Source of the DNA: Spirochaetota bacterium
Lineage (GTDB): Bacteria; Spirochaetota; UBA4802; UBA5368
DNA length: 64,000 nt
NCBI GenBank assembly: GCA_035477215.1
Contig: DATIKU010000053.1
Span: 124,001-188,000 of the forward strand
Direction of reading: 5' to 3'
Shown here: positions 1 through 64,000 of the stretch, one piece after another
Numbering within the stretch: position 1 is the first letter of the stretch
Layout: each line of letters opens with the position of its first letter
The notes under the pieces: generated by a model
What the model saw: the letters and a program-made list of their open reading frames with translations, nothing else
Database searches by the model: none
What the model was told of the DNA's origin: nothing
Program-made: the position numbers and the translations under genes

Positions 1-207
1 CGGCCTCGTTTCCTCTATTCTCACAAGGTCGCCGATGGAACACTCATTTTTCGCATCGTGGCCCTTGATCCTTTTCGTCATCCTGACCGATTTCTTGTAA
101 AGTGAGTGCATCATGAGCCTTTTTATCTCAACAACGATGGTCTTGTCCATCTTGTTGCTCACCACTTTACCGACGATCTGCTTCTTGTTTTTTTTCGCGG
201 TCTCCAT
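1..207 (-). CDS. rpsQ: 30S ribosomal protein S17, 3' end beyond window
   Basis: The first 69 codons translate to a lysine-rich protein beginning METAKKNKKQIVGKVVS, followed by the S17 signature region KTIVVEIKR and a basic stretch. S17 binds 16S rRNA early in small-subunit assembly. The gene runs off the left edge, so only the N-terminal part is present. It follows rpmC by 26 bases in the order expected for the S10/spc operon. The start ATG is the complement of 205-207. Confidence 0.93.
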   Translation of the reverse strand, partial: METAKKNKKQIVGKVVSNKMDKTIVVEIKRLMMHSLYKKSVRMTKRIKGHDAKNECSIGDLVRIEETRP

Positions 208-233
208 GAAACACTAACGCTCCTGATGAATTG

Positions 234-443
234 TTATTTCCCTTTCGGCGTCCGTAAGCCGAGCACGTATTCCCTCTTGAGCGTCAAAATCCGCGCGATA
301 TGTTTCCTGAGCGTGCTCACCCTCTTGGGATTATCGACCTTGCTGGTAACACTTTTAAAGCGCTGCTTGCGTATTTCTTCCTTCGCCTCGCGCATGCTTT
401 TGTCGAGCTCTCCCATGTTGAGTTCCTCGATTTTTCCCTTCAT
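234..443 (-). CDS. rpmC: 50S ribosomal protein L29
   Basis: This 69-residue protein is all helical and basic, with the usual L29 features: an acidic first helix ([13 protein letters not shown]) and the C-terminal [17 protein letters not shown] block. L29 sits near the polypeptide exit tunnel and helps dock trigger factor and SRP. It lies between rplP and rpsQ, 19 bases after rplP, as in most bacteria. Its length is typical. Confidence 0.95.
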
Positions 444-462
444 GTTTCTATCCCTGTGCCTG

Positions 463-873
463 TTACTTTTCGATCCCTATTATCTTCGTTTTTACCGAAA
501 GCTTGAAAGCCGCCAGCCTTAATGCGTCTTTCGCCAGATCTTCGTTTACCCCGGCAATCTCGAACAGGATTCTTCCAGGTTTGATGATCGCCACCCAACC
601 CTCGGGATTGCCCTTCCCCTTGCCCATACGGGTCTCGGCGGGTTTTTTGGTGACCGGATAATCCGGGAAAATCCTGATCCAGAGTTTTCCGCCGCGTTTA
701 ACTTTTCTCGAAATGGCCACACGGGCGGCCTCTATCTGCTTGCTCGAAATCTTGCCGCACTCCATGGATTTCAGTGCGAACTCCCCGAAGGAGATCGTCG
801 ATCCGCGAAAGGCCTTGCCCTTCATCCTGCCGCGCTGCAACTTCCTGAATTTAGTCCTTTTGGGCATTAACAT
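463..873 (-). CDS. rplP: 50S ribosomal protein L16
   Basis: The 136-residue product begins [15 protein letters not shown], the standard L16 start, and contains the conserved [15 protein letters not shown] loop (about residues 82-96) that reaches toward the peptidyl-transferase centre and A-site tRNA. L16 is needed for late assembly of the large subunit. It lies 14 bases downstream of rpsC. I keep the first ATG because the homologous proteins also begin two residues before PKRTKFRK. Confidence 0.97.
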
Positions 874-887
874 GGCAACATCCTCGC

Positions 888-1568
888 TTACTTCGTCTTC
901 CTTTTAACGGTATACTTGTCCTCGTCCGATTCCTCTTTCTTGGAAAGTATATCGCCGTTATATATCCATACCTTTATTCCGATCAGCCCGAAGGTCGTAA
1001 GGGCCTCCGCCGTTCCGTAGTCGATATCCGCGCGAAGCGTATGAAGCGGTATCCTTCCTTCTTTGTAAGACTCCGCTCTCGAAATCTCCGCCCCGTTCAA
1101 TCGTCCCGAAATTGCGACCTTGATGCCGAGGGCGCCGCCGCGGATCGCGCCGGCGATCGCCTGCTTGACCGCGCGTCTGTATGGAAATCGTCCTACTACC
1201 TGCGACGCCACCTGCTCGGCTACAATCTTCGCGTTCTTTTCGGGCTTTTTGACTTCGTTGATATTGATATAGATGTTTCTCGAGGATATCTTCTGGAGCT
1301 CACCCTTCAGTATCTCAATGTCCGAACCTTTCTTTCCTATGAGAAGTCCCGGTCTGGAAGCGTGTATATTTATATTCACCCTGTCCGGGTAGCGTTCTAT
1401 CGCCACCTTGTATATCCCGGCGTTTTTATGCTTCGCCTGAACATGGCGCTGGATGGCGAGGTCTTCGTGCAAATTCTTCGCATACAGCTTCTTTTCCTCG
1501 TACCATACAGAATCCCACGTGCGGTTGACGCCGACTCTAAAACCCGTCGGATTAACTTTCTGACCCAT
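888..1568 (-). CDS. rpsC: 30S ribosomal protein S3
   Basis: The 226-residue protein begins [20 protein letters not shown] and has the KH RNA-binding motif around [18 protein letters not shown] (about residues 68-85). The C-terminal domain contains [21 protein letters not shown]3 forms part of the mRNA entry tunnel and helicase site of the 30S subunit. The C-terminus ends in a charged tail. It sits between rplV and rplP in the canonical order. Confidence 0.97.
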
Positions 1569-1586
1569 AGCGTCCTTCCGTACCTC

Positions 1587-1928
1587 TTAGTTTTCGTTCG
1601 ATAAAATGACAACGATGCTGCTTGTCCGCTTCCTGAGCCTGGAAGCCCGTCCGCGGGCGCGGGCGCGGAAACGCTTCATCGTGGGCCCTTCGTCCACGGT
1701 TATTTTCTTTATGAAGAGATCCTTCTCGAGAAGATCCGGTTTCTTGTACTTCGCATTGGCACCCGCGGAATACAGGGCCTTTAAGATAAGCTTTGACGCC
1801 TTGCGGGGAACCGCCTTGAGCACGTCGACAGCCTCAGGAAACGAGTAACCCCTGATCTCATCGGCAACGAGGCGTGCCTTCTGGGACGAAATCCTCTGAT
1901 ATTTTGATATTGCCTTGGCTTCCATCAT
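1587..1928 (-). CDS. rplV: 50S ribosomal protein L22
   Basis: The protein has 113 residues, with the L22 hallmarks SSQKARLVADEIRGYSFPEA near the N-terminus and the extended loop plus PTMKRFRARARGRASRLRKR near residues 83-102. This loop lines the exit tunnel, where macrolide-resistance changes occur in other bacteria. It is followed 18 bases later by rpsC and preceded closely by rpsS. Confidence 0.96.
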   Translation of the reverse strand: MMEAKAISKYQRISSQKARLVADEIRGYSFPEAVDVLKAVPRKASKLILKALYSAGANAKYKKPDLLEKDLFIKKITVDEGPTMKRFRARARGRASRLRKRTSSIVVILSNEN

Positions 1929-1938
1929 AATTCCTCGC

Positions 1939-2226
1939 CTATTTCTTCTTCTTCGCTACCTTGTCGTCCCTGCTCGTATGTCCCCGGTAGGTACGGGTCG
2001 GCGCGAATTCGCCAAGCTTGTGCCCCACCATCTGCTCGGTGACATATACCGGGATAAAATTTTTCCCGTTGTGTACCATCAGCGTATGCCCGATCATTTC
2101 AGGAAAAATCGTCGAACGCCGGGACCAGGTTTTCAGGGCCTTCTTCGTATTGGTTGAATTCATCTCTTCTACCTTCTTGAAGAGTTTGATGTCAATATAC
2201 GGGCCTTTCTTGATAGAACGAGCCAT
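1939..2226 (-). CDS. rpsS: 30S ribosomal protein S19
   Basis: This is a 95-residue basic protein beginning [19 protein letters not shown], with the strongly conserved [16 protein letters not shown] motif near residues 69-84. S19 pairs with S13 at the head of the small subunit and contacts the A-site finger. The stop falls 10 bases before rplV and the start only 3 bases after rplB, consistent with one polycistronic message. Confidence 0.97.
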
Positions 2227-2229
2227 GGC

Positions 2230-3054
2230 TTACTTCCTTCTCTTTATGATCATGGAATTGCTGTACTTTTTCTTCTTTCTCGTCTTATACCCCTTCGTCG
2301 GCATGCCGGTGGGCGACACCGGATGACGTCCGCCCGAAGACTTGCCCTCGCCGCCACCAAGCGGGTGGTCAATCGGATTCATTGCAACGCCGCGTACTTT
2401 CGGCCTCTTGTTCAGCCAGCGCGACCTTCCCGCCTTTCCGATCGTTACGTTTACATGGTCCTTATTGCCGACCTCACCTATAGTTGCATAGCACTCTTTA
2501 TTGATCTTCCGGATTTCGCCGGAGGGGAGCTTCACCATGCAATAATCGCCTTCACGCGCGGCTATCTGCGCACTCGTTCCGGCCGATCTGACTATCTGGC
2601 CGCCCTTGCCTCGGTGAAGTTCAATATTGTAAATATTCGTGCCGACCGGAATGTTCTTGAGCGGGAGGCAGTTGCCCACCTTGAACTCGGCGTTCTCGCC
2701 CGAGACAATCGCATCTCCAACCTTGAGCGACATCGGCGCAATTATATACCGTTTTTCCCCGTCAGCGTATGCGATAAGCGCGATGTTCGCCGATCTGTTG
2801 GGATCGTACTCTATTGTTGCCACGCGTCCTTCGATATCGTATTTATTCCGTTTGAAATCGATAATTCGGTATTTTTGCTTGTGTCCGCCGCCGCGTCTGC
2901 GTACGGATATCTTTCCGTTGTGGCCCCTGCCCGCAAACTCTTTCTTCCCGACGCAGAGCGGTTTGTACGGACTGTCGGAGGTGATCTCCTCCTTGGTCAG
3001 AACCGTCTGAAAACGCCTTGTATTCGTAACCGGCTTAAATTTTTTAATTCCCAT
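2230..3054 (-). CDS. rplB: 50S ribosomal protein L2
   Basis: The 274-residue protein starts [19 protein letters not shown] and contains [19 protein letters not shown]. Near the C-terminus (about residues 222-245) is [20 protein letters not shown], which includes the conserved histidine implicated in peptidyl-transferase activity. L2 is one of the largest core 50S proteins. Length and motif order are typical, and it lies between rplW and rpsS. Confidence 0.98.
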
Positions 3055-3091
3055 GTCAGTTTTCCTGTTCTTTCGTTTGCGGCACCCGGCG

Positions 3092-3376
3092 TCACTGGTT
3101 TTCGAAGAGGTCTATCTTCTCGCCTTCTTTAAGCGTCACTATCGCCTTTTTCCACGCGGTCGTTATGCCGTACTGGTGGCGAACCCTCTTCTGTTTTCCC
3201 CGCACAATCATCACGTTTACCCTCTCGGCGGTAACGTTGAATATTTCCTTAACCGCCTTTTTGATCATGTGCTTGTTGGCCTTTAGTGACACCCGAAAAA
3301 CGTACTTTGCGCTCTCGGAAAGCTCGGTACTCTTTTCTGAAAGAACCGGCCGTATAATTACGTCGTTATAATCCAT
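3092..3376 (-). CDS. rplW: 50S ribosomal protein L23
   Basis: The 94-residue protein begins [21 protein letters not shown], the standard L23 opening ([10 protein letters not shown]). Its central [15 protein letters not shown] helix and VRGKQKR loop sit at the tunnel exit and recruit trigger factor and SRP. The stop is 37 bases before rplB, and rplD ends 2 bases before its start. Confidence 0.95.
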
Positions 3377-3378
3377 TG

Positions 3379-4005
3379 CTATTCACCTTTTGTGTACTTC
3401 TCGTTCAGGTACTTCACGGCGCCCTCGGTAAGAATGAGCGTTTTCGAATAAAAGATGTCCCTTCCGGAGATCCTCTGAACATTATTATAAACAAACCATG
3501 GGATGTTGCGCAAGGCTCGCTTCAGCATCGCGTCTTCGCTGTCGGTGATCAGTACACCCTTCTGGACGTTCAGCGCCTTGCCAATCACCGCGATCTCTCT
3601 GGTCTTGCCGCTCTCGACCTTTAAATCCTCGACAACCTTTATGGAGCCCTCTTTTGCCTTGAGCGAGAGCAGCGCACGGTAAGCGGCGCCCCTCATGCCC
3701 TTCGGGAGTTCTATCCTGTAATCACGCTGATGGGGACCGAAAATAGTGCCCCCCCCCTTCCACTGCGGCGCCCTGATGCTTCCCTGGCGCGCCCTTCCGG
3801 TGCCTTTCTGCTTGTACGGCTTGGCGCCTCCGCCTCTTACAAACGAACGCTCTTTCGTACAGTGCGTGCCCTGGCGAAGGTTCGCGTTCGCCGCCTTCAC
3901 AAGCTCGTATATAAGGACATCATTAATCTTTGCGTTGAAAACGCGGTCGTCCAGCTCAACCTGTCCGACCACCTTTCCGTCTTTTGATAATTTATCGAGG
4001 ATCAT
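3379..4005 (-). CDS. rplD: 50S ribosomal protein L4
   Basis: The 208-residue protein carries the L4 extended tunnel loop with RGGGAKPYKQKGTGRARQGS and WKGGGTIFGP (about residues 56-92), then a C-terminal Rossmann-like lobe. L4 lines the exit tunnel opposite L22. In enterobacteria it also represses its own operon; nothing here shows whether that happens. It lies between rplC and rplW. Confidence 0.97.
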   Translation of the reverse strand: MILDKLSKDGKVVGQVELDDRVFNAKINDVLIYELVKAANANLRQGTHCTKERSFVRGGGAKPYKQKGTGRARQGSIRAPQWKGGGTIFGPHQRDYRIELPKGMRGAAYRALLSLKAKEGSIKVVEDLKVESGKTREIAVIGKALNVQKGVLITDSEDAMLKRALRNIPWFVYNNVQRISGRDIFYSKTLILTEGAVKYLNEKYTKGE

Positions 4006-4016
4006 TACGCGCCTGC

Positions 4017-4634
4017 CTACTTCTCTTTGACTGTGATCAGGGAATCCTTGCGCCCCGGTACCGCCCCGGAGATGAGAACGATATTTTTTTCCTTTAGTAC
4101 CTTGACGATTTTCAGGTTCTTAACCGTTACCCTCTCTCCGCCGTCCCTGCCGGGCATCTTCTGCCCTTTCCAGACTTCTCCCGGAAAAGTATGCGCACCG
4201 ATGGAACCGGGAGCGCGATGGAAATCGGAACCATGCGTCTTACGGCCACCGCTGAACCCGTGCCGCTTCATGACGCCGGCAAAGCCCTTCCCTTTCGTTA
4301 TTCCAGTAACATTTACCACCTGGTTCTCGGCGAAGATCTCGCAGGTCAGGACGCTTCCCACGTCAAGGGAATCGTCGAAAACCTCGACCTCACCCATAAC
4401 GCTCACGGGGATGATGTTTCTCTTTTTGAAATCTCCTAAAATCGGCCTGGTCACCTTGCGCTCCTTAATCTCTTTGAACCCAAGCTTGAGCGCGGAATAA
4501 CCGTCCTTTTCAGGTGTCTTCTTTTGCACGACTACGCAGGGGCCCAGCTCACAGACCGTAACCGGTACCATGGTACCGTCCTCGGCTATATACTGACTCA
4601 TCCCGATCTTTCTTCCAATAAGCGCCTTTTTCAT
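4017..4634 (-). CDS. rplC: 50S ribosomal protein L3
   Basis: The 205-residue protein begins MKKALIGRKIGMSQYIAEDG and contains the diagnostic GFAGVMKRHGFSGGRKTHGS and RAPGSIGAHTFPGEVWKG loop (about residues 118-160) that approaches the peptidyl-transferase centre. L3 nucleates 50S assembly. It is the second gene of the S10 block, 84 bases after rpsJ. Confidence 0.97.
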   Translation of the reverse strand: MKKALIGRKIGMSQYIAEDGTMVPVTVCELGPCVVVQKKTPEKDGYSALKLGFKEIKERKVTRPILGDFKKRNIIPVSVMGEVEVFDDSLDVGSVLTCEIFAENQVVNVTGITKGKGFAGVMKRHGFSGGRKTHGSDFHRAPGSIGAHTFPGEVWKGQKMPGRDGGERVTVKNLKIVKVLKEKNIVLISGAVPGRKDSLITVKEK

Positions 4635-4718
4635 CGCACTAACCCATACTCTTAAGAGAATTGTTCCCTATCAGCTTCACAGAAACATACCCGATATGTG
4701 AAAATCGCAAGCCCGGGT

Positions 4719-5036
4719 TCAGGATTTTATATCAACAGAGACACCGGCGGGGAGTTCGAGCTTCATCAGCGCCTCAACCGTATCGGAGTTCGGGTCGATG
4801 ATGTCGATCAGGCGCTTGTGAGTGCGTATCTCAAATTGCTCACGCGACTTTTTATTGACGTGCGGCGACCGTAAAACGCAGAACTTCTCGATCTTGGTAG
4901 GTAGCGGAATCGGCCCCGCTACCCGCGCACCGCTCCTGTTCGTCGTCGCGACTATCTTTGCCGCTGACTGATCCAGCAGCTTGGCATCGAAAGACCGCAA
5001 CTTGACCCTAATTTTTTGCCCTGTAATCTTCGCCAC
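4719..5036 (-). CDS. rpsJ: 30S ribosomal protein S10
   Basis: S10 (105 residues) begins [20 protein letters not shown] and has the hallmark [21 protein letters not shown] (around residues 41-61) and [14 protein letters not shown]. It belongs to the 30S head and, as NusE, also takes part in antitermination with NusB. It is the first gene of the S10 block, 139 bases after tuf. That gap carries a perfect hairpin, annotated separately. Confidence 0.97.
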
Positions 5037-5105
5037 TGTAGTATCCTGTCCTAACTTAGCTTGTTTTGTCAGATCGAAACGTAAAGGCGTGCATCATAAC
5101 AACTG

Positions 5106-5129
5106 CCGGCCGCAATAAGACGCGGCCGG
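5106..5129 (-). other. intercistronic hairpin between tuf and rpsJ
   Basis: An 8-bp perfect GC stem (ccggccgc at 5106-5113 pairing with gcggccgg at 5122-5129) encloses an 8-base loop. No T-run follows on either strand, so it is probably not a simple terminator. It could be an mRNA processing, stability or leader element for the S10 block. The stem is certain and its function is open. Confidence 0.4.
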
Positions 5130-5175
5130 ACAACTATTCAGGCACAGGCCTATTTATTCAAGTTATTTTTACAAT

Positions 5176-6390
5176 TTATTCAAGTATCTTGGTCACAACC
5201 CCTGCACCGACAGTCCGACCTCCCTCGCGGATGGCAAACCGGAGGGTCTCTTCCATCGCGATCGGCGTAAGGAGCTCCACCGTCATCGTGATGTTATCAC
5301 CAGGCATAACCATCTCCACGCCTTCAGGCAGGTATATCATACCGGTCACGTCCGTTGTCCGGAAATAGAACTGGGGACGATAATTGTTGAAGAAAGGAGT
5401 GTGGCGGCCGCCTTCCTCTTTCGAGAGAACATAAACTTCTCCAAGGAATTTCTTGTGGGGAGTGATCGAACCGGGCTTCGCGAGCACCTGGCCGCGTTCA
5501 ACATCCTCTTTCGCGGTGCCGCGAAGAAGGCATCCAACGTTATCTCCGGCCATCCCCTCGTCGAGGATCTTACGGAACATCTCAACTCCCGTGCAAACCG
5601 TCTTTTTCGTATCGACAAATCCGACGATCTCGACTTCCTCGCCGGTCTTCACTATGCCGCGCTCGATCCTTCCCGTTACGACCGTACCGCGGCCGGTAAT
5701 CGAAAAAACGTCTTCGATCGGCATAAGGAAGGGTTTGTCTTTCGCGCGCTCCGGTGTCGGAATATAGTTATCAAGCGCATCGGCGAGCTTTAGAATCGGC
5801 CCGCAGGCCTCGCAGTCCGCTTTTCCACAACCGCACTCCATGGCTTTAAGCGCCGAGCCGGGCACTATCGGAACCTCTTCGCCGGGATATTCGTACTTGC
5901 TCAAAAGCTCGCGGACTTCAAGCTCGACGAGTTCGATGAGTTCGGCGCGGTCGGCCGGATCGAGCTGGTCGACCTTGTTGAGAAAGACGATAATATAGGG
6001 AACGTTAACCTGACGTGCGAGAAGAACATGTTCCTTTGTCTGGGGCATGGGGCCGTCGGTGGCCGCAACCACCAGAATGGCCGCATCCATCTGGGCGGCG
6101 CCGGTGATCATGTTCTTGATATAGTCGGCGTGGCCCGGGCAGTCGACATGGGCATAGTGCCTGTTCTTGGTTTCATATTCCTGGTGCGAAGTGGCGATCG
6201 TTATTCCGCGCGCCTTTTCTTCGGGAGCGTTATCGATCTGGTCATAATTGACCGCCTTGTTCTTTCCACCAATCGCCGCGGTAAGACACTTGGTGATGGC
6301 GGATGTCAATGTGGTCTTGCCATGGTCGATATGCCCAATCGTCCCTACATTAACATGGGGTTTTGACCTGTCGAATTTTTCCTTTCCCAT
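5176..6390 (-). CDS. tuf: elongation factor Tu, with a Cys-rich insert
   Basis: The 404-residue GTPase delivers aminoacyl-tRNA to the ribosome. The P-loop GHIDHGKT is at residues 19-26, DCPGH at about 83-87 and NKVD at about 138-141, followed by domains 2 and 3 ([39 protein letters not shown]). The N-terminal 110 residues look very much like Leptospira EF-Tu. Unusually, residues 186-196 form a CxCx4CxxC cluster where Leptospira and E. coli EF-Tu, as I recall them, lack cysteines. It lies downstream of its own promoter and between fusA and rpsJ. Confidence 0.98.
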
Positions 6391-6570
6391 TGTAATTCTC
6401 CTTAAAAATTATTCGTCGATAGATGATACCCGCGCTATACACGGCATTCAACCGGTCCTCCGCGCAATCCGAATACCGGTGGTATTGTGCTATTTACTAG
6501 TAAAAGAGGATAGGGGTCCAGAAAACGAACAGGACATCCTCGCCCGTGAATACGAAAACCGAGTGTATGA

Positions 6571-6599
6571 ATTTAAAAAATATGAGCCTATTCTGTCAA
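6571..6599 (-). promoter_or_regulatory. sigma70-type promoter for tuf and the S10 block
   Basis: On the minus strand there is a perfect TTGACA (complement of 6594-6599), a 17-base spacer, and TTAAAT (complement of 6571-6576; 4 of 6 matches to TATAAT). It lies in an AT-rich patch, 180 bases before the tuf start, and leaves a long leader. It would let tuf and the ribosomal genes be transcribed independently of fusA. Confidence 0.65.
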
Positions 6600-6626
6600 C
6601 AAATTAATTCTAATTAATATTATTTT

Positions 6627-6657
6627 AAGGCCGGCGCCGTCGCCCCCCCCCGGCCTT
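6627..6657 (-). terminator. hairpin after fusA, possible weak terminator
   Basis: The stem aaggccgg (6627-6634) pairs with ccggcctt (6650-6657), with a GC-rich loop that includes a run of nine C. It starts 12 bases past the fusA stop and is followed on the minus strand by AT-rich sequence but not by a clean T-run. Partial termination or attenuation between fusA and tuf is plausible, because a new promoter begins just downstream. Confidence 0.4.
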
Positions 6658-6668
6658 ATAAACCTGAC

Positions 6669-8756
6669 TTAATAGAGCCTTCCCACGAGCCGTGCCACGA
6701 TGGTATCGGTAATGGTCTTTGGCACCTGGTCATAGTGGCTGAACTGCAGCGTATGGGAGGCCCTTCCCTGGCTCAACGAGCGTACGCCCGTGGCATAACC
6801 GAAGACCTCGGAGAGCGGTACGTGGGCACCTATAACCCTCAGCTGCCCCTGCATGTGAATTCCGTCGATCTTCCCCCGCCGGCCGTTGATATCGCTGATG
6901 ATGTCTCCCATGTATTCGTCGGGAACCACCACTTCGAGCTTCATTATCGGCTCAAGAAGGGTTGGTTCCGCCTTCCTCGAGCCGTCCTTCACCGCCATGG
7001 TCGCCGCGATCCTGTACGCCATATCGACCGAATCCGTCTCATCGAACGATCCGCCCACCAGCGTCGTCTTTACATCGACCATCCGGTAGCCGGCAAGAAC
7101 TCCCGCCTCCATGGCGTCGCGCACTCCGTTCTCTATAACCGCGATAAATGAGTCCGGGATAATGCCCGGCTTAAGCCTGCTTTCGAACTGTATCCCGGAG
7201 CCGGGTTTTGCGGGCTCCAGTACAAGCGCGACATGGCCGAACTGGTTTTTCCCGCCGATCTGCCGTTCGTAGCGGTTCTCCATCTCCACTTTCCGGGTGA
7301 TGGTTTCCTTGTAGGCCACCTGAGGCGTGCCGATATTGGCGCTTACATTGAATTCGCGCGTCAACCGGTCTATGATTATTTCGAGGTGGAGCTCACCCAT
7401 GCCGGAAATAAGGTTCTGGCCGGTGTCTTCATCAATTTTAGCCCTGAATGTCGGGTCCTCGTCCTCGAGCCGCCTGAGCGCCGCGTTCATTTTATCCTGA
7501 TCGGCCCTTGTTCGGGGTTCTATGGCGATGGATATAACCGGATCCGGGAACTGCATTTTTTCCAGTAGTATCGGCGACTTCTCGTCACAGAGAGTGTCGC
7601 CGGTGCGCGCCGCCTTCAGCCCCACGAGGGCGACGATGTCCCCCGTATACACTTCGGAAACCTCCTCCCTGTCGTTGGCATGCATTCGGAGGATTCTTCC
7701 AATACGTTCCTTTTTATTGTCCGATACATTCAGGAGCACATCCCCGGTCTTCATATGCCCCGAGTAAACACGCACATACGACAGCCTTCCAACGTAGGGG
7801 TCCGACATTATTTTAAAAACGAGCGCGGAGAACGGCCCCCTGTCGTTCGCCTCGTACATTAACACTTCGTCACGCTTATTGGGATTATGCCCCTCCACCG
7901 GTTTGACATCCTTTGGAGAAGGGAGGTATTCGACGATGGCGTCGAGAAGCGGCTGGACGCCGCGGTTTTTAAGCGCGCTCCCGCAAAACACCGGAAAGAA
8001 ATTCGACGCCAGCGTCACCTCCCGTATGGCCTTGCGGACAACGGGCTCGCCTATGTCGCCGCCCTCAAGAAAGGCCTCCATTATCTCATCGCTGTATTCG
8101 GCCAGGCCTTCAATCATCTGCTCGCGGTATGCCCCTGCCTTTTCCGCGAACTCGGACGGGATTTCCCGCTCCTCAAAGTGTTCACCGAGCTGGTCTGTCC
8201 ACACGATACTCTTCATCCGTACAAGGTCAACAACCCCGGCGAAACGGTCCTCGGAACCCATCGGCATCTGAAGGGGCAAGGGCCGGGCGTACAGCTTTTC
8301 CCGTATCATCGACAGGCAGCGATCATAGTCGGCTCCGATTCGGTCCATCTTGTTGACGAAGCAAATCCTCGGGATGTTATACCGGTCGGCCTGGCGCCAT
8401 ACCGTTTCCGACTGGGGCTCGACACCAGCGACACCGTCGAACACTGCGATCGCGGAGTCGAGCACTCTGAGTGACCGCTCTACCTCCATGGTGAAATCGA
8501 CGTGTCCCGGGGTATCTATAATATTGATACGGGTATTTTTCCACATGGTCGTTGTGGCGGCCGCTGTAATGGTGATACCCCGCTCCTTTTCCTGGATCAT
8601 CCAGTCCATCTCCGCCGTACCCTCGTGCACCTCCCCCAGTTTGTACGTTTTTCCGGTGTAATAGAGCATGCGCTCGGTAAGCGTGGTCTTACCTGCATCG
8701 ATGTGTGCCATGATGCCGATGTTTCTTGTTCGACTTAATGGAAGCTCCCTTCCCAT
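6669..8756 (-). CDS. fusA: elongation factor G
   Basis: The 695-residue translocase has the GTPase motifs AHIDAGKTT (about residues 17-25), DTPGHVDF (about 80-87) and NKMDRIGAD (about 134-142). Downstream are domains II-V, including [14 protein letters not shown] (domain III) and the C-terminal [24 protein letters not shown] drives ribosomal translocation and, with RRF, recycling. Length and architecture are typical. It lies between rpsG and tuf, as in the str operon. Confidence 0.97.
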
Positions 8757-8838
8757 GTGCCGCCTTCACTCGGTATCGCTATAAATAAATACCAGGGGTT
8801 CTCCCTGGTATTTATTCCGCACTAATATGCTTTTCAAA

Positions 8839-9309
8839 TCAGAACTTGTAATGCGAGAAGGCCTTGTTGGCCTCGGCCATCTTATGCGTATCTTCTTTTT
8901 TCTTGATGGTCGTGCCCGTATTGTTATAGGCGTCCATCAGCTCGCCCGCAAGCTTCTGAAACATTGTCTTTTCGGAGCGCGAACGCGAATAATTGATTAT
9001 CCAGCGTATGCCCAGCGCCTGCCGACGTTCGGGACGTATCTCAATCGGAACCTGATAGGTGGCGCCGCCGACCCTCCGCGACTTGACCTCGACGACGGGC
9101 TTTACGTTTTCAAGCGCCTGCATGAACACCTCGACGGGATCCTTCTTGGCCCTCTGTTCGAGTATATCCATCGCCTTGTAGAATATCGTCTCCGAAACTC
9201 CCTTTTTCCCCTCGAACATCATGCAGTTGATGAACTTGGTGATAAGGACGCTGCCGAACTTGGGATCGGGCAGCACCTCGCGCTTTATGGGTCTTCTTCT
9301 CCGTGGCAT
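8839..9309 (-). CDS. rpsG: 30S ribosomal protein S7
   Basis: The 156-residue protein begins [20 protein letters not shown], and contains [32 protein letters not shown] (about residues 80-99) and [21 protein letters not shown]7 nucleates assembly of the 30S head at the mRNA exit. It is the second str-operon gene, 42 bases after rpsL and 82 bases before fusA. Confidence 0.97.
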
Positions 9310-9351
9310 TGTTTCCTCTTTGCTCGCTCTTCTATGATTTCATCATGACCG

Positions 9352-9726
9352 TCAGGCCTTCGGCCGCTTTGAACCGTATTTCGACCGGCTCTTCCTTCGT
9401 GAGTCTACCCCGAGTGAATCCAGTGTCCCGCGGACGATATGGTATCGAACGCCTGGAAGGTCCTTGACCCTGCCGCCGCGCACCAGCACCGCCGAGTGTT
9501 CCTGCAGGTTGTGCCCGATACCGGGAATATATGCGGTCACCTCGATACCGTTGGTGAGACGCACCCGGGCAACCTTGCGAAGCGCCGAATTCGGCTTCTT
9601 GGGGGTGACGGTCATTACGCGGGTACAAACCCCCCGTTTCTGCGGACACGACTTCAGGGCGGGAGATTTGGACTTATTCTTTTTGCTCTCCCTTCCAATA
9701 CGAATAAGCTGATTGATAGTTGGCAT
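9352..9726 (-). CDS. rpsL: 30S ribosomal protein S12
   Basis: The 124-residue decoding-centre protein begins [16 protein letters not shown]. It contains the conserved [18 protein letters not shown] with Lys43 and Lys44, the positions where streptomycin resistance changes arise elsewhere; both are wild type. The second loop, [14 protein letters not shown], is also intact. It begins the str block, 137 bases downstream of rpoC, with its own possible leader and promoter. Confidence 0.98.
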
Positions 9727-9770
9727 CGTTGCTCCTCTATAATGACCGTATATGATCTCCGCTTCCGGCG

Positions 9771-9789
9771 GCCGGGCGAGATGCCCGGC
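9771..9789 (-). other. leader hairpin before rpsL
   Basis: A perfect 7-bp stem (gccgggc/gcccggc) closes a 5-base loop between the putative promoter and the rpsL start. No T-run follows, so it is more likely a leader or processing element than a terminator. Confidence 0.4.
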
Positions 9790-9837
9790 GAAACGCAGAC
9801 AGAGAGAATCTCACTCGGCGAGAGCTTAACCCTTGAA

Positions 9838-9858
9838 ATTATAGCCCTCTTTTGTCAA
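9838..9858 (-). promoter_or_regulatory. candidate promoter hexamers before rpsL, abnormal spacing
   Basis: The minus strand has a perfect TTGACA (complement of 9853-9858) and a perfect TATAAT (complement of 9838-9843), but only 9 bases separate them instead of about 17. The TATAAT could work with an unrecognised activator or another sigma factor. As a plain sigma70 promoter the spacing would not be expected to work. It sits 5 bases after rpoC ends. Confidence 0.3.
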
Positions 9859-9863
9859 GAATT

Positions 9864-14060
<4,197 letters not shown>

Positions 14061-14108
14061 GGTTCATCCTTTTACTTTAAAGGTGTTCGCAGTAAAAGCG
14101 CGTGTCGG

Positions 14109-17100
14109 TTATATGTTCTGCAACGTATCGATTTTTATCTTCCTCTTCGGTTTGCTGAAGCCCTCGCTCCACTCGGAAAGGCTGATCTCGTTTCCATTCT
14201 CGTCGTAAATCTTTACGTCGAGGGCGAGGCCGCGGAGTTCCTGCACCAGCACGTTGAACGATTCCGGGATTCCCGGCGCCGTGGTGTTGATCCCCTTCAC
14301 AATCGCCTCATAAATCCTGGCGCGCCCAAGCATGTCGTCCGACTTTACCGTAAGGAGCTCCTGCAGTGTATAGGCCGCGCCATACGCCTCCAGCGCCCAT
14401 ACCTCCATCTCGCCAAGCCGCTGACCACCGAACTGTGCCTTGCCGCCCAGGGGCTGCTGGGTGACCAGCGAGTACGGGCCCGTGGAACGCGCGTGGATCT
14501 TGTCATCGACCATATGCGCAAGCTTCAACATGTAAATCTGGCCGACCATCACGCGGTTCTCGAATGGCTGGCCCGTTCTTCCGTCGTAGAGCACGCTTTT
14601 GGAGTCTTCGGGCAATCCCGCCTTCTTCAGATATTCGCGGATGTCCCCCTCCTCGGCCCCGTCAAAAATCGGGGTCTCAACGATCAGGTTGAGCTCCTTC
14701 GCGGCCCATCCGAGCTCCGTTTCGAGGAGCTGCCCCAGGTTCATACGAGAAGGTACGGAAAGCGGATTTATTAAAATGTCGACAGGCGTTCCGTCCGGGA
14801 GATAGGGCATATCATACTCGGGCACAACGCGCGAGATGACTCCTTTGTTCCCGTGGCGCCCCGCCATTTTGTCGCCCACGGAGATTTTCCGCTTGGTCGC
14901 AATATACACCTTTACCAGTTCTTCAACGCCGGGCGACAGTTCGTCGCCGTTTTCGCGCGAAAAACGTTTTATGTCGAGAATGATTCCCTCAATGCCGTTG
15001 GGCACGCGCAGGGAAGTGTCGCGCACCTCGCGCGCCTTCTCGCCGAAAATGGAATGCAACAGTTTGTATTCCGGAGTAAGGTCCTGTTCGCCCTTCGGTG
15101 TCACCTTGCCCACAAGGATATCGTCGGGATTAACGTAGGCTCCCACCCTGACCACTCCGTCTGGATCGAGATCCCGGAAAGCCTTTTCCGAAAGGTTCGG
15201 GATGTCGCGCGTTAACACCTCGCGGCCCAGTTTCGTCTCGCGCGCCTCGATCTCGAACTGCTCGACATGGACCGAGGTGAATATATCCTCCTTGACCAGG
15301 CGCTCGGAAATCAGGATGGCGTCCTCGAAGTTGTATCCCATCCACGGCATGAACGCCACAAGGATGTTTTTACCCAGAGCGAGCCTTCCATTGTCGGTGG
15401 CCGGACCGTCGGCAATAACGTCGCCGGACTTTATCTTTTGCCCCTCCCGGACAATCGGCGTCTGGTTGAAGCAGGTCCCCTGGTTGGTCCGTTTGAATTT
15501 TAACAGCGGATATTCGTCGATCTCGCCGTTGGAGGTCTTGATTTTGATCATTTTCGCGTCGGAGTACAGGACCTCCCCCCCTCTCGCCGCGATGAGAAGC
15601 ACGCCCGAGTCATACGCGGCGGCCGGTTCGACTCCGGTCCCCACCAGCGGCGTCTCGGAGGTCAGAAGCGGCACCGCCTGGCGCTGCATATTCGATCCCA
15701 TGAGCGCGCGGTTGGCGTCATCGTGCTCAAGAAAAGGTATAAGGCATGTCGAAATCGAGAACACCTGCGAGGGCGAGACGTCCATATACTGGATCTCGTT
15801 CGCCTTCTTGTAGGGGAAGTTACCCCTGTTTCGCGCCGGCGTAAGCCCCTTCATCAGGTTGCCGTGACCGTCGAGAGGGGCGTTCGCCTGTGCTATAAAG
15901 TACCTGTCCTCTTCGTCGGCCGTAAGGTAGTCGACGCGGTCGCTCAGCTTCCCCTTCTCCACGGCCTTGTACGGTGTTTCGAGAAAACCGTAGTCATTGA
16001 TGCGCGCATAGGTGCTCATGGAAACGATCAGGCCGATGTTCGGTCCCTCCGGTGTTTCGATAGGGCACATCCTCCCATAATGGGACGGGTGTACGTCACG
16101 CACTTCGAAGCCGGCGCGTTCGCGCGAAAGGCCTCCTGGTCCGAGCGCGTTGAGGCGGCGTTTGTGAGTGAGCTCGGCGAGCGGATTTGTCTGGTCCATG
16201 AACTGGGAAAGCTGGCTCGATCCGAAAAACTCGTTGATCACGGCCGTGATAGGCTTGATGCTGATCAGCGCCTGAGGCGTCACCTGGTCGAGGTCCTGTA
16301 TGGTCATCCTCTCCTTGATGACGCGCTCCATGCGCTGAAATCCCACCTTTATCTGGTTCATGATAAGTTCGCCGACCGAGCGCACCCTGCGGTTGCCGAG
16401 GTGGTCGATGTCGTCGACGTGGTATCCGTCCGCTTCCGCAATGAGAAAAAGCAGATACTTGACCGTGGCGACGATATCTTCCCTGACAAGCGTTTCGACC
16501 TTCGTCGCATTGGGCCCGCCGTAGCCGAACTCTTTCATGTGGTCGAATTTCTTGTTGATTTTATACCGACCAACGGCCCCCAGGCTGTAGGTGCGCGGAT
16601 TGAAGAAAAGCCTGTTTATCTCGTTGCGGGCATTGTCGATATTTGAGGGTTCGCCCGGCCTGAGGTTCGAGTGCATCTTGAGAATGGCTTCCTCCGAACT
16701 CTTGCACTCGTCCTTCTCCAGCGAATTATAGAGATAGGCGTCGTCCTTGTTGTTCGGGAACTCGATGAGACTGACTTCCTTAATCTTCTCTTCCCTGAGT
16801 CGGTCGATGATGTCGATGTTGATCCGGCCCGCAGCCTCTATGATGATCTCGCCCGTTTCCTTGCTCACCACGTCTTTGGCGACACGCCTTCCGATAAGGT
16901 TCTCGAAGGCCTCTTCGCTCGTAAGCTTGACTGTTTTCGTATCATAGAAAAGCCCCACCACCTCGTCGTTCGACTCGTAGCCGAGCGACTTGACAAGCTG
17001 GGTGATGGGAAACTTCTTTTTACGGTCGATCCGGGCGATCAGATATCCCTTCGAATCCATCTCGAATTCGAGCCACGACCCCCTGTCGGGGATTACGCGC

Positions 17101-17579
17101 ACGGTATAGATGCGCTCGACTTCCTCGTACGAGAAAAAGATGCCGGGCGAACGGTGTAGCTGGTTTACGACGACGCGCTCGGCGCCGTTGATAATGAAGG
17201 TTCCGCGCGGAGTCATGAGCGGGATGTCGCCCATATAAACGGTCTGTTCGCGCACCTCCATACTGTCCTTTTTAATCAGACGTATGGTGGCCTTGAGTGG
17301 GGCGGCGAAGGTCGCGTCTCTTTCCTTGCATTCGATTTCCAGGTATTTTGGCATCCCGATTTCGTAATTCAGGAACTCCAGCACGACGTCCTCGTGCGGG
17401 CTCTCTATGGGAAAGACCTCCTCGAAAACCGCCTGGAGGCCCTGGCTTTTCCTTTTATTCGAGGGAATCCTGTCCTGTAGAAACCACTCGTAGGATTTCA
17501 ACTGTATTTCGATGAGATTCGGCAGGTCGAGCTTCGAGCCGATTTTACCGAAATTCAATACGTTTTTTGCTTTTTGCAT
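14109..17579 (-). CDS. rpoB: RNA polymerase beta subunit
   Basis: The beta subunit begins [14 protein letters not shown] choose this ATG, 24 bases inside the longest frame, because GAGGATA lies upstream of it at normal ribosome-binding distance while the upstream ATG has none. The rifampicin cluster [17 protein letters not shown]...[13 protein letters not shown] is clear. Asn (codon 16149-16151) occupies the place of E. coli Ser531, as reported for intrinsically rifampicin-resistant spirochaetes. The C-terminus has [20 protein letters not shown]. The product has about 1156 residues. Confidence 0.97.
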
Positions 17580-17769
17580 GGACGGACTATCCTCGATTAC
17601 CATGATCTGAAATCAACGATCGGGTGCTGCTTTCTGAAGAATATTACTCCGGACTCAGTCGACTCGACACGGACAAGCGCGCGATAAATACATACAATCC
17701 CCGTCCTCTGAGCGCTCCGTCCAGATTTTTTACTTAAAAACCAAATATTTTCCTGTTCAAATACAGACG

Positions 17770-17806
17770 CCGATAGGCTTGACTGGTGGACAATCAAACC
17801 TATCGG
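17770..17806 (-). other. long hairpin between rplL and rpoB
   Basis: The sequence ccgatagg-c-ttga (17770-17782) pairs with tcaa-a-cctatcgg (17794-17806), giving 12 base pairs with one mismatch and an 11-base loop. It lies midway in the roughly 290-base gap before rpoB and has no T-run. In E. coli the corresponding gap holds an attenuator and an RNase III site; a similar role here is an inference from position. The rest of the gap shows no gene. Confidence 0.45.
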
Positions 17807-17865
17807 TTTCGCCTGAATTGTTAAACCGCCGCTAAAAGCCGTTGCAACGATGGGCGGCGCCGTGT

Positions 17866-18249
17866 TTACTTTATATCGACCGAGGCGCCGGCCGCAACCA
17901 GCTGCTCTTTGATCTTAGCGGCCTCTTCCTTTGTTACCTTCTCCTTGACCGCCTTTCCGCCGGCCTCCACGAGGTCCTTCGCCTCTTTGAGTCCCAGTCC
18001 GGTGATCGCGCGGATCTCCTTGATCACGTTGATCTTGTTGTCGCCGAAACCGGTAAGGATAACGTCGAACTCGGTCTTTTCCTCGACCGCTTCCGCGGCC
18101 TGAGCGCCCGCGCCGGCCGCCGCAATCGCCACCGGAGCGGCGGCGGAGATGCCGAATTTTTCTTCCATCGCTTTTACGAGCTCAGCCGCTTCGATAAGCG
18201 TTAGGCCGCCTATAGCATCAAGCAGCTCCTGAATAGAAAGTTTTGCCAT
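17866..18249 (-). CDS. rplL: 50S ribosomal protein L7/L12
   Basis: The 127-residue stalk protein has an N-terminal dimerisation helix and an alanine-rich hinge ([20 protein letters not shown], about residues 35-54). The C-terminal domain has [20 protein letters not shown] and [20 protein letters not shown]. It recruits translational GTPases. It is separated from rplJ by 164 bases, in which I see only short hairpins and no gene. Confidence 0.97.
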
Positions 18250-18413
18250 TGTTTTACTCCTTATACTTAGTGAAAAGATTCAAGTTAATACGGTGAATCC
18301 GTAGAAACCTATAAGGGTAAAGCCAAGTTGTGTAATAACCCGTCGTCAGCACAGGGCTGATACCATGAAATCACAAACCCCTTGTAACCCTTAACGTCTG
18401 TATAAAAAAAGCT

Positions 18414-18932
18414 CTACCGAGCGTTTTTTTCCGCAACAGCGTTTATGCCCCTCGCGAGGGAGGCCATGATCTGATTTATTCCGATCGCAATCTTTGTCCC
18501 CGGACCGTTTACGAGTGACATCATCTGGGAAAGCAGTACTTCCTTGGCGGGAAGGTCCGCGATTTGTTTCACCTGATCGGCGCTGTAAACGACATTGTCG
18601 AGCAGCCCCAGCGAGAAAGCGAACTTCTCCTGCTCCTTCGCGAAGTCCCTCAGCACCTTGGCAACATCGCCAACCTCATCCTTCAGGAAAACGACGCCGA
18701 TCGGCCCCCTCAGGTGTTCATCGATCTGGATCGCGCCGACCTCTTTCATGGCGCGCTTGAAAAGGTTGTTCTTTACAACCTTATACTCGCCGCCCTTTTC
18801 GCGTATCCTCCTGCGCAGATCCGAAAGGCTCTTAACCTTGATTCCCGAATAATTGGTAAGGATGATGTTCTTCCTTTCCTGGAGCTTCCGCACAAGGCTT
18901 GCGACCTCGTCGATCTTATATTGCTTGACCAT
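18414..18932 (-). CDS. rplJ: 50S ribosomal protein L10
   Basis: The 172-residue protein anchors the L7/L12 stalk to 23S rRNA. Visible are the N-terminal globular domain (NIILTNYSGIKVKSLSDLRR; YKVVKNNLFKRAM), PIGVVFLKDEVGDVAKVL, and the C-terminal helix that binds L12 dimers. The start overlaps the rplA stop by one base (TAATG), which suggests translational coupling. Confidence 0.95.
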   Translation of the reverse strand: MVKQYKIDEVASLVRKLQERKNIILTNYSGIKVKSLSDLRRRIREKGGEYKVVKNNLFKRAMKEVGAIQIDEHLRGPIGVVFLKDEVGDVAKVLRDFAKEQEKFAFSLGLLDNVVYSADQVKQIADLPAKEVLLSQMMSLVNGPGTKIAIGINQIMASLARGINAVAEKNAR

Positions 18933-19615
18933 TACTTTTCGATCCCCTTGTGATTGATTTTGACACCGGGCCCCATGGTCGATGATATATGAAGCGACCT
19001 GATATAATTTCCCTTCGCATCGGAGGGCTTGTCTTTCACTATCTGATTGTAGAAGGTCTTGATATTCTCGACAAGGATTTCCGTTTCGAACGATATTTTC
19101 CCGATGCCGAGGTTTACAACGCCGGTTTTATCGGCCTTGTATTCCACGCGACCGCCCTTCAGCTCCCTGATGATCCCCTTGACGTCTTCCGTCACGGTCC
19201 CGGCCTTTGGTTTCGGCATCAGCCCTTTCTTGCCGAGCACCGGACCGAGCTTGCCGACCTCTTTCATCATGTCGGGAGTGGCGACAACCGCCTGGAAGTC
19301 GATCCATCCTTCCTTGATCTTCTCTATGACGTCCTCTGCGCCGACATGGTCCGCCCCCGCATCGCGCGCCTCCTTCTGCTTGTCGCCCTTGCAGATAACG
19401 AGCACCTTGACCTGCTTGCCGGTGCCGCCGGGAAGTGTTACCGAGCCCCGAACGTTCTGGTAGCTCTTATGAACAAGCTTCATTGAAGCCTCGACCGTTT
19501 CGTCGAATTTGGCGAACTTAAGCTCCTTCACCCTTTTAACCGCATCGTCCAGCGAATACAGGGTCGACTTGTCGATCTTTTTGCGCGCATCGGTTATTTT
19601 CTTGCCGCGATCCAT
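18932..19615 (-). CDS. rplA: 50S ribosomal protein L1
   Basis: The 227-residue L1 stalk protein has VHKSYQNVRGSVTLPGGTGK near residues 48-67 and the family signature LGPVLGKKGLMPKPKAGTVT near residues 123-142. L1 moves with deacylated tRNA at the E site and in many bacteria represses its own operon. It lies between rplK and rplJ with normal length. Confidence 0.97.
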   Translation of the reverse strand: MDRGKKITDARKKIDKSTLYSLDDAVKRVKELKFAKFDETVEASMKLVHKSYQNVRGSVTLPGGTGKQVKVLVICKGDKQKEARDAGADHVGAEDVIEKIKEGWIDFQAVVATPDMMKEVGKLGPVLGKKGLMPKPKAGTVTEDVKGIIRELKGGRVEYKADKTGVVNLGIGKISFETEILVENIKTFYNQIVKDKPSDAKGNYIRSLHISSTMGPGVKINHKGIEK

Positions 19616-19691
19616 TGTGCTTCCTCGTCGATTCTTTATGCTTGGTCCTATCCGGAGCGGCGGCTGCCGCCGCGCCCCGCCGGTTTTCCGT

Positions 19692-20144
19692 TTAGTCCAC
19701 CACCTCTACGCCCATCGAGCGCGCCGTCCCCGCGATGATGTTCGCTGCGGCGTCGACCGTATTGGCGTTGAGGTCGGGCATCTTGATTTTGGCGATCTCC
19801 TCTATCTGCCTGCGGGTGATCTTGCCGACCTTAGTTTTGTTGGGCTCGCTAGAACCCTTCTCGAGGCCGAGCGTCTTTTTAATCAGCACCGACGCCGGAG
19901 GCGTTTTGATGACGAAGGTATAGGTACGGTCCTCATACACCGTGATGACCACCGGAAGGATGGTCCCGTCATGGTCCTTGGTGCGCTCATTGAAGGCCTT
20001 GCAGAACTCCATGATATTGAGCCCATGCTGGCCGAGCGCGGGACCGACCGGAGGTGCGGGATTCGCCTTGCCGCCGGGTATCTGCAGTTTTATCTCGGTT
20101 ACTATCTTTTTCTTCTTTTTTACCGCTACAGGTGCCATCGTCAT
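19692..20144 (-). CDS. rplK: 50S ribosomal protein L11
   Basis: The product has up to 150 residues. The N-terminal domain contains [20 protein letters not shown] and [17 protein letters not shown], and the RNA-binding C-terminal domain contains [24 protein letters not shown]11 organises the GTPase-associated centre and is required for RelA activation in other bacteria. The true start could be the second Met, two codons inside. It follows nusG by 41 bases. Confidence 0.96.
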
Positions 20145-20185
20145 ATCCTTGCATACGTTAGAATGATCGCCGCTACGGCGTATTG

Positions 20186-20728
20186 TCAGATCTTGCCGAC
20201 TTGAAGAAAATCAAGCTCGACCGGCGTGCCTCGTCCGAAAATCTCAACCTTTACCCGCAGTCGCCCTTTGTCGGGATAGACCTCTTCGATCACCCCGCTG
20301 AAGTTGTTGAACGGCCCGTCTATGACCTTCACATGCTCGCCGACCGAGAAGTCCATTACCACGGAGACCTTCTCCTTGGCTTTCTGTTCCCCCATCTGGT
20401 CGAAAAGCGCATGCACCTCGTTTCTCGACAGCGGCTTCGGCTTGTTGGCGCCGTACGCCCCCACAAAACTGGTTACGCCTGGAGTGTTCTTGACCAGAAC
20501 CCAGGTCTCGTCGTCCAGCTCCATTTCGATCAGTACGTATCCCGGGAAAAATTTGCGCGACTTAATGCGCTTTTTCCCGTCTTTTATTTCGGGGACCTCT
20601 ACGGTCGGGACCTTCACCTGGAAGACCTTCTCCAGCAGGCCGAGATTCTGGACCTTCTTCTCCAGTGCAAGCTTTACCTTGTTCTCGTGCCCCGAATACG
20701 TATGGATAACATACCATTCCTTTGCCAT
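20186..20728 (-). CDS. nusG: transcription termination/antitermination factor NusG
   Basis: The 180-residue protein begins [19 protein letters not shown], the classic NusG opening. I place the start here rather than 54 bases upstream because GGTGA precedes this ATG and the upstream extension overlaps secE. The N-terminal NGN domain binds RNAP, and the C-terminal KOW domain (about residues 125-178, with [20 protein letters not shown]) contacts Rho, or S10 in coupling. It lies between secE and rplK. Confidence 0.96.
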
Positions 20729-20730
20729 GA

Positions 20731-20916
20731 TCAGCTGATCACCAGTTGGATAATCGCCATGAGCGCCGAATCGACAAGCCACAGGAAAAGAGAAACGATA
20801 ATGACCGAAACGATCACCACCATGGTGAAGCTCGTAACCTCGTCCCTGTCCGGCCAGGTCACTTTTTTGAGCTCTTCGCGCGCCTCTTTGATATAGGCCA
20901 CAATCTTTTTAAACAC
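20731..20916 (-). CDS. secE: preprotein translocase subunit SecE
   Basis: The protein is 61 residues long: an amphipathic helix with the conserved EELKKVTWPDRDEV motif (about residues 14-27), then one membrane span (TMVVIVSVIIVSLFLWLVD). This is the minimal one-span form of SecE found in most bacteria. It stabilises SecY. Its TGA stop lies two bases before the nusG ATG, so the two genes are cotranscribed. Confidence 0.95.
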   Translation of the reverse strand: MFKKIVAYIKEAREELKKVTWPDRDEVTSFTMVVIVSVIIVSLFLWLVDSALMAIIQLVIS

Positions 20917-20951
20917 GCACCACCTTCCAATGCCCTGATATGCTGCCGGAA

Positions 20952-21104
20952 TTACGCCTTTGTCTCTTTGTGCGGCGTGTGTCTGTTGCAGAACTTGCAG
21001 AATTTCCTGACCTCAAGCTTGCCCGTCTGGGTCTTCTTGTTTTTGGTCTGCGAATAATTGCGGTTTTTACAGTCCTTGCATGACAATAAAATTATCTCGC
21101 GCAT
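20952..21104 (-). CDS. rpmG: 50S ribosomal protein L33, zinc-binding type
   Basis: This 50-residue protein was found by reading the gap between secE and the tRNA. It begins [20 protein letters not shown] and ends in a [15 protein letters not shown] motif. The two CxxC pairs (Cys9/Cys12 and Cys36/Cys39) are the zinc ribbon of the C+ form of L33. Position directly upstream of secE-nusG is standard. Confidence 0.95.
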
Positions 21105-21252
21105 ATCTCAACCCGTATATAATAAAAATAAGAGCAAACTATTCGCCGCCCTTTCAACGTCAAGCATTAATTACGAAACCACCCCTTCCCCGGAAGTTGA
21201 TCTGGGATTAGCCGTGAATGCAGCATGCGGACGCTTGTCATGTGCTTCGATC

Positions 21253-21325
21253 AGCCCACGACCAGAATCGAACTGGTGACCTTTTGCTTACCATGCAAAT
21301 GCTCTACCGACTGAGCTACGTGGGC
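21253..21325 (-). tRNA. tRNA-Thr (anticodon GGU)
   Basis: This is a 73-nt cloverleaf on the minus strand: a 7-bp acceptor (GCCCACG/CGTGGGC), a D arm with AGTCGGTA, an anticodon stem TTTGC/GCAAA with loop ATGGTAA giving anticodon GGT, a 5-base variable region and a T arm ACCAG-TTCGATT-CTGGT. The 3' CCA is not encoded. It is the first gene of the rpmG-secE-nusG transcript, 15 bases from a strong promoter. Confidence 0.96.
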
Positions 21326-21339
21326 GACAGAGGCACACT

Positions 21340-21367
21340 ATTATTAAAAACAGGCCGTTTTTGTCAA
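21340..21367 (-). promoter_or_regulatory. promoter of the tRNA-Thr-rpmG-secE-nusG operon
   Basis: On the minus strand a perfect TTGACA (complement of 21362-21367) is followed after 16 bases by AATAAT (complement of 21340-21345; 5 of 6 matches to TATAAT). Initiation would fall just before the tRNA 5' end at 21325, as expected for a tRNA-led operon. Confidence 0.7.
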
Positions 21368-21406
21368 TAATAAATTTTGAAAATACAGGGTGAAAAGGGG
21401 TTGAGC

Positions 21407-21431
21407 GGGCGGAGCCCGGCAGTCTCCGCCC
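21407..21431 (-). terminator. likely terminator hairpin after the RlpA-like gene
   Basis: A perfect 8-bp stem (gggcggag 21407-21414, ctccgccc 21424-21431) encloses a 9-base loop and starts 12 bases after the stop of the RlpA-like gene. On the minus strand a CCCCTTTT stretch follows about 10 bases later, so termination may be weak. Confidence 0.45.
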
Positions 21432-21443
21432 GGGGGAAAATTG

Positions 21444-22373
21444 TTATTCCCGGGCCTCTATTACATAGGCCGAAATATCATCCTTCATCAGCCGCCGCTT
21501 ATGGTTCTCGGCTTCCTTCCTGCTGGGGATTCCCTCTATTCGCACCTTATAGAAATCGTCCTCGTGAACCACCACCACGGACCGCTTCACCTGGGACGAT
21601 AGCAGTTCCTTAAGGTTTTCGGCCTTGCGCCGGGAATAGAACGCCCCGGCCTGCAGAGCGAACTTGCCCGATTCCCCGTCCGCGCCCGGGCTCCGACTGT
21701 CCGAGTAATCATCCTCCAATCCGGCATCATACTCTTTTCCCGATACGGGCTCCACCTCGTCGTCCATCCGGGCCGCCACCCTCGAGGCGCCGTCTTTTCC
21801 AAGGACGACGATCCCGACCTTTGCCTCCCCTTCGGGAAGCATGTTCAGCTGCTTTGCCGCGGCGTAGGAAAGGTCCAGAATGCGGTTTTTCCTATAAGGT
21901 CCACGATCGTTGATCCGCACCTTGACGATCTCCCCATTGTCCAGGTTCCTGACCGTCACCGTCGTTCCAAAAGGGAGGGTCCTGTGGGCCGCCGTGAGCG
22001 CTTTCATGTCAAAACGCTCGCCCGAAGCGGTCATTCGACCATGGAATTCCCTGCCGTACCATGAGGCCATGCCGGTCTGAAAGAATTTTTCCTTTTTTAA
22101 ACCGGAATCCGCGCCTTCTTCCTCGCGAATACCGAATTCCTTACCCGTCCTGTCGGCCGGTTTTACGGTCGGCCCCTTTGCACTACGGGCCGGTTCGTAG
22201 GCGGCATCATCGACATTATCATATTTATAGACATACTCATCGCCGCTTTGCCTTTGCGGCGTCTCTCTCCCGAAGATACTGTCCCTGGTCAGTGCTTTAT
22301 TGGGTGCGCACGCACCGATCGAAATCGCCGCCGCGATCCCCAGCACAAACGCAACCCGGCGTGTCATCATCAT
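21444..22373 (-). CDS. rlpA: RlpA-like lipoprotein with DPBB and SPOR domains
   Basis: RlpA proteins cleave or bind denuded glycan strands at the septum. The start is put at the ATG triplet ([12 protein letters not shown]) because GGAGGT lies 8 bases ahead; a longer frame begins 24 bases upstream. A signal peptide with lipobox IGAC follows. A double-psi beta barrel ([19 protein letters not shown] to RINDRGPY and [13 protein letters not shown]) fills the middle, with the RlpA catalytic-site residues around DRGP. The C-terminal 75 residues ([19 protein letters not shown] onward) form a SPOR peptidoglycan-binding domain. The family assignment is firm; transglycosylase activity is assumed from the family. 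Confidence 0.88.
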
Positions 22374-22513
22374 TGTATCATACCTCCAGACCTTCATCTG
22401 ATTGAATTATCGGATGCTTCGAAAAATGCCTTTATATATAAAAAATCCTTCTTGACCGAAGTGCTCCGTGCGCGATCTGCTTGATTCCTGCTGCGAAATA
22501 ACAGAGGTGAAGG

Positions 22514-23551
22514 ATGAGCATTGTTTCAAGCAAACCCACCATTACCCGCAAAGAGCTCGAGAGCGTACTCGACTGCCTGATAAGCGAGCGCCTTGAGCCC
22601 GGAGAAGCGGTAAAAAATCTCGAGATCGAGATCGCGAACCTCGCCGGCGTACGGCACGCCCTGGCCGTCAATTCGCTTACCGCCGCATACCACCTCTCCT
22701 TTCTGGCCCTTGACATCAAGCCCGGGGACGAGGTCATCATCCCCTCCTATTTCGACTCCGCCGCTCTCAGCGCTTTGCGGCAGGCCGGCGGCGTCCCTGT
22801 GCTGGCTGATGCCGGCGAAGGGTCTTTGTTCCCGTCAATTGACAACATCAGGGCGAGAAAAACCGATAAAACGCGCGCGATAGTCGCCGGGCATACATTC
22901 GGCTTCCACGGACCCATTGGAGAGCTTGGGGATATCGGCGTTCCGCTCATCGAGGACGCGTCCCATGCGATCGGCTCGGAGTGCGACGAGCGCCCGGCCG
23001 GGCAGAACGGCGCCATCAGCGTGGTTTCGTTCGCGCCGTCGATGGTCATCACAACCGGTAACGGCGGCATGGTCCTTACGGATAATTCACGCTTTTTTTC
23101 GGCGATGCGCGACCTGCGCGGCGGTCCGTCGCCGGAGCGCATTGGCTTCGACTACACAATGACCGACTTCCAGGCCGCCATGGGGCTCTCCCAGCTCTCA
23201 CGCCTCCCTGATTTTATTCGAAGACGCAGGGAGATCGCCCGCGTCTACTACGATGCGCTCAAAACAACGCCGCACCGCGCCCCGTACTCCTATGGGGATT
23301 CGTTCGTTTATCAATCGTTTCCGGTGTTTTTCGACGCCCCGGCTGAAAAGCTCGAAAAATACTGGAAAAAGAGCGGAATCGAGGTACAGAGGCCATATCC
23401 GAAGGCGCTTCACCACCACCTCTCGCTTCGGGGACCGGACTATCCCCATAGCGACCGACTTTCAAAAAAACTCTACGCGCTTCCGATTTTTCCGACGCTT
23501 ACGAAAAAAGAGATCGAAAAAATCACCCGCGCGCTCGGTCGTTTCGTCTGA
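22514..23551 (+). CDS. DegT/DnrJ/EryC1-family protein lacking the PLP lysine
   Basis: This 345-residue protein has the fold and landmarks of DegT/DnrJ/EryC1/StrS sugar aminotransferases: LAVNSLTAAYHLSFLAL, GDEVIIPSYFDSAALSAL, HTFGFHGP, LIEDASHAIGSE and FDYTMTDFQAAMGLSQL. In the family the PLP Schiff-base lysine sits in SFxxxKxxxTGxGG. Here the region reads SFAPSMVITTGNGG, so Met177 replaces the lysine (codon 23042-23044). Normal transamination should be impossible, so it may act as a dehydratase-like, regulatory or binding protein. It lies 37 bases before queD on the same strand. No sugar-nucleotide pathway genes are nearby. Confidence 0.82.
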   Translation: MSIVSSKPTITRKELESVLDCLISERLEPGEAVKNLEIEIANLAGVRHALAVNSLTAAYHLSFLALDIKPGDEVIIPSYFDSAALSALRQAGGVPVLADAGEGSLFPSIDNIRARKTDKTRAIVAGHTFGFHGPIGELGDIGVPLIEDASHAIGSECDERPAGQNGAISVVSFAPSMVITTGNGGMVLTDNSRFFSAMRDLRGGPSPERIGFDYTMTDFQAAMGLSQLSRLPDFIRRRREIARVYYDALKTTPHRAPYSYGDSFVYQSFPVFFDAPAEKLEKYWKKSGIEVQRPYPKALHHHLSLRGPDYPHSDRLSKKLYALPIFPTLTKKEIEKITRALGRFV

Positions 23552-23588
23552 GGCAACGGCAGAATCGCCTGATCTAAGGGAGGAAATA

Positions 23589-23969
23589 ATGTATATTCTG
23601 ACGGTTGAAGACAGCTTCTCCTCGGCCCATCAGCTAAGAGGTTACAGCGGCAAATGCGAAAACCTGCACGGCCACAACTGGAAGGTCGTGGCGAGTGTTA
23701 AGGGGGATACGCTGAACGAAACCGGCCTGCTCGTGGATTTCGGCGAACTCAAGAAAATACTGCGCACCATCATCGGAGAGCTCGATCACCGCAATCTGAA
23801 CGAGCATCCCGGATTTTTATCGCCCAATCCGAGCTCTGAAAATATCGCCGCCCATATTGCACGACGCTTCGACGTCGAACTTGCCGCCCTGCCCGGCCCG
23901 CTGGCACTCGAGTCCCTGACGGTCTGGGAATCGGACACATCCCGCTGCACCTACATCCCGCAGCGCTGA
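23589..23969 (+). CDS. queD: 6-carboxytetrahydropterin synthase QueD
   Basis: The 126-residue protein starts MYILTVEDSFSSAHQLRGY after AGGGAGGAA. Zinc ligands His14, His27 and His29 (SSAHQL; CENLHGHNW) and catalytic Cys23 are present, with GLLVDFGELKKIL, the LDHRNLNE motif and Glu110 in WESDTSRC. QueD converts dihydroneopterin triphosphate to carboxytetrahydropterin in queuosine and 7-deazaguanine synthesis. A PTPS relative with other activity cannot be fully excluded. No other queuosine genes are in view. Confidence 0.9.
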   Translation: MYILTVEDSFSSAHQLRGYSGKCENLHGHNWKVVASVKGDTLNETGLLVDFGELKKILRTIIGELDHRNLNEHPGFLSPNPSSENIAAHIARRFDVELAALPGPLALESLTVWESDTSRCTYIPQR

Positions 23970-24141
23970 ACCACCCTCGCCGCCGCGAATACGCTTTTAC
24001 GCGAAAGCCGTTCCCGGCGACCCGGGACCGCAAGGTACCGACACCGATTCCGAATAAGGGACATTTTTTTTGCTTGATTTTTTTACGTATTCCGGGAGTG
24101 GTTTTGTTGTCGCAATAAAAATCATTTAGGAGATATACCAA

Positions 24142-24297
24142 ATGAAGAAGAATGTTCTCGTTCTAACGCTCGCAATGGTTCTTGCCTTTGCGTTCAGCTT
24201 CTCGTTCGTAGGCTGCAAGAAGGAAGAAGCGCCCGCTCCCGCCGTTACCGAAGAAGTTAAAGACGAAGCGGCCGCTCCTGCCGAAGTAAAGAAGTAA
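24142..24297 (+). CDS. small lipoprotein, 51 aa
   Basis: The ATG follows AGGAGATATACCAA, a near-ideal ribosome-binding site. The 51-residue product has a Lys-rich start (MKKNVLVL), a hydrophobic segment, a lipobox FVGC at Cys25, then KKEEAPAPAV and an Ala/Glu/Pro-rich tail to the stop. A strong terminator follows 21 bases later, so it is a single-gene transcript. I know no function; small lipoproteins of this layout are often abundant envelope components. Confidence 0.82.
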   Translation: MKKNVLVLTLAMVLAFAFSFSFVGCKKEEAPAPAVTEEVKDEAAAPAEVKK

Positions 24298-24317
24298 TTT
24301 TTTCTTTATTCCGGAAG

Positions 24318-24351
24318 AAAGGGGGTGTTCATCGGACGCCCCCTTTTTTTC
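24318..24351 (+). terminator. Rho-independent terminator
   Basis: The stem aaagggggtgt pairs with acgcccccttt (one G-T pair), with an 8-base loop and a 7-T run. It starts 21 bases past the stop of the small lipoprotein gene and is the clearest intrinsic terminator on the plus strand in this half of the window. Confidence 0.85.
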
Positions 24352-24476
24352 TTAATTTCCATACAAAAAGCTTGTTAATTCACCGGGTTGATATAATCTT
24401 AAACACGCCTGCCCTCATGGATATTTTACCGAAGTGTTGAGCACACGCATCGGTAGCTTTACGGAGCAGCCAGAAA

Positions 24477-24818
24477 ATGGATGGAAACCCCAATCGCGCC
24501 GCGGTAACCGAAGAGGCGGTAACGCTTCTTGCGCATGAAAACATCATCTCGGCCCTTAAAAACTCGGCCGCCGCAACCCCGGAGAAGGAAATCGCCGTGG
24601 AATTTATCAATTCCTACGTTGAATTCATCAAGGAAATCGTCGGCCACGACATTAAACGGGGAACCCTCAGGGGGGATTTCGAACTGCGCGATCTGGTCGC
24701 CCACATCAACTCGATGATGCAGCAGAAGGATGAATACGTCTACACCACCATGGTAATGCAGTGCCCCCTGCATTACAAGGCCGTCCACAAGCACCTTACG
24801 CATCCCGCAGGGGACTGA
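24477..24818 (+). CDS. hypothetical protein, 113 aa
   Basis: I do not recognise this gene. The 113-residue soluble, mostly helical protein has acidic N-terminal helices (TEEAVTLLAHENIISALKN) and a C-terminal region VMQCPLHYKAVHKHLTHP with one Cys and several His, which might bind a metal. GGAG precedes the ATG at about 11 bases. It converges with the GH57 gene, ending 8 bases from that gene's stop. Base composition matches its neighbours. Confidence 0.65.
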   Translation: MDGNPNRAAVTEEAVTLLAHENIISALKNSAAATPEKEIAVEFINSYVEFIKEIVGHDIKRGTLRGDFELRDLVAHINSMMQQKDEYVYTTMVMQCPLHYKAVHKHLTHPAGD

Positions 24819-24825
24819 AATATTT

Positions 24826-26928
24826 TTAAAGTTTCGGCACGCCTTCCGCGGATAATGTCAACTCGAAGTTTTCCGGATCGTCGTTCATCGCGTATACAAG
24901 CAGCAGCGACGAGCCCTGATAGTTCTTCTCGAATCCGCGGTCGGACTGCGATACCGTATATATCGGATACCGCACCAGCCTAAAAACGCGCGATGATCCG
25001 ACCGAGACCCTGATATCTGAATAGCGGTCTACGAGCGCGAACGAATCGACGCCCTCCGTCAGGCCCGCCGTGTCGAGAAAGGATTCCCCCCTTGCCAGTC
25101 CGGGTATTTCATAAAAACGGTCTTCATCATGCGCCGCGAGCAGGTTTATGTTCAGCTCGACCCCGAAAAGCGTTCCGGCGGCGCCGGCCACGGAATATCC
25201 CGCTTTTACGCCCGTGAGCGCCGCGCTGAACGAGTAACGCTTGCGGATGACGATCGACCGCCCGTCAAAACAAACCTCGCGCTGCAGCGGCACCTGGATA
25301 TCCCTGGCCTTTTTCTCGACGGTGTACGAGTACGGCAGGCCTCCGCACTCAACCATATCCGCCCGCCCGGACATGAGGTCTTCCGCGGACGGGAGCACGC
25401 GCAGAAAAAGGTCTTTAAACGAATACCGCCTGCATGCGTCGTACACCAGTCGGTCTTTAAGCCCCTTTTCCCTGACCACGACCATGTCGTGGATCGACTT
25501 TACGTCGCCGCTCTGTTCCTCGTCTTCGTTAAAGTGTCTCAGGGTTTCGTGGTACGCTTCATGGCGGCGCGGTATAACCGCCAGGATATCGAAGCGTCTG
25601 GAATACACGCCCAATTCAGCGATGGCGCCGCCGTGGGCGGGAGCGATGAGCGCCGCCATATCATTTCCGCGCAACAGCACCTGGTTCCGCCCTTCGTTCC
25701 ATATGTCTCTGTCGATCACTTCGACGCCCTTGCGCCCGAGCGCTTTGATATACCGCTCTTCGGCCGCGAGGACATTGTGATGAAGCGCATGACGCAGGCT
25801 TGAAAGATATATGCCCCCGAAAAGGCCGTGCCAGTAGGCGCAGTTACACTCGCTTTTATAAAGATCCCTTTTCGCATCATCGAGCACAATTCGTTTTTCG
25901 CGCTCCAGCGCCCGTATCTCGCCGCTCAGGAGAAGGGTACGCTTGTTGAGCGCGTTGGATTCGGGATACTTATTCAGAAAATTATTCCATACCCCTCCCT
26001 TCAGGAATGGGTAAAAATCCTTCTCCCGGTCCCAGCCCTTTATCTCCTTGTGCAGGTCGATCAGCCGGGACGCGACCGGCGAAGGGAGCGCCCATTCGGA
26101 CAGCTCGTAATAACTGCCCTGGGTGAGATACACCCGTCCGAGGGGAGCGTTCTCCCGAACGTATTCGGAAGGAAGGGTCATATCTATCCAGTCCTCCCGG
26201 AGCACCGCTTCAACGAAATTTATCAGCCACTTCTCCTCGAACACCCACTTGAATGTGCCCGGCCACATGCCGAATTTTTCGCCGTCGTCGCCGTACAGGA
26301 AGGCGCATTCACCGCGACGGTCGGCCACCGATTTGAAGTAATCGACGGTCTCGGCCGGAAGCCTGAACGGAATGGAGTACCGGAGGAAACGGTCGATCGG
26401 AAATACCTTGAGCTGCCGGTCGAGCCGTTCGGTGATGTAATAGCCGTACAGCTCGTCCTCTTCGATCCCCGCGTAGCGAAAGTGATTGTCGTCGAGGATG
26501 GTGTAATCGACCCCCAGGTCCGACACAAGTCGCGGTATCTCCGGATCCCATACGCGCTCCGCAGTCCAGAAACCTTTAGGCTTGGCGCCGAAACGCTTCT
26601 CGCAGTACTTCTGCATCATCGTGATCTGCCCGCGGATGTCGTCCTCGGAAATTATTGAAAAAATCGGCTCGTAGAAACCGCCGCCGATTATCTCCACCTG
26701 GCCCCGATCGCGCATCCCGGAGAGTGTCTCCATGTACTCGGGATGTCGCTCCTCTATCCATTCCAGGAGCGGGCCGGAGTGATGTACGGCGAATCTGAAC
26801 TCAGGATATTCCTTCAGCACCCGAAGCGTCTTATCATAGCAATCCCGGAACCCCCATTCGAAGACATGGTCGAAATTTCCGACCGGCTGATGGTTGTGGA
26901 GGCAGAAAATAAACCTGCATTTTGTCAT
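24826..26928 (-). CDS. GH57 glycosidase, 4-alpha-glucanotransferase/amylase type
   Basis: The 700-residue protein begins MTKCRFIFCLHNHQPVGNF, the GH57 opening. The nucleophile Glu124 lies in GFWTAERVW and the acid/base Asp215 in YGDDGEKFG, closely matching the Thermococcus 4-alpha-glucanotransferase positions as I remember them. A helical middle region and a C-terminal beta-rich region follow. It should cleave or transfer alpha-1,4-glucans in glycogen metabolism. It lies 25 bases after glgC and two genes after a response regulator, so it is probably cotranscribed with both. No signal peptide is visible. Confidence 0.9.
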   Translation of the reverse strand: MTKCRFIFCLHNHQPVGNFDHVFEWGFRDCYDKTLRVLKEYPEFRFAVHHSGPLLEWIEERHPEYMETLSGMRDRGQVEIIGGGFYEPIFSIISEDDIRGQITMMQKYCEKRFGAKPKGFWTAERVWDPEIPRLVSDLGVDYTILDDNHFRYAGIEEDELYGYYITERLDRQLKVFPIDRFLRYSIPFRLPAETVDYFKSVADRRGECAFLYGDDGEKFGMWPGTFKWVFEEKWLINFVEAVLREDWIDMTLPSEYVRENAPLGRVYLTQGSYYELSEWALPSPVASRLIDLHKEIKGWDREKDFYPFLKGGVWNNFLNKYPESNALNKRTLLLSGEIRALEREKRIVLDDAKRDLYKSECNCAYWHGLFGGIYLSSLRHALHHNVLAAEERYIKALGRKGVEVIDRDIWNEGRNQVLLRGNDMAALIAPAHGGAIAELGVYSRRFDILAVIPRRHEAYHETLRHFNEDEEQSGDVKSIHDMVVVREKGLKDRLVYDACRRYSFKDLFLRVLPSAEDLMSGRADMVECGGLPYSYTVEKKARDIQVPLQREVCFDGRSIVIRKRYSFSAALTGVKAGYSVAGAAGTLFGVELNINLLAAHDEDRFYEIPGLARGESFLDTAGLTEGVDSFALVDRYSDIRVSVGSSRVFRLVRYPIYTVSQSDRGFEKNYQGSSLLLVYAMNDDPENFELTLSAEGVPKL

Positions 26929-26953
26929 GGCTTCCTGTGGGTCGATGGTGGAT

Positions 26954-28171
26954 TCAGAAAATAAAACGCTTGGGGATGACCACTATTCCGTCGCTCGTTA
27001 CGGTGAAACGCGCGGCATCGCGCTCGAGGTCGTAGCCTATCGATTCGTTAGCCGGTATCTCGACATACTTGTCGACGATCGCCCGCCTGATCCTGGCATG
27101 TCTTCCTATTTTAACTCCGTTCATGATGATAGAGTCCAGTATCTCGGCGTAACTGTTCACCTTCACTCCGGGGGATACCACCGATCGGTAAACGCGGGAG
27201 CCGCTGATGATCGCCCCGTGGGATATAATCGAATCCACCGCCATCCCCCGGCGGTCGTCGGCGTCGAACAGCAGCTTCGCCGGAGGATACTGCTCCAGGT
27301 TCGAGCGGATCGTCCATGTACGGTCGTACATGTTGAGCTGCGGGCTTATGGCGATGAGGTCCATGTTGGCGTCGAAAAACGAATTAAGGGTCCCTATATC
27401 TCTCCAGTATGCGCGATCGTCCTCATACTTCACATAATCGTAGGCGACCACCCGCTCGCTGCCGTAGATGCGCGGAATGATGTCCTTGCCGAAATCGTTA
27501 TCGCCCTCAAGGCGATGGTTTTCCGAGAGGTACTGCACCAGCTTTTCGGTCTTGAAAACGTAGATCCCCATCGAAACGAAGGACGAATCGTCCCTGCCGG
27601 GGATGGACTTCGGTTTTTCAGGCTTCTCGCTGAAGCCGGTGACGCGGCTCGCCGCATCGACCTCGAGAACGCCGAAGCGCGCGGCCTCCGCCACCGGCGT
27701 CTCGATCGCCGCGATCGTCATGTCCGCGTCCCTCTCGACGTGGTAGCGTATCATTTTACGATAATCCATTTTATAAACATGGTCCCCAGAAAGTATCAGG
27801 ACGTATTCGGGACGCTCCATCTCTATGATGTAGATGTTCTGAAAAATCGCGTCGGCGGTGCCCCTGTACCAGTTATTGTCGATGCGCTGCTGCGGCGGCA
27901 CCACGTCGATGAAGCTGCCGAGCTCGCGGGGGAAGAGGTTCCAGGCAGTTTTGATATGACGGTCGAGCGAGAGCGATTTATACTGCGTGAGAACGATGAT
28001 CCTCGTCAAATCGGAGTTCAGGCAGTTGGAGAGGGAGAAATCGATAATGCGGTAAATGCCTCCGAAAGGTACCGCCGGCTTGGAGCGGTCCTTCGTCAGC
28101 GGGTAGAGGCGTTCCCCCTGACCTCCGGAGAGCAGAAAAACGAGCGTGCGCTTGAGATATTCATTATCCAT
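26954..28171 (-). CDS. glgC: glucose-1-phosphate adenylyltransferase
   Basis: The 405-residue enzyme makes ADP-glucose for glycogen synthesis. It has the nucleotide-binding LLSGGQGERLYPLTKDRSKPAVPFGG split by the usual residues (about residues 13-38), then IDFSLSNCLNSD, WYRGTADAIFQN and LILSGDHVYKMDY. A C-terminal left-handed beta-helix domain follows. The start overlaps the stop of the response-regulator gene by one base, indicating coupled translation. Length is typical of bacterial GlgC. Confidence 0.94.
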   Translation of the reverse strand: MDNEYLKRTLVFLLSGGQGERLYPLTKDRSKPAVPFGGIYRIIDFSLSNCLNSDLTRIIVLTQYKSLSLDRHIKTAWNLFPRELGSFIDVVPPQQRIDNNWYRGTADAIFQNIYIIEMERPEYVLILSGDHVYKMDYRKMIRYHVERDADMTIAAIETPVAEAARFGVLEVDAASRVTGFSEKPEKPKSIPGRDDSSFVSMGIYVFKTEKLVQYLSENHRLEGDNDFGKDIIPRIYGSERVVAYDYVKYEDDRAYWRDIGTLNSFFDANMDLIAISPQLNMYDRTWTIRSNLEQYPPAKLLFDADDRRGMAVDSIISHGAIISGSRVYRSVVSPGVKVNSYAEILDSIIMNGVKIGRHARIRRAIVDKYVEIPANESIGYDLERDAARFTVTSDGIVVIPKRFIF

Positions 28172-28533
28172 TATTTCGATTTACTGGTAAGTATCTCCTG
28201 GATCTTGCCCTTCAGCTCGTCAAGATTCGACGACTTCGTGATATAGGCGTCGGCGGTCCACGTCATGAAGTTGCTCTTGTAATTCGAATACGCCGTGTAG
28301 ATGATGATGGGTATCTTTTTATCGCGCGACAGGATTTTCCCGAGCGCCTCGATACCGTCCATCTCCGGCATGCGGATGTCCAGCACCACGAGGTCGTACT
28401 TATTGGCCTTCACCTTGTCGACAGCCTCTCTCCCGTTGGCCGCTTGGTCAACCTCGTATCCTTCGTCCTGAAGCTCCATCGTGTAGAGTTCCCGCTGATG
28501 TTGTTCGTCTTCAACGACCAGTATTTTTCTCAT
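28171..28533 (-). CDS. single-domain response regulator
   Basis: The 120-residue receiver domain begins MRKILVVEDEQHQRELY after GGGGAG. The acidic pocket is Glu8/Asp9, the phospho-acceptor Asp52 lies in VLDIRMPEMDG, the switch Thr in IIIYTAYS, and the conserved Lys in YITKSSN. There is no output domain, as in CheY- or Spo0F-like proteins. Sitting first in a glgC-GH57 transcript, it may tie glycogen metabolism to a histidine kinase outside this window; that is inference. A longer frame upstream lacks a ribosome-binding site. Confidence 0.88.
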   Translation of the reverse strand: MRKILVVEDEQHQRELYTMELQDEGYEVDQAANGREAVDKVKANKYDLVVLDIRMPEMDGIEALGKILSRDKKIPIIIYTAYSNYKSNFMTWTADAYITKSSNLDELKGKIQEILTSKSK

Positions 28534-28733
28534 ACTCTCCCCCCGAAAGATCAAAAATCTTTCCATGCAACGGACGCTTTCAGACTACAATCCGAATCGG
28601 CATAATTCAACCATTTTTTATTGCCCCGGCGGCCGTGTCAGTACGGCCGTTAAGTTTTCAGGGGTTTTCCTGCCGCGCGTGTGGGGGGCCACTGCCTGAA
28701 CTAAGGGATTTCTTCTTTATGGCGCCTGTATAT

Positions 28734-31373
28734 TCAACCTCCGATCATTTTCTTTGCGGTCTCGACGGCCTCCTTGAGCGCCCTTGGCAATCCATCTGGC
28801 GATTTCCCGCCCGCCTGGGCCATATCTTTTCTTCCGCCACCGCCTCCGCCGACCAGCGGCGACGCCTTTTTAATGATGGCGCCGCAGTCGACTCCCGTTG
28901 CAACAGCCGCGGAGGTGGCGGCGCATAAAAGTATCGCCCTGCCTTCGTGCTCCGAGCCGAGGCAAACGACGGAATTTTGTAATTTTGAGCGTACCAGGTC
29001 GGCGGTCCTTCGCAATTCGTCGATGTCCGGTCCTTTTAACTGATACTGCACCACGGAGGTATCTTTCACAACAACAGCCCCCGTCAGTATATCATCGAAG
29101 TTCGACGCAAGGCTTTCGGTCTTCATCTTCTCAAGTTGCTTTTCGAGCGAGCGCGCGCGCTCCAGCGCGTCGTGGACCTTTCTGGGGATATCCTGCTCGG
29201 TCGCGTTGAGCTCCGCCGCGATTGAGGAGAGTATCTCCGACTGAGTTCCGAATCTCTCGAGGACCCCACGAAGCGTGACGGCCTCGATGCGCCGCATCCC
29301 CGCTCCGGGCGAGGCCTCGCGCAATATCTTGAAGACGCCGAGCTTTCCGGTATTGTCCGCGTGCGTGCCGCCGCACAGCTCCATACTGAAGCCCTTCACG
29401 CTCACAACGCGCACCACATCCTCATACTTCTCGTCGAAGACCGCCATGGCCCCCATCTTCACCGCCTCGTCGAGCGGACGAACCGACGTTTCGACCGGCC
29501 GCCATGCCCAGATCACATCGTTGACGATGCGCTCGATCTCGGCGATTTCCGCAGCGTCGAGGGCCCTGAAGTGGGTGAAGTCGAAGCGCATGCGCTCGGG
29601 CTCCACGAGCGAACCGGTCTGGTGCACGTGGGCACCGAGCACTTTTCGGAGCGCCGCCTGCAGCAGGTGCGTGGCCGTGTGGTTCGCCCGGGTCAGGTTG
29701 CGGCGCAGGAGGTCGATTTCCATGGTCACCCTGTCCCCGACGGCGAACGCGCCCTGTATCACTTCGCCGAGATGGATGATCGTACCGTTCAGTTTTTTGG
29801 TGTCGTCCACCCTGAAGACCGCCCCGTTATAGCCGGTGATCGCCCCACGGTCCCCGGTCTGGCCTCCCGATTCGCCGTAAAAGGTGCTTTCCCTCGCCAC
29901 AAGGAATCCCCTCTCGCCGGTGTCGAGCTTTTTAACCGCGCCGCATACACCGGCAAGAGCGAGAATCTCCGAACTCGTTACATTCTCGTCGTATCCCAGG
30001 AAACCGCTGGGGCCGGCATCGGCCGAGAGCGCCTCCAGTATCTTCTCGCTGCCGGCCTCGCCGCTCTTCCAGCTTTGCTTGCCGCGCTCGCGCTGTTTCT
30101 CCATCTCGCGGTCGAACTCCCCGGTGTCTACGACGATTCCGTTTTCTCCGGCCATCTCAACCGTCATCTCGAGCGGAAAGCCGAACGTATCGTACAGCAT
30201 AAAGGCATCCTTGCCCGAAAGAGTATTCCCGCCATCGCTCTTCGCCGCTTTAATCGCCTCCTCAAGGCGATCCATCCCGTTTTCCAGGGTTTCGAGAAAG
30301 CGCTTCTCCTCGCCCTCGAGCACGTTTTTGACGTTGGGCGCACCCGAAACAATTTCAGGATAATACGGGCCCATCTTTTCAACCAGGGGGTCGATCATTT
30401 TATACAGAAAGGGCCCGGTTATGCCGATCTGCCGGGCGAAACGAAGGGCCCGGCGCAGGATTCTTCGAAGCACGTAGCCGCGTCCCTCATTGGAGGGATA
30501 CGCTCCGTCGGAGATGGCGAAAGTGAGCGCCCTGGCGTGCTCAACCAGCACGTTCACGGGGGCGACGATATCGCCCTCGTATTGCACCGTCGCCTCGCGG
30601 CACACGAAATCCACCATTCCGCGCAGCTCGTCGGTCCCGTATATGGAATCGACGTTCTGTACCAGGGTGGCAAGGCGCTCAAGACCCATGCCGGTGTCGA
30701 TACCGGGGCGGGGCAGCGGCGTCTGCTTGCCGGTTTTATCCTGGTAAAACTGATTGAAAACGAGGTTCCAGAATTCCAGGAAACGCTCGCAGTCGCAGCC
30801 AGGCCTGCAGTCGGCGGAACCGCACCCGAACGCCGGCCCCCTGTCGAGATACAGTTCGGAACAGGGCCCGCACGCTCCCGAATCGCCCGCCGGCCCCCAG
30901 AAGTTGTCCTCACGCCCCAGGCGCACGATCTTGCGTTCATGCACGCCGATGTGGCGATGCCATATATCGAATGCCTCGTCATCGCTCTCGAAGATCGATA
31001 TCCAGACGTCCTCCACGGGAAATCCGACCACCTTTGTGGAGTACTCCCACGCGTATTCGATGGCCTCCTTCTTGAAATAATCGCCGAACGAGAAATTCCC
31101 GAGCATCTCGAAAAAAGTACAATGGCGCTTGGTCTTGCCCACCCGCTCCAGATCGCTGGTTCGGAAGCACTTCTGAACGGTCGCCGCCCTGGTGTAATCG
31201 AGCCTGACCGTGCCGGCGAACATGGATTTGAACTGCACCATGCCGGCCGTCGTGAAAAGCAGCGTCGGATCGTCCTTCGGAACGAGGGAACTCGACGGAA
31301 TTATCCTGTGCTCACGCTCCCTGAAAAAATTCGTGAAGGATTCACGCAGATCTTTAACCCTGAGCATCGCCAA
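28734..31373 (-). CDS. alaS: alanyl-tRNA synthetase
   Basis: The 879-residue class II synthetase starts MAMLRVKDLRESFTNFFRERE. It shows motif 1 and 2 regions (FTTAGMVQFKSMFAG, TSDLERVGKTKRHCTFFEMLGNFSFGDYFK), the editing-domain zinc ligands HTATHLL and CGGTHADNTGKLG, and a C-terminal DHHA1 domain ending GGGGGGRKDMAQAGGK. It charges tRNA-Ala and removes mischarged Ser/Gly. It lies 18 bases after recX, a neighbour often found next to alaS. Confidence 0.97.
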   Translation of the reverse strand: MAMLRVKDLRESFTNFFREREHRIIPSSSLVPKDDPTLLFTTAGMVQFKSMFAGTVRLDYTRAATVQKCFRTSDLERVGKTKRHCTFFEMLGNFSFGDYFKKEAIEYAWEYSTKVVGFPVEDVWISIFESDDEAFDIWHRHIGVHERKIVRLGREDNFWGPAGDSGACGPCSELYLDRGPAFGCGSADCRPGCDCERFLEFWNLVFNQFYQDKTGKQTPLPRPGIDTGMGLERLATLVQNVDSIYGTDELRGMVDFVCREATVQYEGDIVAPVNVLVEHARALTFAISDGAYPSNEGRGYVLRRILRRALRFARQIGITGPFLYKMIDPLVEKMGPYYPEIVSGAPNVKNVLEGEEKRFLETLENGMDRLEEAIKAAKSDGGNTLSGKDAFMLYDTFGFPLEMTVEMAGENGIVVDTGEFDREMEKQRERGKQSWKSGEAGSEKILEALSADAGPSGFLGYDENVTSSEILALAGVCGAVKKLDTGERGFLVARESTFYGESGGQTGDRGAITGYNGAVFRVDDTKKLNGTIIHLGEVIQGAFAVGDRVTMEIDLLRRNLTRANHTATHLLQAALRKVLGAHVHQTGSLVEPERMRFDFTHFRALDAAEIAEIERIVNDVIWAWRPVETSVRPLDEAVKMGAMAVFDEKYEDVVRVVSVKGFSMELCGGTHADNTGKLGVFKILREASPGAGMRRIEAVTLRGVLERFGTQSEILSSIAAELNATEQDIPRKVHDALERARSLEKQLEKMKTESLASNFDDILTGAVVVKDTSVVQYQLKGPDIDELRRTADLVRSKLQNSVVCLGSEHEGRAILLCAATSAAVATGVDCGAIIKKASPLVGGGGGGRKDMAQAGGKSPDGLPRALKEAVETAKKMIGG

Positions 31374-31391
31374 CCTCTCGCGCAGACGCCT

Positions 31392-32021
31392 TTACGCCGG
31401 CATGGTATCTTCACCGGAGAGCCGCCCGACGACTCTCCGTATTTCGTCACTCTCGAATCCCCTCTGCCTGAGAAAAAAAACCAGTTTGCGCACGCTGTCT
31501 TTTCCCCCCTTCAGGCGCTCGAACTTCTCCGCGGCTAGTCGGTACAGTTCATCCTGATCGACCAGTTCGGCGCCGTACTCGGCGATCGCCCTTTTTGCGA
31601 TATCGCCGGGCACTCCCTTTCGAAACAGCTCGGAGAGAAGCCTGTTTTTCCCTACCGCCCTGCGCCCCCGCTTCCTGCGGACATGGTCCATGGCGTAGGC
31701 GTAATCATCCAGATAGCCGCGCTCCAGGAGCCTGGCGACCGCCTCCCTTACGCCGTCCTTCGAGAAGCCCTTCCCGTTAAGATAGCGTTCGAGTTCGAAC
31801 ACCGACCTGCTTCGCAGTGAAAGATAGTAAAGAGCCCTGCGATAGCAGGAGAAACGATCCGACTCTTCCTTTAGCCGCCCGTATTCGTCATGGTCAATTA
31901 CTTTTCCCGTGGCGAGCGCATATATTTTCACTCCCTCGTGCGGAAGCAAGAGCGATTCCCCCGTGGACAGCGCAACGAGGGCGTGGTTCTCCCTGAACTG
32001 TATTCCCGTTATTTCGATCAT
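31392..32021 (-). CDS. recX: RecX-family regulatory protein
   Basis: The 209-residue protein starts MIEITGIQFRENHALVAL. Its C-terminal two thirds are three-helix RecX repeats: YRRALYYLSLRSRSVFELERYL, ARLLERGYLDDYAYAMDHVR, RLLSELFRKGVPGDIAKRAI and KLVFFLRQRGFESDEIRRVV. RecX modulates RecA filaments. The frame is open much further upstream, but that stretch lies over the rpsI terminator, so I use the internal ATG. The ribosome-binding site is weak. It sits directly upstream of alaS. Confidence 0.85.
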   Translation of the reverse strand: MIEITGIQFRENHALVALSTGESLLLPHEGVKIYALATGKVIDHDEYGRLKEESDRFSCYRRALYYLSLRSRSVFELERYLNGKGFSKDGVREAVARLLERGYLDDYAYAMDHVRRKRGRRAVGKNRLLSELFRKGVPGDIAKRAIAEYGAELVDQDELYRLAAEKFERLKGGKDSVRKLVFFLRQRGFESDEIRRVVGRLSGEDTMPA

Positions 32022-32094
32022 AAGCCGGCCGACATTCCATTGCCGATTACGCATACCCCGAATGGATGCTCCAATTCCGTCCAACCTTCGTAAC

Positions 32095-32139
32095 AAAATA
32101 AAAAGAGGATGCCCCCGCCCGGGAAACACCCTCCTTTTT
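32095..32139 (-). terminator. Rho-independent terminator after rpsI
   Basis: On the minus strand AAAAAGGAGGGTG pairs with CATCCTCTTTTT (one bulged G), followed by a TTTTTATTTTG run. It begins 26 bases after the rpsI stop and separates rplM-rpsI from recX-alaS. Confidence 0.75.
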
Positions 32140-32164
32140 CCGATCCCGCCGAAAAGCGCGTGCT

Positions 32165-32554
32165 TTAACGTTTCGAGAACTGGAAACGCTTGCGCGCCTT
32201 TTTCCGGCCGTATTTTTTTCGCTCGACCGCGCGCGAATCGCGCGTGAGAAAACCGGCTTCGCGAAGCTGCTTCTTGTTTCGCTCGTCGACAATGTTGAGA
32301 CAGCGCGCGATACCCAGCCGAACAGCCCCAGCCTGTCCCGACCATCCGCCGCCGTCAACGCGCGCGAATACGTCGAACGCTGTCACCTGGCTTAAAAGCT
32401 CAAGCGGCTGACGGACGATGAGCTCGAGCGTTTTTCTGCGGAAATACCTGGCTATGTCCTGATCGTTGATATGGATTCTGCCGGAACCGGGCTTCAAATA
32501 TACCCGCGCTACCGACGCCTTTCTTCTTCCGGTCGCGTAATACTGCTCCGCCAT
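32165..32554 (-). CDS. rpsI: 30S ribosomal protein S9
   Basis: The 129-residue protein starts [20 protein letters not shown], contains [19 protein letters not shown] (about residues 70-88), and ends in the positively charged [12 protein letters not shown] tail that reaches P-site tRNA. The usual C-terminal SKR is present. It lies 31 bases after rplM in the standard rplM-rpsI pair. Confidence 0.97.
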
Positions 32555-32585
32555 TGATATTCTCCTTGAATATGCGATAAATTGC

Positions 32586-33029
32586 TTAGCCTACGGCCAA
32601 CACTTCCGGCATCTGGGCCTGGTGCGGATGCTCCGCTCCGGCGTACACCTTGAGGTTGCCCCCGATCTTTTTGCCCAGCCTGCTCTTGGGAAGCATACCC
32701 TTAACGGCCGTTTCGATAACGAACTCGGGCTTTTCCCTCATGATCTTCCTGATGTTGGTGAACCTTTCGCCACCGGGATATTTGCTGTGCGAGAAATACT
32801 CCTTTTCCTCGGACTTGCGTCCGGTAAGCAGCACCTTCTCGGCGTTGATAACGATCACGTTATCGCCCATGTCCAGATGCGGGGTGAAGCCCGGTTTCTT
32901 TTTGCCCCTGAGTATCGACGCGATCTCGGTGGCGAGCCTTCCAAGTACCTTGCCCTCGGCATCGACGATGTACCACTTCTTGTCGATCTCCGAGGCCTTC
33001 ATGGAATACGTCTTCTGTCGTATGATCAT
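32586..33029 (-). CDS. rplM: 50S ribosomal protein L13
   Basis: The 147-residue protein contains [20 protein letters not shown] (about residues 18-37) and the signature [20 protein letters not shown] (about residues 112-131). L13 is an early 50S assembly protein. The start is preceded by GTGAGGATATA. The gene heads the rplM-rpsI operon, and the insertion sequence begins about 165 bases upstream. Confidence 0.97.
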
Positions 33030-33131
33030 TATATCCTCACCACTATACCCGAAGCGCCTCTGCCTTCAGGCCGGAATTCATTCATTGTTATGATGGTAAC
33101 CGCCGATTGGGGCTCAAACAGTTAGAGCGCA

Positions 33132-33160
33132 ACGCTATTATCGCGGCGTTATTTTGTCAA
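33132..33160 (-). promoter_or_regulatory. candidate promoter of rplM-rpsI
   Basis: The minus strand has a perfect TTGACA (complement of 33155-33160). Seventeen bases later is TAGCGT (3 of 6 matches); a GATAAT also lies nearby at a shorter distance. The -35 is strong and the -10 uncertain. It lies 35 bases from the left end of the insertion sequence, so the element has not disrupted it. Confidence 0.45.
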
Positions 33161-33180
33161 TAAAAATAGGAAAATTAATC

Positions 33181-33194
33181 CCCGTCATGCGGGG
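33181..33194 (+). repeat. left 14-bp direct repeat flanking the IS
   Basis: The sequence cccgtcatgcgggg is repeated exactly and in the same orientation at 34687-34700, on the other side of the element. With the base before it, it forms a small hairpin (ccccg/cggg). The best reading is a target-site duplication, with 1-2 bases of ambiguity at the junctions. Confidence 0.7.
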
Positions 33195-33251
33195 AGTGAA
33201 TTAATTTTCGGGGAAAAAGAGTATTAATTTTTATCGGGATATAGTAGGTAT

Positions 33252-33268
33252 CCTCCAACGAAAGGAGG
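33252..33268 (+). promoter_or_regulatory. hairpin that could hide the transposase ribosome-binding site
   Basis: The sequence cctcc (33252-33256) can pair with ggagg (33264-33268) of the strong AAAGGAGGAGG Shine-Dalgarno of the first transposase frame; flanking GTA/TAC bases extend the stem. Many IS elements sequester this site to stop expression from read-through transcripts. Here that role is inferred from pairing alone. Confidence 0.4.
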
Positions 33269-33276
33269 AGGTACCG

Positions 33277-33534
33277 ATGGAAATACCGAAAGAAATCATA
33301 GAAAAGCTTGCGGATGAAGTGATTAAAGAACTGGAGGAAAACGCGAGGAAAGCGGGGAAAGATATAACCTTTGAGGATATGGAAGAAGCGATGTTGTTAT
33401 GCCGACAAAGGATAGGGAACTGCATGATGCAGGCGGCGACCGATAAAGTGGTTTCAGGTACAAAGGAGCAAAAAAAAACTGCCCACAATGCGGCGGCAGG
33501 CCCGAAGAAAAAGGATACGAAAAGAAAACGGTAA
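33277..33534 (+). CDS. ISKra4 transposase, N-terminal frame
   Basis: This 85-codon frame begins MEIPKEIIEKLADEVIKELEE and resembles the N-terminal helical part of ISKra4 transposases (FEDMEEAMLLCRQRIGNCMMQ). After the A9 run at 33470-33478 the reading becomes a lysine-rich tail (KKTAHNAAAGPKKKDTKRKR) that does not resemble the family, while the -1 frame carries CPQCGGRPEEKGY, the expected zinc motif. So this product is probably the unshifted short form. Confidence 0.75.
   Translation: MEIPKEIIEKLADEVIKELEENARKAGKDITFEDMEEAMLLCRQRIGNCMMQAATDKVVSGTKEQKKTAHNAAAGPKKKDTKRKR
33462..33479 (+). promoter_or_regulatory. probable -1 programmed frameshift site (A9 run)
   Basis: Nine consecutive A at 33470-33478 are preceded directly by AAAGGAG, a Shine-Dalgarno-like stimulator. 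The frame of the first ORF ends at 33534. The -1 frame is open from 33447 (a stop sits at 33444-33446) and continues into the main transposase with the CxxC zinc motif right after the run. Slippage here would fuse the two frames into a roughly 459-residue transposase. Confidence 0.65.
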
Positions 33535-34652
33535 TGGGGTTAATAGGCAGGGTACACCTATTTCGACTACGGTGCCGCTGCGAGAAGTGTGGAACCGAGT
33601 ATTACCCACTGGATGAAAAGTTGGGACTGAGCCGGAGCAAAGCGAGCATGCATCTGGCGAAGGCGATAACGTGGCTTTCGGTGTTCATGCCCTTCAATGA
33701 GGTGAAGAAGATTTTAAGTGGATTACTTGGGGTAACTGTGAGCGCTACCTTTATCGAACAGGTGGCGGTTCGTGTGGGTGATACGCTCTGGGAGAAGGCG
33801 GAAAAGGAATCCCGGCGGCCCTATGCCATCGAAGAACGGGAGAAGGATGTTGACCTTCTCTATATCTGTCCGGATGGTGCGATGGTTCCTTTGGTGGGGG
33901 ATGGGAAGGTCGAATATAAGGAAAACAAGCTTGGTATAGTGTTCAATAACAAGGATTTGGTGCAGAAAACCGATAAAAAGGGGAAAATGACCACCCGGAT
34001 TATGGGTAAAAGACTCGTAAGCAGCCTGGCGGAGGGTGTTGAGCCGTTTAAAAGGATGCTTTTTGCGGCAGCGGTTAAAAAAGGATTCCATTTGGCAAGG
34101 ACAGTCATTTTTCTGAGTGATGGAGCGGTGTGGCTGGGAAAATGCAAAGAAGAATTGTTCCCGAACGCGGTGAGAATATTGGATTGGTATCATGCACTTG
34201 AGCATTTATGGGAAACCGCACGGTCGTTATTCGGGGAAAAGAACGAGGCGAAATGCCGGGCGTGGGCCGAGCCGTTGAAGGAACTTTTATGGATGGGCAA
34301 AGTGGATGAGGTGATTCGTTTTCTTGAAAATGAGATCCACAATCGAACAAAGAGCCAGCAACCGCTAATCGAATTGCGAGGGTATTATCATTCAAATCGC
34401 GCCTGTATGAAATATGATGAGTACAGGGAGAAGGGATGGTACATCGGCAGCGGCCCTGTTGAAAGCGCCAATAACTACATCGTAAATCATCGTTTGAAAC
34501 GGAGTGGAATGAAATGGTCAAAAATATGCGCCAATGCGATACTATGGGCGCGCTGCAAGTATTGTGAAAACGATTGGGATAATTTCTGGAAGAATATATC
34601 CCTCTCGGAGTATTTAAATAGAATCCCTAGTTATGGAGAACAAGCGGCTTAA
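33534..34652 (+). CDS. ISKra4 transposase, main catalytic frame
   Basis: The catalytic part (372 residues from the ATG at 33534; protein sequence continues in frame upstream to the A9 run). It has a second zinc pair, CRCEKCGTEYYPLDEKLGL. The DDE-type residues are plausibly Asp in YICPDGAMVPL (about residue 114), Asp in RILDWYHALEHLW (about residue 220) and Glu in YIGSGPVESANNYIV (about residue 308). The family is ISKra4. The ATG overlaps the stop of the first frame (TAATG), so reinitiation could also make a separate protein. Confidence 0.85.
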   Translation: MGLIGRVHLFRLRCRCEKCGTEYYPLDEKLGLSRSKASMHLAKAITWLSVFMPFNEVKKILSGLLGVTVSATFIEQVAVRVGDTLWEKAEKESRRPYAIEEREKDVDLLYICPDGAMVPLVGDGKVEYKENKLGIVFNNKDLVQKTDKKGKMTTRIMGKRLVSSLAEGVEPFKRMLFAAAVKKGFHLARTVIFLSDGAVWLGKCKEELFPNAVRILDWYHALEHLWETARSLFGEKNEAKCRAWAEPLKELLWMGKVDEVIRFLENEIHNRTKSQQPLIELRGYYHSNRACMKYDEYREKGWYIGSGPVESANNYIVNHRLKRSGMKWSKICANAILWARCKYCENDWDNFWKNISLSEYLNRIPSYGEQAA

Positions 34653-34686
34653 CCAAGGGCGAGAAGTACCCGGAATTTAATTCACT

Positions 34687-34700
34687 CCCGTCATGCGGGG
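34687..34700 (+). repeat. right 14-bp direct repeat flanking the IS
   Basis: This is an exact copy of cccgtcatgcgggg at 33181-33194. The following 180 bases up to 34879 show no gene. They include tgcgggagtgaattt at about 34770-34785, which resembles the left flank plus the IS end. Confidence 0.7.
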
Positions 34701-34879
34701 CGGCAAATTATTATTTACTTATCGCCGGCGACAATTCCCTATATCAACAGAGCGAAGGACCGACCGGCGTTTGCGGGAGTGAATTTGCACTGGGGCTGTC
34801 GTAAAACCGGAAATCCGGCGATTTTCGGAATTTTGCGGCACCCTGTCGTCGAAGGGTACCAAACCGGGGGTTACACCGC

Positions 34880-35050
34880 ATGGACAAGGTTAAGGAATTG
34901 ATCACCGAAAAGGCGAGAGACGGAAAAATCAACTGCAAGGATGCGCTCGGCATCGCCGAGGAGCTCGAAATCAGCGCCGCGATCGTCGGCAAAACCGCCG
35001 ACGAAATGAAGATCAAGATCAAGGGATGTCAACTGGGCTGCTTCAAGTAG
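34880..35050 (+). CDS. small protein with C-terminal GCQLGCF motif, 56 aa
   Basis: This 56-residue frame (MDKVKELITEKARDGKINC, then CKDALGIAEELEISAAIVG) looks like a small helix-turn-helix or helical bundle and ends KIKGCQLGCFK. I recall similar uncharacterised short proteins with a terminal CxxGCF motif in other anaerobes, but cannot confirm it here. Cys19, Cys50 and Cys54 could bind a metal or cluster. The ribosome-binding site is weak. It sits alone between the IS and the peptidase gene. Confidence 0.7.
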   Translation: MDKVKELITEKARDGKINCKDALGIAEELEISAAIVGKTADEMKIKIKGCQLGCFK

Positions 35051-35133
35051 GTTTACCATAAACGTCAGGCCAGCCGGACGGTACGCACGCCAATACCCGC
35101 CCGGCTCACTATCACAATAACGGAGACACTATC

Positions 35134-36615
35134 GTGAAAAAAAAGATACTGTCGGCTGCCGCGGCGCTCGCGGTCATTATTGTCGCCATCTGCCTCGTTC
35201 GGGCGGCGCTGTTCAAATCGAAGCAGATTGCTGTCGAACCCGCCGTCGTCTCCGGCATCAACCAGCGCGCGATCGCCGAAAACCTGTCCAAAGCGATACA
35301 ATTGAGGACTGTTTCGCACCAGGACCCTGCCAAGTTTGACGGCACGACATTTCTCACCTTTCATCGTCTGCTTGAAAGGACGTTTCCACGCGCGCATAAA
35401 AGCCTCACAAGGGAAACCATAAGCAAGTACAGCCTTCTCTATACCTGGAAAGGGACCGATCCGAAACGCAAGCCCATCCTTCTCCTCGGCCACATCGACG
35501 TGGTCCCGGTTGAAAGCGGCACGGAGAAGGACTGGACCCACCCGCCGTTTTCGGGCGCCATTGCCGACGGTTACATCTGGGGCCGCGGGGCGCTTGATAT
35601 AAAGCTCAATGTAATGGGAACACTTGAGGCGGTTGAATACCTGCTTGCTTCCGGATTCAAGCCGCAGCAGACCATCTTCCTCGCCTTCGGCCATGACGAA
35701 GAGGTCCATGGACTCAACGGCGCGAAGAAAATCTCGGCGCTGCTTAAAGAGCGCGGCGTCTCGCTGGATTACACGCTCGATGAAGGCGGTTTCGTCGTGG
35801 AAGGGGTCATCGCGGGCCTTGCAGCGCCCGCAGCGCTGATCGGCATAGCGGAAAAAGGATACCTGAGCCTTGAGTTCAGCGTGGAAGGAGAGGGCGGCCA
35901 CTCGTCGATGCCCCCGCGACAGACGACGGCGGGCATACTCTGCGCGACCATCGCGAAGCTCGAAAAAAACCAGTTCCCGACCCGGATCGAGGGCGCCGCG
36001 CTCCAGATGTTTCGTTACCTTGGACCCGAGATGTCGTTCGCGAACAGGCTGATACTGGGCAACATGTGGCTCCTCGGCGGCGTGCTGAAATCCCAGCTTC
36101 TCAAATCCCCAACGATGGCGGCCGCGATACGGACGACCACCGCCCCCACGATGCTACAGGGAAGCGTGAAGGAAAATATACTGCCCATAAAAGCGACCGC
36201 GGTCGTCAATTATCGGCTGCTGCCGGGCGACACCATTGAGAGCTCAATTAAACGGGTTGAGAATATAATCGACGACAATCGCGTAAAAATACGCGCACTC
36301 GACGAAGGAAGCGATCCATCGCCCGTATCGGATACGGGAAGCGCCTCGTTCGCCATGCTCCAGAAAACGATACACCAGATGTTCCCCGGCGCGATCGTCT
36401 CGCCTTATCTGGTGCTTGGTGCGACAGACTCCCGATATTACACGGGATTGAGCGGCAATGTATATCGATTCACACCATTATCGATTAAAAACGAGGACCT
36501 CAAGCGGATACACGGCACCAACGAGCGCATCTCCGTGGCTAACTACGAACAGGCGGTCAGATTTTTCATTCAGCTCATAAAGAATTCGGGGGGGCGGATG
36601 ATACCCTCATCGTAA
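35134..36615 (+). CDS. M20-family metallopeptidase (carboxypeptidase S type)
   Basis: The 493-residue protein starts at GTG with CGGAGA upstream. A hydrophobic N-terminal helix (AAAALAVIIVAICLVRAALF) is an anchor or signal. The M20 metal site shows LLLGHIDVVPV (metal His, catalytic Asp), IWGRGALDIK (bridging Asp) and AFGHDEEVHG (catalytic Glu then metal Glu). The dimerisation domain with GEGGHSSMPP and the C-terminal TDSRYYTGL follow. It resembles the CPS1/PM20D1 branch, so the likely substrate is N-blocked amino acids or small peptides outside the cytoplasm. No operon partners are evident. Confidence 0.88.
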   Translation: MKKKILSAAAALAVIIVAICLVRAALFKSKQIAVEPAVVSGINQRAIAENLSKAIQLRTVSHQDPAKFDGTTFLTFHRLLERTFPRAHKSLTRETISKYSLLYTWKGTDPKRKPILLLGHIDVVPVESGTEKDWTHPPFSGAIADGYIWGRGALDIKLNVMGTLEAVEYLLASGFKPQQTIFLAFGHDEEVHGLNGAKKISALLKERGVSLDYTLDEGGFVVEGVIAGLAAPAALIGIAEKGYLSLEFSVEGEGGHSSMPPRQTTAGILCATIAKLEKNQFPTRIEGAALQMFRYLGPEMSFANRLILGNMWLLGGVLKSQLLKSPTMAAAIRTTTAPTMLQGSVKENILPIKATAVVNYRLLPGDTIESSIKRVENIIDDNRVKIRALDEGSDPSPVSDTGSASFAMLQKTIHQMFPGAIVSPYLVLGATDSRYYTGLSGNVYRFTPLSIKNEDLKRIHGTNERISVANYEQAVRFFIQLIKNSGGRMIPSS

Positions 36616-36831
36616 ATCGGAAGGAGCCCAGGAAACGACTTCCGGAGCGATGTAGACGGAGAACCGCCGCGCTGAGGGTCGTCGCCCTCACCCTCTACTA
36701 CGCCTGCCGCGAGCCGCGCCTCCTCGGCGCCGCCCCGGTCATTGTCGCCCGCTGGGTGGCGCTTTTAACGGCGGCCGCCTGTATTCTCCGCACGCAGGTG
36801 ATCTCGGCCGAGATTCCCGTTTAAAAGTTTG
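36616..36831 (+). other. gap after the peptidase gene, no supported gene
   Basis: One plus-strand frame here (36660-36823) encodes a short hydrophobic stretch including RWVALLTAAACILR and ends in TAA, but it has no start codon with a ribosome-binding site. I could not match it to a family and treat it as untranslated or as a gene remnant. With the following promoter region the stretch without a called gene is about 300 bases. Confidence 0.4.
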
Positions 36832-36861
36832 TTGACGCTTGTACGGCCCGGGCCATACAAG
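36832..36861 (+). promoter_or_regulatory. promoter with internal palindrome, before SH3-like lipoprotein
   Basis: TTGACG (36832-36837) lies 17-18 bases from ATACAA/TACAAG (36855-36861). The spacer is nearly filled by an inverted repeat, gcttgta-c-ggcc...ggcc-a-tacaagc (36837-36862), whose centre is cccggg. Such a placement is typical of a repressor operator or of a hairpin at the RNA 5' end. Confidence 0.45.
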
Positions 36862-36918
36862 CAGAGGATGCGCCGCCTGCGGCGCGCACTGTCCAGATTT
36901 CCGGCAAAGAGGTTGTCC

Positions 36919-37680
36919 ATGTCAGCGTACAGAGTTCTGATACTCGCCGCCATAGTCGCCGCATCCCTTCTTCCCGCGGGTTGCGGGGATAACGGGCGGA
37001 ACGAAAAATCGCGCCCCGAAAGGATATCGGAATATGCCGTGGTGGTAAGCGACAATACCGCCCTTCGTATCGACCCCATGATCTATTCCGCCCGTATAAC
37101 CCTCATGAGGAAGGGGACCCGCCTGGCTGTTCTGGATCAGTCAAAAGAAAAAAGCTGGGTCGGGAAGGACCACGGTTTCTGGTACAAGGTCCGCCTCGAA
37201 AACGGCCTGACGGGCTGGGCTTACGGATCGACTATCAGGATATTCGCAGGATCACAATCCGGATCGATCGACGGCTATGTTTCCAACCTGCGCGAGCACG
37301 AGGAGGAGACACTTCGGAAGGACCTTTCGGGGAAATGGTGGAGCGTAAATAAAAGCGGTGACTTTACCAACCTCTGCGTGGAGATTTATGAAAACGGAAA
37401 ATACAAGTCCTATGCCCGTGGCGGAAAAGAGATAGAAGGAGAATACAACTTCAACTTCAATGACGAAACGATAGTTTTTCTGAGCGGAACATCATTCGGA
37501 CAAAACCTGAAATACGTCAACCGGGGAAACATGTACCATCTTGAAACCAGGGATGGAAAATACGATATCCGTTTCAAAAAAATAACCGAGGGGATGGCCG
37601 AGCCGCCGCCCGAAGATGAAGCGGAGGCCGCAAGTCCCCCGGTCCCGCCGAAGGAGGAGGATGGCAAAGCTTCGAATTAA
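36919..37680 (+). CDS. SH3-like domain lipoprotein
   Basis: The 253-residue product starts MSAYRVLILAAIVAASLLPAGC, with GAGGT seven bases upstream, and a lipobox LPAGC (Cys22). Residues about 45-110 look like a bacterial SH3 domain (AVVVSDNTALRIDPM; GFWYKVRLENGLTGWAYGSTI). The next region (GKWWSVNKSGDFTNLCVEIYENGKYKSY) is a beta-rich lipocalin-like block, followed by an acidic Pro-rich tail. It is probably a periplasm-facing or surface lipoprotein. Its 3' end overlaps the next gene by 20 bases. Confidence 0.78.
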   Translation: MSAYRVLILAAIVAASLLPAGCGDNGRNEKSRPERISEYAVVVSDNTALRIDPMIYSARITLMRKGTRLAVLDQSKEKSWVGKDHGFWYKVRLENGLTGWAYGSTIRIFAGSQSGSIDGYVSNLREHEEETLRKDLSGKWWSVNKSGDFTNLCVEIYENGKYKSYARGGKEIEGEYNFNFNDETIVFLSGTSFGQNLKYVNRGNMYHLETRDGKYDIRFKKITEGMAEPPPEDEAEAASPPVPPKEEDGKASN

Positions 37681-38416
37681 CCGGTTTCTCGCCGATTGCG
37701 GACTGGGATCGCGTCGAAAGGTCGAGCAGCTGGTGGCCGAGGGCCGGGTGCGGGTCAACGGACAGGTGACAACCGACCTGTCCCGGCTGGTCGACGGCGA
37801 ATCAGACGAGGTACGCCTCGACGGTCGAACGCTCGCCGCCGAAACGCGTTTGTTTTACCTCATGTTGAATAAGCCGAAAGGATATATTACGACCGCTGAA
37901 GATATTCAAAACCGCGCAATCGTGCTTGACCTCATCCCCGGACACTTCCGTGAAAAAGGCGTGATGCCCGTAGGAAGGCTCGATCGCGACACCGAGGGGC
38001 TTCTTCTGCTTACCAATGACGGCGACCTCGCGTTCAGGCTCACCCATCCCCGGTACGAGATACCCAAAGAGTATATCATAGACCTCGACCGCCCGCTCAA
38101 CGACCGGGACCATGCGCGCCTGGAGAAAGGGGTTCGTCTTAAGGAGTACAAGACCAACCCGGCCCTGGTAAGCCCTGTTTCCGAATCGGGCGACACGATC
38201 AAGATGATCATCACCGAGGGAAAGAAGCGGCAGATACGCGTATCCCTTGCGACGCTCGGCTACAGGGTCAAAAGACTTCGGCGGGTCGCCTTCGGTCCCG
38301 TCAGGCTTACGGGCGTCAACGCACGATCATACCGCGCCCTGAGACCCGCCGAGGTCAAGGCGCTTAAAAAATCCGTGGGGCTTCAACCCGGCGCCGCCAA
38401 TTTTTCTTTAAAATAA
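37661..38416 (+). CDS. rluB: RsuA/RluB-family pseudouridine synthase
   Basis: The 251-residue enzyme starts MAKLRINRFLADCGLGSRRK with AAGGAGG just upstream, inside the preceding gene. An S4 RNA-binding domain (about residues 2-60) is followed by YLMLNKPKGYITT and the catalytic-Asp motif VGRLDRDTEGLLLLTNDG (about residues 105-122). KKRQIRVSLATLGYRVKRLRR is also present. It would modify rRNA; RluB (23S) is the best guess, while RluE/F or RsuA cannot be excluded. Confidence 0.88.
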   Translation: MAKLRINRFLADCGLGSRRKVEQLVAEGRVRVNGQVTTDLSRLVDGESDEVRLDGRTLAAETRLFYLMLNKPKGYITTAEDIQNRAIVLDLIPGHFREKGVMPVGRLDRDTEGLLLLTNDGDLAFRLTHPRYEIPKEYIIDLDRPLNDRDHARLEKGVRLKEYKTNPALVSPVSESGDTIKMIITEGKKRQIRVSLATLGYRVKRLRRVAFGPVRLTGVNARSYRALRPAEVKALKKSVGLQPGAANFSLK

Positions 38417-38530
38417 TCAGTCCTCCCCGTCGAAAAGTACAACAAAGCCATACAAACGCGGCGAATGCTCATGCGCCCCCGGCTGTGCCGTCCTCACCGG
38501 CGGCATATCTTCACGCAGGGAATGAATACT

Positions 38531-39133
38531 ATGCAGAATATGGACTATTACAGCCGGAGCGGCGCACGGAACCACCCGTATCATCTCGACACAACCGATC
38601 CGGAATATTTCGCGCGCATGAGCGAAATGAACCACCGGGAGAACGAGCGGATTCGCAAAAAGGCAACCGGGCTCATGTCGTTCGTCATAGCGCTCTGCAT
38701 AATATCGTTTACCGCCGGACTGGTTATCGGCATCAAGTTCGCCGGCGGCTCCCAGAAAGAGATCGTGGACAAATCGACCAGGCAGGCGATGTCGAGCACA
38801 ATCAAAAAGGTGTCCGGCCTCCTGAACGAAAACGCCGTCGCCGAAGTCCGCAACAAGGACAAAGCCGGAAAATCCGCGAGCGACGTCTTCCCCCGGAGCG
38901 AATACCCTTTCATAATCCCGATAGGGAAAGATCTGAGCAGGGAAAAATCACAGGAGATCGCCGGCTTCCTGAGTTCCGGCGGCCACACGGTGATTCTATC
39001 CCGGACCGGGGCCGGGTATCGGCTGTTCACCGGCCCTTTCAAGACCAGGGGTGAGGCTGAAATTTCCTTGAAAAAAATAACCGGCTATTCTAACAAGACA
39101 TGGTTTCAGAACGCCCAGATCGTAAAACGATGA
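38531..39133 (+). CDS. membrane protein with C-terminal SPOR domain
   Basis: The start MQNMDYYSRSGARNHP is preferred because AGGG lies nine bases upstream; an in-frame ATG nine bases earlier is too close to it. The 200-residue protein has a cytoplasmic N-terminus of about 45 residues, one membrane span (LMSFVIALCIISFTAGLVIG), a linker and a C-terminal SPOR domain (YPFIIPIGKDLSREK; GYRLFTGPFKTRGEAEISLKK). SPOR domains bind denuded septal peptidoglycan, so a division or envelope role is likely. Its TGA is followed one base later by the ATG of the next gene. Confidence 0.8.
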   Translation: MQNMDYYSRSGARNHPYHLDTTDPEYFARMSEMNHRENERIRKKATGLMSFVIALCIISFTAGLVIGIKFAGGSQKEIVDKSTRQAMSSTIKKVSGLLNENAVAEVRNKDKAGKSASDVFPRSEYPFIIPIGKDLSREKSQEIAGFLSSGGHTVILSRTGAGYRLFTGPFKTRGEAEISLKKITGYSNKTWFQNAQIVKR

Positions 39134-39134
39134 C

Positions 39135-39608
39135 ATGCACACAGAAATCAGAGAGGCCGGTCCCGCGGACGTAGAGTCGATATACCGCCTGCTGTACCCC
39201 TACGCCCAGGAGAACATCATCCTTGAGAGAAGCCGCGAGGAGATAGCGAAGTCTATTGACAAATTCCTTGTAGCTGCCTATACTACAGATATAGTAGGCG
39301 CGGTATCCTATTATGATTACGGCACGGCGCTCAAGGAGGTCCGGTCGCTGGCCGTGAAAAAGGACTCCGGGGGATCAGGGACCGGCTCCGCACTGGTGAG
39401 GGGCCTCTTGGCCATGCTCCTGGAGCGCTTTCCAGGCGCGAAAATATTTGTTCTCACTTATTCGCCCGGATTCTTCGGCAGACTCGGTTTCATCGAAGTG
39501 CCGAGGGAGACCCTGCCGGAAAAAATATGGAAGGACTGCGACCACTGCAAAAACAGGGAGAATTGCGGAGAGACCGCGCTGGTCTTTGTTCGGGACGGAT
39601 GCCGATGA
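39135..39608 (+). CDS. GNAT acetyltransferase, N-acetylglutamate synthase-like
   Basis: The 157-residue GNAT protein has the acetyl-CoA region VRSLAVKKDSGGSGTGSALV, with GGSGTGS in place of the usual R/QxxGxG/A loop. The C-terminal half is FGRLGFIEVPRETLPEKIW followed by KDCDHCKNRENCGETALVF. This end strongly recalls short ArgA-type N-acetylglutamate synthases, where a similar Cys-rich segment follows LPxKVW. Arginine synthesis is therefore the best guess. It overlaps the PilZ gene by four bases (ATGA). Confidence 0.78.
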   Translation: MHTEIREAGPADVESIYRLLYPYAQENIILERSREEIAKSIDKFLVAAYTTDIVGAVSYYDYGTALKEVRSLAVKKDSGGSGTGSALVRGLLAMLLERFPGAKIFVLTYSPGFFGRLGFIEVPRETLPEKIWKDCDHCKNRENCGETALVFVRDGCR

Positions 39609-40027
39609 AAAAATCCATAGACAAACGCACCTTCGACCGAATCAAAATGCACAAGTTCGTCGTCGAATACAAGATCAAGGGTCGCGATCCCGTCTACCAG
39701 GCCGAGCTCATCAATCTCGGCGCCGGGGGGATGTGCTTTCTGCGCAATTCCATCATCACCCGTGACGACCAGCTGCTTGTCAAGTTCCCTTTCAAAACCA
39801 GAAAAGTTATCCTGAACGGGCAGATTGTCCGGATAGACGGACGCGAGGTGGCGGTCAGATTCGCCAACGGCGAAGATGAAATAAAGGCATTCGTCGACAC
39901 ATTTAACGAAGAATACCCGATTCTCTTTAAGAGTACCGCAAGGAAGGGCGGATTGTTGCGCATGCCCGGCGACGCGTCGCAGGATTCGGACGGTGACGAA
40001 ATGCGAAATATTTTCGACATCGACTAA
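39605..40027 (+). CDS. PilZ domain protein
   Basis: This is a 140-residue protein whose ATG overlaps the preceding stop (ATGA). The PilZ c-di-GMP signature is present: RTFDR (RxxxR) near the N-terminus and NLGAGGM (N/DxS/GxxG) about 35 residues later, then a beta barrel with KFPFKTRKVILNGQIVRIDG. It likely binds c-di-GMP. The acidic C-terminal tail (DASQDSDGDEMRNIFDID) is outside the domain. Its stop overlaps by four bases with the stop of the convergent gene. Confidence 0.85.
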   Translation: MKKSIDKRTFDRIKMHKFVVEYKIKGRDPVYQAELINLGAGGMCFLRNSIITRDDQLLVKFPFKTRKVILNGQIVRIDGREVAVRFANGEDEIKAFVDTFNEEYPILFKSTARKGGLLRMPGDASQDSDGDEMRNIFDID

Positions 40028-40902
40028 TCGGAGAAGGACAGCCGGAAACTCTGCATCACTTTTTCCATAAGCGCTTCGTTCCGGGCCCTTTCGGAACCGG
40101 CGGATATTATACGGACGCAATAACCGTACCGGCCGCGCAAATAAAACGCCTCGTACCCGCCATAGGCCGTGCCGTCGTCGAAACGCGAGAGGTCTTCGCG
40201 TTCCCCCGCACGAAGCGGCGTCCGACGAAAAGAATCCGCGCCGAGGTTTTTCGCCCAGTTCTTTTTAAGCGCGGTCATGTTGCTTATTTTCGACGGAAAC
40301 CGCTCGCTGTCGATCGCGATGAGCACGTCGTAGGCGGAGGCGTCCGGCCCTGCGGTGGAGCCTGAAAAACGCACTCCCGCCAGAAGCCCGTAATAACGGT
40401 ATTGTCCATATTCGCGCATTCGCCGGCGCAGTACTGTCGCCTCGCCGGGAAATTCCAGGCGATAGCGCATCAGATCATTGACAAGAACAACAGCCCCTTC
40501 CTGGCGGTACAGCAATATCGAAGCGTTTTGATCAAGCTCCGCATAGCGGTCACCCTCTTTTTTTATGAGCCGGTTTATCTCGGAGGAGGCTTTCGACCGG
40601 TAATCGGAAGTCTTACCGCCGCCGGCGGGCATCGCCAGTATTGACTTTAGAAGAGTAAGCCCTTCAAATTTATACCCACCCTTCACCAGCTCCACACCCT
40701 GGTTGAAGTAAAACGCGATCCCCGACTCAGAAACCGCCCTGTAATCGAATTCCGGCTTGCCCGATGTGTATATCTTCCCGTTGGGATCGGCGTAGTACCG
40801 GTTGCCGTCCCCGTCGCGGACCATTATCCAGTCGGGCATCTGCGCCAGAGCGCCCGAGTGAACGAGGAGCGCCAGCACGACTGCTGAGAATTTCTTCCGC
40901 AT
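40024..40902 (-). CDS. secreted protein of unknown function, 292 aa
   Basis: I do not recognise a family. A signal peptide (MRKKFSAVVLALLVHSGALA, probable cleavage before QMPDW) precedes a soluble domain. A region of YYADPNGKIYTSGK is followed by a helical, tetratricopeptide-like stretch (FYFNQGVELVKGGYKFEGLTL) and a C-terminal alpha/beta part. It likely acts in the periplasm or outside the cell. Confidence 0.7.
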   Translation of the reverse strand: MRKKFSAVVLALLVHSGALAQMPDWIMVRDGDGNRYYADPNGKIYTSGKPEFDYRAVSESGIAFYFNQGVELVKGGYKFEGLTLLKSILAMPAGGGKTSDYRSKASSEINRLIKKEGDRYAELDQNASILLYRQEGAVVLVNDLMRYRLEFPGEATVLRRRMREYGQYRYYGLLAGVRFSGSTAGPDASAYDVLIAIDSERFPSKISNMTALKKNWAKNLGADSFRRTPLRAGEREDLSRFDDGTAYGGYEAFYLRGRYGYCVRIISAGSERARNEALMEKVMQSFRLSFSD

Positions 40903-41283
40903 GATTTGTTTCCGTATCTATCACCGTATCTTTTATCGAAATGCAGGTTCGATTCCGGCCCCTTGCGCCCGCCCGGCATGTGCCGGCGCTTTCGAGTCCG
41001 GAAGAGCCCGGATTCACGGCGCTGTGACAATATCTTATGCTAACGATAATCCATCTTGAAACGTCAATAAAATCATTGTTTTTTAAAAAATATTTGAAAT
41101 TGTTATTGAATATTTTAAATAATAATATTTATTTGTCAACTTATTATGCATTAAATTTATACTATACTATAGGATCGATATCCTGTTCGACGGCCGGTCG
41201 TTTTATCATACCGGCGGGGGAAGTGCGGAGCGATTCCGGCAGATCAGGACCCGACACCCATTTGCCACGGATTTTCAAAAGCT
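40903..41283. other. intergenic region, GC-rich half and AT-rich half
   Basis: No gene is supported. The left part is GC-rich with a small palindrome (ccggcatgtgccgg near 40975). From 41037 to 41170 the DNA is strongly AT-rich, unlike its surroundings, and contains the candidate promoter of the Fis-type gene. Confidence 0.5.
41133..41161 (+). promoter_or_regulatory. candidate promoter of the Fis-type gene
   Basis: TTGTCA (41133-41138), a 17-base spacer and TTTATA (41156-41161); an overlapping TATACT lies at a 19-base spacing. It lies in an AT-rich island about 120 bases before the start codon. Confidence 0.45.
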
Positions 41284-41544
41284 ATGAAAGACAACCTCGA
41301 AACCAACATCAGAAGGAGCAGCCCGCAGGAGGGCGTCCGAACGGCTTCTGCAAAAGGCAGAAAGAGACCCGTAAAGCTCCCGGAGGGCCATGAAACCCTT
41401 CAGGAAGTGATCGACAGGGTCGAAAACGAACATATACGCCGCACGCTCGAGCTTACCAACTGGAACTTGCAGAAAACGAGCAGGGTTCTCGATATCGCGC
41501 GCAACACCCTCAAGGCCAAGATCAGGAAATACGAAATCGGCTGA
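41284..41544 (+). CDS. Fis-type helix-turn-helix DNA-binding protein
   Basis: The 86-residue protein has a disordered basic N-terminus and a C-terminal Fis/NtrC-type HTH: LQEVIDRVENEHIRRTLELT followed by NWNLQKTSRVLDIARNTLKAKIRKYEI. This is the isolated DNA-binding domain of a sigma54 activator, or a small Fis-like protein, with no receiver or AAA+ domain. It faces the STAS/ATPase cluster, whose last gene ends 10 bases away on the opposite strand. Confidence 0.82.
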   Translation: MKDNLETNIRRSSPQEGVRTASAKGRKRPVKLPEGHETLQEVIDRVENEHIRRTLELTNWNLQKTSRVLDIARNTLKAKIRKYEIG

Positions 41545-41553
41545 ATACGTCTT

Positions 41554-42579
41554 CTAAATCAAAGAGAATATAATGATAAGCGCCAGGATCACAAGCCCAA
41601 GCAGGAGCGCGAGGTAGAGTACCAAGCGGCCTTCTCCCCTGTCGGCCGGCTCCTCCAACGGGGCGGCGTCCATCTCGATCTTGACGTTTTCCTCTTCGAT
41701 AATTTTGGCCATCACATTCTTCGCCACAAGCGCGTAGATGATATAACCGAATTTCCCCTGCGATACCTTCTCCTTTACTCTCCCTTTGATCGGCAGAATC
41801 TCGCCCTCCTCCGTGTAGGCGTTGAGGAGCTTCGCCACCTTGACCGAGATTGCGTCTTTCGCCGTCAGGAGCACGCGAATATTCTCGCCCGTGCGCACAT
41901 CATTGATGTATTTCCCCCGCACCGGCGAAACTATCACCTTTCCCGGCACGACATATTGCGCCTGCCGCTCGATCTCGGCCAGGCGGTCATCCGCACCCGC
42001 CGCCGCTACGCGCCGGGCGTCGTCCGCGCCCTCGATCTGGACGCCCTCGAGCTCCAGTGCGAGCGAACTCGTCTTCTCCATTTCTATCTGGCACCGAGGG
42101 GGCTCGGCGCGATAATACTTTTCCACGATCTCGGCGATAACGTTGGAGGCGGCGTCGAGGTCCCACGAGTCCACTGTTTCGTAAATATCATATCCGTCCA
42201 GTGAGTCCGTAAGGTGGTTTGAAAACTCAAAAGATCCGGTGGAGTTTTCGCCCGAAGAGCGCACGGCCGAGCCAAAGTCCGCGTAGAACAGCTTCCAGCT
42301 GTCGAAGATCCGCGCCCTGTCGGCAAAACCGCTGTCGGGGAGCACAAGCGAATTGACGCTTACAAGACGCCGGGTGGAGATGTTAAGGAAAATGAGAAAG
42401 ATGCCGTGCGTCCCGGACGAGGGTAGCGAGAATTTGCCTTTTATCGCCGCAACGTCGTCATACTGCCCGGCCACCATGAGGCGCGCCTTTTCCATGTCGC
42501 CCCCGGTGTGCTTCATCGCGATGTTGAAAAGCCTCGCCTGTTCGCCCAGGGCATCCGATGAAGCGCCGTCCGGTGTCAT
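41554..42579 (-). CDS. tail-anchored protein of unknown function, 341 aa
   Basis: I recognise no family. The soluble part has beta-rich sequence (KGKFSLPSSGTHGIFLIFLN) and a region predicted as coiled (IVEKYYRAEPP). The middle has an alternating KVIVSPVRGKYINDVRTGEN block. The C-terminal 22 residues (RLVLYLALLLGLVILALIIIFSLI region) form a single membrane span at the very end, so the protein is probably tail-anchored with its bulk in the cytoplasm. It is the last gene of the minus-strand cluster, 10 bases after its neighbour. Confidence 0.72.
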   Translation of the reverse strand: MTPDGASSDALGEQARLFNIAMKHTGGDMEKARLMVAGQYDDVAAIKGKFSLPSSGTHGIFLIFLNISTRRLVSVNSLVLPDSGFADRARIFDSWKLFYADFGSAVRSSGENSTGSFEFSNHLTDSLDGYDIYETVDSWDLDAASNVIAEIVEKYYRAEPPRCQIEMEKTSSLALELEGVQIEGADDARRVAAAGADDRLAEIERQAQYVVPGKVIVSPVRGKYINDVRTGENIRVLLTAKDAISVKVAKLLNAYTEEGEILPIKGRVKEKVSQGKFGYIIYALVAKNVMAKIIEEENVKIEMDAAPLEEPADRGEGRLVLYLALLLGLVILALIIIFSLI

Positions 42580-42589
42580 CCGCCACCCC

Positions 42590-43063
42590 TCACGCGTTCT
42601 CAGCCAGGCATTTTTCGAGCATTTCGTATTTCTTCTGGGGCGGCATGGTGACGATTTTTTTCATGTTCTGTATGACTTCCGCAAGAAATTTCGACGAGGT
42701 CTCGATGATGAAGTACCCGTCGCTGTCGATGTTGTTGATAATCGTCACCCGGTTCGTGGGGAGCTTCATCCCCAGCATTGGGCCGATCGATTTTATGAGA
42801 TGCTCCGGCAGCATGTACTTGACGGAGAGCCTGGGCAGGCCCGCTTCCAGCCGCTTGAGGGGCCGGAAGGAAGCGTACTTCTCATCGGTCATCAGGCTCC
42901 ATTTCTTCGGATTGTCGGTGACGAATACGATCACGGAGTTTTCGGTTTCCGATATAAAGAGGCTTATATACGTATTGTAGGATTTATACGACGACAAAAG
43001 CCCGAACAGGCTGTCGTCATCACACTTGCGCGCCTCCCGGGTCTTTTTAAGGGGTATCTTCAT
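42590..43063 (-). CDS. hypothetical protein, 157 aa
   Basis: There is no recognised family. It is a soluble alpha/beta protein beginning MKIPLKKTREARKCDDDSLF, with YISLFISETENSVIVFVTDN and a helical C-terminus (KFLAEVIQNMKKIVTMPPQK). The ribosome-binding site is weak. It lies 89 bases after the STAS-like gene and directly before the tail-anchored gene, suggesting a shared transcript and a role in the same system. Confidence 0.65.
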   Translation of the reverse strand: MKIPLKKTREARKCDDDSLFGLLSSYKSYNTYISLFISETENSVIVFVTDNPKKWSLMTDEKYASFRPLKRLEAGLPRLSVKYMLPEHLIKSIGPMLGMKLPTNRVTIINNIDSDGYFIIETSSKFLAEVIQNMKKIVTMPPQKKYEMLEKCLAENA

Positions 43064-43152
43064 GGTCGCCGCTGTTCGTGGGATAGAATACGCGGGACGG
43101 GGGTGTTAATGCAACCATTTTGTCATGCGTTCCGGACAAAATATCGACGCGC

Positions 43153-43713
43153 CTATACCGACTGGTAGCGCCCCGGCGGTCCAACCGACTCTCTTCTCAC
43201 CACCCGGAGCGTGTACAGCCCTTCCACAATCGGCGCTGCATCCTCCTCCCTCATTCCGATGAACGCGGCAATATCGCCCAGGGCGGCGATCCTGTTTATC
43301 CGGAGATAATCCAGCACGTCGCGCTCTGAATCGGAGATGGTGCCGATACAATACGAGTTCATTGCCGTCAGGCTTTCGGTCACCACGGCAATTCTGCGTT
43401 CGTTATACGCATGGTACGAGTTTAAAACCGAATCGATATTCATTTCGATGATCGGCGTGATGTTCGCCAGCTTAACGAAGAAAACCAGAGCCCCTTCGCG
43501 CGAATCTTCGACAAGCCTGAGAAGAAACTCGTCAATGAACGACGAGTCTATGACCTGCACTCCCGAGAAGTCGACGAGCATCACCTCGCCATCGGTCATG
43601 TGCGACATGTTTTTACGCGTCTTCTCGTACATCCTTCTGCCGACCGGCCTCGTTATAAGGTCGGGCAGCCGTATCTTCAAATCCCTGGCGGTGTTTCTAA
43701 TCTGTATCACCAT
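43153..43713 (-). CDS. STAS-like domain protein with C-terminal winged helix
   Basis: The 186-residue protein begins MVIQIRNTARDLKIRLPDLI, then has a STAS-like (DUF4325-type) core, GEVMLVDFSGVQVIDSSFID (about residues 42-61), with a Ser pair where STAS proteins are phosphorylated. The C-terminal 65 residues (ISDSERDVLDYLRINRIAAL; GLYTLRVVRRESVG) resemble a winged helix. Such proteins pair with a HATPase in regulatory switches. It follows the ATPase gene by 18 bases. Confidence 0.75.
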   Translation of the reverse strand: MVIQIRNTARDLKIRLPDLITRPVGRRMYEKTRKNMSHMTDGEVMLVDFSGVQVIDSSFIDEFLLRLVEDSREGALVFFVKLANITPIIEMNIDSVLNSYHAYNERRIAVVTESLTAMNSYCIGTISDSERDVLDYLRINRIAALGDIAAFIGMREEDAAPIVEGLYTLRVVRRESVGPPGRYQSV

Positions 43714-43731
43714 TCGATCGAGCGCTCCTTT

Positions 43732-44637
43732 TTATCCGAAAAGAGAGATGGAAATCTGGGTGCCCGGAAAAGATGTCAGGTCGTCCCGTAAAAACAGATG
43801 CGATGAGCCGCTCTGCCTGCGGTTGTAGAGCACCGCGGCCGAACTGTCGGCCGAACGAATATAAATGCTGCCCTTCAGTTTTTCGATAATGGAGTTTACC
43901 TGGCATAGCCCGTAACCGAACCTGCGCTTGCTCGATATCGGCGTGGTCAGCGCCTTCTCGATTATTCGCGACCCGGGTTCCGAGGCGAACTCGCTTCGCC
44001 CGCCGAAGCTCTCCTTTATGCCGATCCCCGAGTCCATAATAACCAGGCGCACCACGTGTTCGCTGCCGATGGAGTAGGTTTGCATTGCGCAATAACCCGA
44101 GTCGAGGCTGTGCTCGAAGATATTCTGGCACACCTCCGATATTACCGTAACGAAATAGTCTATGATCGCCGCGTTCAGCCAGTATTTGAGTATATGCCCG
44201 GCGCGTCTGCGGAAAACCGCTATTACGCCCGCTATCGCGCGAATGCTTTCCCGTTCCCTGCCCGGGATATCGGTAATCTCGACAACCCTGTTGCTGAATG
44301 AGCTGCGGCGGTACAGGAGCTTTTCGTCAAGCCTGTCCAGAACCACAAAAGCCCCCTTTGATAAAAAATCCATGCGGGCCAGGTATTGATGTATATTGAG
44401 CGGGATGTTGGCGAGGCGCAGGCGCCCGCCTGTGTACCGAAGATGGTTGCGGCCCAAAAGCAGAAGCGCCAGCATCGAGTAGGGTTCGATGAAGCTTATG
44501 GCCGAAAAGTCGAGCGTTGCAACGCGTTCGCGTGATATCTTTTCACCAAGACTGATGATGTCCTCGAACGAATACACGTCCCTGCACCGGTCGGGCAACA
44601 GGAGGGTGGTGTTGGTCCCATCCGTCAATAAATACAC
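43732..44637 (-). CDS. STAS + histidine-kinase-like ATPase protein
   Basis: The 301-residue protein starts at GTG (the upstream frame is closed by a stop 9 bases before). An N-terminal STAS-like domain (VATLDFSAISFIEPYSMLAL, residues 39-58) is joined to a GHKL ATPase: N box Glu168/Asn172/Glu175, G1 box MDSGIGI (residues 201-207) and G2 box GYGL (residues 241-244). No phospho-accepting His domain or sensor is seen, so it is a switch or anti-sigma-type kinase rather than a normal two-component sensor. It is the first of four codirectional genes. Confidence 0.78.
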   Translation of the reverse strand: MYLLTDGTNTTLLLPDRCRDVYSFEDIISLGEKISRERVATLDFSAISFIEPYSMLALLLLGRNHLRYTGGRLRLANIPLNIHQYLARMDFLSKGAFVVLDRLDEKLLYRRSSFSNRVVEITDIPGRERESIRAIAGVIAVFRRRAGHILKYWLNAAIIDYFVTVISEVCQNIFEHSLDSGYCAMQTYSIGSEHVVRLVIMDSGIGIKESFGGRSEFASEPGSRIIEKALTTPISSKRRFGYGLCQVNSIIEKLKGSIYIRSADSSAAVLYNRRQSGSSHLFLRDDLTSFPGTQISISLFG

Positions 44638-44780
44638 CCGTGTTCACTTTATTTACTCCATGAAGCCGGCTCGATTGCCGGAAGGCCCCCGGGGCACTCC
44701 CTTCATCCGCTTTAATAATATCGGAAGTCACGGCCGAAACATTTACCCCCGGTGGGGAATCCGCGGTTCGGGGAAGCTGC

Positions 44781-44805
44781 CCGGGAGGACTGGAAATCCT
44801 CCCGG
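44781..44805 (-). other. perfect hairpin upstream of the STAS/ATPase gene
   Basis: A 9-bp perfect stem (ccgggagga 44781-44789 with tcctcccgg 44797-44805) has a 7-base loop. It lies about 145 bases before the ATPase start and 55 bases after the stop of the 47-aa gene. There is no T-run. It might end the small gene's mRNA or act in the leader. Confidence 0.4.
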
Positions 44806-44858
44806 TAAACGGAGCCCGCATACGTCAAGATACTGTTTCTTTAAAACGAAGGGGTAGC

Positions 44859-45002
44859 TCAGTAAAAACCCTGATACTCGTTTCGGGCAATCCTGTATTT
44901 CTTGCGGTAATACTTCACAATGGTGGGCTTGATCATGAGATAGTTCGCTATTATCCTGTCAGGCCACCCGTACTCGAGAAGTCTGAGAATGGATTTCCTC
45001 AT
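44859..45002 (-). CDS. small basic HTH-like protein, 47 aa
   Basis: This frame was found by reading the minus strand: GGGAGGA is followed by ATG and MRKSILRLLEYGWPDRIIAN, then YLMIKPTIVKYYRKKYRIAR and a short tail. The helix pairing looks like a homeodomain-like helix-turn-helix. The strong ribosome-binding site supports it as a real gene. It could be the upstream member of the STAS/ATPase cluster. No family is known to me. Confidence 0.6.
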   Translation of the reverse strand: MRKSILRLLEYGWPDRIIANYLMIKPTIVKYYRKKYRIARNEYQGFY

Positions 45003-45182
45003 TTTTCCTCCCTGAGCTGTGTTTATATCACTCCGTTGGGGTTATTATTCCCGTGTTGCGATTAATTTCAATCACTTAATTAATTAAAATTTAATTTTTG
45101 TAAAGGTTTTGTGAAATCTTCTGTCTTATAACACTTAGATCTATTACGTTCATTTTCGTTGGCTATATCTCCATTCAGGCGG

Positions 45183-45210
45183 AAAGACGGCCCTCCGGGG
45201 CCGTCTTTTT
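45183..45210 (+). terminator. intrinsic terminator in the bactofilin leader region
   Basis: The stem aaagacggcc/ggccgtcttt with a GC-rich loop is followed by more T. It is symmetrical, so it could work on either strand. No plus-strand gene lies upstream, so it may end a small RNA or a leader transcript. Confidence 0.6.
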
Positions 45211-45273
45211 ATTCTTGCCGAAGGGTGGCGCCGGTGATATCGTTTAAATGACGGGTCTGGAAAAACTTCCTTG

Positions 45274-45296
45274 AAAAACCCGCAAACCGGGTTTTT
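45274..45296 (+). terminator. second intrinsic terminator, 41 bases before bactofilin
   Basis: A perfect 9-bp stem aaaaacccg/cgggttttt with a 5-base loop and built-in T-run. It lies between the first terminator and the bactofilin start, so it might attenuate bactofilin or stop minus-strand transcription. Confidence 0.55.
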
Positions 45297-45337
45297 ATGA
45301 CACTCGGAAGTCAATCAACAGGCCGGAAAGGAAGACA

Positions 45338-45745
45338 ATGGCGCGTACAAGCAAGCAGATAGAAGACAATATCGTCAACAGCATCATTGGAGAGGGCTCG
45401 GAGTTCAAGGGGGAATTTACGGTCAACGGACTGCTCCGAATCGACGGCCGCTTCAAGGGTACAATCGAGACCGACGGCAAGGTGCTCATCGGCCAGAGCG
45501 GCGAAGCGACCACGGACATCCATGCGCGCGTTGTGGTGATCGGCGGCGTTGTACGCGGCAACATCTTCGCGACGGAACGGGTTATAATGCTTGCGACCGG
45601 CAAGCTTCACGGCAACATAATAACGCCAAGCCTGGTTATGGAGGATGGGGTGATCTTCGACGGCAACTGCGTTATCAACAAGCGGCCTGACCAGCTCGCC
45701 GAATTGCAGCACGCCCGGCCGGAGCACCTCGGTGAGCCGCTATGA
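45338..45745 (+). CDS. bacA: bactofilin, polymer-forming cytoskeletal protein
   Basis: The 135-residue protein begins MARTSKQIEDNIVNSIIGEG. The body is the bactofilin beta-helix of short repeats: FTVNGLLRIDGRFKGTIET, KVLIGQSGEATTDIHARVVV, GGVVRGNIFATERVIMLATG and KLHGNIITPSLVMEDGVIFD. Bactofilins self-assemble into filaments and help set cell shape or position envelope enzymes. Its stop overlaps the start of the yaaR-type gene by four bases. A good ribosome-binding site (GGAAAGGAAGACA) is present. Confidence 0.93.
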   Translation: MARTSKQIEDNIVNSIIGEGSEFKGEFTVNGLLRIDGRFKGTIETDGKVLIGQSGEATTDIHARVVVIGGVVRGNIFATERVIMLATGKLHGNIITPSLVMEDGVIFDGNCVINKRPDQLAELQHARPEHLGEPL

Positions 45746-46191
45746 TAGAGAAAACCTCGACCGACCTTAAAAAAGACGAAAAGCTTAGGATCAAAACCAA
45801 AAAACGCTCCGCTTTTTCATCGTCGGGACCGCCCAAGACATTCGACGCAAGCCTGCAGAACGCGCTGCACTTCGAGTTTCATGACACGATAGAGGGCCTT
45901 ATGTCCGACCTGGGCGAACAGGAAAAGCGCTTCCTCGACCGGCAGACGCCCTATGAACTCAACCGATACAAGTCCCTGGTGAAAGAAATATTAAAAACCA
46001 TCCTGGAGGGTTCCCTGAAGGTCACCCCGCTGAAACGCCAGCGGCGCGACAGGGCGGACTTCGCGATCATCGAAGAAATCAATTCGAAACTGTTTTCCAT
46101 GTCCGATGCGGTCACGCGGAACAACAAGGCATTCGACTTGTTAAAGGCGGTCGAGGAGATCAGGGGGCTTCTTTTCGATCTGCAGTTCTAG
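45742..46191 (+). CDS. YaaR/DUF327-family protein
   Basis: The 149-residue helical protein contains FHDTIEGLMSDLGEQEKRFL (about residues 47-66), TPYELNRYKSLVKEILKTIL (about residues 70-89) and FAIIEEINSKLFSMSDAVTR, the pattern of YaaR/DUF327 proteins known from Firmicutes and spirochaetes. Its function is unknown in the family. It overlaps the bactofilin gene (ATGA), so the two are cotranscribed. It ends one base before the convergent pth stop. Confidence 0.8.
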   Translation: MIEKTSTDLKKDEKLRIKTKKRSAFSSSGPPKTFDASLQNALHFEFHDTIEGLMSDLGEQEKRFLDRQTPYELNRYKSLVKEILKTILEGSLKVTPLKRQRRDRADFAIIEEINSKLFSMSDAVTRNNKAFDLLKAVEEIRGLLFDLQF

Positions 46192-46192
46192 T

Positions 46193-46807
46193 CTACCGGC
46201 GCACCCGTATCTTCCGTATCTTTCTCTTCTCGAGCTTGACGGCACCTTCCGGGTTGTACTTGTTCTGGACTTCCTCTATGCTCTGGTTTACGAGCATCTT
46301 CACGACCTTCTCGGCCTTGTTGAGTACATCGATAAGAATGAGGTTTTCCTCGTCGGTAAAATCCTGAAGAAGGTAGCTCTCCATCGAGGTCCCTGACGGA
46401 GGGCGGCCCACGCCGACCCGCACCTTGGCGAATCGGTCCGACTTGAGCGCTTTGGTCATGGATTCAATCCCCGCATGTCGCATCGAGGACATAAGGTAAT
46501 CCACGCGAAGCTCTCCGATCGAAAGTTCGGTGTCTTCAACGACGCACACTATATCGCGCACATTAATTCGCAAAAACGACGCTATATAAAGAACCGACTC
46601 GCCGATCAGATTGACGAATGTCTGCGGCTTCAATAAAACGACGTCGGTGTCGCGGATCTTACCCCTTCCGATGACGGATTTCTTCTTCTTGACTTTAACT
46701 TCGATATTCTCGTTGTTCCCCAGGATATCAACAACCTTAAAGCCTATATTCTGCCTGTTGTTGAAAAATTTCTCTCCCGGGTTCCCGAAACCAACTATCA
46801 ATTTCAA
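46193..46807 (-). CDS. pth: peptidyl-tRNA hydrolase homologue with altered active site
   Basis: The 204-residue Pth-fold protein has GFGNPGEKFFNNRQNIGFKV and KPQTFVNLIGES (Asn10 and Asn68 by E. coli numbering retained). The catalytic His20 of TRHN is Gln (NRQN; codon 46751-46753). The Asp93 motif reads VEDTEL (Asp to Glu by my alignment) and GGHNG reads MRHAG (Asn114 lost). The C-terminal tail is long and basic (KLEKRKIRKIRVRR). Position after prs and ctc is the normal pth place, so it descends from Pth, but hydrolase activity is doubtful. Confidence 0.8.
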   Translation of the reverse strand: MKLIVGFGNPGEKFFNNRQNIGFKVVDILGNNENIEVKVKKKKSVIGRGKIRDTDVVLLKPQTFVNLIGESVLYIASFLRINVRDIVCVVEDTELSIGELRVDYLMSSMRHAGIESMTKALKSDRFAKVRVGVGRPPSGTSMESYLLQDFTDEENLILIDVLNKAEKVVKMLVNQSIEEVQNKYNPEGAVKLEKRKIRKIRVRR

Positions 46808-46842
46808 CGATATTTCACTCCTGCTTTATTCTGATTGAAGTA

Positions 46843-47484
46843 CTACTCCTCGGACTTTTCCTTCCCATCCGCGGCGGCCTCCGCATCGACAGGGGCTTCC
46901 TCGGAAACCTCTTCCTTCACCGCCTTGGGTATAAGCACCGTCACAACCACCCTGTTTGCGTCGGCGAGGAAACGCAGCGATCCGGACACGGGGAGGTCTT
47001 TCACCTGTATTGAGTGCCCAAGGTCGAGATTTGTTACATCGATCTCGATCTTCTCGGGAAGGTCTCCGGGCAGCGCTTCTATCTGGAGCTCCCGCTCTAT
47101 AACATCGAGCATTCCGCCCATACGCTCTCCCTTCGAGGTCCCGATTGTCGTTACCGGCACAACCGTCTGGAGCTTCTCGGAGAGGTCGACCTTGTAAAAA
47201 TCGAGATGCGTTACCTCGTCGGTGACGGGGTTGAGCTGATAGTCCTTGACGATGACCTTCTGCTCGGGCTCGGCCGAGCCGCCGGCCACCTCGAGGTCTA
47301 TAACCACACTTTCCGATATGTTACCCTTGAACAGCTTTATAAACTCGTGCCTGGGAACCTGCACCGCCTCGGATTTTCCGTGCGTATAAATAATGGCCGG
47401 AATAAAGCCGCTTCGTCGAAGCCGGCTGCACGCGTTCTTGCCGGTTTCCTTTCGTATCTGCGCCGTCAATTTGTGAGTCTTCAT
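46843..47484 (-). CDS. rplY: 50S ribosomal protein L25, CTC long form
   Basis: The 213-residue protein begins MKTHKLTAQIRKETGKNACSRL and contains RRSGFIPAIIYTHGKSEAVQV in the 5S rRNA-binding domain. The C-terminal CTC domain has VTHLDFYKVDLSEKLQTVVP and ends in an acidic Ala/Glu-rich tail (EEVSEEAPVDAEAAADGKEK). It stands between prs and pth, the usual prs-ctc-pth order. Confidence 0.95.
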   Translation of the reverse strand: MKTHKLTAQIRKETGKNACSRLRRSGFIPAIIYTHGKSEAVQVPRHEFIKLFKGNISESVVIDLEVAGGSAEPEQKVIVKDYQLNPVTDEVTHLDFYKVDLSEKLQTVVPVTTIGTSKGERMGGMLDVIERELQIEALPGDLPEKIEIDVTNLDLGHSIQVKDLPVSGSLRFLADANRVVVTVLIPKAVKEEVSEEAPVDAEAAADGKEKSEE

Positions 47485-47536
47485 TGTCCTGGTCCTCTCT
47501 ATTGGTATCGTAATGGCCGGGTATTCCCAGTCTGTG

Positions 47537-48463
47537 CTAAATGAATAGCGAGCTTACCGACTCCCCGTTGTGGATTCGCCGGATCGCCTCGCCGAAAAGC
47601 GGGGCGATGGACAGCACCGTCATGTTCGGCAGTTTTTTTTCGGGCGATATCGGGATCGTGTTGGTAACCACGATTTCCTTGAAATCGGCGCTCCTGAGCT
47701 TCTCGGCCGCATCGGCCGACAGCACCGGGTGCGTCGCCACGCAAAATATATCGCGTGCACCCTCCTCCCTGAGGGCGCGCGCCGCACCGGAAATTGAACC
47801 TCCGGTATCGATCATGTCGTCCAGTAAAATACAGTTTTTCCCTTTAACGTCGCCGATCACATGCATCACCTTGCTGACGTTCGCCTCGGGGCGGCGCTTG
47901 TCGATAATGGCCAACCCCGCCTTAAGGCGCTTGGCTAGAAACCGCGCCCTCTCCACCCCGCCGGTGTCGGGCGACACGATCACGGCGTCGGATGTATTGA
48001 GCCTCCTGAGATAATCCACCATAATCGGCGTCGAGATCAGATTGTCGACCGGCACATCGAAAAACCCCTGTATCTGCTCGGAATGCAATTCCACGGTAAG
48101 GACCCGTTTTACCCCGACCGCTTGGAGGATGTTCGCCACCACCTTCGCCGAGATGGGCACGCGGGGCTCCACCTTGCGGTCCTGCCGCGCATACCCGAAA
48201 TAGGGAATGACGGCGGTTATGCGCCGGGCCGATGCGCGAAACGCCGCGTCGATCATCAGGAGCAGCTCCAGCAGGTGGTCATTGGCCGGATTACAGGTCG
48301 ACTGCAGGATAAACAGGTCGACTTCCCGGATATTCTCCCCGATCTTCACCGAGATCTCGTTGTCCTTGAACTTCTTGATCTCGACCTCGGAAAGATTGAT
48401 ATTGAGATATCTTGCTATCTCCTCCGCCAGTGGCAGGTTGGATGACCCCGAAATTATCTTCAT
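47537..48463 (-). CDS. prs: ribose-phosphate pyrophosphokinase
   Basis: The 308-residue enzyme makes PRPP from ribose 5-phosphate and ATP. It has KFKDNEISVKIGENIREVDL, IPYFGYARQDRK (about residues 86-97), the PRPP-binding VIVSPDTGGVERARFLAKRL, and the signature CILLDDMIDTGGSISGAARA (about residues 211-230). Its length is typical. It follows the glmU-like gene by 7 bases and precedes rplY by 52. Confidence 0.96.
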   Translation of the reverse strand: MKIISGSSNLPLAEEIARYLNINLSEVEIKKFKDNEISVKIGENIREVDLFILQSTCNPANDHLLELLLMIDAAFRASARRITAVIPYFGYARQDRKVEPRVPISAKVVANILQAVGVKRVLTVELHSEQIQGFFDVPVDNLISTPIMVDYLRRLNTSDAVIVSPDTGGVERARFLAKRLKAGLAIIDKRRPEANVSKVMHVIGDVKGKNCILLDDMIDTGGSISGAARALREEGARDIFCVATHPVLSADAAEKLRSADFKEIVVTNTIPISPEKKLPNMTVLSIAPLFGEAIRRIHNGESVSSLFI

Positions 48464-48470
48464 ATTGTCA

Positions 48471-49232
48471 TTAGCCTTGTCGATTCGAAAAAGTGCCGTC
48501 CGCCGTCCGCCCGAGAAATCCCTCCAGCCTCTGGAGCTCCGCGGGAGTATTGACCCCGCTTCCTTCCGTCGCGTCTTCCAGGATTATCGTACGGACCTCT
48601 CCGCCCGTTTTGCTTAAATAAGCGACCAGATCGGGGAGATAATACTCTCCCTGGGCGTTGTCGGTCGTTATCGTCCTCAAGCCGTTGAACAGATCCCCGC
48701 CGAAAAAAACATACGTGCCGGTGTTGACCTCGGCGATCCGTCGCTCCTCATCGGTGGCGTCCCGCTCCTCGACTATCCGCTCGAGGCGGCCGTTCGCGTC
48801 CCTTACCAGCCGACCATAGCCGGTCGGGCTCTTGGGTACCATGCCCAGCACCACGCCCCGCACTCCCGGCAGCGATGCCTCCTCGGTCATTGCGGCGAAT
48901 GCCCGAGGGCGTATAAGCGGCACATCCCCGCATGCTATCAGCACCGGGCCGTCGTACCCGCTCAACGCGGGCTCAGCCTGCATCACCGCGTGTCCGGTGC
49001 CTTTTTGTTCGTGCTGCCACACGCACCGTACGCCCGGCCCCAGCGCCCGCTCGACATCGTCGCCGCGGTATCCCACCACCGCGATGATCTCGTCCGCTCC
49101 GGCCCGCCTTAACGATTCCACGACGTGCGCGACAAGCGGCCTCCCGTCGAGGACATGGAGCACCTTCGGCAGGTCGGAACCCATTCGAACCCCTTTGCCC
49201 GCCGCCAGTATGACTGCCTTGAACGAACCGAT
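48471..49232 (-). CDS. glmU: GlmU-like uridylyltransferase (pyrophosphorylase domain only)
   Basis: The protein has up to 253 residues. The N-terminal ILAAGKGVRMGSDLPKVLHVL (the nucleotide-binding LAAGxGxRM) is encoded partly upstream of the first ATG (49182-49184). No ATG, GTG or TTG lies in frame between that ATG and the upstream TAA. The AUC codon at 49230-49232 has AAGGAG seven bases ahead and is the only sensible start. It has the UDP-GlcNAc region (QHEQKGTGHAVMQAE; GDVPLIRP), but the left-handed beta-helix acetyltransferase domain of bifunctional GlmU (about 450 aa) is missing. It follows tRNA-Gln. Confidence 0.78.
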   Translation of the reverse strand: MGSFKAVILAAGKGVRMGSDLPKVLHVLDGRPLVAHVVESLRRAGADEIIAVVGYRGDDVERALGPGVRCVWQHEQKGTGHAVMQAEPALSGYDGPVLIACGDVPLIRPRAFAAMTEEASLPGVRGVVLGMVPKSPTGYGRLVRDANGRLERIVEERDATDEERRIAEVNTGTYVFFGGDLFNGLRTITTDNAQGEYYLPDLVAYLSKTGGEVRTIILEDATEGSGVNTPAELQRLEGFLGRTADGTFSNRQG

Positions 49233-49246
49233 CTCCCTTCTCCTTT
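49230..49246 (-). promoter_or_regulatory. ribosome-binding site with likely AUC start codon
   Basis: On the minus strand AAGGAGAAGGGAG is followed by ATC. The in-frame TAA at 49245-49247 closes the frame just upstream. The encoded IGSFKAVILAAGKG joins directly to the glmU-like frame, replacing the usual Met start. Confidence 0.6.
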
Positions 49247-49261
49247 ACCGCGAGGCACTAT

Positions 49262-49333
49262 CTGAGGCGCTAGGATTCGAACCTAGGTATGCCGAGACCA
49301 AAACCCGGTGCCTTACCACTTGGCGACGCCTCA
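49262..49333 (-). tRNA. tRNA-Gln (anticodon UUG)
   Basis: A 72-nt minus-strand cloverleaf: acceptor TGAGGCG/CGCCTCA, D arm GCC-AAGTGGTAA-GGC, anticodon stem CCGGG/CTCGG with loop TTTTGGT (anticodon TTG), and T arm CTAGG-TTCGAAT-CCTAG. The first base pair is U-A, as in other bacterial tRNA-Gln. CCA is not encoded. It sits between ispE and the glmU-like gene, a usual place for tRNA-Gln. Confidence 0.95.
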
Positions 49334-49405
49334 AAGGTAAAGCGAATTACATCTCCAGTATAGCCGCACGAATTCTCTCTATCACCGCGTTTAATTATTA
49401 TTCAT

Positions 49406-50317
49406 TTATGATTGCGTACCGTCATTCCCACGCGCGAGACTGGTGGTGATTACCGTGCGTGCAATGCCGTTCATTTCATTTTCCGCGCGCCGCGCGTCCC
49501 CCGGCGAACCGAAAAGGCCGACTATCGCCGAACCCGACCCGGTCATAAACGCACAGGGAGAACCGCACTGCACAAGACGATCTTTGGCCTGGCGCAGAAC
49601 GGGATGCTTTTCGAACACCACCGCTTCGAAATCGTTCGCGACAATACCCGAAAGTTCTTCCAGCCGTCCGGAACGCATGGCCGCCCTGAGGCGCTCTCCC
49701 CTATCAATAAGCTCCTCTTCGCTCCGTACTGGCTTGAAGCCCCTGCCGAGCATCGCGTAGGCGGCACCAGTATCCACGTGAATTCCCATATCGGCCACAA
49801 GCACGGTCCATTCAGGCCTTCCCTCGATCGGCTCGACCCTTTCGCCGATCCCTCGGCAAAGCGCCACGCCACCGGCCAGGCAAAAAGGAACATCCGCCCC
49901 GATCTCGCCGGCAAGACGCGCAAGCTCTCCTTGGGCAAGCCTTTTATAATGGAAGTTGAGGAGCCGTAGTGCGGCGGCCGCGTCCGCGCTTCCCCCGCCC
50001 ATTCCCGATCCGGCCGGGATGTTCTTCTCGATGGTATATTCAAATACACCGGCTTCCTTCACCGCCCGGCAATATGCCCTGGTGGCCCGCGCGATGAGGT
50101 TGTCTTCGAGCGGAATGCCCTCTATCACACCCGGAAAAGTTCCTCCCGCGGGAGTTATCCCGATAACGATTTCGCCGTGAGGTTTTATTTCCGCGAGTTT
50201 TAAAAGATCAAAAACGCCAATCTCGGCCATCAGGCTGAGTATTTCATGATATCCGTCCTGTCTCTTATTAAGAACTTCGAGGTGCAGGTTGATCTTGGCG
50301 AATGCTTTGCTTTCCAA
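49406..50317 (-). CDS. ispE: 4-diphosphocytidyl-2-C-methyl-D-erythritol kinase
   Basis: The 303-residue GHMP kinase acts in the MEP isoprenoid pathway. It has FAKINLHLEVLNKRQDGYHE (about residues 6-25), the ATP-binding IPAGSGMGGGSADAAAAL (about residues 99-116), and the third motif region CAFMTGSGSAIVGLFG. Length is normal. It begins an operon (ispE, tRNA-Gln, glmU-like, prs, rplY, pth) and has a promoter about 35 bases upstream. Confidence 0.95.
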   Translation of the reverse strand: MESKAFAKINLHLEVLNKRQDGYHEILSLMAEIGVFDLLKLAEIKPHGEIVIGITPAGGTFPGVIEGIPLEDNLIARATRAYCRAVKEAGVFEYTIEKNIPAGSGMGGGSADAAAALRLLNFHYKRLAQGELARLAGEIGADVPFCLAGGVALCRGIGERVEPIEGRPEWTVLVADMGIHVDTGAAYAMLGRGFKPVRSEEELIDRGERLRAAMRSGRLEELSGIVANDFEAVVFEKHPVLRQAKDRLVQCGSPCAFMTGSGSAIVGLFGSPGDARRAENEMNGIARTVITTSLARGNDGTQS

Positions 50318-50349
50318 GGATTACTGGGACCACCGAAAATTGCGTGGCA

Positions 50350-50378
50350 AAAGTAGTACGCGGCACTCTTTATGTCAA
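50350..50378 (-). promoter_or_regulatory. candidate promoter of the ispE operon
   Basis: Minus-strand perfect TTGACA (complement of 50373-50378), a 17-base spacer, and TACTTT (complement of 50350-50355; 3 of 6). Start would fall about 10-25 bases before ispE, leaving almost no leader. Confidence 0.45.
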
Positions 50379-50431
50379 GCAATTAATTCTGTTTGACGTA
50401 CAGGGTGCCGTTTTCTCCTTATGGTGCCGAC

Positions 50432-50467
50432 CGCTTTCCATCCTCCCGCCCGGAAGGATGGAAAGCG
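50432..50467. other. 13-bp perfect hairpin between ispE and the SpoIIE phosphatase gene
   Basis: The sequence cgctttccatcct (50432-50444) pairs with aggatggaaagcg (50455-50467), with a 10-base loop. No T-run follows on either strand. It lies between two divergent genes, so it may be a protein-binding or mRNA element rather than a terminator. The rest of 50318-50567 shows no gene. Confidence 0.5.
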
Positions 50468-50567
50468 CTGAGAACAGTCGTGGCAATAAGTGCTTGTAAA
50501 TTAACGTCATACGATTATAATTGCGCGACGGTCGTGTCATTAATACAGGACAATCGTTGGTGAAATA

Positions 50568-52727
50568 GTGTTATATTTCAAGATAGTCTTCTGCGCGTTC
50601 GGCATCATAATCGCATTGTATGTCTTTTCCAACAACATCATCCGGCGCTTCGGCTTCGCCGTCAACCGCCTGTTCGCGGCCATCGCGTTCATAACGGGGC
50701 TGATGAACGCAACCCTGCTCTACCAGCTACTGTATCCTGATTCACCTTACCTGCTCGAATCCGCGCGTGCCTATTTCGCGACCGTCTCGCTGATCAACCA
50801 GCTCTTTTTCCATTACATGCAGATATTCCCCCGCTGGGAGAAGCGCCCGCCGGGATGGTTCATATTCCTCTCCGCTCTCCCCGGGCTTGCGATAGTCCTT
50901 ATAACGCTCGCCTGGGACGGCATCATCGCCGGCGCCCGATTCGACGGCATCGTACTGTACGAGTTCGGCCGGTTTTTCTGGATGTACCTGGCGGTTTTCG
51001 GTTTCAACATCCTGGGGACCTTCCTCACCAACCAGTATAAAACGCGGGTGCTCGAGAACGACTCGTTCAGAAGTCAGCTTTTCTATCGCAGTATCGGAGA
51101 CCATGCCGGGGCGCTCCTGATCGTTGTTACCTTCATCGTCATGCCGTATTTTTTAAACATTCAGGATTACCACATGATGGGCATTCCGCTCGCCTCCATC
51201 CTCCTGCTCATCATCAATAACTACGCGATTTCCGACGACCGTCTGATCGACTTCAAGAAATTCTATTCGCGCGCCGCGTACTGGGTGGTGGTATTTTTCG
51301 GGCTCGCCGTGCCCGCGATCGTCATTCTTCATTACGGGGGCAGGATAGTTTTCGGAGGGCAGAAAATCCCCATCGCCGGTTTCACGGTTTTATTGTTCGT
51401 TTATTTCATTCTCTTTTTCCGATTATTAGCGCCGTCGATCGCCACCATGTTTCGCAGGCGGCACCTCGGTTTCGAACGAAACGTCAACGAGTTCTTCCAG
51501 GGCATTACAACGCTGTCCGATTTCAAGGACCAGAGCGGTTTCTGGGACAATTTTTTCAACAACACGATCGACGCGCTCGGACCGCGTTTCGGCATAGGAA
51601 CGGCATCCCTCTACATGCACCGCGGGGACGACGGCGCCTACCACTATAAGTACGGGTTCGGCGATGGGATCGATATACGATCACTCGAAGAAAGCCACGA
51701 CCTCGCGGCCTGCCTGAAGAGCTTCCCGGGGCTCCTCGAGCGGTCGGTGCTTTTCACCGACTTCAGGCTTGCGGGATACAGGGAACGGCTGCTTCCATTT
51801 TTCCGCGAACATCGGATAAGGGTGGCGCTGCCGTTTTTTAACCATGAAAAACGGCTGATAGCCATCCTGCTGCTGGGTGAGCTCCTGGACGGCAAACCCT
51901 ACCCGGTCAACCTCGTTTCAGCTCTCGACCTCTATCGCATTCACTTCGGAGTGACGCTTGCCAACTCGATCTATCTCGATGAGATCAAGGCCACCCAGGT
52001 TTCCGGGCACGACCGCATGCTGGTGGGGAGCGTAAAAAAGAAGATCATCCCCTCCAGTATGAAGCAGATCGAGGGAATCCGTATCAGCTCCTTTTACCTC
52101 AACAACTCGGAGTACGGAGGCGACTATTTCGACTCGGTCATCGTGCGGCCCGACCGCCTGGGAATTTTCATCGCCGACACCTCCGATGCGGGCGTGGACT
52201 CCGTCGTCCTGGCCCTGGAGCTCTTTACGGTGCTCCGTACGCAACCGGCCTCCCATGAAAGCCCCGAGAAGCTCCTGAACATCATGAACTGGGTGATCGC
52301 CTCCTCGCGATTTTCCGATCACTACACGCCGGCCTTTTACGCCATCTATTCCTCCGCCTCGCGGGCGCTCGCGTACTCGAACGCTGCGATGCGCCCGCTT
52401 ATTTTCTTCGACGCCGCGCGCGAATCCTTCACCGACCTCGACACCAGGGGGATACCGGTCGGTATCGACAAAAATTTCACGTACGAGACGCGGACCATTC
52501 CCGTCGTCCCGGGCAGCATCGGCATACTCCACTCAGACGGCCTCGAGTCGGCCCTTAACGCCTCCGGCGCCGCCTACTCAACCGGCAGGATCAAGGATAT
52601 TATCCGCCTTAACCGGGGAGACACCCCGGCGGTGCTCATCCGAAAAATCTATGACGATTTCAGGAACTTTACCAAGGGGAGCACGCTCACCAACGACGTC
52701 AGCCTGATCGCGTTCAGGTGCGATTGA
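50568..52727 (+). CDS. membrane sensor with GAF-like and SpoIIE phosphatase domains
   Basis: The 719-residue protein starts at GTG. The N-terminal 290 residues contain about eight hydrophobic membrane segments (for example VFCAFGIIIALYVFSN and FTVLLFVYFILFFRLLAP). A GAF-like region (about residues 310-460) precedes a C-terminal PP2C/SpoIIE phosphatase with metal Asp residues in GGDYFDSVIV, FIADTSDAG, ILHSDGLES and NDVSLIAF. Such proteins dephosphorylate STAS proteins in partner switching. It may therefore serve the STAS/ATPase cluster 6 kb to the left, but that link is inference. Confidence 0.85.
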   Translation: MLYFKIVFCAFGIIIALYVFSNNIIRRFGFAVNRLFAAIAFITGLMNATLLYQLLYPDSPYLLESARAYFATVSLINQLFFHYMQIFPRWEKRPPGWFIFLSALPGLAIVLITLAWDGIIAGARFDGIVLYEFGRFFWMYLAVFGFNILGTFLTNQYKTRVLENDSFRSQLFYRSIGDHAGALLIVVTFIVMPYFLNIQDYHMMGIPLASILLLIINNYAISDDRLIDFKKFYSRAAYWVVVFFGLAVPAIVILHYGGRIVFGGQKIPIAGFTVLLFVYFILFFRLLAPSIATMFRRRHLGFERNVNEFFQGITTLSDFKDQSGFWDNFFNNTIDALGPRFGIGTASLYMHRGDDGAYHYKYGFGDGIDIRSLEESHDLAACLKSFPGLLERSVLFTDFRLAGYRERLLPFFREHRIRVALPFFNHEKRLIAILLLGELLDGKPYPVNLVSALDLYRIHFGVTLANSIYLDEIKATQVSGHDRMLVGSVKKKIIPSSMKQIEGIRISSFYLNNSEYGGDYFDSVIVRPDRLGIFIADTSDAGVDSVVLALELFTVLRTQPASHESPEKLLNIMNWVIASSRFSDHYTPAFYAIYSSASRALAYSNAAMRPLIFFDAARESFTDLDTRGIPVGIDKNFTYETRTIPVVPGSIGILHSDGLESALNASGAAYSTGRIKDIIRLNRGDTPAVLIRKIYDDFRNFTKGSTLTNDVSLIAFRCD

Positions 52728-52755
52728 AACGGCGGTAAAAATCCGCGTTTACGCC

Positions 52756-53850
52756 ATGAATCCAGGGGAATCATCAAAGCGGCTGCTCGGGGCGCTTCGC
52801 CGCTACCGCAATCTCCTCATCCTCATCAAGGGGTCGCCCGACCCCGACGTTATCGCCTCATCCTTCGCCCTCATGGCGGTTTGCGACCATGTCGGCCTTA
52901 AATCGTCGATCGTGGCGCTTGCCGAAATTTCGCATCCTCAGAACAGGGCGATCGTCAAAAGCCTCGACATACCTCTGACCATCGAAAAGGGTACGCCTTC
53001 GCCGCACGGTTACGACGCGTATGCGGTGCTCGACTTCCAGTCCGCCTATACAAAGGGCGTTTCGGAAAAGCTGCCGTGCGCCGTGCATATCGATCATCAC
53101 GCCAAAGCGGAAGACGATATTAAGGCCGATTTTTACATGGTCTCGGACGAGGCGGGCGCGGCAAGCACCTACATGGCCCTCATCCTCCGCGAACTCGACC
53201 TGCCGCCGCGCGGACCCATGCGCACCGGCGTGGCCACGGCGCTTCTGCTCGGCATACAGACCGATACGGACAATCTGCGCCATGCGACAAAACTTGATTA
53301 CGAGGCGCTGCAGTTCCTTTCCGTAATGGTCGACGAACGGATCGTTCAAAAAATATCAAACCTGCCGCTTTCGGAGAACGCACTCAGGCTCATCAGCACC
53401 GCCATGTTCGACCACGAAACATACCGCGACTGGTTTTTCGCCGGCCTTTCGTTCATCGATGAATCGGAAAGGGACAATATCGCCATCGTCGCCGATTTCC
53501 TGCTGGGAAGCGGGGAGGCCGAAACCGTCGCGGTCTTCGCCATCGTTGAAAAAAAACATCCGGGAGGCCTCTCCCTCGACGTCTCATTTCGCACCTCGAA
53601 CTCCGATCTCGATCTTAACGGTCTCATCAAGAACATAACACCCGATGGGGGCGGACGCGCCTACAAGGGCGCCTACCAGGTGAACCTGGATTATTTCGCC
53701 TCCTGCCCCGACAGGGAACTGCTCTGGAAGGCCGTTCGGCTTACGACGATTGAGACATTAAAGGCGGCCCGCGACAACGTGCGGTTCATCGAGCTGCGGG
53801 GCTTCTACCGGAGAGTAAAGGGAAAAATAGAAAGCCTTTTCGGCAGTTAA
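52756..53850 (+). CDS. DHH-family phosphoesterase (NrnA-like)
   Basis: The 364-residue protein has the DHH metal-site pattern KGSPDPDVIASSFAL (His of the first motif replaced by Gly-Ser), AVLDFQS, HIDHHAKAED (the DHH motif, about residue 112), and a C-terminal DHHA1 domain with GGGRAYKGAYQ. It resembles nano-RNases and pAp phosphatases but could hydrolyse another cyclic or linear dinucleotide. It lies 28 bases after the phosphatase gene on the same strand, so the two are probably cotranscribed. Confidence 0.8.
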   Translation: MNPGESSKRLLGALRRYRNLLILIKGSPDPDVIASSFALMAVCDHVGLKSSIVALAEISHPQNRAIVKSLDIPLTIEKGTPSPHGYDAYAVLDFQSAYTKGVSEKLPCAVHIDHHAKAEDDIKADFYMVSDEAGAASTYMALILRELDLPPRGPMRTGVATALLLGIQTDTDNLRHATKLDYEALQFLSVMVDERIVQKISNLPLSENALRLISTAMFDHETYRDWFFAGLSFIDESERDNIAIVADFLLGSGEAETVAVFAIVEKKHPGGLSLDVSFRTSNSDLDLNGLIKNITPDGGGRAYKGAYQVNLDYFASCPDRELLWKAVRLTTIETLKAARDNVRFIELRGFYRRVKGKIESLFGS

Positions 53851-56800
53851 AATACCAGGGTAAAATTAAGACCCACCTGGTATGATAGTATCTCGCGGGC
53901 GATCCCTTCGGTTTCCCTGTTGCGGTAGCGCTCCAGCGCCCAGCGCGCGACGAGCCCCCCCTGGACGTTTTTATGAAGGTCTAAAGTCAGCTTCGCCGAT
54001 ACCAGATGCTGATCGTAGGGCTCCGGCGATACGGTGCGTGTATAGTCGTAACGGTTGAGTAAAAGCGAGTATTCAATGCTGAAAATCGGGAAGGCCACCA
54101 GCTTGTAGAGACTCGAAAAGGCGTTGTAGAGCCACAGCACGTCCGTTTCATATAATGCCGAAAAGCTGTAGCCTCTGTCGACCTCCCTGAACGGCGGCGA
54201 TATCGCCATGTTCGCGACAAAAATATCGTCCCTGCGGTTGCGTTTCGATTCGTCGTAATCAATGTACTCCTTGTGTTTCCTGTGGCGGTAATCGACGCCC
54301 GAGCGCAGACTGAGGCTGGAGCGGTCGCGCTTGAGCGTCAACCCCACCCTGGGAGTATTGACGTTCTCCTCTATATTGTAGGTAACAAGCATGTTGCGCC
54401 CGTAATCGTAACCTATGAAAAACGTGGCGGCGTGGTGGGGCAGTCCCGGCGTATTGGGCCGAAAGAAACCGAACGAGAAAATGCGCATGAGGTCGAAGTT
54501 GATGTTTGAGTTCGCGCTGAGCGTCACCACCTGCTGCGGGATGCCTTCGACCGTCTGCCGCTCGCTCACCTGACTCAGGTTGCCGCCGCCGGTCACGATG
54601 ACTTTTTCGAAATCCATGGTCGTATTCAGCGAATAGCTGTCGACGAGCTTTAGGCTGTTCGTATAATTGCCGGCCTCCTCTCCGCCGGGATAGCGGATTT
54701 TCCTGTTGAGGCGGCCGTACGCAAAATCCCTGCCATTGGCGAAATTCCCACGACCGGAAAAAAAATGCCATGGAGGATAGGAGAACATGTCGAAGCCGGC
54801 ATCGGAAAGGCCCCGAAACGCCCTGTTGATGCCGTATTCTTCACGAAAGGCCCCCACCCCCTCGCCCTCGTAGGGGATGGCGGCCTCCTGAAGGAGGAGG
54901 GACCTGGTGTAGGAGAAGTTGCAGCCCTTTACAAAAGACAGAGCGGGTATCCCGTGAAAATCGATCGGCAGCGTAAATCCGTTCGATACGAATCCCCGGG
55001 CGTCTTTTGACCGCTCGAAATGACCGGAGGTGACGCGCTCGGCATCCTGGTAGTCGCGAAACCGGTTTTCGAAATACTGAAACTCGGTGCGGACCGAAGG
55101 GGAAAAAATCCAGAGCTTTCGAAAGCCCGCGTAGAGCGTGGTCTTGTTGTTTCTCTCAACGAATTTATGGTCACCGCCGTACACAAAAGGCAGGTGATAG
55201 TCGCCGCGCACGTCCCCGAGCACCTCCGTGTCGCTGAGCCCCGACTTGCCCGAAAGCTCCACGATCTCGTGCGAACCGACAAGAAAGGTCGGCCGCATAT
55301 GGAACTTGCTGGACTGGTAGTCGATGCTGAGCTCCGTTGTCCCCTTCTGACGTTTTTCGCTTTCATGGAGCGGCAGATATGTCTCAAGCGTGGGAGCGTC
55401 AAGCCCGTTCGCACTTCTTGAAACGGTTTCCTTCTTGAAAGTCATGTCCATCTGGAGGCTCGTCGAAAGCTTTCCGCCCAGGAGTTCGGCGATATCCTCT
55501 TTTACCAGGATAGTCGGACTGTGAGCGCTGTTTCTTACCAGGTGCTGAACCCGATATGTATCCGTGCCCACGGTTATATCCTCGCCCCGCTCGTTTTCAT
55601 ACGCATCGTTTTTATAGACGAGCTTTATCTTCGGCACCATGGACGCGGTAGGCGCGTAATCGGATTCGAGATAGAAGCTGCGCTTTTCGGCGCGTCCGCG
55701 CCTGTTTTCCGCGACCTCGTTGTTGAGCGAATCGGTTTCTGATTTTTCCTGGGTAAGGTCCAGGCGCATGCGCCACTCGGGAAGGATGTTCACCGATGTG
55801 AAAAGCTGACGGTATTTTTCGGCGATGTCAGTCGCGGTTTTACCCACGGTGCTGAACTGCGATCCGTGCCCCTTTTCGATATATTTGATGTACAGATCGG
55901 AGATTACGGGAACTCCCGATTTCGTACGGAAGAGCGGTCGCTTACCGCGGATCTCGACCTCGTACCAGTGAGCGCTGTCGGTAAGCGTATCCGGGTCGCT
56001 CGCGTACATATCGTTCACCCAGAGCTTTCCGGTTCCGGTACTCTCGACGATTACCTCCATGTAGGCAACGCGCTTAAGATCGGGGTTCCCCTCGACCAGC
56101 GTTTTATTGATGCCTCCCGAGTCGTTGCGCAGGTTGAGCACCACTTCGCGCCACACGGGGCCGTAATCGTTCAGAAACTGGTATTCATAATAGTCGTTTT
56201 CGGTTGACCCTATACGCACCCTGATTGCGTCTCCAGGTGTGGAAGTTCGCGCATTGATCCATACGTTCATCTTCTTATAGAACCTCAGGTCCATCGGCTT
56301 TGAAAACTTGCGCGTCACCGAGCCGTTGCCCGCCGGGTTGTAGTCGATCTGCAGCGCAGTCTCGATCTCGGCCCTGAGTTCTTTATCGCTTTTATCGCCG
56401 TGCAGGGACTGATAGATATCGCTTCTGAGAAATGCGAATGCGTTCAACCTGTAATCCGGATCGTTCTGAGTGTCGACCATGGTGATCTTCAATCGCGCCG
56501 GGTCCTCGTCGGCGACCCCGTTTATCTTCACATTCCGCCAGCGCGATGAGACGAATTTGAGGCTGTCGATATAGATTCTGCCCGTTGCCGGCGACGCGGA
56601 GCTCACGAAAAGCCGCACAGCCTCGACCTGTTTCAATATTTCGATCTGGTCGGCGGCGATGGTGTTTCGCGCGAGGTATATCCTGACCATTTGCCAGTCG
56701 CCGGTGCCCGCGGCGACTGAGATTGGTCCGCCCTGGGTCGACGCACCTGGAAAGCGCACGACGTTCTCGTAACGATCGAGCACGCCGTTGCCGTTTATGT

Positions 56801-59546
56801 CCTCGCTGTTGAGCACACCGTCACCCAGCGTGGAATCGCCGAGCTGCGGCCCGGTGCCGATCCAGGTATTGTAACCTCCGGTCGGATTGAACTGGTAGCC
56901 GCGGTCCTCCTGGATCCCTGCCGAGGGATCGAAATCGAGGAAACCGTTGCGATTGAGATCCTCGGTATCGAGCGAATCATCCCCGTCGGAATCCTCATCG
57001 ATTTTCCCCAGATCGATGTACAGATCGACCGGCGCACTGAGCGCCTCCCCGCGGTACCAGACCTCCACATACTGAAGGGCCGAGAAGTCCACCGCCTCCG
57101 AAGAGAGGCGTCTGGTCACGATCGGAGCGCGCGACTCGACACCCGCAAACTCGAACTCCAACACCAGCGAGCGCTGGGTATCAAGGTCGCGCACCGAATT
57201 CTCCACGTGGCCGGTCGCGACATTGTAGGGTCCGGGCTTTTTCTCGTAGGGAATGGAATACGGCGTAAATCCGGTCCCCTTCAGAGAACCCGCGTTCGAG
57301 GGATCGCGGTAATATTTGTAGTCCAGCCTCCCCCGCCCGGACTGAGGCACGAGATCGGGCATGGAAGCGAGTATCCAGTCCTTGTCCGAGAGGGAAATGC
57401 CCGTTATTTCCTCCGAAGATTCCATGTCGTCGACAAGGCCCTTGCCGAAGGTGTTGATGTTTTTATAGCTGCGCGCGTACTCGGCATACGCCTTTAGGTC
57501 GAACGGCGCCTCATTCACCGATACGCCGGGCACGGCGTTGAGCATATCCTTTATCCGTCCCTCGGAGAGCTTGAGCGATGCGTCTCCCTCGAAGACCATC
57601 GTCTGAGAGGGCTCGCTCCCAACCATCGGTATGATCTCCCCGCCGGACGAGCGCGTGTAAAGAAAGGTGCCGCCGACGCCCAGGTCCCTGCTCAGCCGGT
57701 AATCGGCCCTCAGCCCGCCGATGAAGGACTGCGACTCCGCCGTGAATGGCAGGTATTCGTACTTCACCTCGATGTTCGTCTCGGGGCCTATGAGCGGATT
57801 GTTCGGACTGGCAAAACTCAGATAGCCCGACGTATGGTCGATCGCATAGAGGGACCTGGCGATCTCGCGCCCGTCCACCTTGATGCGCACGCTGTCGGGG
57901 ATGATATTGAAATGTTTGAGCTGGAAGCTGCGTGCCTCGCGGTAGTAATCGACGCGCATGCTGAAAATCGAGCGGTCGGCCACCAGGGCCGACTGGCTTT
58001 CGGCGTAAACAACCGACTGGATCGTATCGGGCGGATCGGCCAGCACCTGTTTGAACGGCTCGCGCAGGTGAAAGTTCACGGTCCCTTTCGAATAATCGAC
58101 CGTGTACTTTCCGAGCTTCAGGGTTTCTCCTTTTGTAAGGAGCTGGTTGTGGCCGAAAAACTGAAGCTTGAAATTATCCTGCAACACCTGCCTCTGGCCA
58201 ATGTAATAAACGGACCTCACCTCGTAGATGTCGAGGTTCCGCTTCCCATCGTTGTTCCTGTCGTCGCCAATCTCCTCATGGATCGAATACCCATACTTGA
58301 TGAAAACGAATATCTTCCCCGGGAACTGTGCGGTCGGGTGGGCGGCGTCTCCGGGGACGAGCGCCGCCGGATCCGAGGTGGCCGTACCGCCGCCGATGGT
58401 ATATACGGCGAAGATGCGCGCGTTGTGCGGCACCGCACGCAGGAAGCTTATCGTGCCGGTGTTGAAGTTGATCGTGTAATCGGAACCCGCGACCATCCTG
58501 GTATAATAACCGTCCTCGAACGAAAGCTGGATCGCGCTCAGGTTGTTGAGCGGATTCTGGTCGTCCATGTACAGTTCGAATCCGGACGCATCGATGTTCA
58601 CCGGGTAGGGAAGATAGGCCTGGGCATCCACGGGCGCCGAGGTCATGGTAATCGTGGAAGGGATGGTTGCCGGAAGAGGGGGGACCGTCATCCCATCATA
58701 ACGCCTGAAAGGTTCGAGCTGAAAATGGGTCTTTCGTACGAACTGGTATTCCCTGAGGGTGACGCTCCCCGCAGAGGAGTTGCCGCGGAAATATTCAACC
58801 TCCGTTTCCCCGCGCGTGACGCTCCCAAACGCCTTCACCTGCAAATTGTCCTTGCGGATGGTGGTGTCCATCCCCATCCCCTTGGCGTCGGTGTCGTCGT
58901 ACACGGCGTACTTCGAATTGTTCATTTTGATGTCGATCTGGCCGGCGTTGATCTCGCGGATCACCTCGTCGTCGCGCACGGCCCGGTACTGCATGCGGTA
59001 GGTATTGTCGGCCTTGGCGCTGTCGTGGTCTATGTAAATCGAAACGCGCCGGCCGACGCGGCCCTCCACGTGGAGCTGTGTTTCGTGTTCGGGGCTGTAA
59101 CCGCTTGTGATCACGCGCGAAACGGGCTTGTCCTGGTCGAACTGTTTGTACCGCGATCTGGTAAAACTGGACTTGCCGTAATTGAGGTTGAGTTTCGACG
59201 AGCCGTAAGAGTTGATGTCCACCTCGTCGCGCTCCTCGATGTGGAAATCCTCGTAACGGCCGTCCTCCGTGAGGAGGCGGTAACGCGGGGCGATGATGTA
59301 CTTTTCCCAGTCGCCCTTCCGGTACGTCAGCGGCGCGCTTTCCCGATCCTCATCCGTTTCCGCGGAAGCGTCCCGCTCAACATAGACACGCGAAGCTTCA
59401 CCCTTCTCGTGCGATCCGATATACTTTAAGAGGGATTCGCGGAACCCGGCGTTCTCATCGAACCCCTGCGAAAGCGCCGCGGTGATCACATAGAGGGAGG
59501 CGCCCACGGCGACGACCTTGCAATAGAGAGAAAGCCGCGGGAACAT
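53847..59546 (-). CDS. giant SprA-like outer-membrane/surface protein
   Basis: The 1899-residue protein has an N-terminal signal (VVAVGASLYVITAALS) and a long beta-rich body. Near the N-terminus is INAGQIDIKMNNSKYAVYDD, followed by an Arg-rich strand pattern. Two calcium-loop, dockerin-like stretches lie near residues 849-870 (DEDSDGDDSLDTEDLNRNG) and 905-925 (DGVLNSEDINGNGVLD). Alternating aromatic strands end in YQVGLNFTLVF, a typical outer-membrane barrel terminus. The overall layout recalls SprA/Sov of type IX secretion, but no other type IX genes are in view. It is single-gene scale and follows an M23 peptidase. The fold call is inference. Confidence 0.6.
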   Translation of the reverse strand: MFPRLSLYCKVVAVGASLYVITAALSQGFDENAGFRESLLKYIGSHEKGEASRVYVERDASAETDEDRESAPLTYRKGDWEKYIIAPRYRLLTEDGRYEDFHIEERDEVDINSYGSSKLNLNYGKSSFTRSRYKQFDQDKPVSRVITSGYSPEHETQLHVEGRVGRRVSIYIDHDSAKADNTYRMQYRAVRDDEVIREINAGQIDIKMNNSKYAVYDDTDAKGMGMDTTIRKDNLQVKAFGSVTRGETEVEYFRGNSSAGSVTLREYQFVRKTHFQLEPFRRYDGMTVPPLPATIPSTITMTSAPVDAQAYLPYPVNIDASGFELYMDDQNPLNNLSAIQLSFEDGYYTRMVAGSDYTINFNTGTISFLRAVPHNARIFAVYTIGGGTATSDPAALVPGDAAHPTAQFPGKIFVFIKYGYSIHEEIGDDRNNDGKRNLDIYEVRSVYYIGQRQVLQDNFKLQFFGHNQLLTKGETLKLGKYTVDYSKGTVNFHLREPFKQVLADPPDTIQSVVYAESQSALVADRSIFSMRVDYYREARSFQLKHFNIIPDSVRIKVDGREIARSLYAIDHTSGYLSFASPNNPLIGPETNIEVKYEYLPFTAESQSFIGGLRADYRLSRDLGVGGTFLYTRSSGGEIIPMVGSEPSQTMVFEGDASLKLSEGRIKDMLNAVPGVSVNEAPFDLKAYAEYARSYKNINTFGKGLVDDMESSEEITGISLSDKDWILASMPDLVPQSGRGRLDYKYYRDPSNAGSLKGTGFTPYSIPYEKKPGPYNVATGHVENSVRDLDTQRSLVLEFEFAGVESRAPIVTRRLSSEAVDFSALQYVEVWYRGEALSAPVDLYIDLGKIDEDSDGDDSLDTEDLNRNGFLDFDPSAGIQEDRGYQFNPTGGYNTWIGTGPQLGDSTLGDGVLNSEDINGNGVLDRYENVVRFPGASTQGGPISVAAGTGDWQMVRIYLARNTIAADQIEILKQVEAVRLFVSSASPATGRIYIDSLKFVSSRWRNVKINGVADEDPARLKITMVDTQNDPDYRLNAFAFLRSDIYQSLHGDKSDKELRAEIETALQIDYNPAGNGSVTRKFSKPMDLRFYKKMNVWINARTSTPGDAIRVRIGSTENDYYEYQFLNDYGPVWREVVLNLRNDSGGINKTLVEGNPDLKRVAYMEVIVESTGTGKLWVNDMYASDPDTLTDSAHWYEVEIRGKRPLFRTKSGVPVISDLYIKYIEKGHGSQFSTVGKTATDIAEKYRQLFTSVNILPEWRMRLDLTQEKSETDSLNNEVAENRRGRAEKRSFYLESDYAPTASMVPKIKLVYKNDAYENERGEDITVGTDTYRVQHLVRNSAHSPTILVKEDIAELLGGKLSTSLQMDMTFKKETVSRSANGLDAPTLETYLPLHESEKRQKGTTELSIDYQSSKFHMRPTFLVGSHEIVELSGKSGLSDTEVLGDVRGDYHLPFVYGGDHKFVERNNKTTLYAGFRKLWIFSPSVRTEFQYFENRFRDYQDAERVTSGHFERSKDARGFVSNGFTLPIDFHGIPALSFVKGCNFSYTRSLLLQEAAIPYEGEGVGAFREEYGINRAFRGLSDAGFDMFSYPPWHFFSGRGNFANGRDFAYGRLNRKIRYPGGEEAGNYTNSLKLVDSYSLNTTMDFEKVIVTGGGNLSQVSERQTVEGIPQQVVTLSANSNINFDLMRIFSFGFFRPNTPGLPHHAATFFIGYDYGRNMLVTYNIEENVNTPRVGLTLKRDRSSLSLRSGVDYRHRKHKEYIDYDESKRNRRDDIFVANMAISPPFREVDRGYSFSALYETDVLWLYNAFSSLYKLVAFPIFSIEYSLLLNRYDYTRTVSPEPYDQHLVSAKLTLDLHKNVQGGLVARWALERYRNRETEGIAREILSYQVGLNFTLVF

Positions 59547-59632
59547 GGGTGTGGTTTCGGTTTATTACCAGTTTTTATCTGAAAGCCGTATCTCCGGGGT
59601 CCTCGACGGACGACCGGTACGCACCGGCGCCG

Positions 59633-60634
59633 CTACCAGATCCTGCTCATATAGGGGTATGGATTGATTGCGACGGTACCGAGGCGTATCTCGTAATGGC
59701 AGTGGTTTCCGGTCGCCGAGCCCGTCTGGCCAACGTGGGCGACAACCTGGCCCTTGCGAACGTTTTCGCCGACACCGACAACGATACGCGAGCAGTGCCC
59801 GTATATCGTCTCAAAACCGTACTTGTGACGCACCCTCACCATGTAGCCATAACCACCGCCCCAGCCGGTCGAGAGAACAACGCCGGGGGCCGTCACCCGT
59901 ATCTCCGCGCCGTGGGACGCCGCTATATCAATCCCCGTATGGAAGTCCCTGCCGAAACCAAAGGGCGAGCGCCTCCATCCGAAGAGCGACGTGATGTGTC
60001 CCTGCGTCGGAACGATCGACGGGGTATCGTTGATCACCTTGCTCCGCACGTCGACAAAATTCTTCACGGTCTTGATCGTGTTGGTGGTGCAGATAAGGTT
60101 TTTCTGAAGCTCCCTGAGCGTCTCGATCTCCTCGGGCAGAAGCGGCTTCATGCTCTTGTCCTCGACCACGGCCTCCAGCGCCCCGATCTCGAGCTTCCAT
60201 ATTTTGTCAACATCGCCGTTTTCTCCGGCGGAAAGCTCGTAAAGCGCCTCGATATCGGGCTTCATCTCCTCCACCAGATCGGCGATGTTGTTCGTAAGCT
60301 TCTCGAAACGCAGGAGGCTGGACTTGACGTCCTTGTAGTTCATCATCAGCCGTGCTTCCTCGCGCTTGGAACTCGCGTTTTTAATGACCGCATAGGACGA
60401 TGTGACAACCACGACCATGAAGAGCAGCACGAAAAACGATATGGTGAACTTGGAAATCTGGAAATTAAAAATCTTTTTTTCGTTATGGGGGATGAACATG
60501 ACCGTCATCCGCTCGTGTCCCTTTTCGCGGAATCCATCCCACCATTTTCCGTATTTCTTCTTCCAGACATGATAGCTTTCGGAAAAGCGCATCTTAAAGC
60601 CGCTCTGGTACTGTCGTATTTTGAACTTCATCAT
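59633..60634 (-). CDS. M23-family metallopeptidase with membrane anchor
   Basis: The start is MMKFKIRQYQSGF, after GGAAAGGA; a longer frame upstream lacks a ribosome-binding site. The 333-residue protein has a cytoplasmic N-terminus, one membrane span (FTISFFVLLFMVVVVTSSYAVI), a helical/coiled-coil region, and a C-terminal LytM domain with HTGIDIAASHG (HxxxD) and GNHCHYEIR (HxH) zinc ligands. Likely a peptidoglycan endopeptidase or divisome/elongasome regulator. It lies 86 bases upstream of the SprA-like gene, same strand. Confidence 0.88.
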   Translation of the reverse strand: MMKFKIRQYQSGFKMRFSESYHVWKKKYGKWWDGFREKGHERMTVMFIPHNEKKIFNFQISKFTISFFVLLFMVVVVTSSYAVIKNASSKREEARLMMNYKDVKSSLLRFEKLTNNIADLVEEMKPDIEALYELSAGENGDVDKIWKLEIGALEAVVEDKSMKPLLPEEIETLRELQKNLICTTNTIKTVKNFVDVRSKVINDTPSIVPTQGHITSLFGWRRSPFGFGRDFHTGIDIAASHGAEIRVTAPGVVLSTGWGGGYGYMVRVRHKYGFETIYGHCSRIVVGVGENVRKGQVVAHVGQTGSATGNHCHYEIRLGTVAINPYPYMSRIW

Positions 60635-60934
60635 TCCTTTCCGGTAATAAATATCAGGCTTACGGTCAAACGATGCGCTCCCAGCGAAGCGGCGCGAGGC
60701 GCGCGATTCTTGAACGGAACGACGGAAAAGAGTATCTGCACAAAAACGAGAATAACGTCTTAATTCCGGCTTCCTCCCGCATTGCAATAATTATCGAGAA
60801 GCGGAACCCTAAATGCAACTCTTTTTTCCTCACCCGCCGACCGGAATCCGACCGGGAATAATACTTGCCAGAGCCATGGCACCGCCCGATTGTGTAGCCA
60901 TAAACGGGAGTGATCCCCAGGAAAGGAGCGGCCA
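60635..60934. other. gap between the divergent peptidase and YkgJ genes
   Basis: Three hundred bases between two divergent genes. I found no frame with a ribosome-binding site. There are short homopolymer runs and one palindrome-like stretch (ccgaccggaatccgaccgg), a partial direct repeat of ccgacc. No convincing promoter pair was found. Confidence 0.35.
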
Positions 60935-61576
60935 ATGTCCGACGACCTGTTCAGCATGCTCGAAAAGCGAATCGACGAGGCCTTCGAAAAATTCGACTCG
61001 TACTTTCCCCTGCTTCATTACGCGCTCTATGCCCCCCTTCAGGGAATACTCGGCGAAGCGCGGGGGGGCGTTTCATGCTTCAAGGGCTGTTCGCGCTGCT
61101 GTTCCCGCATTGTCGTCGCCAGCCGCGCCGAGGCGCTGGCGCTCATCGACTATCTCTACGCCTTCACGGATTTCGACCGCGATGATCTCAACCGCCGCAT
61201 CGCCGAACACGCCGCGCTTTTACGGGCCTTTCTGGACGAGCGGAGCGAGGCGGGCGATGAAAACGCCGTCTGGTTCGAGAAAAGCATACCATGCCCCTTT
61301 CTCGAAAACGACCTCTGCACGGTGTATGACGGGCGGCCCCTTTCGTGCCGCATCTATCATTCGCTCGAAGACCCCGAACACTGCAGCCGGCCGGTACGTA
61401 ACGTCGCCGAGCTCCCCCTGCTTGCCGACGCCGAAAAGCTCTTCCGGATACTGGTGCAGAAGATCGCAGGCAAGGTGGACCCCTCGATCGAGGTGAACGG
61501 CGTGCTCACCATCATGATGGACGAGTTTATCGCCGGAGGGGCCTTTAAAACAGACGATCCATCGCCTGGGCGATAG
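60935..61576 (+). CDS. YkgJ-family Cys-cluster protein
   Basis: The 213-residue protein begins MSDDLFSMLEKRIDEAFEKF after AAAGGAG. It has CFKGCSRCCSRI (CxxxCxxCC, about residues 48-56) and CPFLENDLCTVYDGRPLSCR (about residues 121-140), the Cys pattern of YkgJ/UPF0153 Zn or Fe-S binding domains. The helical C-terminus is unassigned. It overlaps the 3' end of the convergent radA by 32 bases. Confidence 0.82.
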   Translation: MSDDLFSMLEKRIDEAFEKFDSYFPLLHYALYAPLQGILGEARGGVSCFKGCSRCCSRIVVASRAEALALIDYLYAFTDFDRDDLNRRIAEHAALLRAFLDERSEAGDENAVWFEKSIPCPFLENDLCTVYDGRPLSCRIYHSLEDPEHCSRPVRNVAELPLLADAEKLFRILVQKIAGKVDPSIEVNGVLTIMMDEFIAGGAFKTDDPSPGR

Positions 61577-62873
61577 TGCCGACCTCTACGACCTCGCCGG
61601 CGAAGCCCGCCCGGCGCGCCTCGTCAAGCTCGCCCTTGGGCAGCACGATCCTCTCAAAACCCGAGCGCGCAAACTCCTGGATCCTCCGATGGCACTGCGC
61701 CACGTGACGCACCTCGCCCGAAAGGGCGATCTCGCCGATAAATCCGGTGGATGGCGGTATCTCCCTGCTTTTAAGGCTCGAGGCGATCGACATGGCGACG
61801 GCGAGGTCCGACGCCGTCTCCGTTATATGAAATCCTCCGGCGACGTTGACGAAAACATCGAAGGTGCCGAGCTTGAGAAGCCCGTGCTTTTCGAGCACCG
61901 CCACGAGGAGGATGAGGCGGTTGAGGTCGAAGCCGTCGGCCATCCGGCGCGGGTTCGAGAAGCTGGTGAAGCTTACCAGCGACTGCACCTCGAAGAGGAT
62001 GATGCGACTGCCCTCGAGCGATGCCGAGACGGCGTTGCCGGGAGAGGATGAAAGATAAGGGTTGAGAAACAGGCTGTTCTTGTCCTTCACCTCGACGAGG
62101 CCTTTTTTTTCCATGCGGAAGAGGCCGATCTCGTTCACCGAGCCGTAACGGTTCTTGAAGGCGCGCAGCACCCGGTAGTCCTTCGAAAAATCCCCCTCAA
62201 AATACAGTACCGTGTCGACCAGGTGCTCGAGGAGCTTCGGCCCGGCGATGGCCCCGTCCTTGGTGATGTGGCCGATGAGAATGACGGGTATGCCCGTGCG
62301 CTTGGCCATGTCGACCAGGCGCGAGCTTGCCTCGCGTATCTGGCTTACGGAACCCGCGTATCCGGGAACATCGGAAAAATAAAGCGTCTGCACCGAGTCG
62401 ACGACCACGCAGTCGGGCCGTGCGGATTCCGCCGCCGCGATGATCTCCTCCACCGAGGTGACGGTGGAGACCGATATCCTCCCGGTGTCCACCCCCAGCC
62501 GCTCGGCGCGGTGCCGTATCTGCGCGGGCGACTCCTCGCCCGAAAAATAAAAGGTCCGGAACGAGTTCGCCACCTGGAGCGCGAGGGTCGACTTGCCGAT
62601 GCCCGGGTCGCCCCCCACGAGTATCACCGATCCGGGGACGATCCCTCCGCCGGTCACCATGTCGAACTCGGTTATGCCGGTGGCGATGCGGGCAAACCCG
62701 TCCTCGCCCACATCCGAAAGCGCTACAACCGGCGCGGCCTCCCGCTTTTCCCCCGCCGCGGGCCGCGCCGTCACGATCGTGTTCCATTCCCCGCAGGAGG
62801 AGCAGCGCCCGGCCCATTTGGGCGTGGGGGCGCCGCACGAGGAACAGACGAAGGGACTCGGTTTTCGCGCCAT
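61545..62873 (-). CDS. radA: DNA repair protein RadA
   Basis: The 442-residue protein begins MARKPSPFVCSSCGAPTPKW with a four-Cys zinc motif (Cys10, Cys13, Cys24, Cys27). The Walker A motif is GGDPGIGKSTLALQ (about residues 88-101), followed by SGEESPAQIRHRAERL, the RadA motif KNRYGSVNEIGLF (about residues 244-256), and a C-terminal Lon-like domain (STGFIGEIALSGEVRHV). RadA helps branch migration in recombination. It overlaps the MlaD gene by one base at the start and YkgJ by 32 bases at the end. Confidence 0.95.
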   Translation of the reverse strand: MARKPSPFVCSSCGAPTPKWAGRCSSCGEWNTIVTARPAAGEKREAAPVVALSDVGEDGFARIATGITEFDMVTGGGIVPGSVILVGGDPGIGKSTLALQVANSFRTFYFSGEESPAQIRHRAERLGVDTGRISVSTVTSVEEIIAAAESARPDCVVVDSVQTLYFSDVPGYAGSVSQIREASSRLVDMAKRTGIPVILIGHITKDGAIAGPKLLEHLVDTVLYFEGDFSKDYRVLRAFKNRYGSVNEIGLFRMEKKGLVEVKDKNSLFLNPYLSSSPGNAVSASLEGSRIILFEVQSLVSFTSFSNPRRMADGFDLNRLILLVAVLEKHGLLKLGTFDVFVNVAGGFHITETASDLAVAMSIASSLKSREIPPSTGFIGEIALSGEVRHVAQCHRRIQEFARSGFERIVLPKGELDEARRAGFAGEVVEVGTIAQAMDRLF

Positions 62874-63751
62874 TACTGCTTGGGCCTGAAGAGGAGCTTG
62901 GACGGATCCATCTTCAGCGTATAGAAAAGGTCCTTGGCGAGGATCGAAGCGTCGCGGATATTGTTGTACACCTCCTCGTCGGTCAGTAGTTTGCCGAGCG
63001 TTCCCCGCCCGTTTTCGAGCCGGAACATAACCTTGTTGAGCTGGCTCGATGTCTCGGAGAGGTTTTTAAGGGTGATGTTGATGTCCTCCTTGTTGGTCTC
63101 GGAAATCTGGGCGAGGTTTCTGGTAAGCAGGTTAAGCTGGTCGACCAGTATTTTGCTCTGGACCGAGAGCGTGGCGACGGTTGCGCGGCTCACCGAAACG
63201 GTCTGGCGCACGTCGTAACGGTTTTCCTCGACCATCTTGTTGAGGTTTGCGACGAAGGCGTTGGAGTTCTGGAATATCTCGGCCAGTATTTGGCCGCCGC
63301 TTTTGTCCTGCATGAACCCCTGGAATGTCAGCATCATCTGGTCGAAGCTGGGCGGGTCGATGCCGTATACCCTGTCCCCGTCTTTCAGATAATCGTCCAT
63401 ATCGCGCGAGGGGGGCACGAAGACGTTGATATATTTCTCACCGATGATCCCTGTGGTGAAGATGGCGAACTGACTGGGTCGGATCAGGCGGAACTTTTTG
63501 TCGATCCAGACCGTCACCTCGGTCTTCTCGGACGACTGGCGAATGGCCCCGACCTGGCCGATCCGGATACCGCCGGCGATCTTTACCGGCGCCCCGATAC
63601 GCAGATCGTTCAAAAATCCATAGTAAACCCTGAGACGGTAACCGCTCTGTGCTATGTTCACTTTGGCGAGTATCCCCACGAGCAGGAGAAAGAGGGTAAA
63701 ACTCACGGTGATGAGCAGCCCCACCCTGATCTCGTTCGTCATTTTTATCAT
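62873..63751 (-). CDS. MCE/MlaD-family lipid transport protein
   Basis: The start MIKMTNEIRVGLLITVSFTL is chosen because AGGAGG lies four bases ahead. The 292-residue protein has one N-terminal membrane span and an MCE domain (YRLRVYYGFLNDLRIGAPV; KIAGGIRIGQVGAIRQSS; SQFAIFTTGIIGEKYINVFV), then a long helical region (about residues 155-275) that likely forms a tube or coiled coil. MlaD/MCE proteins carry lipids between membranes with an ABC transporter; none is in this window. It overlaps radA by one base (TAATG). Confidence 0.88.
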   Translation of the reverse strand: MIKMTNEIRVGLLITVSFTLFLLLVGILAKVNIAQSGYRLRVYYGFLNDLRIGAPVKIAGGIRIGQVGAIRQSSEKTEVTVWIDKKFRLIRPSQFAIFTTGIIGEKYINVFVPPSRDMDDYLKDGDRVYGIDPPSFDQMMLTFQGFMQDKSGGQILAEIFQNSNAFVANLNKMVEENRYDVRQTVSVSRATVATLSVQSKILVDQLNLLTRNLAQISETNKEDINITLKNLSETSSQLNKVMFRLENGRGTLGKLLTDEEVYNNIRDASILAKDLFYTLKMDPSKLLFRPKQ

Positions 63752-63893
63752 ACGGCCTCCTGACTCCCGGTATTTCGAACGGATCCATCGGCGTCCGCCC
63801 ACTCTCCGCATACAGGTATATGGATAAAAAATCAACCACTGTACGATAAAAATGGCGAAATGCCGGAAGCTTCTACGATCCATCGCTCGCCGC

Positions 63894-63922
63894 TTGATTT
63901 TTCCTTCCGGACGGGCTATATT
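63894..63922 (+). promoter_or_regulatory. promoter of the heavy-metal-domain gene
   Basis: TTGATT (63894-63899), a 17-base spacer, and TATATT (63917-63922); 4 of 6 and 5 of 6 matches. It is placed about 30 bases before the start codon, divergent from the MlaD gene. Confidence 0.6.
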
Positions 63923-63952
63923 GTTCCATTGGCAACGGCGAATGGAAGCGTG

Positions 63953-64000
63953 ATGAGCGAAAAGAAAACCATCGATCTTCATATCGGCGGGATGAGCTGC
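63953..64000 (+). CDS. heavy-metal-associated domain protein, 5' end only (likely P-type ATPase)
   Basis: The final 48 bases encode MSEKKTIDLHIGGMSC, matching the first strand and start of the GMxCxxC metal-binding loop of HMA domains. GGAAG lies a few bases before the ATG. It could be a copper or other metal P-type ATPase or a small metallochaperone; the window ends before the second Cys. Confidence 0.6.
   Translation, partial: MSEKKTIDLHIGGMSC

Follow-up and report, generated by a model that had tools for sequence, protein, structure and literature searches.

What kind of regulatory system is encoded by a compact row of genes in an uncultured order of spirochetes, and is it a new one? The window, meaning the whole 64,000-nucleotide stretch of DNA analyzed here, carries four genes on the minus strand that are herein named K, S, g157, and g341. 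K (43732–44637) begins with a GTG start codon and encodes 301 residues comprising a STAS domain and a GHKL ATPase. S (43153–43713) encodes 186 residues with a DUF4325-type STAS domain and, by homology, a winged-helix fold. The gene g157 (42590–43063) encodes a 157-residue member of an order-specific family, and g341 (41554–42579) a 341-residue protein with a predicted membrane tail anchor. As stated in the original prediction, these four genes are closely spaced; they are real open reading frames, and the gaps in the window amount to 18 (K–S), 89 (S–g157), and 10 nt (g157–g341). Rfam gives zero matches within positions 39000–47500.

The arrangement belongs to one order. K and S are detectable in 38 of its 46 surveyed genomes, and all 38 keep the order K, S, g157, g341 and the common strand, with K directly adjoining S. 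The conservation of gene order among spirochetes, proposed earlier as a check, is hence found within this order. Order and strand persist even where protein identity falls to 30–50%, and the outer neighbors vary while the adjacency of the four genes stays and their gaps remain small. Among 347 other spirochetes, K, S, and g157 are absent, and g341 is represented by paralogs only. One family of the order, f5, lacks K and S genome-wide and retains g157–g341. Beyond the shared background, the distances of K and S show a partial correlation of 0.70 and those of g157 and g341 one of 0.63, so that the block consists of two coupled pairs; the values are 0.15 for S with g157, which is near independence, and 0.00 for S with g341.

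The first of these pairs has known relatives. CapK and CapS form a controller of neighboring immune pathways (Chambers et al., EMBO J 2026 (June), PMC13373217; PDB 9z71, 9z72, 9z73). CapK responds to DNA damage, carries an N-terminal HTH, requires Trp68 for activation by ssDNA, and phosphorylates CapS, a STAS–winged-helix repressor; the pair lies upstream of immune operons, and in 348 of 443 published CapKS loci, a known immune operon follows downstream (PMC13373217). CapS is phosphorylated on Ser54, and its dimer binds palindromes and represses, with DNA contacts through Asn145 and Lys151 and a wing containing Gly169–Gly170 (PMC13373217). In the related VapK–VapS–VapC set, VapS (structure 9z7o) is a STAS substrate able to hold a protein partner (PMC13373217). 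Judged by profile alignments, K and S are homologous to CapK and CapS, and the pair is not a new invention. Pairs of the K–S type with unrelated neighbors occur in Vibrio, Nostoc, and Planctomyces plasmids, and forms with a plain DUF4325 protein occur in phages and on an Alicyclobacillus plasmid. The remark that no described system with this gene order was known hence does not hold for K and S. The original prediction had named two findings that would speak against it: the pair is indeed present elsewhere beside unrelated genes, whereas a lack of joint conservation of the four genes was not observed.

K is a CapK/VapK-like kinase by sequence, consisting of an N-terminal degenerate STAS domain and a GHKL ATPase. 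It matches Pfam HATPase_c (3.6e-7) and phrog_3364 (3e-18) and aligns with Vibrio CapK at E = 1.6e-8 (hhalign). Its N-box, E168-xxx-N172-xxx-H176, is invariant in 38/38 members, the codon of the N-box Asn172 being located at 44122–44124 on the minus strand. No sensor domain and no HisKA or other phosphotransfer-His domain was found in the Pfam test for a two-component histidine kinase, in which the matches of K are limited to HATPase_c and weak HATPase_c_2 and STAS_2; the proposed ATPase devoid of a sensor or phospho-His domain, resembling the kinases of partner switches, is borne out in this respect. An N-terminal HTH is not present in the 301 residues, where the alignment starts at the STAS domain. 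The Vibrio kinase carries Trp at position 68 like the published CapK, and no Trp occurs across the aligned stretch in any of the 38 K proteins. The input signal of K is probably not ssDNA sensed in the manner of CapK.

S comprises a STAS domain at about residues 1–110 and a winged-helix fold at about 120–186, the latter assigned by homology only. DUF4325 (PF14213) is matched in 38/38 members, with a best value of 2.4e-9; against a gathering score of 23, the S of the window scores 19.9 bits and other members 24.8, 27, and 29. S aligns with Vibrio CapS at E = 4.7e-6 over 161 columns (hhalign; columns 1–177), and at 2e-49 the Vibrio protein itself matches solved structures (9z71/9z72/9z73). The S profile also matches VapS 9z7o weakly, and several members show weak matches to wHTH families. 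Asp56 and Ser58 are invariant in 38/38 members, and Ser58 (codon 43540–43542, minus strand), the phosphoacceptor candidate, aligns with Ser54 of CapS. The recognition helix is acidic, with a median net charge of −2 versus +1 to +3 in the Vibrio, Nostoc, and Planctomyces relatives. Counterparts of Asn145 and Lys151 are missing from nearly all members, these positions being mostly occupied by Glu or Asp (Lys at the second in 3/38), and the wing glycines are absent in 38/38. DNA binding may therefore have been lost. Of the predicted coupling of a STAS domain to a DNA-binding domain, the winged-helix fold stands, and DNA binding is doubtful.

The second pair consists of proteins for which a profile search had been suggested. 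For g157, found in 41/46 genomes of the order and 0/347 outside, there is no consistent Pfam match among members, and the confident AlphaFold model (pLDDT 87.3) gave no PDB match in Foldseek at E ≤ 0.001. In family f5, g157 keeps every strongly conserved column despite the loss of S, and no residues fading where S is lost, which could mark contacts with S, were found. By profile comparison, g341 is a distant relative of LIC10486/DUF4899 proteins: it matches the NCBIfam LIC10486 family (NF047678) at 1e-14 and 54.4 bits, the curated cut-off being 500 bits, and 15/39 members show weak matches to Pfam DUF4899. Paralogs of g341 occur across Spirochaetota, and the block-linked clade is separate from them. 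Foldseek yielded no PDB match for g341 at E ≤ 0.001; its matches were long, of low TM score, and meaningless for a fold assignment. In the AlphaFold2 model, residues 316–340 (approximately 41560–41634) form one long hydrophobic C-terminal helix that is predicted to be a membrane anchor, in line with the proposal that the last protein could place the system at the membrane. A fifth conserved gene, overlooked originally, lies on the same strand downstream of g341 (40024–40902; minus strand; 292 residues, predicted secreted). It occupies this position 3′ of g341 on the block strand in 32 of the loci examined; the alignment shows a signal peptide followed by an invariant QMP motif, and no family was matched.

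Two flanking genes had been counted as part of the module. A Fis-type HTH gene (41284–41544; plus strand; HTH_8, E = 2e-10) converges on g341 as described, but it is rejected as a block member because it is present in only about 12 loci. The only PADLOC match is a generic Fis-type HTH hit to this side gene. The 47-residue HTH-like open reading frame upstream of K (44859–45002) is located on the minus strand like K to g341 and is thus not divergent, contrary to its first description. A dN/dS far below 0.1 versus relatives marks it as a genuine gene. It is separated from K by a terminator-like inverted repeat, sits on other contigs in family f2 and in genomes G007 and G132, and stays in f5, where K is missing. 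Hence, it is neither a part of the block nor a split-off HTH of CapK.

The block has two promoter candidates, both on the minus strand. P1, a CCGAT-type promoter-like element upstream of K (44718–44745; TAAATGTT-N12-TCCGATAT), resembles the sigma-28 consensus. CCGAT occurs at −25 to −135 from K in 11/19 genera, versus at most 2.6 expected (p = 7e-6), and is not enriched upstream of g157. Although the consensus is suggestive and FliA is encoded in this genome, the element was not seen at its flagellin genes, and a sigma-28 identity is therefore not claimed. P2, a sigma-70-like candidate upstream of g157 (43085–43114; TTGCAT-N18-TATTCT), has an individual p of 0.083 in the window and is strong (p ≤ 0.03) in 4/5 f2 genomes. 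Some members of families f3 and f4 have an S–g157 gap below 25 nt, which leaves no room for P2. Such sigma-70-like sites, present before g157 in some genomes of the order, correspond in position to the promoter downstream of capS in CapKS. A perfect inverted repeat adjoining P2 (43117–43142; minus strand; ATTTTGTC-N10-GACAAAAT; p of about 0.02) is a candidate operator. Its arms are identical in one sister species (L107) and not retained in other genera; a conserved operator at P2 is thus rejected, as the site is good in the window and this species only.

Taken at a probability of roughly one half, the block is a kinase–substrate switch of the CapK/CapS type that is now a vertically inherited core operon and raises the output of g157–g341. 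Herein, K would transfer phosphate from ATP to Ser58 in the STAS domain of S, whose dimer state or choice of partner would change as a result. The altered S would then increase the output of the genes that accompany it, namely g157, g341 with its membrane anchor, and in most cases the gene for the secreted fifth protein. Going by the homology to CapS, this step would most likely be the release of S from P1 and/or P2, that is, derepression. In favor of this reading are the homologies of K to CapK and of S to CapS, the invariant N-box and Ser58, the direct adjacency of K and S, the coupling within each of the two pairs, and the promoter candidates before K and, in some genomes, before g157. Family f5, which keeps g157–g341 in the absence of K and S, implies that these two genes function without S, as would be possible for an operon under its control. 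DNA binding by S is the doubtful step: the acidic recognition helix, the missing contact residues and wing glycines, the lack of an operator common to the genera, and the space missing for P2 in part of f3 and f4 count against S as a repressor, and the flagellin genes lend no support to the sigma-28 reading of P1.

A clearly less probable reading places S off the DNA altogether. K–S would then be a protein switch that is set by phosphorylation and acts on a membrane-linked g157–g341 complex, with an input other than ssDNA and a logic like that of VapKSC: the worn winged helix would bind a protein (g157, g341, or one encoded elsewhere) that phosphorylation by K would release. The charge of the helix, the missing wing and contact residues, and the many genomes without promoter space between S and g157 speak for it, as does the precedent of VapS holding a protein partner (PMC13373217). 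However, neither Pfam nor Foldseek detects a PIN nuclease fold in g157, the partial correlations of S with g157 and g341 are 0.15 and 0.00, and the conserved columns of g157 are all intact where S has been lost.

It is unlikely that two independent operons merely neighbor each other, with K–S acting elsewhere and g157–g341 unrelated to it. The retention of g157–g341 alone in f5, a lone g157 paralog in one genome (G144, L098), and the grouping of distances into two pairs would fit, but adjacency and order are kept in 38/38 genomes despite their deep divergence; the gaps are small, and the outer neighbors change. Similarly improbable is a classical sigma partner switch with K as anti-sigma factor against a sigma factor encoded elsewhere and S as anti-anti-sigma factor: a SpoIIAB-type N-box and a SpoIIAA-type phospho-Ser position (a comparison drawn from PMC13373217 and background knowledge), the CCGAT sequence before K, suggestive of an alternative sigma factor, and FliA in the genome are in its favor, but no sigma gene recurs in about 40 neighborhoods, and the STAS domain fused to K and the winged helix on S are typical of CapK/CapS and not of SpoIIAB/SpoIIAA. 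Readings as a mobile element or a defense system were rejected, since no kin of K occurs among phage records, plasmids give one distant K match only, no close relatives of K or g157 were detected in IMG/VR viral contigs, PADLOC matches none of K, S, g157, and g341, and no immune genes were recognized in the block neighborhoods.

The fixed order in which relatives of CapK and CapS are kept beside g157, g341, and usually the secreted protein suggests that an immune-type switch now serves everyday cell regulation in one uncultured spirochete order; if the protein-level switch were true, such a regulator would have become a core signaling module of a bacterial order. K–S offers a natural test of how far a kinase–STAS module can be rewired in signal and output, and two unstudied spirochete families, that of g157 and the LIC10486/DUF4899-like one of g341, gain a testable regulatory context.

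Compared with known systems, g341 scores far below the curated cut-offs of the LIC10486 family and DUF4899. The block shares with SpoIIAB/SpoIIAA and RsbW/RsbV the Ser-kinase N-box and the STAS phospho-Ser position (PMC13373217 and general knowledge); unlike these, it has no sigma factor, and STAS and winged-helix domains are fused to K and S, respectively. Phage and plasmid pairs of a phrog_3364-like STAS–HATPase and DUF4325 have the same two-gene arrangement and homologous domains, but their DUF4325 protein has no winged helix, and g157 and g341 are missing. As in VapK–VapS–VapC, a kinase without an HTH is followed by a STAS substrate and a third gene directly downstream; in contrast, the C terminus of S is of winged-helix length and g157 is no PIN-domain nuclease. 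The likeness to CapK/CapS comprises a STAS–GHKL kinase followed directly by a STAS–winged-helix protein (38/38), the N-box Asn and the phospho-Ser position kept, and a pair located upstream of genes that it possibly controls. Unlike CapK, K has neither the N-terminal HTH nor Trp68; unlike CapS, S combines an acidic recognition helix with the absence of the DNA-contact Asn/Lys and of the glycines in the wing; and none of the genes that follow is a known immune gene. What is new relative to CapKS is hence the loss of the ssDNA-sensing Trp and of the DNA-contact residues, two order-wide partner proteins, and a K–S pair that is a core locus of one order rather than a mobile defense cassette.

Four genes on the minus strand of the window, separated by small gaps, form the block K-S-g157-g341. 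K (43732-44637) encodes a HATPase_c domain (3.6e-7) preceded by a weak STAS region, and S (43153-43713) a DUF4325-type STAS domain. g157 (157 aa; 42590-43063) has no match in the domain search. g341 (341 aa; 41554-42579) gives a weak DUF4899/LIC10486-family match and ends in a hydrophobic helix, which is read as a putative membrane anchor. The original prediction holds for these four genes and for a Fis-type HTH gene (41284-41544, plus) converging on g341, but not for a supposedly divergent 47-aa HTH-like gene, which sits on the block's own strand (44859-45002, minus). The latter evolves under strong purifying selection, its dN/dS being well below 0.1; 17 of the 46 genomes from the window's order carry it, at times far from the block. 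After it comes a terminator-like inverted repeat (about 44780-44805).

Whole-genome searches took in 393 spirochaetes, namely 46 of this order and 347 others. K and S are each found in 38 genomes of the order, S with strong scores; among the 347 others, S matches are few, weak, short, and of DUF4325 type. g157 is restricted to the order (41/46 versus 0/347), and g341 occurs throughout it, with paralogues across the phylum. In the fetched neighbourhoods, every genome with K and S keeps the order K-S-g157-g341 on a single strand. A fifth same-strand gene for a predicted secreted protein follows in 32 loci. Outer neighbours vary by family (groEL, bactofilin/PTH/L25, peptidase, and others); hence, the conserved unit is the block and not the region. 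A solitary g157 paralogue (L098, G144:C7, 8058-8600) lies beside a uvrA-like gene, without K, S, and g341. Block-less genomes are incomplete assemblies (69-89% complete), apart from family f5, in which all three genomes (90-96% complete) contain g157 and g341 and are devoid of K and S genome-wide. Since f5 is nested within K/S-bearing families in the g341 tree, one joint loss of K and S is the simplest account.

In a sequence search against the PDB, S weakly matches 'VapS' (9z7o). VapK/VapS/VapC and CapK/CapS are described in PMC13373217. There, CapK is an HTH-STAS-GHKL kinase activated by ssDNA via Trp68, and CapS is a STAS-winged-helix repressor that CapK phosphorylates on Ser54, whereupon the CapS dimer leaves the promoters of the downstream immune operon (PMC13373217). 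A Vibrio plasmid pair is assigned as true CapK/CapS because its S matches solved CapS structures (2e-49) and residue 68 of its K is Trp. In profile comparisons, the spirochaete proteins match this CapK (E=1.6e-8) and CapS (E=4.7e-6, both domains covered); a CapK/CapS-like pair on a Nostoc linckia plasmid (L116, AP018224.1, 4902-9936) is closer still (3e-32 and 8e-12) and lies directly upstream of genes for a metallo-beta-lactamase-like protein and an E2-E1-JAB fusion protein. Phages and one plasmid carry plain STAS-HATPase + DUF4325 pairs. At L018 (1302-4578), a STAS-HATPase kinase gene directly precedes a restriction-modification-type DNA methyltransferase gene, with no adjoining DUF4325 gene. 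Judged by sequence, K/S is descended from the same stock as CapK/CapS and most likely works like it. Of the proposed new switch module, the kept gene order and the partner-switch-like kinase with a STAS partner stand; the novelty of the pair does not.

AlphaFold2 models g157 with confidence (pLDDT 87.3) and g341 moderately well (82.1, pTM 0.52). At E<=0.001 the g157 model matches nothing in the PDB, and the g341 model has no meaningful PDB match. In the window's own genome and a congener, a CheY-like receiver-domain gene, recognised from its sequence alone, is closely followed by a g341 paralogue (L124 4627-6360; L131 4673-6267). This is no more than a lead that signalling may be a recurrent setting for g341-like proteins.

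Homology and the invariant sites suggest that K would phosphorylate S at Ser58, which in turn would alter g157-g341 output. The favoured mode, at a probability of roughly one half, is derepression, in which phosphorylated S would come off promoters and output would rise. A CCGAT-type promoter-like element precedes K in 11/19 genera, where at most 2.6 would be expected (p=7e-6); upstream of g157 it is not conserved in the same comparison. Predicted sigma-70-like sites precede g157 in several families. The one in the window adjoins a perfect inverted repeat, ATTTTGTC-N10-GACAAAAT, kept only in one sister species. Across many contigs of the window's genome, a repeat with TAAAAGAGATTGCCACGCCCCGATA or a slightly altered form of it recurs about a dozen times and may be a dispersed element. 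Two features speak against a repressor step and for a switch acting at the protein level, which is nevertheless rather unlikely: S has a worn DNA-contact face, and in many genomes very few nucleotides separate S from g157. Partial correlations of between-genome distances give two coupled pairs, K-S (0.70) and g157-g341 (0.63); direct coupling between S and g157 is slight (0.15), and all 18 strongly conserved g157 columns are intact in f5, where S is lost. Both speak for g157-g341 as an otherwise autonomous unit under regulation, not an obligate S:g157 complex.

Like CapK, all 38 K proteins have the N-box E-xxx-N-xxx-H; like CapS, all 38 S proteins have the phospho-Ser equivalent, S58; and S directly follows K, as in CapKS. 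Filing the block as a CapKS immune controller is set aside since, unlike CapK, K has no N-terminal HTH and Trp68 in 0/38; unlike CapS, S lacks the DNA-contact residues Asn145/Lys151 in nearly all members and the wing glycines in all; and immune genes were not found downstream of K-S in the order's neighbourhoods. The aligned recognition helix of S is acidic (median -2), compared with +1 to +3 in three CapS-like relatives. The block is best described as a CapK/CapS-type switch that one order of spirochaetes has made part of its core genome as an operon; its sensor and DNA-contact sites are altered, and its partner families are uncharacterised.
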